37,679 nt of DNA from an uncultured Pelagibacteraceae bacterium (lineage in GTDB: Bacteria; Pseudomonadota; Alphaproteobacteria; Pelagibacterales; Pelagibacteraceae). Location: positions 1-37,679 of the forward strand of contig CABYJS010000009.1 in the NCBI GenBank assembly GCA_902519375.1, written 5' to 3'. The notes under the pieces are model-generated. The model had not been told where the DNA came from. It ran no database searches and worked only from the letters and a program-made list of their open reading frames with translations. How positions within the stretch are numbered: position 1 is the first letter of the stretch; every line of letters begins with the position of its first letter. This document shows, one piece after another, positions 1 through 37,679 of this stretch. A program made the position numbers and the translations under genes.

Positions 1-1307
1 ATTGCAACTGCTATCACTTGAAGAATTACAAATGGAATTATACCTTTATAAATATTTGTAATTGTAATACCTTGAGGAGCAACACCTTTCATATAAAATA
101 AAGCAAAACCAACAGGTGGTGTTATAAATGAAGTCTGTAAAACAACTGCAAACATTACAATAAACCAAACCATATCTACTCCTAGATCCATCATTACAGG
201 TGCTAAAAAAGGTAAAATTATTAACGTGATTTCAATCCAATCTAAAAAGAAACCTAACAAAAACGCAACAAATAAAACAACTATTACAACTCCACTTGTC
301 CCAAAAGGTAGTGCCTTAAGAGCTCCCTCTATTAATTCATCGCCACCTAAACCCCTTAAAATTAACGCGAACATTGTTGCTCCAACAAAAAGTGCAAAAA
401 TGTAGGCTGTTGTATGGGTTGTTTTTCTGATCACAATTTTTAAATCTGAGAATGACAGTCGTCCTCTAAGTATTGCTAGTAAAGACGCGCCTAAAGCCCC
501 AACTCCTGATGCTTCGGTCGGGGTAGCAATACCCATGAATATACTTCCCAAAACAGCAAAGATTAATAAAGCAGGGGGTATAATAGATTTTAAAACTCTT
601 AAAACTATTTTTAAGTCTACCGGTTGGGCGTCTTTTGGCAATGGTGCAGCTTTTGGGTTCATGTAAGCATAAACAACAATAAAAATTGTGTACAATAAAC
701 CAAGTAAGAGTCCAGGAAATACAGCCCCCATAAATAAATCACCAACTGATATTCTCACCTGGTCCCCCATAATAACTAACATGATACTTGGAGGTATTAA
801 AATTCCTAAGGTCCCAGTTGCACAAACAACTCCACAAGCTAAGTTTGGATTGTAATTATTTTTTAACATTAAAGGTACACCAAGAATTGTTAGTAATACT
901 ACAGCTGCACCAATAATTCCTGTAGAAGCAGCGAGTAAAACTCCTATAAATACAATTGAGATCGCAAGTCCACCCCTTGTTTTACCAAACAACTTTGACA
1001 GATCAGTCATTAAGTCTTCTGCAATACCAGATTTATCCATCATTATTCCCATAAAAATAAACATTGGTAGTGCAACCAAAACCCAGTTTGCCATAACACC
1101 ATAAAGTCTATAAACAACCATGGATGCAAATCCAAAATCGACACCATAAAAAGTGTCAAATAAGTTGTCAGAAAGCATTGAAATAAATATAAATAAGACT
1201 CCTAAACCACCCATGGTCCATGCTACAGGAAATCCATAAAATATTAACGTTATAAAACTAAAAAATAGGGCAATTGCTAAAAAATATTCTGCAACTAATG
1301 AAATCAT
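1..1307 (-). CDS. dctM: TRAP transporter large permease (DctM), 3' end cut by window
   Basis: Large membrane subunit of a tripartite ATP-independent periplasmic transporter, which moves the substrate across the inner membrane using an ion gradient. About 435 codons are visible from the ATG at 1307; the frame stays open to base 1, so only a short C-terminal piece should be missing for a family of about 430-460 residues. The protein is almost wholly hydrophobic, with the repeated Gly/Pro-rich segments typical of DctM (for example GILIPPSIMLVIMG and IATPTEASGVGALGA). Its ATG overlaps the dctQ stop by four bases (ATGA), indicating translational coupling. It ends the adh-dctP-dctQ-dctM operon as far as can be seen. 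Family assignment is firm; the substrate cannot be read from this subunit. Confidence 0.93.
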   Translation of the reverse strand, partial: MISLVAEYFLAIALFFSFITLIFYGFPVAWTMGGLGVLFIFISMLSDNLFDTFYGVDFGFASMVVYRLYGVMANWVLVALPMFIFMGIMMDKSGIAEDLMTDLSKLFGKTRGGLAISIVFIGVLLAASTGIIGAAVVLLTILGVPLMLKNNYNPNLACGVVCATGTLGILIPPSIMLVIMGDQVRISVGDLFMGAVFPGLLLGLLYTIFIVVYAYMNPKAAPLPKDAQPVDLKIVLRVLKSIIPPALLIFAVLGSIFMGIATPTEASGVGALGASLLAILRGRLSFSDLKIVIRKTTHTTAYIFALFVGATMFALILRGLGGDELIEGALKALPFGTSGVVIVVLFVAFLLGFFLDWIEITLIILPFLAPVMMDLGVDMVWFIVMFAVVLQTSFITPPVGFALFYMKGVAPQGITITNIYKGIIPFVILQVIAVA

Positions 1308-1873
1308 TTTTTATCCTCTAATCCAAATCTAAGTGTTTCTACAATTCTTGTTATTCTTGAAAAACCAGAAATTAATAATAGAAAAAAACTAATTACTAAA
1401 AAGCCTTTAACAAACCATCTTGCAGGTAAACCATTTGCAGAAGTTGATCTTTCACTTGATGTCCATGATAATTCAAAAAAAGGAACAGCATAATAAAGGA
1501 CCAGGATTATGAATGGTAAAAATAAAATTAAAATACCAAATAATTCAAACCATAATTTTTTTCTATAACTTAATCTTTCGCTTAAAACATCAACTCTTAC
1601 ATGAGAGTCTACTATATATGTTGAAGACAAACCTACTAGCCAACCAATACAATAAAGATGCCATTGTAGCTCTTCCAATTCAATCATGCCATTTTTAAAT
1701 ACATATCTTAAGACTACATTTAAAATGATAACTGCAATTAATATTACCCATAACCAATTGAAAATTTCTCCTATTTGTAAAACGAAATTATCTATTTTTT
1801 TTGTGATAGGTGTATGCCTAAGCTGTAACTTTTTATCAAGAGAACTTTCAGCAGATGTAAAATCTTTAGACAT
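1304..1873 (-). CDS. dctQ: TRAP transporter small permease (DctQ)
   Basis: Small membrane subunit that partners DctM. The frame is open back to 1990, but I choose the ATG at 1873, giving 189 residues that begin MSKDFTSAESS. The longer version would begin inside the dctP 3' end and run through a terminator-like hairpin (1893-1921), and an AAAGAAAG ribosome-binding-like stretch lies just upstream of 1873. Four hydrophobic segments are visible. The first is in the NFVLQIGEIFNWLWVIL region, and the pattern LEELQWHLYCIGWLVGLSS is followed by HVRVDV, which is typical of DctQ. The gene overlaps dctM by four bases. Confidence 0.9.
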   Translation of the reverse strand: MSKDFTSAESSLDKKLQLRHTPITKKIDNFVLQIGEIFNWLWVILIAVIILNVVLRYVFKNGMIELEELQWHLYCIGWLVGLSSTYIVDSHVRVDVLSERLSYRKKLWFELFGILILFLPFIILVLYYAVPFFELSWTSSERSTSANGLPARWFVKGFLVISFFLLLISGFSRITRIVETLRFGLEDKK

Positions 1874-1881
1874 AAATTCTT

Positions 1882-1921
1882 TCTTTAAAAACAAAAGCAG
1901 CCGGTAAAACCGGCCGCTTTT
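1882..1921 (-). terminator. Intercistronic terminator/attenuator between dctP and dctQ
   Basis: Read on the minus strand, a GC-rich stem pairs 1893-1904 with 1910-1921 (AAAAGC, one A/C mismatch, GCCGG; loop TAAAA) and is followed by a T-rich run at 1883-1892. It lies 33 bases after the dctP stop and 9 bases before the chosen dctQ start. The form is that of an intrinsic terminator, and the placement suggests partial termination that makes more binding protein than permease. This role is inferred. Confidence 0.8.
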
Positions 1922-1953
1922 ATTATTATAATCAACTTTTTTAGTATTAAATA

Positions 1954-3018
1954 CTAAAAGTTTCTCGGTAAATATCCCCATTTTTGCCAAACATCATACT
2001 CTTTCATGAATGCTTGTTGAGAATTCCAAACTTTTTTAAAGTCAGCATCTTTAGCGGATTGTTCATCCATTACTCTTGCACTAACCTTTTGAAGTTCTCT
2101 CAATACGCTATCAGGCAATCTAGCAGCTGTTACACCTTTAGAAGGGAAACTTGCAATTTGTTTTCCTTGTAAAAATTCACCAGTTGTAATTGCTCTCATA
2201 GCTGCTGCTGTACAAGCCATCTCGAATAAAGCTTGGTCAGCTTTACCCATTTTTTTCCATAAATCTAAATTGATCATGAAATGAGTTGACGTTGATACTT
2301 GGTGCCAACCTGGAAATAGGTTGAACTTAGTGATCTTATGGAAACCTAACACTTCATCAATAGCAGGCATAGAATATTCTGTTGCATCTAGAGTTCCTTT
2401 TTCTAGAGCCGCAAAAATTTCTCCACCAGCCATCAAAGTAGCAGATGCTCCAATTTCATTTAAAACCATTCCTCCTAAACCTGAGAAACGAATTTTTAAA
2501 CCTTTAAGATCTGCTAGGCTAGTTATAGGATTTCTATACCAACCAGCTGTTTCTGGTCCAATTGTACTACACAACAAAACTTGAATATTTTGTTTGTTGT
2601 ATATTTCATTAGCTAACTTAGCACCTTCACCTTCAAACCACCAAGCTGCATATTCCCATGGTTCCATACCAAATGGCACAGCTGCGAATAATACAGCGGC
2701 TGGTATTCTTCCTTGGTCATATGCCATGTAGTTGTAAGCTGCAGGCAAGTCACCTTTACTAATTGAAGGTGAGATTTCTAATGGTGGAAGTATTTTTCCA
2801 GGTTCATAAACCTTAAGTTTAATTCTACCATCAGTCGCTCTATCTAATGTATCTGATAAACGTGCAACAGGATCACCTAATGCAGGCCAACCAGTATTAA
2901 AAGTAGATTGTACTTTCCATCTAATTTTTTCTGCTGCAGTAACTTGCTGTAATGAAAAAGTTATCATTAAAGCAAATACAGCAAAAAAACTAACAGATGT
3001 TTTTATTAGTTTTTTCAT
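1954..3018 (-). CDS. dctP: TRAP transporter periplasmic solute-binding protein (DctP, TakP-like)
   Basis: Periplasmic substrate receptor of the first TRAP system, 354 residues. A Sec signal peptide is evident: MKKLIK, a hydrophobic core of about 15 residues, then cleavage near VTA/AEK at about residue 29. The mature domain carries DctP features: WPALGDPVARLSD, the segment with GPETAGWY, SLADLKGLKIRFSGLGG, and GGEIFAALEKGTLDATEYS near the hinge. These segments resemble TakP-type receptors for 2-oxo monocarboxylic acids, so an oxo- or hydroxy-monocarboxylate is a plausible ligand (inference). A strong GAGGGGA ribosome-binding site precedes the ATG. It follows the alcohol dehydrogenase by 54 bases with no terminator, so the two probably share a message. 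Confidence 0.94.
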   Translation of the reverse strand: MKKLIKTSVSFFAVFALMITFSLQQVTAAEKIRWKVQSTFNTGWPALGDPVARLSDTLDRATDGRIKLKVYEPGKILPPLEISPSISKGDLPAAYNYMAYDQGRIPAAVLFAAVPFGMEPWEYAAWWFEGEGAKLANEIYNKQNIQVLLCSTIGPETAGWYRNPITSLADLKGLKIRFSGLGGMVLNEIGASATLMAGGEIFAALEKGTLDATEYSMPAIDEVLGFHKITKFNLFPGWHQVSTSTHFMINLDLWKKMGKADQALFEMACTAAAMRAITTGEFLQGKQIASFPSKGVTAARLPDSVLRELQKVSARVMDEQSAKDADFKKVWNSQQAFMKEYDVWQKWGYLPRNF

Positions 3019-3072
3019 TTTCCCCTCTCTGTTTTGAGTTGTTTTAAATTAAAAGAACATCCCCAACTCATT

Positions 3073-4254
3073 TTAGAATGCTCCCCATGCTTTTCCGTAA
3101 AGATCAATCATCTCATTTACAGAAGGCACTCTTGGATTGAGGTTTGGCGCACCTGAAACTTCTGCATCAGTTGCCATATTTTTTAACTTTCCCTCAAAAT
3201 TTTTTTCATTAATCCCAAACTTTTTCATTGATGGTACATCGAAGTCTTTATTCATTTTATAAAGACCTTTAATCAATTTTTCGCAAGCAATGTCATCATC
3301 ATCATCTGGTAAAGCAAAGTTTCCTGCTCTGCTACAATCAGCATATCTATTTTTTGCATAATCAATTGAAAACTCAGTTATAGTAGGCAGTAACATTGCA
3401 TTACTTAATCCATGAGGAACCTTAAAATTACTTCCTAAAGGTCTACTCATGCCATGAACCAAACATATTGATGCATTTGAAAATGCAAGGCCTCCTAAAG
3501 TTGCAGCAAGCATCAATCCCTCTCTTGCTTTTAAATCTTTTGGATCTTTATCAACAGCATATATATTTTGTGTTACAAGTCTTATAGTGTCTAATGCCAT
3601 TCTATCTGAAAATAATGTAGCCTTTTTACTGATATACGCTTCAATACCGTGGGTTAAAGTATCAATTGCACTATCAATGGTTAATCTTCTTGGTTTAGAT
3701 AATGTTAAATCATAATCAACGATTGCACACGTAGGTACAAATCCCTCACCCCTACATGAAATTTTTTCGTTATTTTTTGAGTCTACAATAACCGCATGAT
3801 GAGTCACTTCTGAGCCAGTTCCAGCAGTTGTTGGTATAGCGATAATTGGTAAACCTTGTTTATCAAAGGTGGATGGAGGTTTATAATCTTGAATATTCTT
3901 ACTATGTTTTGCCATAGCTGCAATAGCTTTAGCGGTATCTATTGGACTTCCACCTCCAAAGCCTATTATAGCCTCATTTTCAAATTTCTCTAAAAAGTTA
4001 ATTCCATTTAAAACTACAGTATCTGTAGGGTCAGGAACAGTATCATCAAAAACATTAGATTTTAAACCTGCTTTGCTTAAAATATCTTGAAGTTTTTTTA
4101 CATAACCAAATTCAACCATTTGTTTATCAGTGACAATTAAAAAAGATTTTATCGGCTCTAAAATTTTAATGATTTCTGGAAGTTGGTTTAAGCTACCCTT
4201 GCCAATTTGCATATATCTTGGCACACATACTCGGACATTGTTTCTTTTTATCAA
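3073..4254 (-). CDS. Iron-containing (type III) alcohol dehydrogenase
   Basis: NAD-dependent oxidoreductase of the Fe-ADH family, 393 residues, usual length. The N-terminal dinucleotide-binding half contains GFGGGSPIDTAKA and PTTAGTGSEVT. The C-terminal metal-binding half has the Asp and His in the SAIDTLTHGIEAY region and two further His in VHGMSRPLG and VPHGLSNAM. It is the first gene of an operon with the TRAP transporter and is divergent from the mmsA-type dehydrogenase. It may oxidise an imported hydroxy acid or alcohol to a semialdehyde handled by that enzyme. DddB of some DMSP degraders belongs to this family and works next to an MMSDH (DddC), so 3-hydroxypropionate is a candidate substrate. 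The substrate is inference; the family is firm. Confidence 0.92.
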   Translation of the reverse strand: MIKRNNVRVCVPRYMQIGKGSLNQLPEIIKILEPIKSFLIVTDKQMVEFGYVKKLQDILSKAGLKSNVFDDTVPDPTDTVVLNGINFLEKFENEAIIGFGGGSPIDTAKAIAAMAKHSKNIQDYKPPSTFDKQGLPIIAIPTTAGTGSEVTHHAVIVDSKNNEKISCRGEGFVPTCAIVDYDLTLSKPRRLTIDSAIDTLTHGIEAYISKKATLFSDRMALDTIRLVTQNIYAVDKDPKDLKAREGLMLAATLGGLAFSNASICLVHGMSRPLGSNFKVPHGLSNAMLLPTITEFSIDYAKNRYADCSRAGNFALPDDDDDIACEKLIKGLYKMNKDFDVPSMKKFGINEKNFEGKLKNMATDAEVSGAPNLNPRVPSVNEMIDLYGKAWGAF

Positions 4255-4272
4255 GGTATCTCTCCCCCTTTA

Positions 4273-4300
4273 ATTATAAGACTGATCTAAGCTTATGTAA
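4273..4300 (-). promoter_or_regulatory. Candidate promoter of the adh-dctPQM operon
   Basis: On the minus strand a perfect -10 hexamer TATAAT (4273-4278) is preceded after 16 bases by TTACAT (4295-4300), a weak -35. Transcription would begin near 4266, only about 12 bases before the adh start. Confidence 0.5.
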
Positions 4301-4311
4301 TTTTAGGAGTC

Positions 4312-4328
4312 AACAGTTGAAAACTGTT
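4312..4328. promoter_or_regulatory. Inverted repeat, candidate IclR operator
   Basis: AACAGTT (4312-4318) and AACTGTT (4322-4328) form a perfect 7-base inverted repeat around a GAA spacer. It lies in the 165-base divergent region, upstream of both candidate promoters. The size and placement suit a dimeric regulator acting on both transcripts, and the IclR protein encoded at 5940 is the obvious candidate. The assignment is inference. Confidence 0.45.
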
Positions 4329-4364
4329 AATTGATAATATTTTTCTCATTTAAGGAATAAAATA

Positions 4365-4391
4365 TTGCATTAAAAAAAAAGCTAGTATAAC
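4365..4391 (+). promoter_or_regulatory. Candidate promoter of mmsA-iclR
   Basis: TTGCAT (4365-4370) and TATAAC (4386-4391) are 15 bases apart, with an AGGAAC ribosome-binding site shortly before the mmsA ATG. The -35 match is weak and the spacing short, so this is tentative. Confidence 0.35.
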
Positions 4392-4419
4392 TTTTAACTA
4401 AATATAAAAAAGGAACAGC

Positions 4420-5913
4420 ATGAAAAAAATTAGTCATTTTATAGATGGAAAAACTTATACAGATGATAAATCTCGAAAAGGACCAATCTTTAATCCAGCA
4501 ATTGGCGAACAAATAGCAGAGGTTGAGTTGGCAAATAAAACAACTGTTGAAATGGCTATAGAGAGTTCTAAGAAAGCTTTTTTAAAATGGTCTAAAACTA
4601 CGCCAATAAATAGAGCAAGAATTTTAGCAAAGTACAAAGATTTGTTAGTAAAGAATATGGAAGATTTAGCCGTAATGGTTTCTGAACAACATGGAAAAAC
4701 TATTCCTGATGCAAAAGGTTCCGTTCAAAGAGGGATTGAAGTTGTTGAGTATGCTACAGGTATAACGGACTCACTTAAAGGAGATCACTCTACAAGTGTA
4801 GGAACTAATGTTGACTCTTACTCAATGAGGCAACCTCTGGGAGTTTGCGCTGGTATTACTCCGTTTAATTTTCCTGCGATGGTACCTATGTGGATGTATC
4901 CAGTAGCTATTGCATGTGGAAATACATTTGTTTTGAAACCATCAGAGAAAGATCCTAGCTGTCCAATCAAACTTGGGGAATTGGCTATAGAAGCAGGTAT
5001 GCCCCCTGGAGTATTAAATGTTGTAAATGGAGATAAAGAAGCTGTTGATACTTTACTAGAGAGTAAAGATGTTCAGGCTATTAGCTTTGTTGGATCAACT
5101 CCCATAGCAGAATATGTTTATCATACAGGTACAAAAAATAACAAGAGAGTACAAGCTCTTGGAGGAGCAAAGAATCACATGGTTATAATGCCAGATGCAG
5201 ATGTAAACAAAACCACTGATGCAATCATAGGATCAGCTTTCGGATCAGCTGGGGAAAGATGTATGGCTATTTCTGTAGCTGTTTGTGTAGGTAAAAAAAC
5301 AAAAGAGAAAATTAAGACGAAGCTATTAGAAGAAACTGCTAAATTAAATGTTGGGCCGTACACAGATGAAAAAAGTGATTTTGGTCCTTTAAATAACAAA
5401 GCACATTTTGAAAAAGTTTTGGGATACATAGATACCGGAGAGAAAGAAGGTGCAAAATTATTGAGTGATGGAAGAAATTTCAAAAAACAAGGATATGAAA
5501 ATGGTTATTTTGTTGGACCAACAATTTTTGACGATGTGAAACCTGAAATGAAAATCTATAAAGAAGAAATATTTGGACCTGTCTTAAGTATGATGACAAC
5601 TGAAACTTATGAAGAAGCATTAAATTTAGTGAATGATCATGAATTAGGAAATGGGGCAGCTGTTTTTACTAAGAGTGGAAATATTGCCAAACACTTTACC
5701 GAAAATGCTAAAATTGGAATGATAGGAGTGAATGTGCCTATTCCGGTGCCAGTTGCATATCATAGTTTTGGTGGATGGAAACGATCTTTATTTGGAGATC
5801 ATTCCATGCATGGACCTGAGGGAGTAAGATTTTATACTAAACTCAAAACTGCAACTGTAACTTGGGTAGAAGATAATGCAGGACCAGAATTTACAATTCC
5901 AGTTTTATCTTAA
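4420..5913 (+). CDS. mmsA: CoA-acylating methylmalonate-semialdehyde dehydrogenase family protein
   Basis: Aldehyde dehydrogenase superfamily, 497 residues, the MMSDH length. The family oxidises methylmalonate semialdehyde or malonate semialdehyde with NAD and CoA to propionyl-CoA or acetyl-CoA and CO2. Visible motifs: TPFNFPAMVPMWMYP near residue 147, GNTFVLKPSEKDPS near 167, and the nucleophile in SAGERCMAIS (Cys281). Where ordinary aldehyde dehydrogenases have a general-base Glu, this protein reads GGAKNHMV near 248-255, as expected of the CoA-dependent branch. A good AGGAAC site precedes the ATG. It is followed 26 bases later by the IclR gene and is divergent from the Fe-ADH. Roles in valine/3-hydroxyisobutyrate breakdown or in 3-hydroxypropionate breakdown (DddC-like) are both possible. 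Confidence 0.93.
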   Translation: MKKISHFIDGKTYTDDKSRKGPIFNPAIGEQIAEVELANKTTVEMAIESSKKAFLKWSKTTPINRARILAKYKDLLVKNMEDLAVMVSEQHGKTIPDAKGSVQRGIEVVEYATGITDSLKGDHSTSVGTNVDSYSMRQPLGVCAGITPFNFPAMVPMWMYPVAIACGNTFVLKPSEKDPSCPIKLGELAIEAGMPPGVLNVVNGDKEAVDTLLESKDVQAISFVGSTPIAEYVYHTGTKNNKRVQALGGAKNHMVIMPDADVNKTTDAIIGSAFGSAGERCMAISVAVCVGKKTKEKIKTKLLEETAKLNVGPYTDEKSDFGPLNNKAHFEKVLGYIDTGEKEGAKLLSDGRNFKKQGYENGYFVGPTIFDDVKPEMKIYKEEIFGPVLSMMTTETYEEALNLVNDHELGNGAAVFTKSGNIAKHFTENAKIGMIGVNVPIPVPVAYHSFGGWKRSLFGDHSMHGPEGVRFYTKLKTATVTWVEDNAGPEFTIPVLS

Positions 5914-5939
5914 ATTTTTTATAAAAAATTTAACTTAAA

Positions 5940-6701
5940 ATGAAAGATAATAGCAGTAGAACATCTCCAAGAAGAATATTAAACATACTTGAGGAAATCA
6001 TAGTTGACCCTGACAATTTTACTGCAAAAAAAATTGGCCATAAATTAAAGATACCCTTGCCGACAATTTATCGACATATTGAGACCTTGTGTGAAGAAAA
6101 ATATTTGGTAGCGAGTAATTCTAAAAAATATCTACCTGGACCAAAAATAAGAAATTTAATTCTCAAAAGTTTACCTTATGAACCAAATTTCACACTTAGG
6201 AGATCATACTTAAGGAAATTAACAAATGACATTGAAGAAACAGTTAGTTTATCAATACCTATTGGAACTAAACTTGTTTATTTTGACAGAATAGAATTTC
6301 ATTGGCCAATGCAATTAAATTTAGAAGCAGGTGATCATCTTCCTTTGCATGCTTCAGCTTCAGGAAAATTATATCTATCATCAATAGAGGAAGAAAAAGT
6401 AATTCAAATATTTGAAAATATTAAAACACCAAAAACTGCAAAGAATACAATAACAGATATTCTGCAATTCAAAAAAGAACTTAAAAAAATTAAAAACCAA
6501 GGTTATGCTTTTGACGATGAGGAATGGTTTGATGGGATGGTAGGCGTCTCTGTGCCAATATTCAATTCTAATAAAGAATTGTGTTTTTGTTTATCAACTC
6601 ATACTGCAAAAAGTAGAAAAGATATTAATGATTTAAAAGAAATTTTGAAAATAATGCTTTCTTCTGCAAACAGTCTTAAAAAAGTATTATTTAAAGATTA
6701 G
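5940..6701 (+). CDS. IclR-family transcriptional regulator
   Basis: Dimeric DNA-binding repressor/activator of 253 residues. An N-terminal winged helix-turn-helix spans about residues 13-70 (ILNILEEI, then [20 protein letters not shown] as the recognition region). An IclR effector domain follows, with [14 protein letters not shown] near residue 136 and [20 protein letters not shown] near 200, the usual ligand-pocket segments. It is co-oriented with and directly downstream of mmsA, so it probably controls the divergent adh-TRAP/mmsA island in response to the carboxylic acid being degraded. Its last 11 bases overlap the 3' end of sdhB on the opposite strand, with no terminator between them. Confidence 0.93.
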
Positions 6702-7470
6702 CGGTTGCTAGCATTTTTTTTATTTCTGCTATCGCTTTTGCAGGATTTAAACCTTTTGGGCATGCGCTAGTGCAATTTAAAATAGTATGACATCTATACA
6801 GCTTTAACTCATCTGCAACCTTTTTTAATCTAGCTTCTCTTTCTTCGTCCCTGCTATCTACAATCCATCTATAAGCTTGTAAAAGTACTGCTGGACCTAA
6901 GTATTTGTCACCATTCCACCAATAACTTGGGCAAGATGTTGAACAACAAGCACACATAATACATTCATAAGCTCCATCTAATTTTTTTCTGTCTTCTTTT
7001 GATTGAATGATTTCGCTTGTCTCAGATTTAGAATTTGATTTTAACCAAGGTTCTATAGATTGGTATTGTCTATACAACCCATCTAAATCTCCAATTAAAT
7101 CTCTTTTTACCTTTAAATGGGGTAAAGGATAAATATCTATATCACCATCAATATCAGCATGGGGAGTAGTACAAGCTAAACCATTTTTCCCACCCATATT
7201 CATTGCGCAAGAACCGCAAACACCGTGGGCACAAGATCTTCTGTAAGCTATTGTTGGATCTAGCTCATTTTTAATCTTATTTAATATATCTAGGACTTTT
7301 GAAGGACAATTATTCATATCAACTTCATAGGTATCAATTCTAGGATTTTCTTCTGTGGAAGGATCCCATCTATATATATTTACTTTTCTTAAATTTTTTG
7401 AACCAGTTTTGTCTTTAAAATAATTACCTTTTTTTACTTTTGAGTTTTCAGGTAAATTTATTTGTACCAT
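6691..7470 (-). CDS. sdhB: Succinate dehydrogenase iron-sulfur subunit
   Basis: Electron-transfer subunit of complex II, 259 residues. The [2Fe-2S] ligands are Cys80, Cys85, Cys88 and Cys100 in the [15 protein letters not shown] region. The second cluster segment is [13 protein letters not shown] (from Cys170), and [17 protein letters not shown] completes the [4Fe-4S] and [3Fe-4S] ligands. Its ATG shares one base with the sdhA stop (TAATG), so translation is coupled. It is the last gene of the sdhCDAB cluster and of the long minus-strand run; its 3' end overlaps iclR tail to tail. Confidence 0.98.
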
Positions 7471-9245
7471 TAATAAACTCTTTCCTGAGGAGGAAAGTAC
7501 TGTACTTCGTTAGTCAATGTTGTTTTATGAACTTCTCTATAGCTTATTTTTGTCTCTTTTCCATTACACCAAGCTAAAGTATGTTGCATAAACTTTTCAT
7601 CATCTCTTTTTGGGAAATCTTCTCTTGCATGAGCTCCTCTACTCTCTTTTCTATGATAAGCAGAGTCTACTGTTGCAACCGCTTGTCGAATTAGATTATC
7701 AAATTCTAAAGTTTCGACTAGATCTGTATTAAACACTAACGATTTATCCTTAACAGATAAAGAGTCTAACCCATCGTAAGTTTTCTTTATTTCTTCAACT
7801 CCCTCTTTAAGGGTTTTTTCTGTTCTAAAAACTGCACATTTTGATTGCATTGTCTTTTGCATTGATAATCTTAGTTCTGCTGTTCCTGTGTCTCCATCAG
7901 CATTTCTTATCTTATCAAATCTATCAAGACATTTTTGTGTTTCTGATTCTCCAATTTTCTCATGGGGAGTTCCTGGTTTAATAAGTTCTGCTGCTCTTTT
8001 TGCTGCAGCTCTTCCAAAAACAACTAAATCTATTAAAGAGTTAGACCCTAATCTATTAGCACCATGAACTGATACGCATGCTGCTTCACCAATTGCCATC
8101 AACCCAGGAACAGTTTTTTCTGAACCATTAACTGTTAAGACTTCCCCTTTATAGTTAGTAGGGATACCTCCCATATTATAGTGAACAGTTGGAACTACTG
8201 GAATTGGCTCTTTAGTAACATCTACATTTGCAAATAATCTTGCGGCATCAGTTATACCAGGAAGTCTACTTTCAATAATTTCTTTATCTAAATGATTTAA
8301 ATTTAAATGAACATGATCTTGATCTTTACCAACACCCCTACCTTCATTGATCTCAATTGACATTGATCTACTTACAACATCTCTTGAAGCTAAGTCTTTT
8401 GCTTTTGGAGCATATCTTTCCATAAATCTTTCACCTTTAGAATTCGTTAAATATCCTCCTTCACCTCTTGCACCCTCTGTTATTAAGGTTCCGTGGCCAT
8501 ATATTCCGGTTGGGTGAAACTGTACAAATTCCATATCTTGTAATGGTAACCCTGCTCTTAAAACCATGGCATTCCCATCACCTGTACAAGTATGGGCAGA
8601 TGTTGCAGAATAATAAACTTTGCCATATCCACCTGTAGCTATAATTACAGAATGAGCCCTGAATCGATGAATAGTACCATCATTTAAATTCCATGCTATT
8701 AAACCTTTGCACTCTCCGTCTTTCATTAATAAGTCTAAAGCAAAATATTCTATAAAAAATTCTGTTTTATGTTTTAAAGCTTGTCCATATAAAGTGTGCA
8801 AAATAGCATGACCTGTTCTATCAGCAGCTGCACAAGTTCTTTGTACAATACCATTGCCATAATTTTTTGTCATACCACCAAACGGTCTTTGATAAATTTT
8901 TCCATCCTCAGTTCTGCTAAAAGGAACACCATACTTCTCTAATTCAATAACTGCTTTTGGAGCTTCTTTACAAAGATATTCAATGCTATCCTGATCACCT
9001 AACCAGTCAGCTCCTTTGACTGTGTCATACATATGCCAACGCCAATCATCCTCACCCATATTACCAAGAGAAGCTGAGATACCACCTTGTGCAGCAGAAG
9101 TATGACTTCTGGTAGGGAATACTTTGGAAATACATGCAGTTTTTAATCCTGCCTCACTTAAACCAACTGCAGCTCTTAGTCCTGAACCTCCAGCTCCAAG
9201 GACAACTACATCGTATTCATGATCTATTATTTTGTAAGAACTCAT
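7470..9245 (-). CDS. sdhA: Succinate dehydrogenase flavoprotein subunit
   Basis: Catalytic FAD subunit oxidising succinate to fumarate, 591 residues. It shows the N-terminal dinucleotide fold ([17 protein letters not shown]), the FAD-linking His in [17 protein letters not shown], the substrate-site stretch [24 protein letters not shown], and [11 protein letters not shown] near the FAD-binding end. Its ATG overlaps the sdhD stop by four bases. Nothing unusual is seen. Confidence 0.98.
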
Positions 9246-9565
9246 AAATTAGATATTAATATAATTGTAATTATTGGAATTGCTACAGCAGAAGCGTATA
9301 AAAGCTTATTTGCGACATTTTTGATTTTATCGTTTTGTATATAATCCTCAAAAACCTCACTAATACTTAATGCTGAAAAAAAGTAGGCGTCTATAATAAA
9401 AACACTAAATAGAAATTTAGAGGAAGAACTAGTAAAAAAAATCATAACTTCATTATATCCTTGATCATAAATAGAAATCAAATTCAAAGTAAACCACAGC
9501 ATCAATGGAATTAGTAAAGCTCCACTAATCTTTAAAAAAATCCATTTTTTAGTTGCTATAATCAT
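9242..9565 (-). CDS. sdhD: Succinate dehydrogenase membrane anchor subunit SdhD, lacking the usual heme His
   Basis: Small anchor protein of 107 residues with three hydrophobic segments, encoded between sdhC and sdhA. This position is the main evidence for identity, together with the EVFEDYIQN segment that matches the conserved (I/L)xDY(V/I) after the second helix. Counting back 12 residues from that Tyr, where Escherichia coli SdhD has the heme-ligand His71, this protein has Phe ([17 protein letters not shown]). There is no His anywhere in the protein. The start immediately follows the sdhC stop (TAGATG). Confidence 0.85.
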
Positions 9566-9949
9566 CTAAATAAAATTTTTTCCTATTAAATAAAAAGTGA
9601 TAGTTAAAACTATTGATCCAATTATAACTATCAAGCCAGTAATTTTAGATGTTTGGAGTTCAAAACCATACCCGAAATCCATAATAAGATGTCTTATCTC
9701 ACTCAAAATCTGAAATAAAAATGACCATGTAAGACCTAAAATAATAAATTTACCCAAAAAAGAATTTAAAAAAAATTCTATAGTTTCGTATTTACTTTCA
9801 CCAAGTAAAAGTAGCGAAGCCCAAAGACATATCAAAGTAATTGCAACTATGTTTACTATACCAGTTATTCTATGAGAGATGGATACTAAAGATGAGATAT
9901 GCCATCTATAAATCTGAATATGGGGTGATAGGGGTTCCTTATTTTCCAT
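9566..9949 (-). CDS. sdhC: Succinate dehydrogenase cytochrome b556 subunit
   Basis: Anchor subunit of 127 residues with three membrane helices. It carries the quinone-site motif SISHRITGI near residue 25 and the heme-ligand His in EIRHLIMDFGYGFE. N-terminal PLSPHIQIYRWHISS is typical of alphaproteobacterial SdhC. The first 11 bases overlap the 3' end of asd, linking sdh expression to the upstream genes. Confidence 0.95.
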   Translation of the reverse strand: MENKEPLSPHIQIYRWHISSLVSISHRITGIVNIVAITLICLWASLLLLGESKYETIEFFLNSFLGKFIILGLTWSFLFQILSEIRHLIMDFGYGFELQTSKITGLIVIIGSIVLTITFYLIGKNFI

Positions 9950-10946
9950 AGTAATTATTTTTAATTAAAGTTTCAGCAATTTCTACTGCATTTAAAGCTG
10001 CTCCTCTTAAGAGATTATCTGAGACAATCCATAAATTTAATCCATTTTTAATTGTTTTATCCTCTCTAATTCTTGAGATAAATGTTTCATTTTTTCCTTC
10101 GGCATCAAGAGGAGTTGCATATCCTCCATCAACTCTTTCATCTATAACCTTACATCCCTCAAAATTCTCTAGGGCACTCCTTACCTTTTCTAATGAAAAA
10201 GGTTTTTCGAATTGAATATTAACTGACTCAGCATGTGATATTGATATTGGTAATCTTACACAAGTTGCTGTCAAATCTATTTTATCATCAAGAATCTTTT
10301 TTGTTTCATTTGTCATTTTAAGTTCTTCTTTTGTGTAACCAGAGTCTGAAAATTTGTCTATGTGCGGGATGGCATTAAAAGCTATTTGTTTTGTAAAATT
10401 TTTAGATACAATTTTTTTTCCATCTAATACAAATTTAGTTTGTTCAATTAATTCATCCATTGGCGCCTTGCCACCTCCTGAAACTGATTGATAAGTTGAG
10501 ACAACAACTCTTTTGATCACAAATAAATCATGTAAAGGTTTAAGAGCAATTACCAATTGTGCAGTAGAACAGTTGGGATTTGCAATTATGTTTTTTTTTA
10601 TACTATCTAAATCCTCTGAATTTACTTGAGGAACAATTAATGGAACATCTGGATCCATTCTAAAAAAGCTTGAATTATCTATAACCAATGAATTTTTTGA
10701 AGCTTTCTCAGCAAATTTTTCAGAAATTTTTCCTCCAGCTGCAAAGAAAATAATTTTAGCCTTTGAAAAATCAAAGCTATCTAATTCTTCAACCTCATAC
10801 TCTTTACCTCTAAATTTAATCTTTATCCCAGCACTTCTAGATGAGGCAACTAAATATAGATTATCAATTTCTAGTTCTTTTTTCTCAAGAACCTCTAAAG
10901 TTTTTCTACCAACATTTCCCGTTGCTCCTACAATTGCTATATTCAT
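9939..10946 (-). CDS. asd: Aspartate-semialdehyde dehydrogenase
   Basis: Reduces aspartyl phosphate to aspartate semialdehyde for lysine/diaminopimelate, threonine and methionine synthesis; 335 residues. It has the N-terminal NADP fold (IAIVGATGNVGRKTLEVL), the catalytic Cys126 in IANPNCSTAQ, the segment STYQSVSGGGKAPMDEL, and the Arg/His region CVRLPISISHAESVNI. It lies 20 bases after dmdA and overlaps sdhC by 11 bases. leuCDB next to asd is a familiar alphaproteobacterial order; here four DMSP genes separate them. Confidence 0.97.
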   Translation of the reverse strand: MNIAIVGATGNVGRKTLEVLEKKELEIDNLYLVASSRSAGIKIKFRGKEYEVEELDSFDFSKAKIIFFAAGGKISEKFAEKASKNSLVIDNSSFFRMDPDVPLIVPQVNSEDLDSIKKNIIANPNCSTAQLVIALKPLHDLFVIKRVVVSTYQSVSGGGKAPMDELIEQTKFVLDGKKIVSKNFTKQIAFNAIPHIDKFSDSGYTKEELKMTNETKKILDDKIDLTATCVRLPISISHAESVNIQFEKPFSLEKVRSALENFEGCKVIDERVDGGYATPLDAEGKNETFISRIREDKTIKNGLNLWIVSDNLLRGAALNAVEIAETLIKNNYYGK

Positions 10947-10966
10947 GGTAATGATTTATTTTTATA

Positions 10967-12076
10967 CTAAATGAAGGGTAAATCGCAAACTGTTCCTACA
11001 AATATTTTTTCGTTAATATCTATTTTAAATTGAGTTTTAGTATCCCAGTAAGGTTTATTTATCATTGCAATACCAATAACCTTTTTAAATGTTGGAGAAT
11101 ACGCTGCTGATCTAACATAACCTACAATTTTATTATTATCGTCAAGTAACGTCTTTTCACAATACATATCAATTTTATTATGATCAATTTGTACACCCAT
11201 CAATTTTCTAGTAACACCATCTTGCTTAATTTTTTTTAATCTCTCCTTACCTAAAAAATTAACTTCACTATCAAGATTTACAAACTTATCAAAGTTTGCT
11301 TCAAAAGGATTATCTCTATTATCAAAATCATTCCCATAAGATAATAACGCTGATTCAATTCTTTCAATTAAATTAGGGCATCCTGGCTTTACATTAAATT
11401 CTACCCCATATTCAAAAAGATAATCATATAAATCTTGACCAGCAAGATTGTCCTCTACATATATTTCAAAGCCAGTTTGTTTTGACCAACCTGACCTAGC
11501 AATGAAATATTTTTTACCCTTAAATTCATAATACTTAAAATTAAAAAATTTAAGTTGCCTTATTTCCTCTCCAAATATCTTTGCCATCAAATCATCTGAA
11601 AGAGGTCCTTGGACTGCTAAAATATTTACGTTTGGCTCCTTAATTTCAACTTCAAATTTATTTCCTGCCGCTAAACCTTTTGCAAAAAACAATACATCAG
11701 AGTCCGCAATTGATAACCACCATCTATCTTCTGCTAGTTTATTTATAATTGGATCATTAACTAGTAAACCCTGATCATCAATTAGTGGTGCATAATAACA
11801 TTTTCCAACTTTTGATTTAGATAAATCTCTACAAGTCATTAATTGGACTAATTTTGCAGAGTCTTTTCCTGAGATTTCTACTTGTCTTTCCGCAGCAACA
11901 TCCCATACTTGTACAAATTTTTTCAAATGTTCGTAATCAGACTCTAAAGATTTAAATGATGCTGGTAAAAGCATATGGTTATAAACTGTATAACTGGTTA
12001 CTCCACCAGACTCTATTCTGTCTGTGTAAGGAGTGCTTCTCAGTCTTCTCGATTTTACAATTGGAAAATTTTTCAT
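10967..12076 (-). CDS. dmdA: Dimethylsulfoniopropionate demethylase (DmdA)
   Basis: GcvT-fold, tetrahydrofolate-dependent enzyme that moves a methyl group from DMSP to THF, giving 3-methylmercaptopropionate (MMPA) and 5-methyl-THF. The 369-residue length equals what I recall for the Pelagibacter enzyme. Segments I recognise as DmdA rather than glycine cleavage T protein are [62 protein letters not shown], and [19 protein letters not shown]. The surrounding ligase and dehydrogenase genes for the next two steps support the call. The ATG overlaps the hydrolase stop by four bases (ATGA). No strong ribosome-binding site is visible, consistent with coupling. Confidence 0.94.
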
Positions 12077-12849
12077 TTTTTTAAAAATTCTAAGACCTTT
12101 TCTCTCATTTCAAATGCTTTTTCAATCATAATCATGTGACCACAGCCTTCTATTATATGTGTCTTGGAATTCTGGACTAAGCTTGCAAATTTCTTTCCTG
12201 CTTCTATGTTGACCATTTTGTCCAGCTTCCCAAAAATAAACATTACTGGACAGGTTATAACTTTAGCAGCCTCCGACCCATTGGTGTAATTGTTGCAAGC
12301 AATAAGATCTATGGCTAAAATTTCGCTGATGTCTCTTGGTGATTGGATAATTCTTTCTATTGGGTTGCCGCCAATGAATTTTTTGGGACCTTCATAACCC
12401 CATTTCATCATCAATTTAACTGCATCAGAATCTCCGTTAGAAGCTAAATCTATCAAATCTTTATTAACTGGCATTCGGTAAGATCCGCCAATAAAAACAA
12501 TTTTTTTTAATCTGTCTTTAAATTTATAGGAATATTCTAGCGCTTCTAAACAACCTTGAGAGTGTGCAATAATTGTTAGATTATTCAGATTTAACTGAAT
12601 AAATACTTTCTCCAACCAATCTGTAATTTTTTCAATACTATCTAAGCAAGGACCTTCGGAATTACCATGACCGGGTAAATCTATTGAAAGAACATTAAAA
12701 TTTTTACTAGAGAAGAACTGTTCTACTAAAGACCAAACTATGTGAGAAAGACCACTTCCGTGAAGGAATACTAATGTCTCTTTTGATTTATCAAGACCTT
12801 GTCCAGCATCAGATATATGGACATATTTTTTTTCTATATCAAATATCAA
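12073..12849 (-). CDS. Alpha/beta hydrolase embedded in the dmd cluster, function unknown
   Basis: Cytosolic alpha/beta-hydrolase of 258 residues starting at a TTG (12849) with a weak AGG motif upstream; no suitable ATG exists nearby. It has the oxyanion-hole segment [10 protein letters not shown], the nucleophile elbow AHSQG (Ser97), Asp210 in FGKLDKMV and His238 in GCGHMI, so the triad is intact, with a helical cap between roughly residues 125 and 195. It lies between dmdB (8 bases upstream) and dmdA (4-base overlap). It therefore probably acts on a DMSP-pathway intermediate, for instance as a thioesterase on MMPA-CoA or methylthioacryloyl-CoA, or in place of the missing DmdD. That role is speculation; the family and triad are directly seen. 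Confidence 0.85.
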
Positions 12850-12857
12850 TTGATCGC

Positions 12858-14474
12858 CTAAAATTTTTTTCTTAACTCAAATTTTTGAATTTTACCTGTT
12901 GATGTTTTTGGTAGCTCACAGAAAATTACCTCTTTAGGCACTTTAAAACCTGCCAAAGTTTCTTTGCAAAAATCAATTAAATCTTTACCACTAACAGGTT
13001 TATCTTTCACCATTTCAATAAATGCACACGGAACTTCTCCCCATTTTTCATCAGGTTTTGCAACTACTGCAGCAATAGATACAGATGGGTGCTTAGATAA
13101 AGTATTTTCTATTTCTATTGAAGATATGTTCTCTCCACCTGAAATAATAATATCTTTTGATCTATCTTGTATTTTTACATACCCATCTGGATGTATTACA
13201 GCTAAATCTCCAGAATGAAACCAGCCACCTGCCATTGCTTTGTCAGTTGCATCTTTATCTTTAAAATAACCTTTCATAACTACATTCCCTCTAAGCATAA
13301 TTTCTCCAATTGTCTTTCCATCTCTTGGTACTTCTTTCATGGTTTCAGGGTCCATTATAGTTGCGCCTTGTAAATTAGGGTACCTTACTCCTTGTCTTGC
13401 CTTTATCTCATTTTGTTTGTCTTCATCAAACTCGTTCCATTCATCATTCCATGCACATTGGGTTACATGACCATAAGTCTCTGTTAAACCATAGACATGC
13501 ATTACCTCAAAACCTAGTTCTTTCATCTTTTTAAAAATAATACTTGGTGGGGGAGCACCAGCAGTTAAGACATGAACTTTATGTTTCAATTTTTTTCTCT
13601 CATTTTCAGGAGCACCTGTGATCATATTTAATATAATGGGTGCACCGCCGAAGTGCGTAACGTTATATTTTTCTATTAATTCAAAAATTTTTTTTACATC
13701 TATATTTCTGAGACAAATCGTTCTTCCATTTAACATTGGTACTGTCCAGGGATAGCACCAGCCATTACAGTGGAACATTGGAACAATTGTTAAAAAATTT
13801 AATCTATTTGGCATGTTCCATGCTACAGCACTTCCAGTTGACATTAAGTATGATCCTCTGTGATGATAAACAACTCCCTTAGGATTTCCCGTAGTTCCAG
13901 AAGTATAACTTAAAGATATAGCTTGCCACTCATCTTCTGGCATTTTCCAAATATAATCATCATCACCAGTATTTAAAAAACTTTCGTATTCCAGGTCTCC
14001 AATTTTTTCTAATTTAGACTGGTCAGCAAACTTATCTTGGATATCAATTATAATAATTTTTTTATCTAAGCTATTAAGAGCTTTTTTTACTTCAAGATGA
14101 AGTTGTCTATCTACAACTAATACCTTCGCGTCACTGTGCTTTAAGATATATGAGATTGTATTAGCATCTAATCTGATATTAATTGTATTTAATACAGCAC
14201 CAGTCATAGGGACTGAATAATGTGCCTCAAAAATTTCTGGAGTATTAAATGCTAAAAATGATACTGTATCCCCCTTCTTGATACCAATCTTTTCTAATGC
14301 GCTGGCAAATTTAATTGCTCTTTTAAAAACTTCACTCCAGGTATATTTTCGATCCTCATAAACGATTGCCTCATAATTAGGATAAATATCTTTTGCTCTT
14401 TCTAAAAAAGATAATGGAGTTAATGGAACATAATTTGCTTTATTTTTATCTAAATTCGTATCGTAGTTACTCAT
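12858..14474 (-). CDS. dmdB: 3-methylmercaptopropionate-CoA ligase (DmdB)
   Basis: ANL-superfamily acyl-CoA synthetase of 538 residues that activates MMPA to MMPA-CoA with ATP. I place the start at the ATG 14474 (MSNYDTN), not the TTG nine bases upstream. It shows the P-loop-like YTSGTTGNPKG (about 190-200), VPMFHCNGWCYPW, YGLTETYG, the adenylate-binding WFHSGDLAVIHPDGYV, and the C-terminal catalytic Lys in PKTSTGKIQKFELR. On sequence alone it could be another medium/short-chain acyl-CoA ligase; position between dmdC and dmdA makes DmdB the best reading. The dmdC stop lies one base before the ATG. Confidence 0.88.
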   Translation of the reverse strand: MSNYDTNLDKNKANYVPLTPLSFLERAKDIYPNYEAIVYEDRKYTWSEVFKRAIKFASALEKIGIKKGDTVSFLAFNTPEIFEAHYSVPMTGAVLNTINIRLDANTISYILKHSDAKVLVVDRQLHLEVKKALNSLDKKIIIIDIQDKFADQSKLEKIGDLEYESFLNTGDDDYIWKMPEDEWQAISLSYTSGTTGNPKGVVYHHRGSYLMSTGSAVAWNMPNRLNFLTIVPMFHCNGWCYPWTVPMLNGRTICLRNIDVKKIFELIEKYNVTHFGGAPIILNMITGAPENERKKLKHKVHVLTAGAPPPSIIFKKMKELGFEVMHVYGLTETYGHVTQCAWNDEWNEFDEDKQNEIKARQGVRYPNLQGATIMDPETMKEVPRDGKTIGEIMLRGNVVMKGYFKDKDATDKAMAGGWFHSGDLAVIHPDGYVKIQDRSKDIIISGGENISSIEIENTLSKHPSVSIAAVVAKPDEKWGEVPCAFIEMVKDKPVSGKDLIDFCKETLAGFKVPKEVIFCELPKTSTGKIQKFELRKKF

Positions 14475-14475
14475 A

Positions 14476-16239
14476 TTAACCAAATTTGAAATTCATTATA
14501 TTTGAGCTTCCTGAAATAGCAGATTTATAATGTTGTTCAGCTCTTGGTAGAACCTTTTCAAAATAAAATTTTGCAGTATTTATCTTATTCTCATAAAATT
14601 TTTTATTTTCATCAAAATCCTTAAAACATACCTCAAGTACTTTAATCCAAGCATATGCAACGGACACATAACCAAGTGTTTTTAAATAATCATTTGCACC
14701 CGCACTTACATCATCCTTATCGGTTTTTGCTTTCTCAATCGTCCATTCACTAAATTTAGTTAAAATATTTAAATAATGACTAAATTTCTCAGTAAATGGA
14801 ATAATTCTATCATCGTTAGAATTAGTTTCAGATTTAACTAAATCTAAAAAGCTTTTAATTATGTTTCCATTTTTGTTTGATAATTTTCTAAAAACTAAAT
14901 CAGCCGCTTGAACTGAATTAGTGCCTTCATAAATTGGTGTAATTCTATTATCTCTATATAATTGCTCAACTCCTTGGTCTTTTGTATAACCATAACCTCC
15001 GTAAATCTGCATTGCATCATTTGTAATTTCCATGCCTAAATCTGTGAATAAAGACTTTACCACAGGAGTCATTAAGGAAACATAATCGGATGCTTCCTGA
15101 CGAACTTTTTCATCTGGATGATAAAGACTTACTTCCGTTTGTTGAGATAACCAAAAACATAATGCTCTTTCACCTTCTATAATTGATTTCATATTTAAAA
15201 GTGATCTTCTAATATCTGCATGCTCGATTATAAAATCTGCACCATTAGAGGACTTAGTATTATTTGTTTTGCCTTGTTTTCTTTCTTTCGCATAGGCTAG
15301 TGAATTTTGATAAGCAATTTCTGAAATTCCTAATCCTTGAATGCCAACAACAATTCTTTCAAGATTCATCATTGTAAACATTGAACTTAAACCTTTATCT
15401 TTTTTACCAATCATATATCCAGTAGCATCATCAAAGTTTAGAACACATGTTGCTGAACCTTTGATGCCCATTTTACTTTCAATAGATCCTGTTGATACTC
15501 CATTCCTTGGACCAATACTCCCATCTTCATTAACCACAAATTTTGGCACTAAAAATAAACTTATACCTTTTGTGCCAGCTGGTGAGTCTGTTGCTCTAGC
15601 AATTACTAAATGAATGATGTTTTCAGTAAGATCTTGATCACCAGAAGTAATAAATATTTTTTGACCACTAAGTTTATACGTTCCATCATTTTGTTTTTCA
15701 GCTTTTGTTTTAAGAAGCCCTAAGTCTGTTCCGCAAACTGGCTCAGTTAAACACATGGTTCCACTCCATTTTCCTTCAACAATTTTTGGTAAATATTTAT
15801 TTTTTATTTCTTCTGAAGCATGATGATTTATACAATTATATGCACCAATGCTAAGTTCACTATAAAGTTTAAATGATAAGCTCGCTGAAGAAAGCATCTC
15901 ATCAAAAAATGCGCTTACAGTTTTTGGCATTCCTTGACCACCGTATTTTGGGTCACAGGATAACGAAGTCCAACCATCCTCAATATATTTTTGGTATGCT
16001 TCTTTATATCCTGGCGGAGTTCTTACAATTCCATTTTCTAAAACTGCAGGATTTTCATCTCCAACTTTAGCAAGTGGTAAAATTAAATTTTGATTGATTT
16101 TTGCAGCTTCCTCTAAAATATCTTTAACAAGGTCTGCACTGACCTCTTTATATTTTTCTAATTCATTATAATTTTTATTGTCTCTTAATTTCTCAAAAAG
16201 AAACATCATATCTTCTACTGGTGCAGTATAGCTTGGCAT
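14476..16239 (-). CDS. dmdC: 3-methylmercaptopropionyl-CoA dehydrogenase (DmdC)
   Basis: Long-form acyl-CoA dehydrogenase of 587 residues, the DmdC length. It oxidises MMPA-CoA to methylthioacryloyl-CoA using FAD. Visible features are the N-terminal segment MPSYTAPVEDMMFLFEKL, CLTEPVCGTDLG and FITSGDQDLTENIIHLV (FAD/substrate region). YGGYGYTKDQGVEQLYRD is followed by ITPIYEGTNSVQ with the catalytic Glu. An extra C-terminal helical domain is present, as in this subfamily. It opens the dmd group, 28 bases after leuB, with no terminator between. Confidence 0.9.
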   Translation of the reverse strand: MPSYTAPVEDMMFLFEKLRDNKNYNELEKYKEVSADLVKDILEEAAKINQNLILPLAKVGDENPAVLENGIVRTPPGYKEAYQKYIEDGWTSLSCDPKYGGQGMPKTVSAFFDEMLSSASLSFKLYSELSIGAYNCINHHASEEIKNKYLPKIVEGKWSGTMCLTEPVCGTDLGLLKTKAEKQNDGTYKLSGQKIFITSGDQDLTENIIHLVIARATDSPAGTKGISLFLVPKFVVNEDGSIGPRNGVSTGSIESKMGIKGSATCVLNFDDATGYMIGKKDKGLSSMFTMMNLERIVVGIQGLGISEIAYQNSLAYAKERKQGKTNNTKSSNGADFIIEHADIRRSLLNMKSIIEGERALCFWLSQQTEVSLYHPDEKVRQEASDYVSLMTPVVKSLFTDLGMEITNDAMQIYGGYGYTKDQGVEQLYRDNRITPIYEGTNSVQAADLVFRKLSNKNGNIIKSFLDLVKSETNSNDDRIIPFTEKFSHYLNILTKFSEWTIEKAKTDKDDVSAGANDYLKTLGYVSVAYAWIKVLEVCFKDFDENKKFYENKINTAKFYFEKVLPRAEQHYKSAISGSSNIMNFKFG

Positions 16240-16267
16240 AAAAAATTAGTTTAAGATAATTAATGAA

Positions 16268-17374
16268 TTATTGCAATTTTGAAATTATCGCATCACCCAT
16301 TTGAGAGGTAGAGACCTCTTTCATTTTATCTGATAATATATCCTTTGTTCGTAAACCATCATTTAATACATCTTGTACTGCTTGTTCTAGGGCCTCAGCT
16401 TCCCTATCAAGATCTAATGAATATCTCAAAGCCATCGCAAAGCTTAATATAGTAGCAATTGGGTTTGCTATCCCTTTTCCTGCTATATCTGGCGCTGATC
16501 CATGAATTGGCTCATACATTGCTCTCATCTCACCATCTTTGTTTTTTGCACCCAGTGACGCTGAAGGTAAAAGTCCTAAGGACCCAGTTAACATTGAAGC
16601 TTGGTCAGATAACATGTCCCCAAATAAATTATCAGTAACAATTACATCAAATTGTTTTGGATTTCTTAACAACTGCATTGCACAATTGTCAGCAAGCATA
16701 TGACTTAATTCTACATCCTTATATTCTTTTTCATGTAAAGCTTGAACCTCTTCTTTCCAAAGTTGTCCGGCCTCCATTACGTTGGATTTTTCACAAGATG
16801 TAACTTTATTTGATCTTTTTTTTGCTAAATCAAAAGCAACTTTTGCTACTCTAATTATTTCATTACTAGTGTAAGTATGAGTATTAATTCCTTTTCTTTC
16901 GCCATTTTCAATCGGCTTAATTCCTCTTGGCTCACCAAAATATATTCCACCTGTAAGTTCCCTTACAATCATTATATCTAAACCTGAAACAATTTCTGGT
17001 TTTAAGGTTGAGGCATCAACTAATTGTTTAAAACATATTGCGGGTCTGAGATTTGCAAATAATTTCAATTCTTTTCTAAGTTTCAATAATGCTCTTTCAG
17101 GTTTTTTTGAAAACTCAACATTGTCCCATTTAGGTCCACCAACTGCTCCTAACATTACTACTGCACTCTCTAATGCTTTATAAAATACTTCATCTGTTAT
17201 AGGAGTACCATGCTTATCAAACGAACAGCCTCCAGCAAAATCTTGATCTATTTCAAAATCAAGAGATTTTTTATCATTAAACCAATTGATTATCTTTTTT
17301 ACTTCTCCAATAACTTCAGGTCCAATACCATCGCCTGGCAACAATAGAATTTTTCTTTTCTTAACTTTAATCAT
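16268..17374 (-). CDS. leuB: 3-isopropylmalate dehydrogenase
   Basis: Oxidative decarboxylation step of leucine synthesis, NAD-dependent, 368 residues. It has [16 protein letters not shown] at the N-terminus, the substrate Arg stretch [31 protein letters not shown], the metal-binding [17 protein letters not shown], and the NAD site [18 protein letters not shown]. It overlaps leuD by eight bases. Confidence 0.97.
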
Positions 17375-17972
17375 TAAAAATCCAGGGCTTTTTACCTTTT
17401 AAATTATTTTCAAAAGTTTGAATCTTATCTGTTTTTTTTAAAGATAAAGCTATGTCATCTAATCCCTCTAATAAACATTTCTTTTTAAATGGGTCTATTT
17501 TGAAATTAACTTCACTGTTTCCATAAATAATCTTTTCTTCACTTAGATTTATTGAAATTTCTTCTTTTCTGTTTGCATATTCTGACAGCTCTTTAATTTT
17601 TTCATCGTTAAGAATAATTGGTAAAATTCCATTTTTAAAACAATTGCTGTAAAATATATCAGCGAAACTCGAGCTAATAACACAAGTAATTCCAAAATCT
17701 AGTAACGCCCATGGAGCATGTTCTCTTGAAGAACCACACCCAAAGTTTTTACCTGCTATTAAAATTTTTGATTTACTAAAAGGATTTTGATTTAACACAA
17801 AATCGTTAATTTCATTTCCACTATCGTCATATCTCATCTCAAAAAACAAGTTCTTGCCTAGACCGGTTCTTTTAATAGTTTTTAAAAATTGTTTTGGGAT
17901 TATCATATCTGTATCAATATTAACGATTGGCAAATAAGCAGGAATGCTTTTCAATGTATTAAATTTTTGCAT
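17367..17972 (-). CDS. leuD: 3-isopropylmalate dehydratase small subunit
   Basis: Aconitase-swivel subunit of isopropylmalate isomerase, 201 residues. The conserved [22 protein letters not shown] is present near residue 73, and [15 protein letters not shown] is the typical N-terminal segment. It follows leuC with one base between and overlaps leuB, so the leuCDB unit is tightly coupled. Confidence 0.97.
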
Positions 17973-17973
17973 C

Positions 17974-19377
17974 TTAATTTTGATACTTTCTTACATCATC
18001 AAGATTTCCAGAAATAGCAGCTGCGGCTGCCATACCTGGGCTTACTAAATGAGTTCTGCCACCTCTTCCTTGTCTGCCCTCAAAATTTCTATTTGATGTA
18101 GATGCACATCTTTCTTGGGGTTTTAATTTGTCTGCATTCATTGCTAAACACATAGAACACCCTGGCTCTCTCCATTCAAATCCAGAATTTACAAAGATTT
18201 TGTCTAATCCTTCTTGTTCTGCCTGTTCTTTTACTAAACCTGAACCAGGAACAACCATAGCATGAACATGGGTGGCTATCTTTTTATCTTTTAGAATTTT
18301 TGCAGCTTCTCTCAAATCCTCTATTCTTCCATTAGTACAACTTCCTATAAAAACTTTATCTATCTTAATATCTTTAGCTGCCATGTTAGGTTTTAATCCC
18401 ATATAATTTAAAGATCTCTCTAAAGAATTTTTTCTATCTTCATCTTCTTCATTTTGTGGATTTGGAACCTTTCCATCTATTGTAATGACATCTTGTGGAG
18501 ATGTCCCCCAAGTTATCATTGGTAAAATTTCTTCTGCTTTAAGATTTATCTCTTTGTCAAATTTAGCGCCATCATCTGTTCTTAAATTTTTCCAATGTTC
18601 TATAGCTTTATGCCATGTTTCACCTTTTGGAGACATTGGTTTGCCCTCTAAATATTTAAATATTTTTTCATCAGGTGCTATTAATCCTGCTCTAGCACCT
18701 CCCTCAATAGTCATATTACAAATAGTCATTCTTTGTTCTACGCTTAAAGACCTAATTAAGTTACCCGCATATTCTATTACACAACCTGTTCCACCTGCAG
18801 TACCAATTTTTCCAATTATTTGAAGAATTACGTCTTTGGAGGTAACGCCTAATGGAAGTTTGCCATCAACATTTACTCTAAAGTTTTTTGCTTTTTTTTG
18901 TACTAGAGTTTGGGTTGCTAATACATGCTCTACCTCTGAAGTTCCAATTCCAAATGCTAATGAACCAAATGCACCATGCGTTGCTGTATGGCTATCACCA
19001 CAAACAATTACTGTTCCAGGTTGGGTAAAACCTTGCTCTGGTCCAATTATATGTACTATACCTTGTCTTTTATCTCCCATCCCAAATAGTTGAATACCAA
19101 ATTCTTTACAGTTAGACTCTAAGGTATCAACTTGTATTTTAGACTCTTCATCTGAGATACCTTTTGATCTATCAGTTGTTGGAACATTATGATCTGCAAC
19201 TGCAAGTGTTAGTTTTGGATGTCTTACTTTACGATTAGAATTTCTAAGTCCTTCAAACGCCTGGGGACTAGTTACTTCGTGAACTAAATGTCTGTCAACA
19301 AACAATAAGGCTGTACCGTCATCTTGTTGATCGACTAAGTGATCATTCCAAATTTTATCGTAAAGAGTATTGGGCAT
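17974..19377 (-). CDS. leuC: 3-isopropylmalate dehydratase large subunit
   Basis: Iron-sulfur aconitase-type subunit of 467 residues, converting 2- to 3-isopropylmalate with LeuD. It shows [38 protein letters not shown], and the [4Fe-4S] cysteines in [13 protein letters not shown] and [13 protein letters not shown], with [13 protein letters not shown] near the end. It starts 11 bases after rplS, with only an A/T run in the gap. Confidence 0.98.
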
Positions 19378-19388
19378 TGAAAAAAAAA

Positions 19389-19964
19389 TTATTTTTTTTC
19401 TGTTGGGTTTTCAAGTTTTTTTTCTACTTTAGTTTCAGCAATAGAAGCCTCTTTTTGCGGTTCTTTTTGAGTAGAATCAGTTTTTTTAATCTCTGTGGTT
19501 GTGGGAGTCTCTGTTTTTGGCTCATTTTCCATTTCTTTTGTAGCTGGAGCTAAATTTTCTTCATTTACTGTTTCAGGCTTAACATCAATATCGATACCGA
19601 TTTTTTTTCTTATCTTCTCTGCTATTCTCGCTGATTTACCAGTTCTATCTCTTAAATAATAAAGTTTTGCTCTTCTTACTTTTCCTGAACGAATTACTTT
19701 AATCGTGTCAATTACAGTTCCATATAACGGAAAAGTTCTTTCCACACCTTCTCCAAAAGAAATCTTTCTTACAGTAAAGGATGAATTTAAGTCTCTATTT
19801 TTTTTTGCAATACAAACACCTTCAAAATACTGAATTCTTTCTTTTTTACCCTCTGTAATTCTAACACCAACTTTAACAACATCCCCTGGAAAAAAATCAG
19901 GAATTTTTTTTTCTGAAAGAATCTTTTTAACGTTATGTTGATTTATTTCTTCAATAGTTTTCAT
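19389..19964 (-). CDS. rplS: 50S ribosomal protein L19 with long charged C-terminal tail
   Basis: Large-subunit protein at the subunit interface. I choose the ATG at 19964 ([11 protein letters not shown]), not the TTG at 19979, giving 191 residues. The first 125 or so are a normal L19: [42 protein letters not shown], and [19 protein letters not shown]. The remaining 65 residues are a Glu/Lys/Thr/Pro low-complexity tail absent from ordinary L19 (about 115-130 residues). It lies 16 bases downstream of trmD in the usual rpsP-trmD-rplS order. Confidence 0.95.
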
Positions 19965-19980
19965 TTTAATATTTAACAAA

Positions 19981-20667
19981 TTAATCTTTTTTATATTTTT
20001 GCCACAAATCTGGTCTTCGGACGCGTGTTATAGCCTCAGATTGAGATAAACGCCAGTCTTTAATTTTACCGTGATCTCCAGATAATAATACTCCTGGAAC
20101 AGATTTTTCCTCCCAAATTTGCGGTTTTGTATATTGAGGATACTCTAATAGACCATTTTCAAAGGTTTCATCCATTGAGGATTTTTCATTCCCTAAAACA
20201 CCAGGTAAAAGTCGTAAAATACTATCAAGAACTACTAATGCTGCAGTTTCACCTCCAGACAAAACATAATCTCCAATACTTATTTCTTCTATATTTCGTG
20301 TAGTTAATACTCTTTCATCAACTCCTTCAAAATGACCACATATCAAAGATACTGATTTTTCTCTTGATAATTCTTGAGCAAGTTTCTGATCAAATTTTTT
20401 TCCTTTTGGCGAAAGATAAAAAATTCTCTCTCCATTCTTAATATTTTGATCAATTGAGTTAGCTAAAATATCTGCTTTAAGTAGCATTCCTGTTCCTCCA
20501 CCATAAGGACTATCATCAACAGTTTTATGTTTATCAGTTGCTGCATCTCTAATATTGATAATTTTTAATTCCCATAATTTATTAGATAAAGCTTTTCCGT
20601 ATAGACCTTTAGACAATGGTCCAGGGAAAACTTCTGGATAAAGAGTGAATACTTTAGCTTGAAACAT
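19981..20667 (-). CDS. trmD: tRNA (guanine37-N1)-methyltransferase
   Basis: SPOUT-family methyltransferase making m1G37 in tRNA, 228 residues from the ATG at 20667; a TTG six bases upstream is less likely. It shows [30 protein letters not shown], the knot region [15 protein letters not shown], and [20 protein letters not shown] with SAM-binding residues, ending in the [18 protein letters not shown] stretch. It follows rpsP directly, where rimM would normally stand. Confidence 0.97.
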
Positions 20668-20681
20668 ATACAAACTTTATA

Positions 20682-21071
20682 TTATTTTTTTTCCTCTTTA
20701 GGAGCTTCTTCCTTTTTAGCTTCTACTTTAGGAGCTTCTTCCTTTTTAGCTTCTTCAGACCCTTCTTTTTTTCTATCTTTCTTTGGAACAGCTTTCTGAG
20801 GATTATTTCCATTAGCAGGCATTGGCATTAATTCATTTTCACCTAAAATTCTTGCTACTCTTGTTGTTGGTTGTGCACCTTGGCCTAACCAATATTTAAT
20901 TCTTTCAGCCTCAAGTCCAATTCTTTCCTTTTTTTCTTTAGGAAGCAATGGATTAAAAAAACCGACTTTTTCAATAAATCTTCCATCTCTTGCAAAACGA
21001 CTATCTGCTACAACAACCTTGTAAACAGGTCTCTTCTTTGTTCCACCTCTTGATAATCTTAACTTTAACAT
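20682..21071 (-). CDS. rpsP: 30S ribosomal protein S16 with repeated Lys/Glu tail
   Basis: Small-subunit protein, 129 residues against a usual 80-90. The core ([53 protein letters not shown]) is normal up to about residue 90. A charged tail follows, with two 10-residue units [10 protein letters not shown] and [10 protein letters not shown] (107-126), encoded by a direct DNA repeat. A clear AGGAG site precedes the ATG. It lies 14 bases downstream of ffh. Confidence 0.96.
20696..20754. repeat. Tandem 29-base direct repeat inside rpsP
   Basis: The 29 bases 20696-20724 recur at 20726-20754 with a 30-base period. This codes the doubled EAKKEEAPK unit of the S16 tail, and looks like a recent in-frame duplication or slippage. 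Confidence 0.9.
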
Positions 21072-21085
21072 TTACTCTCCTTTTA

Positions 21086-22444
21086 TCATTTTAGTTGATT
21101 AAATAGCTCTGGAGGTATTCCTTTATCAGACATACCTTTCAGATTTCCTTTTGACATCTTTTTCATCATTTCAGACATCATCTTAAATTGCTTAAGCAAT
21201 TTATTGATAGTGGCTGGATCAGTTCCAGAACCATTAGCAATTCTTTTTTTTCTAGAACCATCAATTATTTTTGGGTTCTCTCTTTCTTTTTTTGTCATAG
21301 ATAAAATTATTGCTTCATTTTTTGTAATTACACTCTCATCTATGCCTGCTGCATCCATTTGTGATTTAACTTTAGATACACCTGGCATAAAAGACATTAC
21401 TCCTTCTATTCCGCCCATTTTTTTCATTTGTCTTAATTGGGTTAAATAATCTTGCATTGAAAATTGTCCCTTTTTTAAATTTTCCTCAGCTTTTTTAATA
21501 TTTTCTTCACCTATATCTTGAGCTGCTTTTTCCACAAGAGATACGATATCTCCCATACCCAAAATTCTATTCGCAATTCTATCTGGATGAAAAACTTCAA
21601 GATTTTCAATTTTTTCACCTACTCCTAAAAATTTTATAGGAACTTGAGAAACAAATTTCATACTTACAGCCGCTCCGCCTCTGGCATCACCATCTGCTCT
21701 TGTTAAAATTATTCCTGAGAGATTTACAGTATTCTTAAATTCTTTTGCGACCGATGCTGCCACTTGTCCAGTAAGTGAGTCTGCAACTAAAAAAGTTTCT
21801 GCAGGATTTATAGTATTTTCAATTTGTTTTATTTCACTCATCATTTGTAAATCAATTTGCGTTCTACCTGCAGTATCAAATAAAATAATATCAGCACCAC
21901 TTAAATTAGCTGCACTGATGGCTCTTTGACAAATATCTGTAGGTTGCTGGCCTTCTATTATTGGAAGAGTTAATATATTATTTTGCTCTCCTAAAGATTT
22001 TAATTGTTCCTGGGCCGCTGGTCTATAAATATCCAAACTAACCATCATAACCTTTTTCTTTTTTGTATTTTCTAAATGCCTAGCAAGTTTAGCGGTCGTA
22101 GTTGTTTTACCAGAACCCTGTAATCCAACAAGCATCATTGGTACCGGTGGAACTGCATTTAGGTTTACATCATTGTTCTTTTCACCTAGCAAACTTACTA
22201 ATTCATCATAAACAATCTTAACCACCATATCTCCAGGTGATGTGGATCTAATTATTTCTTGTCCTAAAGCTTTTGGCTTAACTTTTTCAATAAATTCTTT
22301 AGCTACATCTAAAGATACATCGGCTTCAAGGAGCGCTTGCCTAATACCTCTCAAACCTTCATCAACCTGATTTTCATCAAGTGAAGGAGCTTTTTTTAAA
22401 GAAGAAAAAATTTCTTCAAATTTATTTGTCAAATTTTCAAACAT
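21086..22444 (-). CDS. ffh: Signal recognition particle protein Ffh (SRP54)
   Basis: GTPase that with 4.5S RNA targets nascent membrane proteins. I choose the ATG at 22444 (MFENLTNKFEEIF), giving 452 residues; an upstream in-frame GTG lies in the structured leader. It shows the N domain, then the G domain with LVGLQGSGKTTTTAKLARH, SLDIYRPAAQEQL, LFDTAGR, and TRADGDARGGA. A Met-rich M domain at the C-terminus (QDYLTQLRQMKKMGG, IANGSGTDPATINKLLKQF, KMMSEMMKKMSKG) binds RNA and signal peptides. It heads the long minus-strand gene run and is divergent from dapF-ftsY. Confidence 0.97.
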   Translation of the reverse strand: MFENLTNKFEEIFSSLKKAPSLDENQVDEGLRGIRQALLEADVSLDVAKEFIEKVKPKALGQEIIRSTSPGDMVVKIVYDELVSLLGEKNNDVNLNAVPPVPMMLVGLQGSGKTTTTAKLARHLENTKKKKVMMVSLDIYRPAAQEQLKSLGEQNNILTLPIIEGQQPTDICQRAISAANLSGADIILFDTAGRTQIDLQMMSEIKQIENTINPAETFLVADSLTGQVAASVAKEFKNTVNLSGIILTRADGDARGGAAVSMKFVSQVPIKFLGVGEKIENLEVFHPDRIANRILGMGDIVSLVEKAAQDIGEENIKKAEENLKKGQFSMQDYLTQLRQMKKMGGIEGVMSFMPGVSKVKSQMDAAGIDESVITKNEAIILSMTKKERENPKIIDGSRKKRIANGSGTDPATINKLLKQFKMMSEMMKKMSKGNLKGMSDKGIPPELFNQLK

Positions 22445-22468
22445 ATTTATTACACACAGCAGTAATCG

Positions 22469-22545
22469 CACTAGTGGGCGAACCCTCGCTGACTAGTGTC
22501 GATCTCTTTGTTTCCAAAGACACCGCAAATTTAACGTTTTTGCGG
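22469..22545 (-). ncRNA. Structured leader RNA of ffh
   Basis: Read on the minus strand, three hairpins stand before ffh. The first pairs CCGCAAA with TTTGCGG (22539-22545 with 22523-22529). The second is CTTTG-GAAA-CAAAG (22506-22519), a GNRA-capped stem enclosed by GTGTC/GACAC (22519-22523 with 22496-22500). The third pairs CACTAGT with ACTAGTG (22492-22498 with 22469-22475), enclosing an inner GCGA/TCGC stem. The GTGTC/GACAC pairing and the third stem share bases 22496-22498, so they may be alternatives. The stretch is much more GC-rich than nearby spacers. I recall an Rfam family named ffh from marine alphaproteobacteria; membership cannot be tested here. It may control ffh expression. 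Confidence 0.7.
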
Positions 22546-22565
22546 AAACGGGCACAAACTATAAT
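22539..22565 (+). promoter_or_regulatory. Candidate dapF-ftsY promoter
   Basis: A perfect plus-strand TATAAT (22560-22565) lies 40 bases before the dapF ATG and overlaps the minus-strand -10 of ffh. The -35 (TTTGCG, 22539-22544) is poor. Confidence 0.4.
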
Positions 22566-22583
22566 AGAGGTTCAAAAAGTCAA
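22558..22583 (-). promoter_or_regulatory. Candidate ffh promoter
   Basis: On the minus strand TTGACT (22578-22583) precedes TATAGT (22558-22563) by 14 bases, shorter than ideal. A start near 22551 would place the whole set of leader hairpins within the transcript. Confidence 0.4.
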
Positions 22584-22605
22584 TAAATAAGTTAAATAAC
22601 TATAT

Positions 22606-23430
22606 ATGGACATAAAAGCAATTAAAATGGATGGATTAGGTAACGATTTTGTAATCATTGATAATAGACAAAAAATTACTCAATTATCAAAAAAGCAAAT
22701 AATTAAAATTTGCGATAGAAATTTTATTGGATGTGATCAATTAATATTAATTGAAAAAGATAACATTGCAGATGCTCGTCTTAAATTTTTTAATGCTGAT
22801 GGAAGTGAGTCTGGTGCATGTGGTAATGGCACAAGATGTGTTGCTGATTTTATCTCAAAAGAAAACGGTAATAAAACTATAATTTTAACTACCCTATCTG
22901 GTAATCTAAAATCTGAGATATTAGGAAACAATCTAGTTACAACTGAAATTGGAAATGCAAAAATCAAGTGGAATGAGATTCCTATTTCTGATGAATTGGA
23001 TACAAAAAATTTAAATATTAAGTTTAATGATTTAAATAACAATGAATATTCTGGTGGCACCGCTGTTAATGTAGGAAATCCTCATGTTGTTTTTTTTGTA
23101 AGTGAGATTGAAGATTTTGACATGGCAAAAATTGGTCCACAAATTGAAAATCATAAGATGTTTCCAGAAAAATGTAACGTTACAATTGGTAAAGTAATAA
23201 ATAAAAATTTAATTAAAGTTAAAGTTTGGGAGAGGGGTGCCGGGTTAACAAAGGCATGTGGTACTGCTGCATGTGCAACAGCATTTGCTGGTTTTTTGAA
23301 TAAACTTACTGATAATAATACTGATATAGAGTTTGAGAATGGAAATTTGTCAATTTTTATAGATGAGAAAAATTCAGTTCATATGAAAGGTCCTGTTTCA
23401 GATATAAAGAAAATTTCAATAAAATTATAA
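22606..23430 (+). CDS. dapF: Diaminopimelate epimerase
   Basis: Interconverts LL- and meso-diaminopimelate for lysine and peptidoglycan, 274 residues. The two catalytic cysteines are visible: Cys72 in SGACGNGTRCVADF and Cys218 in TKACGTAACATAF. The N-terminal MDGLGNDFVIIDN and GGTAVNVGNPHVVFF are family segments. The stop overlaps the ftsY start by one base (TAATG). Confidence 0.97.
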   Translation: MDIKAIKMDGLGNDFVIIDNRQKITQLSKKQIIKICDRNFIGCDQLILIEKDNIADARLKFFNADGSESGACGNGTRCVADFISKENGNKTIILTTLSGNLKSEILGNNLVTTEIGNAKIKWNEIPISDELDTKNLNIKFNDLNNNEYSGGTAVNVGNPHVVFFVSEIEDFDMAKIGPQIENHKMFPEKCNVTIGKVINKNLIKVKVWERGAGLTKACGTAACATAFAGFLNKLTDNNTDIEFENGNLSIFIDEKNSVHMKGPVSDIKKISIKL

Positions 23431-24347
23431 TGGGAATATTCAATAAATTCAAAAAAGGTTTTCAAAAAAGTGCTTCAGCATTTTCATCTGGTCTTAAAGA
23501 AATAATTGTTAAAAAAGAAATAGATGATAAAAATTTAAATAGAATCGAAGAATTTTTAATCCAATCAGATGTTGGAATTGAAGCTGCTTCTGAAATAAGA
23601 GAAATAATTTCAACTAAAAAGGTTGATCCCAATAAAGATTTAGCAAAAGAAATAAATCTAATCTTAAAAGAGTATATTGTTTCATTGATGAGGCCCTTGG
23701 AGAATAGTTCTTTTTTTAAGAAAAAAGAAAAACTTAATGCGACTTTAATTTCAGGAGTTAATGGCGTTGGTAAAACAACAAGTATAGGCAAAATTGGTAA
23801 AATTTTAAAAACTAATGGTAATAAAGTTATGTTTGCTGCATCAGACACTTTTCGAGCTGCAGCAATTGAACAATTAGAAAATTGGGCTAATAAAATAGAT
23901 GTTCAAATAATAAAATCCTCACAAGGATCTGACCCCGCCTCGGTTGCATTTAAGGCTATTGAAGAAGCTATTAATAATAATTTTGACCAAGTTTTAATTG
24001 ATACAGCCGGAAGACTTCAAAATAAAAAAAATTTAATGGAAGAATATAAAAAGATAGCCAATGTAACAAAAAAAATAGACTCTGGTGCACCACATGATGT
24101 TGTATTAGTTTTAGATGCAACTTCTGGTCAAAATATTATTAATCAAGTAGAAGAATTTAATAAGATTATTCCAATAACAGGTATCATCATGACAAAATTA
24201 GATGGGACTGCAAAAGGTGGTATTCTTCTTGCATTAGCAAAAAAATATAAACTTCCAATTATTGCTTTGGGCTTAGGTGAAAAAGAAGATGACTTACAAA
24301 TATTTGAAGCACAAAAATTTGCTGAAGCTTTTATACAGGCTAATTAA
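23430..24347 (+). CDS. ftsY: Signal recognition particle receptor FtsY
   Basis: SRP receptor GTPase at the inner membrane, 305 residues: essentially the NG core with a short N-terminus and none of the long acidic domain of E. coli FtsY. Motifs are SGVNGVGKTTSIGKIGK (G1), ASDTFRAAAIEQLENWA, LIDTAGRLQNKKNLMEE, and MTKLDGTAKGG. Its last 8 bases overlap the tail of the gene on the opposite strand. Its SRP partner ffh is encoded divergently less than 1 kb away. Confidence 0.97.
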   Translation: MGIFNKFKKGFQKSASAFSSGLKEIIVKKEIDDKNLNRIEEFLIQSDVGIEAASEIREIISTKKVDPNKDLAKEINLILKEYIVSLMRPLENSSFFKKKEKLNATLISGVNGVGKTTSIGKIGKILKTNGNKVMFAASDTFRAAAIEQLENWANKIDVQIIKSSQGSDPASVAFKAIEEAINNNFDQVLIDTAGRLQNKKNLMEEYKKIANVTKKIDSGAPHDVVLVLDATSGQNIINQVEEFNKIIPITGIIMTKLDGTAKGGILLALAKKYKLPIIALGLGEKEDDLQIFEAQKFAEAFIQAN

Positions 24348-24903
24348 TTAAAGTACTTGATATCAATGGTTTGTAAAAACTACATTTATAATTGTCTTTA
24401 AATTCAAAATGACCACAATTTTTAGCAAAAGAGGAAATTATAAAATCAAATTTACCTGTAGTTGGATAAAGTTCTAATTTTTTTTCAATAATATCAAACT
24501 TAAAATTAGCATTTAAACTTTTTACTGCACTGATCATTACTAAAGTTTTATTATCTTTTAATAAATAATAGGCAAAATCATCAGGAAAGACCGGAAAATT
24601 ATATTCTTCAAGATAATACTTCGCGTGAGATGGAAACCAATCGTAAGATATTAAAGAAGATGAGGTTTTAGTTTTATAATCATAAATATAGAGATCTTTT
24701 GGATGGTCATTAATATAATTTTCAGTCTCACCTCTTGCTAAGATTGAATTTTCTCTGCCCTTAAAATACAAAGCAAAATCTTTATTATGAGAATTCATTT
24801 TATCTATATGAAAAAGAGTATCAGGTGAAAACTGATTATCTTTTGCAACAGCAATTTTGTTTAAAGAAAATAGAAAAATAATTAATAAAAATACTCTACT
24901 CAT
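24340..24903 (-). CDS. Exported protein of unknown function
   Basis: 187 residues that I do not recognise. The N-terminus MSRVFLLIIFLFSLNKIAVA/KDN is a convincing Sec signal peptide cleaved near residue 20. There is no lipobox Cys, and no further membrane segment. The mature part is Tyr/Phe/Asp-rich with beta-like alternation and two Cys (in FAKNCGHFEF and YKCSFY) that could form a disulfide. It is probably periplasmic. It lies 49 bases downstream of the membrane-anchored hydrolase and could be the last gene of that operon. Its 3' end overlaps ftsY by 8 bases tail to tail. Confidence 0.75.
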   Translation of the reverse strand: MSRVFLLIIFLFSLNKIAVAKDNQFSPDTLFHIDKMNSHNKDFALYFKGRENSILARGETENYINDHPKDLYIYDYKTKTSSSLISYDWFPSHAKYYLEEYNFPVFPDDFAYYLLKDNKTLVMISAVKSLNANFKFDIIEKKLELYPTTGKFDFIISSFAKNCGHFEFKDNYKCSFYKPLISSTLIN

Positions 24904-24952
24904 TTTAGAAAATTAGAGGATAATATTGAATTTAATTTGGTTAGAATGTGGC

Positions 24953-25771
24953 TTAATTTAAACTTTTAAAAAATGATTTAAGTGCAAAAACTAACTTTTC
25001 ATCATATTCCATCATATGGTTGTCATATTTAGTAAAGTGAGAATACTTAGGTTCATTCGCTATTTCATAAATTTTTTTACCCATAGAAAATGGTACTATT
25101 TGGTCTTTTTCACCATGCATTATTAAAATGGGTGAATTTATATTTTTAATTTTTTTATAATTTTCAAATTTATCTTTAAGTAATAAATTAACAGGGATGT
25201 AAGGATAGAATATTTTTGCAGCATCTATCATTGATGTAAATGGGGTTTCTAAAATTACCCCAGCAAAACCTTTATTTTGTGCAAGTTGTGTCGCTACCCC
25301 AGTACCTAAAGACTCCCCATACAGAATGATATTTTTTTCAGATACCCCATTTTTTTTCAACCAATTTATTGTACTTTTACCATCTTCATAAAGCCCTTGT
25401 TCAGAGGGTTTGCCATCATTACCGCTAAAACCACGCCAAGCTATTATCAAAAAATTAATATTCATATCCTCAAAATGATTGAGTTTATGAATTCTATTTT
25501 CTAAAGATCCTGCATTTCCGTGAAAGTAAATTAATGTTTTAAAATCTTTAAGATTTTTTTTGTGATACCATCCAAGTAATTCAATATTATCTGAAGTAGA
25601 TATCTTAACTTTTTTTATATCTACTAAAATTTTATCGCCTGAATAATTATTTTCGTTTGGATGATATAATAAGCTTCGTTGAAAAAAGTATAAAAATACT
25701 AAAACTAAAAAATAAATAAAAAAAATAATTAAAATAAATTGCAATAAATTTTTCCTAAATTTTATTAACAT
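24953..25771 (-). CDS. Membrane-anchored alpha/beta hydrolase (BEM46/ABHD13-like)
   Basis: 272 residues. A single N-terminal membrane helix (about residues 10-30) is followed by the QRSLLYHPNE segment common in this family. The hydrolase domain has the oxyanion loop IYFHGNAGSLENR, the nucleophile Ser154 in YGESLGTGVA, Asp223 in MHGEKDQIVP and His252 in YDNHMMEY, so it should be active. An esterase or lipase-like activity at the membrane is likely; the substrate is unknown. Its first 17 bases overlap the end of the EamA gene. Confidence 0.88.
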   Translation of the reverse strand: MLIKFRKNLLQFILIIFFIYFLVLVFLYFFQRSLLYHPNENNYSGDKILVDIKKVKISTSDNIELLGWYHKKNLKDFKTLIYFHGNAGSLENRIHKLNHFEDMNINFLIIAWRGFSGNDGKPSEQGLYEDGKSTINWLKKNGVSEKNIILYGESLGTGVATQLAQNKGFAGVILETPFTSMIDAAKIFYPYIPVNLLLKDKFENYKKIKNINSPILIMHGEKDQIVPFSMGKKIYEIANEPKYSHFTKYDNHMMEYDEKLVFALKSFFKSLN

Positions 25772-26660
25772 TTTTTTTTTTTGCTAAGTATACGCCAATA
25801 AATACCAAAATTGTTCCCATCAAATGATAATTTTCTAACTTTTCATCAAATAAAAAATAACCATAAATTGCGCCATAAATTGTGAATACATATAAAGTAA
25901 ATCCAGTTAATGAAGCTCCAAGTTTTTTTTGAGCAATTGTATAAAGAGTAAAAGCAATAATTCCAGGAGAAATAGCTGCAAAAATAACCCATATAAAAAA
26001 TTTCATACTAAACACAGTCCTTTGAAAAAGTATCTCTTCTCCGATATAAAAAGGTAGTAAACTTAGAGCACCAAAAAGTGCGATCAAAGTAAATCTTTGA
26101 AAAATTTCAAGTTTTGTTTTCCAATAAAAAAGATAAATTGAATACAAGGCCCATCCAATAGCTGCTGCGAGCATCCATAAATCACCAATAGTAAAATTAA
26201 GATTTATCAATAAAAGAAAGTTACCTTTAATGATAATAGCAAAGACACCAACTAAACAAGCTATTAGGCCAATAATTTTTATAAAATCAATTTTTTCATT
26301 AAAAAAAATACTAGAAATTAAAATTATAAATATAGGAGAGGACGTATATATAATACCCATATTTGTAACAGTAGTGGTCTGGCCAGCTAAAAAAGGGAAA
26401 GCACCGCAAACTCCGCAACCCATGGCTCCTAAAAATAAAAGTTTCTTATATTCTTTTTTTATAACTTTATAATTTTTTTTTAAAGCTGGATAAGTAAAAG
26501 GAAATAAAATTAAAAAGACCAAAGTCCATCTCCAAAATGCCAATGAAATTGGTGGAACATATTCAACTCCTCCCCTTGCAACAACTAAGTTGCTGGCCAT
26601 AAATATTGGCTGGATAAAAAGTAATAAAAATGGAAAAATATTTTTTTTGAGGTCAATCAA
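25755..26660 (-). CDS. EamA/DMT-family transporter
   Basis: Inner-membrane carrier of 301 residues with about ten hydrophobic helices in two EamA repeats. The first begins with ASNLVVARGGVEYVPPISLAFWRW; the second with IGDLWMLAAAIGWALYSIY. Members export amino acids or other metabolites; substrate cannot be told here. It stands between the 58-residue membrane protein (11 bases upstream) and the hydrolase, in line with the TRAP-amidase operon. Confidence 0.92.
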   Translation of the reverse strand: MIDLKKNIFPFLLLFIQPIFMASNLVVARGGVEYVPPISLAFWRWTLVFLILFPFTYPALKKNYKVIKKEYKKLLFLGAMGCGVCGAFPFLAGQTTTVTNMGIIYTSSPIFIILISSIFFNEKIDFIKIIGLIACLVGVFAIIIKGNFLLLINLNFTIGDLWMLAAAIGWALYSIYLFYWKTKLEIFQRFTLIALFGALSLLPFYIGEEILFQRTVFSMKFFIWVIFAAISPGIIAFTLYTIAQKKLGASLTGFTLYVFTIYGAIYGYFLFDEKLENYHLMGTILVFIGVYLAKKKNVNKI

Positions 26661-26671
26661 TGTAAAAAAAA

Positions 26672-26848
26672 TTAATCTTTATCAAAAAAAGCTTCGTATA
26701 CCATCATTCCGATTGCAATACACATTAGCAAATAAACAGGCAAGACATCAAAAAAACCTATCATCATTGATTTGGTCAACGTCGTTGCCAAGCCAATTAA
26801 AAAAAATACAGCAAAAGATAATCCAATAATTGTAGTTATTTTATTCAT
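26672..26848 (-). CDS. Small two-helix membrane protein, unknown
   Basis: A 58-codon ATG-to-TAA frame that fills the gap between the amidase and the EamA gene. It begins MNKITTIIGLSFAVFF and ends YEAFFDKD. Two hydrophobic stretches (about residues 5-24 and 34-53) are joined by a short loop containing TKSMM. The start is one base after the amidase stop and the end is 11 bases before the EamA start, matching the operon spacing. I do not recognise the family. It could be an accessory subunit of the adjacent carrier (inference). Confidence 0.7.
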   Translation of the reverse strand: MNKITTIIGLSFAVFFLIGLATTLTKSMMIGFFDVLPVYLLMCIAIGMMVYEAFFDKD

Positions 26849-26849
26849 T

Positions 26850-28175
26850 TTATTCCTGACATTCTTTTTCTAACCATTTAGCTACTCCCAAAAATCTGTG
26901 ATCATCATATCGATCACCAACTAATTGAACTCCTAATGGTAATTTATTTTCACCTTCAAGTAAAGGCAGAGAAATACACGGTGTTCCCAAATAAGACCAA
27001 ACTTTATTAAATTCTGCTGTTCCTGTGTTTGTTAATCCCTTTGGTGCAACTCCTGGACTGGAGGGTGTTATAACGCCATGATAATCCTCAAAGACTTCTT
27101 GATAAGAATCATAACTTTGTTTTTTAAAATCAATTGCCTCAGCATATTCTTTGGCAGAATATTTATTTCCTTTTGCTATAGCTGATTGCATAAATTTTGA
27201 TAATTTAGATTTATACTTCTTATAATAAACTGAAAAATTGTTTGCCAAATCAGTTTCATGGATAATTTGATGATATTTATGAATATCCTTAAAGTATGAA
27301 GGGGTATCAAACACTTCTATGTTTTTAAATGATTTAATAAAATATTCGAATGACTCTTTAGATTTTTTATCAATCATTTTCCAAAAATCAGTTTTGTAAA
27401 AAATAAACTTTGGTTCAAAAAGAGGGCCTTTTTTTGTTTCTTCTAAAATATTTTCTGTTGAATAGTGAATAGTAGCAGGATCATGTTTGTCTTTTTTAAT
27501 TAAAATTTTTGCTAATAAAGCAACATCCTCAACGGTTCTTCCAAACATTCCTATATGATCTAAAGTATTAGAAGTTTTAAGAACACCATTTCTTGAAATT
27601 AAACCAAAGCTTGGTTTGTAACCTACAATACCACAGTAAGATGCTGGTCTAATAATAGATCCTCCTGTTTGAGATCCAATTGAAAGTGGAGCCATAAAAG
27701 ATGCAACTGATGCTGCTGATCCACTAGACGAACCACCAGGGGTTCTCGAATAATCGTGAGGATTAGTTGTTTTTGGTGGTCCTAGATATGCTAATTCAGA
27801 AGTTGCTGTCTTACCCATTACTATTGCACCAGCATTTAAAAGTAGGTCCACGATTTCTGCATTCTGCGAGTATGATTTACCTTTTCTAATAACGGTTCCA
27901 CATTCTGTTGGCATGTCAACAGTCCCAATAATATCTTTGACTGCAACTGGTATTCCATGAAGAGGACCAAGCGGTTTTCCTGATTTTCTATGGTCATCTG
28001 CTTCTAACGCTTTTTCTAATAAGACTTTTTTATCAAAGTGTGCCCAGGCTTTGATATCTTTCTCAAACTTATTTATTCTTTCAATATATCTTTCACAAAT
28101 TTCAACTGAAGATATTTGAGCGTCTTTTATTTTTGCTGCTAGTTCTTCAACCTTTAAAGAAAATATATCTGTCAT
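26850..28175 (-). CDS. Amidase-signature family amidohydrolase
   Basis: 441 residues, GatA-like fold. The Ser-cisSer-Lys triad is visible: Lys80 in PVAVKDIIG, Ser149 in PGGSSSGSAAS and Ser173 in GSQTGGSIIRP. There are no GatB or GatC genes nearby, and the C-terminal half is not GatA-typical, so it is more likely a catabolic amidase than the glutamyl-tRNA amidotransferase subunit. It follows the TRAP dctM by 6 bases, which suggests that the imported compound, or something made from it, carries an amide bond. The substrate is unknown. Confidence 0.9.
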   Translation of the reverse strand: MTDIFSLKVEELAAKIKDAQISSVEICERYIERINKFEKDIKAWAHFDKKVLLEKALEADDHRKSGKPLGPLHGIPVAVKDIIGTVDMPTECGTVIRKGKSYSQNAEIVDLLLNAGAIVMGKTATSELAYLGPPKTTNPHDYSRTPGGSSSGSAASVASFMAPLSIGSQTGGSIIRPASYCGIVGYKPSFGLISRNGVLKTSNTLDHIGMFGRTVEDVALLAKILIKKDKHDPATIHYSTENILEETKKGPLFEPKFIFYKTDFWKMIDKKSKESFEYFIKSFKNIEVFDTPSYFKDIHKYHQIIHETDLANNFSVYYKKYKSKLSKFMQSAIAKGNKYSAKEYAEAIDFKKQSYDSYQEVFEDYHGVITPSSPGVAPKGLTNTGTAEFNKVWSYLGTPCISLPLLEGENKLPLGVQLVGDRYDDHRFLGVAKWLEKECQE

Positions 28176-28181
28176 TAAAAA

Positions 28182-29543
28182 TTAATTTGCAAATAATGTC
28201 TCTGGTAACCAAAGGGCTATTCCTGGAAATAGGTACATTAAAACCATAGCAAATATTACTATTCCCAAAAATGGCATAATACCTCTAAATATTTCCATCA
28301 GTTCAACATTTTTAGACTGAACTCCTTTCAAGTAGTAGGCTGACATGGCCATGGGTGGAGTTAAAAATGATGTTTGTAGATTTAATGCAATCAACATTGC
28401 AAAGAAATAAGGGTTTACTCCAAAAAATTCTACTAAAGGTAAAAATATTGGTACAAAAATAATCAGTATTTCTGTCCACTCTAAAGGCCAGCCTAATAAA
28501 AATATAATTATTTGAGTAATAACCAAAAACTGCCAGGGTTGAAGGTTCAACGACTTAAAGAAATGTTCAAATACCTCATGTCCTCCAAGATATGAAAAGA
28601 CTGATGCAAAAGTCCAGGAACCAATAAATAACCACATAATCATTGCAGTTGTTTTAGCTGTTAAAAAGACAGACTCTTTAAAATTTTTCCATTTTAAAGT
28701 TTTATAAAAATAAGATAACACCAAGGCTCCAAAAGCTCCTACTGCAGCAGCCTCAGCTGGTGTAGCAATTCCTGCTAGGATTGTACCTAAAACCAAAATG
28801 ATTAATGAAAATAAAGGTAAAAATGAAACTAAAACTTCTTTCATAATAACTGCAGTGGGTGGAATTTCCTCTGCTGCAGGTTTTGGAGCAATTGATGGAT
28901 TTAGCCATGCTCTTGTTACTGCATACCCAATATAAAGTCCTGCTAACATTAGTCCTGGGAAAATTGCAGCAGCAAACAACCTTAAGGGTGAAAGTTGAGC
29001 TATTACAGAATAAACAATTAACATTATACTCGGAGGAATTAAGATACCTAAACATCCTCCAGAACAAATAATTCCAGACGCAAATTTTTTATCATAACCT
29101 GCTTTAACCATAGCTGGCCAAGCCAACAGTCCCATAAGAGTTACTACAGCACCAATTATACCTGTTGCTGTTGAAAATAATGTACAAGTAATTAAAGCTG
29201 CAACTGCCATAGAAGCTGGAAGTTTATGCGAAGCCAACCTTATTGCAAAAAATAATTTTGCAACTATTCCAGCTCTTTCGACCAAATAACCCATAAACAA
29301 GAAGAGTGGTACGGCGGTTAAGACGTTATTATCCATTACCGTATAAGTATTTTGAACAAATAACTGAAATATCCTGTTATCAAATAGATGTTCCATTTTA
29401 GTTGGATCAAAATAAGCGTAATACCCAAAACCTAAACCCATTGCCATTAAAGTAAATGCAATTGGAAAACCTAATAAGACAGCAAATAAAAATATACCCA
29501 TCATCATTATTGCAACTTCAGGATTTGTAAGACTAAATAACAT
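28182..29543 (-). CDS. dctM: TRAP transporter large permease (DctM), second system
   Basis: 453 residues, the full length of the family, with about twelve or more hydrophobic helices and conserved stretches TATGIIGAVVTLMGLLA, GILIPPSIMLIVYS, IATPAEAAAVGAFGALV, and LQTSFLTPPMAMSAYY. It overlaps dctQ by 11 bases. It belongs to the taurine/mannitol/chloroaromatic-like group by general appearance; this subgrouping is tentative. Confidence 0.95.
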   Translation of the reverse strand: MLFSLTNPEVAIMMMGIFLFAVLLGFPIAFTLMAMGLGFGYYAYFDPTKMEHLFDNRIFQLFVQNTYTVMDNNVLTAVPLFLFMGYLVERAGIVAKLFFAIRLASHKLPASMAVAALITCTLFSTATGIIGAVVTLMGLLAWPAMVKAGYDKKFASGIICSGGCLGILIPPSIMLIVYSVIAQLSPLRLFAAAIFPGLMLAGLYIGYAVTRAWLNPSIAPKPAAEEIPPTAVIMKEVLVSFLPLFSLIILVLGTILAGIATPAEAAAVGAFGALVLSYFYKTLKWKNFKESVFLTAKTTAMIMWLFIGSWTFASVFSYLGGHEVFEHFFKSLNLQPWQFLVITQIIIFLLGWPLEWTEILIIFVPIFLPLVEFFGVNPYFFAMLIALNLQTSFLTPPMAMSAYYLKGVQSKNVELMEIFRGIMPFLGIVIFAMVLMYLFPGIALWLPETLFAN

Positions 29544-30123
29544 CGTCTGTATTGCCTTTCTGAGAAGTTCTCATTAATATTTTTTCAGTTTCCTCAGCGT
29601 CGGCTATATTTCTTTCTGGCCAACTACCTGTTTGAATACATATAATACATCTAAACACTTCACTTATTCCCTGAATAGTTAAAAGTGTTCCAGATAAAGG
29701 TATTAAAGATTTAGCCATATAAATTTGGATTTGTGCTGGACTGTTCCAACTTGTCTCTTTAATTTTCCATGCGAGTGATGCGTATTCATAACCATAAAAG
29801 GCAAGAGCAATTACTCCAGGAAAAAAGAAAATAAAATATAAAATAAAATCTATCTTAGCTTGCGTTTTTTGAGAAAATAATCTGTAAATCACATCTCCTC
29901 TTACATGTGCCTCAGTTGACAATGTGTAGGCACCTGCCATCATAAATATAGCTCCATACATTTGAAGACTAAAATCAAAATTCCATAAAGTTGGTGCATT
30001 TAGTGCATATGCCATGAAAACTTCATAACAAGTTCCACCCATCAAGATCACTATGCACCAAGAAAATGCTTTACCCATTGAAACACTCAGACGGTCAGCA
30101 AATTTTATAAATGATCTTAGCAT
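29533..30123 (-). CDS. dctQ: TRAP transporter small permease (DctQ), second system
   Basis: 196 residues with four membrane segments. LWNFDFSLQMYGAIFMMAGAY followed by HVRGDVIYR is the conserved DctQ core, and the C-terminal tail is polar. The ATG at 30123 stands 87 bases after the dctP stop, past a terminator-like hairpin, and the 3' end overlaps dctM. Confidence 0.92.
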   Translation of the reverse strand: MLRSFIKFADRLSVSMGKAFSWCIVILMGGTCYEVFMAYALNAPTLWNFDFSLQMYGAIFMMAGAYTLSTEAHVRGDVIYRLFSQKTQAKIDFILYFIFFFPGVIALAFYGYEYASLAWKIKETSWNSPAQIQIYMAKSLIPLSGTLLTIQGISEVFRCIICIQTGSWPERNIADAEETEKILMRTSQKGNTDDVI

Positions 30124-30159
30124 AAGTAAAGAGTTCTATTGAATTGTCTTTAATTAATC

Positions 30160-30188
30160 AAATAAAAAGGGGGGCATAGCCCCCCTTT
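30160..30188 (-). terminator. Intercistronic terminator/attenuator in the second TRAP operon
   Basis: A stem of AAA plus six G:C pairs and one C:G pair (30166-30175 with 30179-30188, loop ATA) is followed on the minus strand by TTTTTATT. It is the clearest intrinsic terminator in the window and sits between dctP and dctQ, the same location as in the first TRAP operon. Confidence 0.88.
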
Positions 30189-30209
30189 AAAATTAAAAAA
30201 AAAAGTTAA

Positions 30210-31364
30210 TTAAAGCTTAACTTTTCCTATTGGTCCAAACTCATTTTCATAAGCAAGTTTGTAATTCGGCTGATTCATCAGCAAGTACTTCATTACTCTC
30301 TTCGCGTATGATTTTTGAGAATCGATTACTTTCTTAAAGAAAGCATCTTTCTTAGTGAAATCACCAATAACTTTATCCCAACCTTTTAATTGTTGAGCTA
30401 AAATCTCATCTGAAGTTTGATACACATTTACTTTATGCTGGTTCATTAACTTAGCTAAGTCAGCTGAGTATCTTACTAGAGCTTTAAAGTAGTTATCACT
30501 GTTTGCAGCATAAGCAGCATTTTTCAATATTGCTTGGTGCGCAGGTGATAAACTATTATATGTTTTTTTGTTAACAGGAATTTCAAACATCTCTTGAGAT
30601 TGGTGGAAGCTTCCTAAGTGATAATGCTTAGAAACATCTTGCATACCAAACTGAGAGTCTGAAGTTGGATTGTTAAACTCAGCAGCTTCGATCAAACCAG
30701 TTTTCATTGCTGGTTGAATTTCACCACCTGGTAATTGTCTAACTACCATTCCCATTGCAGTCAAAACGTTAGTCGCTAGACCAACTGTTCTGTACTTCAT
30801 ACCTTTAACATCAGACACTTTAGTCACGTTCTTTTTGAACCAACCAAAAGGCTGCGCTGGCATAGGCATATGAAAGAAACCAATATAATCGAAACCTACT
30901 TTTGCAAGAGTTTCGTCATATAATTTTCTTCCTCCACCATATTCCATCCATCCCATAACTTCTTGAGATGACATTCCGTATGAAGGACCAGTTCCAAATA
31001 AAGATGCAGCTGGATTTTTACCATACCAATATGCAGTCACCCAGTGACCCATATCAACTACACCTGAACTTACTGCTTGTCCAATTTCTGAAGTCTTTAC
31101 AACTGCTCCGACTGGTTGAAGATCAATCTGAAGTGAACCTCCAGACATTTCTTTAACCATGTTACAATAGTCTCCAGCCATTTCAAAAAAGATGTTAGCT
31201 CCACTTGGCCATGCAGCTTGCATCTTTAAAGTAGTTGCAGCGTTTGCCTTAACGTATGGCATTGCTACAGCGGCTGCAGCTACAGCACTAGCTTTAGCAG
31301 CAGTCTTAAAGAACTTACGTCTTGAAGACGTTTTAGTCTTCAATGATTTATTTTCTTTAGTCAT
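30210..31364 (-). CDS. dctP: TRAP transporter solute-binding protein (DctP), Tat-exported
   Basis: 384-residue periplasmic receptor. A twin-arginine signal (SSRRKFFK, Arg15-Arg16) is followed by an Ala-rich core and a probable cleavage after KANA at residue 42, so it is likely exported folded by Tat, unlike the first DctP. The mature protein has DctP features: MQAAWPSGANIFFEMA, VSDVKGMKYRTVGLATNVLTAMG, and LPGGEIQPAMKTGLIEAAEFNNP with the hinge region. A strong GAGGA ribosome-binding site (31371-31375) precedes the ATG. It heads the operon dctP-dctQ-dctM-amidase-small protein-EamA-hydrolase. Ligand unknown. Confidence 0.94.
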   Translation of the reverse strand: MTKENKSLKTKTSSRRKFFKTAAKASAVAAAAVAMPYVKANAATTLKMQAAWPSGANIFFEMAGDYCNMVKEMSGGSLQIDLQPVGAVVKTSEIGQAVSSGVVDMGHWVTAYWYGKNPAASLFGTGPSYGMSSQEVMGWMEYGGGRKLYDETLAKVGFDYIGFFHMPMPAQPFGWFKKNVTKVSDVKGMKYRTVGLATNVLTAMGMVVRQLPGGEIQPAMKTGLIEAAEFNNPTSDSQFGMQDVSKHYHLGSFHQSQEMFEIPVNKKTYNSLSPAHQAILKNAAYAANSDNYFKALVRYSADLAKLMNQHKVNVYQTSDEILAQQLKGWDKVIGDFTKKDAFFKKVIDSQKSYAKRVMKYLLMNQPNYKLAYENEFGPIGKVKL

Positions 31365-31481
31365 TGTTTCTCCTCTAATAGTTAATTAACTGGGCAAATT
31401 AAACATAGATTCACTTTAGAGTCTCTCTAAAAAAAGACGTAGTTGTCGCAGAAGTTGAATTTTATACAATCTTGAGTAGAA
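31365..31481 (-). promoter_or_regulatory. Leader region of the second TRAP operon
   Basis: A 117-base spacer. It holds a perfect 7-base inverted repeat with a 3-base loop (TTTAGAG/CTCTAAA, 31415-31431) and a 10-base palindrome GTTAATTAAC (31381-31390) just upstream of the ribosome-binding site. I see no convincing -35/-10 pair. The hairpin has its T-run on the wrong side to terminate the upstream operon. Confidence 0.4.
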
Positions 31482-32435
31482 TTAATTGACTGTATTTGTG
31501 CACTTTCCTGTTTTGAAAAACTCATCAATATTATCGATTGCTAAATTTGCCATTGCAATTCTAGTATCTTTAGTTGCACTTCCTAGATGAGGTAAAATAA
31601 AAGCTGACTTAATTTTTAGATAACCGGGATTTAAATTTGGCTCATTTTTATAAACATCTAAACCAACAGCATAAATTTTTCTTCTGTTCAAAGCATCAAT
31701 CAAAGCCTCATCATCAACGATGTCACCTCTTGCAACATTTGTTATTACTGCCCCTTTAGGGAAGTATTCAACCGTCTCTTTATTTATCATATTTTCTGTT
31801 TCCTTTGTTGCTGGACAACAAATAGATAAAACATCAGATACTGAAAAAAGACTTTTTACACTATCATGATAGATTGCACCGTTTTCTTTTTCGGAATTTA
31901 ACTTTGATCGATTATGATAATGAATTATCATTCCTAATGATTTAGCAATTTTAGCTATCTTCTGCCCAATTCTTCCCATTCCTAAGACACCTAATCTTGT
32001 TCCAGTTAATTGTTTTCCAATTAGATAATCTGCAGACCATTTCCATCCACCTTCTCTTGCAGAATTTATTCCCTCAACAGCTCTTCTACATGCTCCTAAT
32101 ATCAAAAGGATACCAATCTCTGCAGTTGCATCTGACAAAACTTCAGGGGTATTTGTAACTGTAATCCCTCTCTTTTTAGCAGCCTCTAGATCAATATTTC
32201 CAAATCCAACAGCAAAATTTGAAATAATCTTAACTGTATCTGGTAGTTTATCAATTGTCTCTTTATCCAATTTTTCTGTCAAAGATGAAAGAATACCATC
32301 ACAACCTTGACTCATTTCTATTACTTTTGTTTGCGAATATAATTCATCATTTGAATTAAATTTTGCCTCAAAAGTTTTTGAAGCTTTATCCTCACTATCT
32401 TTAATTAACTTTCTAGTGATTAAAATTTTTTTCAT
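31482..32435 (-). CDS. D-2-hydroxyacid dehydrogenase (glyoxylate/hydroxypyruvate reductase-like)
   Basis: NAD(P)-dependent enzyme of 317 residues. It has the nucleotide-binding GVLGMGRIGQKIAKIAKSLG with HNRSK after the second strand, the catalytic Arg in NVARGDIVDDEALID, Glu in DVYKNEPNLNPG and His in LPHLGSATKD. This motif set is shared with glyoxylate and hydroxypyruvate reductases. It is the last gene of a 2-hydroxyacid cluster, 15 bases after the GlcD-like gene. Reduction of glyoxylate or a related 2-oxoacid is likely but unproven. Confidence 0.9.
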   Translation of the reverse strand: MKKILITRKLIKDSEDKASKTFEAKFNSNDELYSQTKVIEMSQGCDGILSSLTEKLDKETIDKLPDTVKIISNFAVGFGNIDLEAAKKRGITVTNTPEVLSDATAEIGILLILGACRRAVEGINSAREGGWKWSADYLIGKQLTGTRLGVLGMGRIGQKIAKIAKSLGMIIHYHNRSKLNSEKENGAIYHDSVKSLFSVSDVLSICCPATKETENMINKETVEYFPKGAVITNVARGDIVDDEALIDALNRRKIYAVGLDVYKNEPNLNPGYLKIKSAFILPHLGSATKDTRIAMANLAIDNIDEFFKTGKCTNTVN

Positions 32436-32450
32436 CTTTTATAAAATTGA

Positions 32451-33824
32451 TTAATTTAGATCAAATATTTTACCAGGATTCATTATATTATTTTGATCAA
32501 TACTTTTCTTTATAGACTTCATTAAAGGAATGCAATCACCATGCTCTTGTAACAAATAAGACTTTTTATGGAGTCCAACACCGTGTTCACCAGTTATTGT
32601 TCCATTTAATTCTAAAGTTTTTTTGATTAATAGATCGCTAAAGTCCCTTATCTTATTATATGTTCCTTGTTCCTTAGGATCGTAAGGTAAAATTACATGA
32701 AAATTTCCATCTCCTAAATGACCAACCATAGGAGCTCTAAGACCAAGTTTTTTAGTTTCCTCCTCTGCAAAATTTACACATTCAGTGATTTTTGAGATTG
32801 GAAGACATACGTCTGTTGAATATACTCTTCCGTTGTTTATTAAAGCTTTCACAGAATAATAAACATCCCATCTTGCTTTCCAAAGCTTATTTCTTGCCTC
32901 TAAATCTTTTGCCCATTTAAAAGAGCTTCCATTATTATCTTTTGAAATCTCTTCTACTATTTTTATATTTTCCTGATTTGATGCCTCTGAACCATGGAAT
33001 TCAAAAAATAATGTTGGTACAGCTTTAATATCTTTAAGTTTTGAATAATTGATACTAATTTCCATTTGCTCTTTATTTAGCATCTCAATTCTTGCTATAG
33101 GTACGCCATATTGAATTACTTGTTGAGCTGTTTGGACTGCACTTTCCAATGATGGAAAATGACAAACTGCACTCATAATACTCTCTGGAATTGGAGATAA
33201 TCTTAATTGAATTTCAGTAATTATCCCTAATGTACCCTCAGATCCAATAAAAAGATTAGTTAGATTATAACCAGCCGAAGTTTTTTTAGTTCTGCTGCCA
33301 GTGTTAATAATATCACCATTTGGTAGGACAACTGTAAGACCCGTGATCGCCGTTTTCATAGTTCCATACTTTACTGCCATGGTCCCTGAGGCTGAAGTTG
33401 AAGCCATCCCTCCAATTGCAGCGTTAGCACCAGGATCTATTGGAAAAAAAACTCCATCCTCTCTTAAGTATTCATTTAATTGTTCTTTAGTGACACAAGC
33501 CTGTACCCTACAATCAAAATCTAATGCATTAACGCTTAGAATTTTGTTCATTTTTTCTAAAGAAATAGTAATCCCATTGTCATTTCCAACAACGTTTCCC
33601 TCTAAAGATGTTCCAGTGCCAAAAGGTACTACTGGAATTTTATGTTTGTTACATAAAGTTAGTATTTTTGAAACTTCTTCATTTGTTTCTGGAAAAACTA
33701 CAGCTTTGGATAAGACTGGATCATAAGTGTCCTCACCTCTTGCATAGTTTGCTCTTGTAGACTCCGAAGTAGAAAATCTTCCATTAAAGATTTTTTTTAG
33801 TTCTGCTTGAGCTTGATCATTCAT
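32451..33824 (-). CDS. FAD-linked 2-hydroxyacid oxidase (GlcD / D-lactate dehydrogenase-like)
   Basis: 457 residues. The N-terminal FAD-binding (PCMH) domain shows VVPFGTGTSLEGNVV and DPGANAAIGGMASTSASG, then SAGYNLTNLFIGSEGTLGI. The C-terminal oxidase domain has the metal/substrate-site motifs GHLGDGNFHVIL and TGEHGVGLHKK. No GlcE or GlcF genes adjoin, so a stand-alone cytochrome-linked D-lactate or D-2-hydroxyacid dehydrogenase is as likely as a glycolate oxidase subunit. It is cotranscribed with an aminotransferase and two FMN-dependent hydroxyacid dehydrogenases. Confidence 0.9.
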   Translation of the reverse strand: MNDQAQAELKKIFNGRFSTSESTRANYARGEDTYDPVLSKAVVFPETNEEVSKILTLCNKHKIPVVPFGTGTSLEGNVVGNDNGITISLEKMNKILSVNALDFDCRVQACVTKEQLNEYLREDGVFFPIDPGANAAIGGMASTSASGTMAVKYGTMKTAITGLTVVLPNGDIINTGSRTKKTSAGYNLTNLFIGSEGTLGIITEIQLRLSPIPESIMSAVCHFPSLESAVQTAQQVIQYGVPIARIEMLNKEQMEISINYSKLKDIKAVPTLFFEFHGSEASNQENIKIVEEISKDNNGSSFKWAKDLEARNKLWKARWDVYYSVKALINNGRVYSTDVCLPISKITECVNFAEEETKKLGLRAPMVGHLGDGNFHVILPYDPKEQGTYNKIRDFSDLLIKKTLELNGTITGEHGVGLHKKSYLLQEHGDCIPLMKSIKKSIDQNNIMNPGKIFDLN

Positions 33825-33863
33825 TTCAAAGAATATTAATAAAATTTAAGGTAAAAATACAGC

Positions 33864-35030
33864 TTATTTAGTTAGCATTTTCTTTACGTTTTCTAAAGCT
33901 TGAGAAATGTTATCTCTAGAAGCCGCAAAACTAAACCTAACATAGTTTTGGCAAGTTTCACCAAAAGCTGATCCAGGAACTATTGCTACCCCTGCTTCAT
34001 GCATAGCTTTTCTAGCAAACTCTGCTCCATTCATTCCAGTACCAATAACTTTTGGAAATGCATAAAAAGCTCCACCAGGTAAACTACATTCAACACCTGG
34101 TAAATCATTCAAACCTTTATAAATTATGTCTCTTCTTTGAGTGAATTTTTCCATCATAGCATCAATTGAATCATCTGGACCATCTAATGCAGCTATACCT
34201 GCAAATTGAGCAGCAGCATTAACACACGAAACACTATTAATTAACAATTTGTTAACATGTTCAACTAAGTGTTGTGGCCAAAAACTCCAACCAAGTCTCC
34301 ATCCAGTCATTGAATAAGCTTTGCTCCATCCTTCCAATACTATTAATCTTTCTCTTAACTCTGGATAATTAAAAAATGTTGGCATTTCTTTTCCATCAAA
34401 AATTTGTCTACTATAAATTTCATCACTAAGTATTGTTACATGAGGATGTTTCTTAAGACCATCAGCTAAAACATCGATATCTTTTTTTTCCACAAAGCTT
34501 CCAGTTGGATTATTTGGATTAATTAGAACTAACAAACGTGTTTTATCCGTAATTAAAGATAATATTTTATCTGGATCAAATTTTAGATCTTTATTTTCTG
34601 TTAAATCATATGGAACTGAAGTTGATCCTGTATAATTAATCATCGACTCATAAATTGGAAAAGCAGGAGTTGGATGTATAATTTCTGCGCCTGGTTCACC
34701 AAAGCACTGGATAGCATAACTCATTGTAGGTTTACCACCTGGCATAATTATAATTCTTTCAAAATCGATATCTACATTATAGCGTTTCTTAATCCATCTA
34801 GTTACAGCTTGACGACATTCAGGAATACCATTTGACATTACATATCCATGATGACCATCATCTAACGCTTTCTTAGCTGCTTCAACGACATGTTTAGGAG
34901 TTTTAAAATCTGGTTGTCCTAATCCTAAATGAATCATTGGCTTTCCTTGGGCTTCTAATTTTTTAGCCTCTGCAAGTACTGTGAATGCGGACTCTGTTCC
35001 CAATCTTTCTAAACTTTTAGCTAGTTTCAT
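33864..35030 (-). CDS. Class I pyridoxal-phosphate aminotransferase
   Basis: 388 residues, fold type I. Visible are the N-terminal MIHLGLGQPDFKTP, PLP-binding NPNNPTGSF, LSDEIYSRQIF, and the Schiff-base Lys in EGWSKAYSMTGWRLGW, with the C-terminal carboxylate-binding Arg in NYVRFSFA. It resembles aspartate/aromatic aminotransferases. Given the neighbouring enzymes that yield 2-oxoacids, it may aminate glyoxylate, pyruvate or a related product; specificity is unknown. Confidence 0.92.
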   Translation of the reverse strand: MKLAKSLERLGTESAFTVLAEAKKLEAQGKPMIHLGLGQPDFKTPKHVVEAAKKALDDGHHGYVMSNGIPECRQAVTRWIKKRYNVDIDFERIIIMPGGKPTMSYAIQCFGEPGAEIIHPTPAFPIYESMINYTGSTSVPYDLTENKDLKFDPDKILSLITDKTRLLVLINPNNPTGSFVEKKDIDVLADGLKKHPHVTILSDEIYSRQIFDGKEMPTFFNYPELRERLIVLEGWSKAYSMTGWRLGWSFWPQHLVEHVNKLLINSVSCVNAAAQFAGIAALDGPDDSIDAMMEKFTQRRDIIYKGLNDLPGVECSLPGGAFYAFPKVIGTGMNGAEFARKAMHEAGVAIVPGSAFGETCQNYVRFSFAASRDNISQALENVKKMLTK

Positions 35031-35040
35031 AATTTATCCT

Positions 35041-36192
35041 TTATTTTCTATAGATTAATTTTGAACTATTCAACTCTTTTAAATTTTTACAGCCCATCAA
35101 AACCATATTTCTATTTATCTCATCGTGCATGTTTTGTAGAAGATGCTCAACACCTTTTTGGCCACCTGCGGCTAAAGAGAATAAAAACATCTTTCCAAAA
35201 CTGCATGCTTTTGCCCCGGCTGCAAGTGCTTTAAGAACATGAGTTCCTCTTCTAACCCCTCCGTCCAAAATAATCTCTAATTTATCACCTACAGCATCAG
35301 AAATTGCTTTTACTTGATCAAAAGGAGATCTTGATCCATCAAGTTGACGTCCTCCATGATTTGATATCATAATTGCAGTACATCCAATATCAATTGCCCT
35401 TTTAGCATCTTCAACTGACATAACACCTTTTAATGCAAAAGGACCATCCCATTTTTTTGCACAATACTCAGCATCTTTCCAGCCCATTGCAGGATCATAC
35501 TGTTCATTAATATACTCAATTACAGACTTTGCTATATTTGTCCCTTTATCAGTTTTTTTTTTAACATTTGATAATTCAAATCTTTTACCAGTCAAATAAT
35601 TGAATACCCAACCAGGTCTCTTTGCAAAACTCATCAAGCTTTGTAAGGTTAGCTTTGGAGGAGTGGTAAATCCAGTTCTATGATCCTTCTCTCTATTACC
35701 TGCAACTAAAGTATCTACCGTTAGACACATTGCATCAAAACCAGACCTTCTTGATCTATCTATTAAATCATCTGAAATAGATCTATCTTTATGAACATAA
35801 AGTTGAAATAGTTTAGGACCACTTGAAATATTTGATACTTCCTCAATAGTATTATTACCCATTGATGACATGCTATAAAAAGTTCCAAATTTTTCTGCTG
35901 CTCTAGCTGAAGCTCTATCTCCCTCTGGATGATAAAGTCTTTGCATTGCAGCAGGAGATAGAAAAACAGGCATATCTATTTTTCTTCCAAACAAAGTAGT
36001 CGATAAATCAGGTTTACCAACACTCGCAAGAATATTTGGAACTAAATCACAATCATTAAATGAATCTGTATTTCTTCTTAAGGTGGATTCGTCATCTGCA
36101 CCACCATCAATGTAGTGAAAAATTGGAGAAGGCAATTTTTTTTTGGCTAACTTTCTAAAATCTTCGTAATTATAGCAGTTTTTTAAACTCAC
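35041..36192 (-). CDS. FMN-dependent alpha-hydroxyacid dehydrogenase, copy 1
   Basis: 383 residues, LldD/glycolate oxidase family: oxidises L-2-hydroxyacids to 2-oxoacids. Active-site features are present: Tyr in FHYIDGGADDE, Tyr in LFQLYVHKDR, Lys in FALKGVMSVEDA, His and Arg in SNHGGRQLDG, and DGGVRRGTHVLKAL at the FMN phosphate. The more usual Asp after RRGT is His here. It shares one base with the stop of copy 2, a tandem paralogue of identical length. The substrate (L-lactate, glycolate or other) cannot be fixed from sequence alone. Confidence 0.93.
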   Translation of the reverse strand: MSLKNCYNYEDFRKLAKKKLPSPIFHYIDGGADDESTLRRNTDSFNDCDLVPNILASVGKPDLSTTLFGRKIDMPVFLSPAAMQRLYHPEGDRASARAAEKFGTFYSMSSMGNNTIEEVSNISSGPKLFQLYVHKDRSISDDLIDRSRRSGFDAMCLTVDTLVAGNREKDHRTGFTTPPKLTLQSLMSFAKRPGWVFNYLTGKRFELSNVKKKTDKGTNIAKSVIEYINEQYDPAMGWKDAEYCAKKWDGPFALKGVMSVEDAKRAIDIGCTAIMISNHGGRQLDGSRSPFDQVKAISDAVGDKLEIILDGGVRRGTHVLKALAAGAKACSFGKMFLFSLAAGGQKGVEHLLQNMHDEINRNMVLMGCKNLKELNSSKLIYRK

Positions 36193-37343
36193 TATCTTCT
36201 AAATCTCAAGTTACCTTTATGAAGATCACTTATCTTTGTGCATCCCATTAACTTCATGTCTCTGACTAATTCAGCTTTATATTTTTCTATAGCTCTTTCA
36301 ACACCTGGTTGCCCTCCAGCAGCTAAAGCGTATAAATATAACCTGCCACCTGAACATGCTTTTGCACCTAATGACAGTGCTTTAAGCATGTGAGTTCCTC
36401 TATGAATTCCTCCTTCACAAATAACATCAAGTTTGTCTCCTACCGCGTCTACAATTTCAGAAAGTTGATCAAATGGAGATCTTGATCCATCAAGTTGACG
36501 TCCTCCATGATTTGAAACCATTATACCTGTACATCCTATATCAACTGCTCTTTTAGCATCCTCAACTGACATAACACCTTTAAGTGCAAAGTGGCCTCCC
36601 CATTGAGAACAAAGTTTTTCAGCATCCTTCCAATTCATAGATTGGTCCAACATAGTAGAAAAATAATTTCCAATTGAAGAATTAGTACTTGTGCCTTCTT
36701 TTACAAAATCTTGAAGATGAGGTAATTCAAACTTACCTTTAGTTAAATAATTTATTCCCCACATTGGTTTTGTAGCGAAACTAAATAAACTTGAAAGGGT
36801 CAGTTTTGGTGGAGATGTAAAGCCTGTTCTAAGATCTCTTTCACGATTACCACCTGTTATTGTATCAACTGTTAAAGCCATTACATCAAACTTTGCTGCT
36901 TTAGCTCTTTCTAAACAAGAATCATTTAAACCTCTATCTTTGTGAAAATAAAACTGAAACATTTTCGGAGTATCGATCATTGAAGATATTTCTTCTACAC
37001 TTACAGTTGCTAATGCAGAGACACCAAACATTGTATTGAATTTTTGAGCCGCTCTACCAACTGCTCTTTCTCCATCGTAGTGAAAAAGTCTTTGAAGAGC
37101 TGTAGGTGCTAAATAAAATGGTAGGTCTAATTTTTTTCCAAATATGGTTGTAGACAAATCAACGTTTTCAACACCTCTTAAAACATTAGGAACTAAATCA
37201 ACATCATCAAAAGCACTGGTATTTCTTGCATAGGTAGTTTCATCATCAGCAGCACCATCAATATAATGAAATATTGGTGACGGTAGTTTTTGTTTAGCTA
37301 ATTTTCTAAAATCACTAAAGTTGTGACAATCTTTTAAATTCAT
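36192..37343 (-). CDS. FMN-dependent alpha-hydroxyacid dehydrogenase, copy 2
   Basis: 383 residues, tandem paralogue of the next gene, sharing more than half of its residues by eye, with several long identical runs (for example SNHGGRQLDGSRSPFDQ). The catalytic His/Arg/Lys/Tyr are kept (FALKGVMSVEDA, FQFYFHKDR). The FMN-phosphate loop reads EGGIHRGTHML, so the first Arg of the usual RRGT is His, and the active-site flank differs (GGRLYLYALAAGG rather than FGKMFLFSLAAGG). This suggests a shifted substrate range. It lies only 9 bases after the PagL-like gene. Confidence 0.93.
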   Translation of the reverse strand: MNLKDCHNFSDFRKLAKQKLPSPIFHYIDGAADDETTYARNTSAFDDVDLVPNVLRGVENVDLSTTIFGKKLDLPFYLAPTALQRLFHYDGERAVGRAAQKFNTMFGVSALATVSVEEISSMIDTPKMFQFYFHKDRGLNDSCLERAKAAKFDVMALTVDTITGGNRERDLRTGFTSPPKLTLSSLFSFATKPMWGINYLTKGKFELPHLQDFVKEGTSTNSSIGNYFSTMLDQSMNWKDAEKLCSQWGGHFALKGVMSVEDAKRAVDIGCTGIMVSNHGGRQLDGSRSPFDQLSEIVDAVGDKLDVICEGGIHRGTHMLKALSLGAKACSGGRLYLYALAAGGQPGVERAIEKYKAELVRDMKLMGCTKISDLHKGNLRFRR

Positions 37344-37352
37344 ATATCTTTT

Positions 37353-37679
37353 TTAAAACTTTTTTAAGAAATTAAACATATAACTATTTGCCCCAGGATT
37401 TTTTTTGCCTAAACTTGCATTTGACAAATGATTATATGAAAAACCAAATTGACTATCTTTAGGTAATTCTAAAGAAAGTTGAACTTCACTTTTAAACTCT
37501 AGCTCATGTCCTAAGTCTTTTCCATTACCTGAGTCATAGTAACCAGGTGCAAAACTTGGTGTTAGATTTAACGATCCAATCTTGTAATGAGCTTGTACAC
37601 CAGTGTAAAAATAAGTAGCATTATCAGCAGTAATCATTGCTCCAGTTATTGGAGATATATTTCCTAAAAAAATATTTCT
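37353..37679 (-). CDS. Outer-membrane lipid A deacylase (PagL)-like protein, 5' end cut
   Basis: The C-terminal 108 codons of a gene whose frame stays open to the end of the window. An ATG at 37637 is internal, because the family similarity continues upstream of it (FLGNISPITGAMIT). Features match the PagL/acyloxyacyl hydrolase beta-barrel family: LTPSFAPGYYDSGNGKDLG, EFKSEVQ, then the catalytic-looking GFSYNHLSNASLG and NPGANSYMFNFLKKF with a terminal Phe typical of outer-membrane proteins. The position where I expect the catalytic Glu of Pseudomonas PagL is Asn here. The gene precedes the hydroxyacid cluster by 9 bases. Confidence 0.75.
   Translation of the reverse strand, partial: RNIFLGNISPITGAMITADNATYFYTGVQAHYKIGSLNLTPSFAPGYYDSGNGKDLGHELEFKSEVQLSLELPKDSQFGFSYNHLSNASLGKKNPGANSYMFNFLKKF

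What the first reader, a model, noticed from the sequence alone, without database searches (positions are those of the whole stretch)
10967..16239. Compact DMSP demethylation operon with an unexplained alpha/beta hydrolase between dmdB and dmdA
Seen: the order dmdC, dmdB, hydrolase, dmdA with gaps of 1-8 bases or 4-base overlaps. Known: DmdA, DmdB and DmdC turn DMSP into methylthioacryloyl-CoA, and DmdD or AcuH (crotonase fold) finishes the pathway. No crotonase is encoded in this window. The hydrolase has a complete Ser97-Asp210-His238 triad and is translationally coupled to dmdA. Inference: it may replace or assist the last step, act as an MMPA-CoA/methylthioacryloyl-CoA thioesterase that prevents CoA trapping or acryloyl toxicity, or process another DMSP-related ester.
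Basis: partly seen in the sequence, partly recalled or inferred. Interest (0 to 1): 0.78.

Follow-up and report, generated by a model that had tools for sequence, protein, structure and literature searches.

The report
MetY-partner hydrolase moved into DMSP operon
In SAR11, very abundant ocean bacteria, a hydrolase gene that elsewhere sits beside a methionine-making enzyme is found inside the gene cluster that breaks down the algal sulfur compound DMSP, where it probably helps to finish the release and capture of its sulfur.

Summary
The window is SAR11; dmdC-dmdB-hydrolase-dmdA lies at 16239-10967, minus strand, with an intact Ser97/Asp210/His238 triad. In the 80 best-matching relatives dmdA always follows the hydrolase, usually with a 4-base overlap.

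The hydrolase belongs to a family that outside SAR11 sits directly behind one MetY subtype (PRK08134: 25 of 25 genomes tested; 0 of 19 tested hydrolase-less genomes have that subtype). Among 238 named genomes of the window's family, 139 have the dmd-linked form, 57 a second form (metY-linked in 19 of the 20 genomes looked at), none both. All 139 have dmdA. Of 33 without dmdA, 29 have neither form. Crotonases are not missing: the draft genome has two crotonase-fold genes, and deep lineages put one beside the hydrolase.

Best reading: a serine hydrolase of the methanethiol branch of DMSP breakdown, most likely the thioesterase that clears the CoA ester left once methanethiol is released, a half-reaction that DmdD does by itself. 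A role in this pathway is well supported; the substrate is inferred. Replacing DmdD outright is unlikely.

The parts
14476..16239 (-). dmdC: acyl-CoA dehydrogenase, 587 aa (MMPA-CoA dehydrogenase)
   Evidence: ORF; Pfam Acyl-CoA_dh domains; phmmer to 6ijc_A E 2.5e-151, (that 6ijc is a characterised DmdC is recalled)
12858..14483 (-). dmdB: acyl-CoA synthetase, 541 aa (TTG start; ATG three codons in)
   Evidence: PRK08162 859 bits over cut-off, 3-(methylthio)propionyl-CoA ligase equivalog not reached
12073..12849 (-). alpha/beta hydrolase (called abh1 here), 258 aa, triad Ser97-Asp210-His238; the gene in question
   Evidence: Pfam Abhydrolase_1/6; no NCBIfam model over its cut-off; family conservation
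12073..12076 (-). 4-base stop/start overlap (ATGA) between hydrolase and dmdA
   Evidence: overlap of 4 in 63 and of 1 in 17 of 80 related loci
10967..12076 (-). dmdA: DMSP demethylase, 369 aa
   Evidence: NF009133 550 of 410 bits; 3tfh_A E 7e-173 over 1-369
9939..10946 (-). asd (aspartate-semialdehyde dehydrogenase; name recalled from sequence), downstream neighbour
   Evidence: ORF; found behind dmdA in 76 of 80 loci
16268..19377 (-). leuB, leuD, leuC (names recalled from sequence), upstream neighbours
   Evidence: ORF; leuB found in 70 of 80 loci

Best explanation
The hydrolase is the SAR11 form of a family of serine alpha/beta hydrolases whose usual partner is a MetY of the PRK08134 type (MetY makes methionine from O-acetylhomoserine and a thiol such as methanethiol). 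In one SAR11 clade it lies in the dmd operon, upstream of and overlapping dmdA. It works in the stretch between methylthioacryloyl-CoA and methionine. Most likely chemistry (inferred): a crotonase made elsewhere in the genome, best the FadB-like protein that keeps both catalytic glutamates, hydrates methylthioacryloyl-CoA; methanethiol falls off and leaves malonate-semialdehyde-CoA (intermediate recalled, not seen in a passage); the hydrolase splits that thioester and frees CoA, and the acid decays to acetaldehyde and CO2. The two enzymes would share out the hydration and hydrolysis that DmdD performs alone. Shown: gene order, triad, conservation, co-occurrence, mutual exclusion of the two forms in the sample, MetY linkage. 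Inferred: substrate, thioesterase activity, which crotonase is used.
For: dmd-linked form only in genomes with dmdA (139 of 139) and never with the second form (139, 57 and 0 of 238 named f1 genomes) (transcribed). Adjacent to dmdA in 101 of 101 pairs checked. Eleven SAR11 genomes without dmdA have neither form; 10 of the 11 keep another MetY and the 7 of them tested have a MetX, so ordinary methionine synthesis does not need it. Outside the order, 25 of 25 tested family members lie directly behind a PRK08134 MetY; 0 of 19 tested genomes without the hydrolase have that type. Deep SAR11 loci: dmdA-abh-crotonase(PRK08139)-OsmC-dmdB-dmdC and, in L129, a FadB-like gene; the crotonase is next to abh in 10 of the 14 genomes of other f1 genera that have both (coordinates). 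In 9 of 20 neighbourhoods outside the order, metY-abh lies near dmdA, dmdB-, dmdC-, FadB- or PRK08139-like genes. DmdD does both hydration and thioester hydrolysis (PMC3660561, passages); P. ubique lacks DmdD and the last enzyme is given as hypothesised (PMC5069961, passage).
Against: No substrate evidence; sequence and fold matches are generic esterases, lipases and C-C hydrolases, on a modest model (mean pLDDT 66). Outside SAR11 the MetY linkage also holds in genomes without an over-cut-off DmdA (11 of 20), so the family's base role may not concern DMSP. 66 of 205 named f1 genomes with dmdA lack the dmd-linked form, 13 of them lack both forms, and 4 genomes with the second form have no dmdA match that I counted. 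The order's second family (f2) has 50 genomes with sub-cut-off DmdA-like matches and no close hydrolase (best E 1e-13). The clustered crotonase PRK08139 lacks both catalytic glutamates, and in the window's own genus it does not follow dmdA: 8 of 10 genomes counted as lacking dmdA have it.
Confidence: 0.4

Rival explanations
1. MetY-side thiol supplier: the hydrolase splits S-methyl thioesters or another methylthio ester and hands methanethiol to MetY, so it serves any source of methanethiol, DMSP included. This would explain why it partners MetY in most lineages and dmdA in SAR11.
For: Linkage to PRK08134 MetY in 25 of 25 tested; the two SAR11 forms exclude each other in the sample; R. rubrum and R. 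palustris recycle methanethiol through O-acetylhomoserine sulfhydrylase, and for R. rubrum the release of free methanethiol from a glutathione adduct is given only as proposed routes (PMC4958253, PMC5893883, passages).
Against: No such S-methyl ester is established in this pathway as far as I know; 0 of 9 abh1 genomes of the window's genus tested have the PRK08134 MetY over cut-off, and the window genome's own metY lies on another contig behind a SAM-V riboswitch.
Confidence: 0.22
2. Housekeeping hydrolase of methionine synthesis, for example one that opens homocysteine thiolactone or removes an acyl side product of MetY, carried along with dmdA for expression reasons.
For: MetY linkage; small-molecule esterase and lactonase-like fold matches.
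Against: Of 11 SAR11 genomes without dmdA that were tested, 10 keep a MetY and none has the hydrolase, so the need seems to go with DMSP demethylation, not with methionine synthesis.
Confidence: 0.15
3. The hydrolase replaces DmdD outright and releases methanethiol from methylthioacryloyl-CoA by itself.
For: No DmdD in P. ubique (PMC5069961, passage); operon position.
Against: Hydration of a double bond is crotonase chemistry; the genome has two crotonase-fold genes and deep lineages encode one next to the hydrolase.
Confidence: 0.06
4. A homoserine O-acyltransferase of the MetX fold that feeds MetY.
For: Same fold class (recalled); MetY linkage.
Against: A full-length MetX match (442-464 bits, below the curated 500) is present in 24 of 24 SAR11 genomes tested, with and without the hydrolase; the hydrolase is about 100 residues shorter and the MetX model is not among its 25 NCBIfam matches.
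Confidence: 0.04
5. A passenger gene kept only because it lies inside an operon.
For: It is less conserved than dmdB and dmdC (76-87% identity to the window's copy against 87-95% and 78-94% over the 80 loci) and is absent from the operon in 66 of 205 named f1 genomes with dmdA.
Against: Invariant triad and many other invariant residues; kept in small genomes; a second form is present in 53 of those 66; the pair abh-dmdA stands alone in L078, where dmdB and dmdC are not upstream.
Confidence: 0.06

Closest known systems
DmdD (methylthioacryloyl-CoA hydratase, Ruegeria pomeroyi)
   Same: Last step of DMSP demethylation; includes hydrolysis of a CoA thioester (PMC3660561, passages)
   Different: Crotonase fold with two catalytic glutamates and an own hydration activity; the window protein is an alpha/beta hydrolase with a Ser-Asp-His triad
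PRK08134 MetY plus alpha/beta hydrolase gene pair of Alphaproteobacteria
   Same: Same hydrolase family by profile and tree; the SAR11 second form shares the invariant motifs and a 4-base overlap with its partner gene (5 of 5 loci)
   Different: In this window the partner is dmdA, not metY; the metY of the genome is below the PRK08134 cut-off and lies on another contig
dmd gene cluster of SAR11
   Same: Same genes and order in 79-80 of 80 SAR11 loci
   Different: This window is a typical member; deep lineages have extra genes
MetX homoserine O-acetyltransferase
   Same: alpha/beta hydrolase fold (recalled), supplies MetY
   Different: About 350 residues; encoded separately in 24 of 24 SAR11 genomes tested
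Small-molecule esterases and meta-cleavage hydrolases (3e0x, 4opm, MhpC, HsaD)
   Same: Fold and about 20% identity
   Different: No operon link known to me; in the rows shown none is named as an acyl-CoA enzyme (60 of 116 rows shown, 50 rows each)

Membership tests
DMSP demethylase DmdA | passes the NCBIfam DMSP demethylase equivalog NF009133 | tested here: met
   550 bits against 410
MMPA-CoA ligase DmdB | passes the 3-(methylthio)propionyl-CoA ligase equivalog PRK07008 | tested here: not met
   344 of 822 bits; it passes the broader PRK08162 instead. Called DmdB here by position and pathway only
MMPA-CoA dehydrogenase DmdC | long acyl-CoA dehydrogenase with Acyl-CoA_dh_C domain | tested here: met
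   no specific NCBIfam equivalog passed
DmdD / AcuH crotonases | crotonase fold with two catalytic glutamates | tested here: not met
   the hydrolase matches no crotonase model in Pfam or NCBIfam
MetX homoserine acetyltransferase | match to TIGR01392 over full length | tested here: not met
   TIGR01392 is not among the 25 NCBIfam matches of the hydrolase; the genome's MetX match lies on contig C23
MetY-partner alpha/beta hydrolases | groups with them by sequence and shares invariant residues | tested here: met
MetY-partner alpha/beta hydrolases | gene directly downstream of a PRK08134 MetY | tested here: not met
   here it is downstream of dmdB and upstream of dmdA; a relative by descent, not a member by gene linkage
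acyl-CoA thioesterases | hydrolysis of an acyl-CoA in vitro | not testable with these tools
   needs purified protein

The most novel reading that the evidence does not exclude
The family is a new type of enzyme that liberates or hands over methanethiol for MetY, used in many Alphaproteobacteria and rewired in SAR11 to DMSP; it is the unrecognised enzyme that couples DMSP demethylation to methionine synthesis in the ocean's most abundant cells.
Probability: 0.2. Interest if true: 0.78.

Novelty: new variant of a known kind. Interest (0 to 1): 0.6.

Why it matters
SAR11 cells are major DMSP consumers, and how they finish demethylation without DmdD is given as hypothetical in print (PMC5069961, passage). 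The gene distribution points to a small, testable set of proteins: this hydrolase, the FadB-like protein and the PRK08139 crotonase. It also marks a MetY-hydrolase pair, found in many alphaproteobacterial genomes, whose hydrolase passes no NCBIfam model in the copy tested.

Tried and rejected
Rejected: the hydrolase as MetX; as a DmdD-like crotonase; as a sporadic insertion. Doubted: the PRK08139 crotonase as a plain hydratase, because the two glutamate positions read Gln and Gly in the three copies aligned, whereas the FadB-like protein keeps both (alignment to 6ium).

Led nowhere: structure and fold comparisons give only generic alpha/beta hydrolases; families not listed there are not excluded. 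Paper searches for a MetY-linked hydrolase or for SAR11_0247 (locus tag recalled) showed nothing on it in their listings. I saw passages of PMC5069961, PMC2704228, PMC5395565 (and its section 13), PMC3660561, PMC5651017, PMC12262181, PMC4958253 and PMC5893883, and no whole paper. Most subscription papers are not in that library, so absence from print is not shown.

Limits of the counts. Sets were copied by hand with cut-offs that I chose: abh1 best E under 1e-90, abh2 E under 1e-160, dmdA E under 1e-85 (five weak or cut matches counted as present). Many genomes are incomplete drafts. metY linkage of abh2 was looked at in 20 of 57 genomes (17 by coordinates, all but G120, whose abh2 is at a contig start; 3 more). 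Fisher values ignore shared ancestry, and I draw no probability from them. The 80 loci are the best 80 of 416, so close kin. The 25 and 19 genomes were picked by me, mostly from the top of the hit list and from the first listed genomes without a match, many of them small; 25 of the 73 hits outside the window's genus were used. In one search, 16 of 18 loci outside the order showed metY by my ORF picking; two searches found it in the other two (G324, G383). No chance expectation was computed for the neighbours.
Full report
What is there. The window is contig C9 of a draft genome of 873 kb, 74.7% complete; the 80 best-matching loci all bear Pelagibacteraceae, Pelagibacterales or Pelagibacter titles, so it is SAR11. 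On the minus strand lie leuC, leuD, leuB, dmdC, dmdB, the hydrolase, dmdA, asd and sdh genes (leu, asd and sdh names recalled from sequence). The finding's coordinates, spacing and triad are right. DmdA passes its curated model and aligns end to end with 3tfh (that 3tfh is P. ubique DmdA is recalled). DmdB passes the broad PRK08162 model and not the MMPA-CoA ligase equivalog, so its name rests on position.

Conservation in close kin. A scan of one genome per species found 416 relatives, of which the best 80 were kept. All 80 have dmdA directly behind the hydrolase, overlapping by 4 bases in 63 and by 1 in 17; 79 have dmdB in front. In the exception, L078, the 8 kb upstream hold none of leuD, leuB, dmdC and dmdB but a pilin-like and a large repeat protein (my reading of the ORFs); hydrolase and dmdA are still together.

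Distribution in SAR11. Five searches covered 297 genomes of the order. The 238 named genomes of the window's family (f1) fall into these sets: 139 with the dmd-linked form (abh1), all with dmdA; 57 with a second form (abh2, about 40% identical to the window's), 53 of them with dmdA and 4 without a dmdA match that I counted; none with both forms; 13 with dmdA and neither form; 29 with neither dmdA nor a form. In 101 of 101 coordinate pairs checked abh1 and dmdA are neighbours. Of the 13, nine have no MetY match in their drafts, which fits a missing stretch since abh2 sits beside metY, but also fits loss of both; one abh2 genome, G120, also gave no MetY, its abh2 lying at a contig start. G090 and G105 also lack dmdC. 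G130 has only a weak dmdA match and G286 only a weak hydrolase match; I did not inspect them. In 10 of 10 loci fetched from dmdA genomes without abh1, dmdB is followed directly by dmdA; in 9 the leuB-to-asd surroundings are visible and the same. Fourteen coordinate gaps, 7 of them in those same genomes, likewise leave room for dmdB only (1,636-1,688 bases).

Second family of the order. Of f2, 50 genomes have DmdA-like matches, none over the curated cut-off (41 at E 1e-86 or better), and no close hydrolase relative (best E 1e-13). If those are true DmdAs, they speak against a strict need for the hydrolase.

The second form. In 5 of 5 abh2 loci fetched, the gene overlaps by 4 bases the end of an ORF of metY size; L123's passes PRK08134. 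By coordinates a MetY lies directly upstream in 16 of 17 abh2 genomes searched. In L126 a SAM-V riboswitch lies between abh2 and a further metY-sized ORF (the matching ORF of L123 is of the same enzyme family). Among 32 SAR11 genomes tested, PRK08134 MetY over cut-off was found only in the abh2 genomes (4 of 4); the others with a MetY have a lower-scoring type.

Outside the order. A profile of the family found it in 75 of 289 genomes sampled from the class (two of them from the window's genus), one match each. For 25 of the other 73, a PRK08134 MetY over cut-off lies directly upstream on the same strand, 5 to 76 bases between matches; of 19 genomes without the hydrolase none has that MetY type, 6 have another. 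In 20 larger neighbourhoods, 9 hold at least one of dmdA (2), dmdB-like at 51-66% (5), dmdC-like at 37-40% (2), FadB-like at 37-57% (5) or PRK08139-like crotonase at 53% (1). Nine of these 20 genomes have an over-cut-off DmdA. A tree of 30 rows puts abh1 as one clade (100/100) among metY-linked forms; SAR11 abh2 groups with a form from another family, G456, at 100/100. With metY linkage on both sides of the midpoint root, dmd linkage is best read as derived; that root is for drawing only.

The extra genes of deep lineages. In G164 (L129) and G242 (L131) the cluster reads dmdA, hydrolase, PRK08139 crotonase, OsmC, dmdB, dmdC, then a long gene that in L129 is a 3-hydroxyacyl-CoA dehydrogenase/crotonase (FadB-like) protein (the L131 copy was not tested). 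G283 (L130) has a methylenetetrahydrofolate reductase gene between dmdB and dmdC. By coordinates the crotonase is next to the hydrolase in 10 of the 14 genomes of the other f1 genera that have both. In those genera the crotonase follows dmdA: 15 with both, 2 with dmdA only, 0 with the crotonase only, 23 with neither. In the window's own genus it does not: 8 of 10 genomes counted as lacking dmdA have it. The window's own genome has copies of the crotonase and of a FadB-like protein on contig C2. The three PRK08139 proteins aligned lack both catalytic glutamates, while the FadB-like one keeps them; DmdD and AcuH need both (PMC3660561 and PMC5651017, passages).

How it most likely works. DmdD hydrates methylthioacryloyl-CoA, methanethiol leaves, and the thioester is hydrolysed (PMC3660561, passages). 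A plain hydratase would stop at a CoA ester, so a separate thioesterase is chemically called for. A Ser-Asp-His hydrolase that overlaps dmdA, sits beside dmdB, in deep lineages beside a crotonase-fold gene, and elsewhere beside an enzyme that can consume methanethiol, fits that slot. This step is inference. The MetY linkage in genomes without DmdA leaves the rival that the enzyme supplies or protects methanethiol from other sources. MetX is an unlikely job for it, since a MetX match is separate in 24 of 24 genomes.

Structure. A model from 23 close sequences (mean pLDDT 66) and two comparisons with solved structures give ordinary alpha/beta hydrolases: small esterases, haloperoxidases and C-C hydrolases. 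They do not point to a substrate.

Verdict. Real, conserved and tied to the DMSP-methanethiol pathway in SAR11; unlikely to be a DmdD substitute by itself; substrate unknown. The most useful new facts are the MetY partnership and the either-or of the two forms in SAR11.

Noticed in passing
window 10967-12076 and L003-L082: dmdA is mosaic in SAR11: against the window's copy 26 of 80 loci are at 80% or more, 54 below 75%, none between, while hydrolase and dmdB show no such split (asd next door is split too, 14 of 76 between 60 and 65%). This suggests swapping of whole dmdA alleles at a fixed place.
   Followed up: partly
L123 and L162: The metY-hydrolase pair of a SAR11 genome (L123) is 86% and 75% identical to that of a genome of another family (G456), which has FadB-like, dmdB, metY and hydrolase genes in a row; looks like horizontal transfer.
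   Followed up: partly
L129, L131: An OsmC-like protein is encoded inside the dmd cluster of two deep SAR11 lineages; osmC is the most induced gene of P. ubique under DMSP sulfur limitation in PMC5069961 (passages).
   Followed up: no
L001 1495-2265: PRK08139-type crotonase without the two catalytic glutamates; it follows dmdA in other f1 genera but not in the window's own genus; its reaction is unknown to me.
   Followed up: partly
L078 2629-7978: Upstream of the hydrolase, where dmdB and dmdC are expected, lie a large repeat-bearing surface-like protein and a pilin-like protein (names are my reading).
   Followed up: no
window 22460-22513: ffh sRNA motif (RF01793) at the start of an SRP54 (ffh) gene.
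   Followed up: no
L200 2351-2417: In the window's genome the metY is preceded by a SAM-V riboswitch.
   Followed up: no
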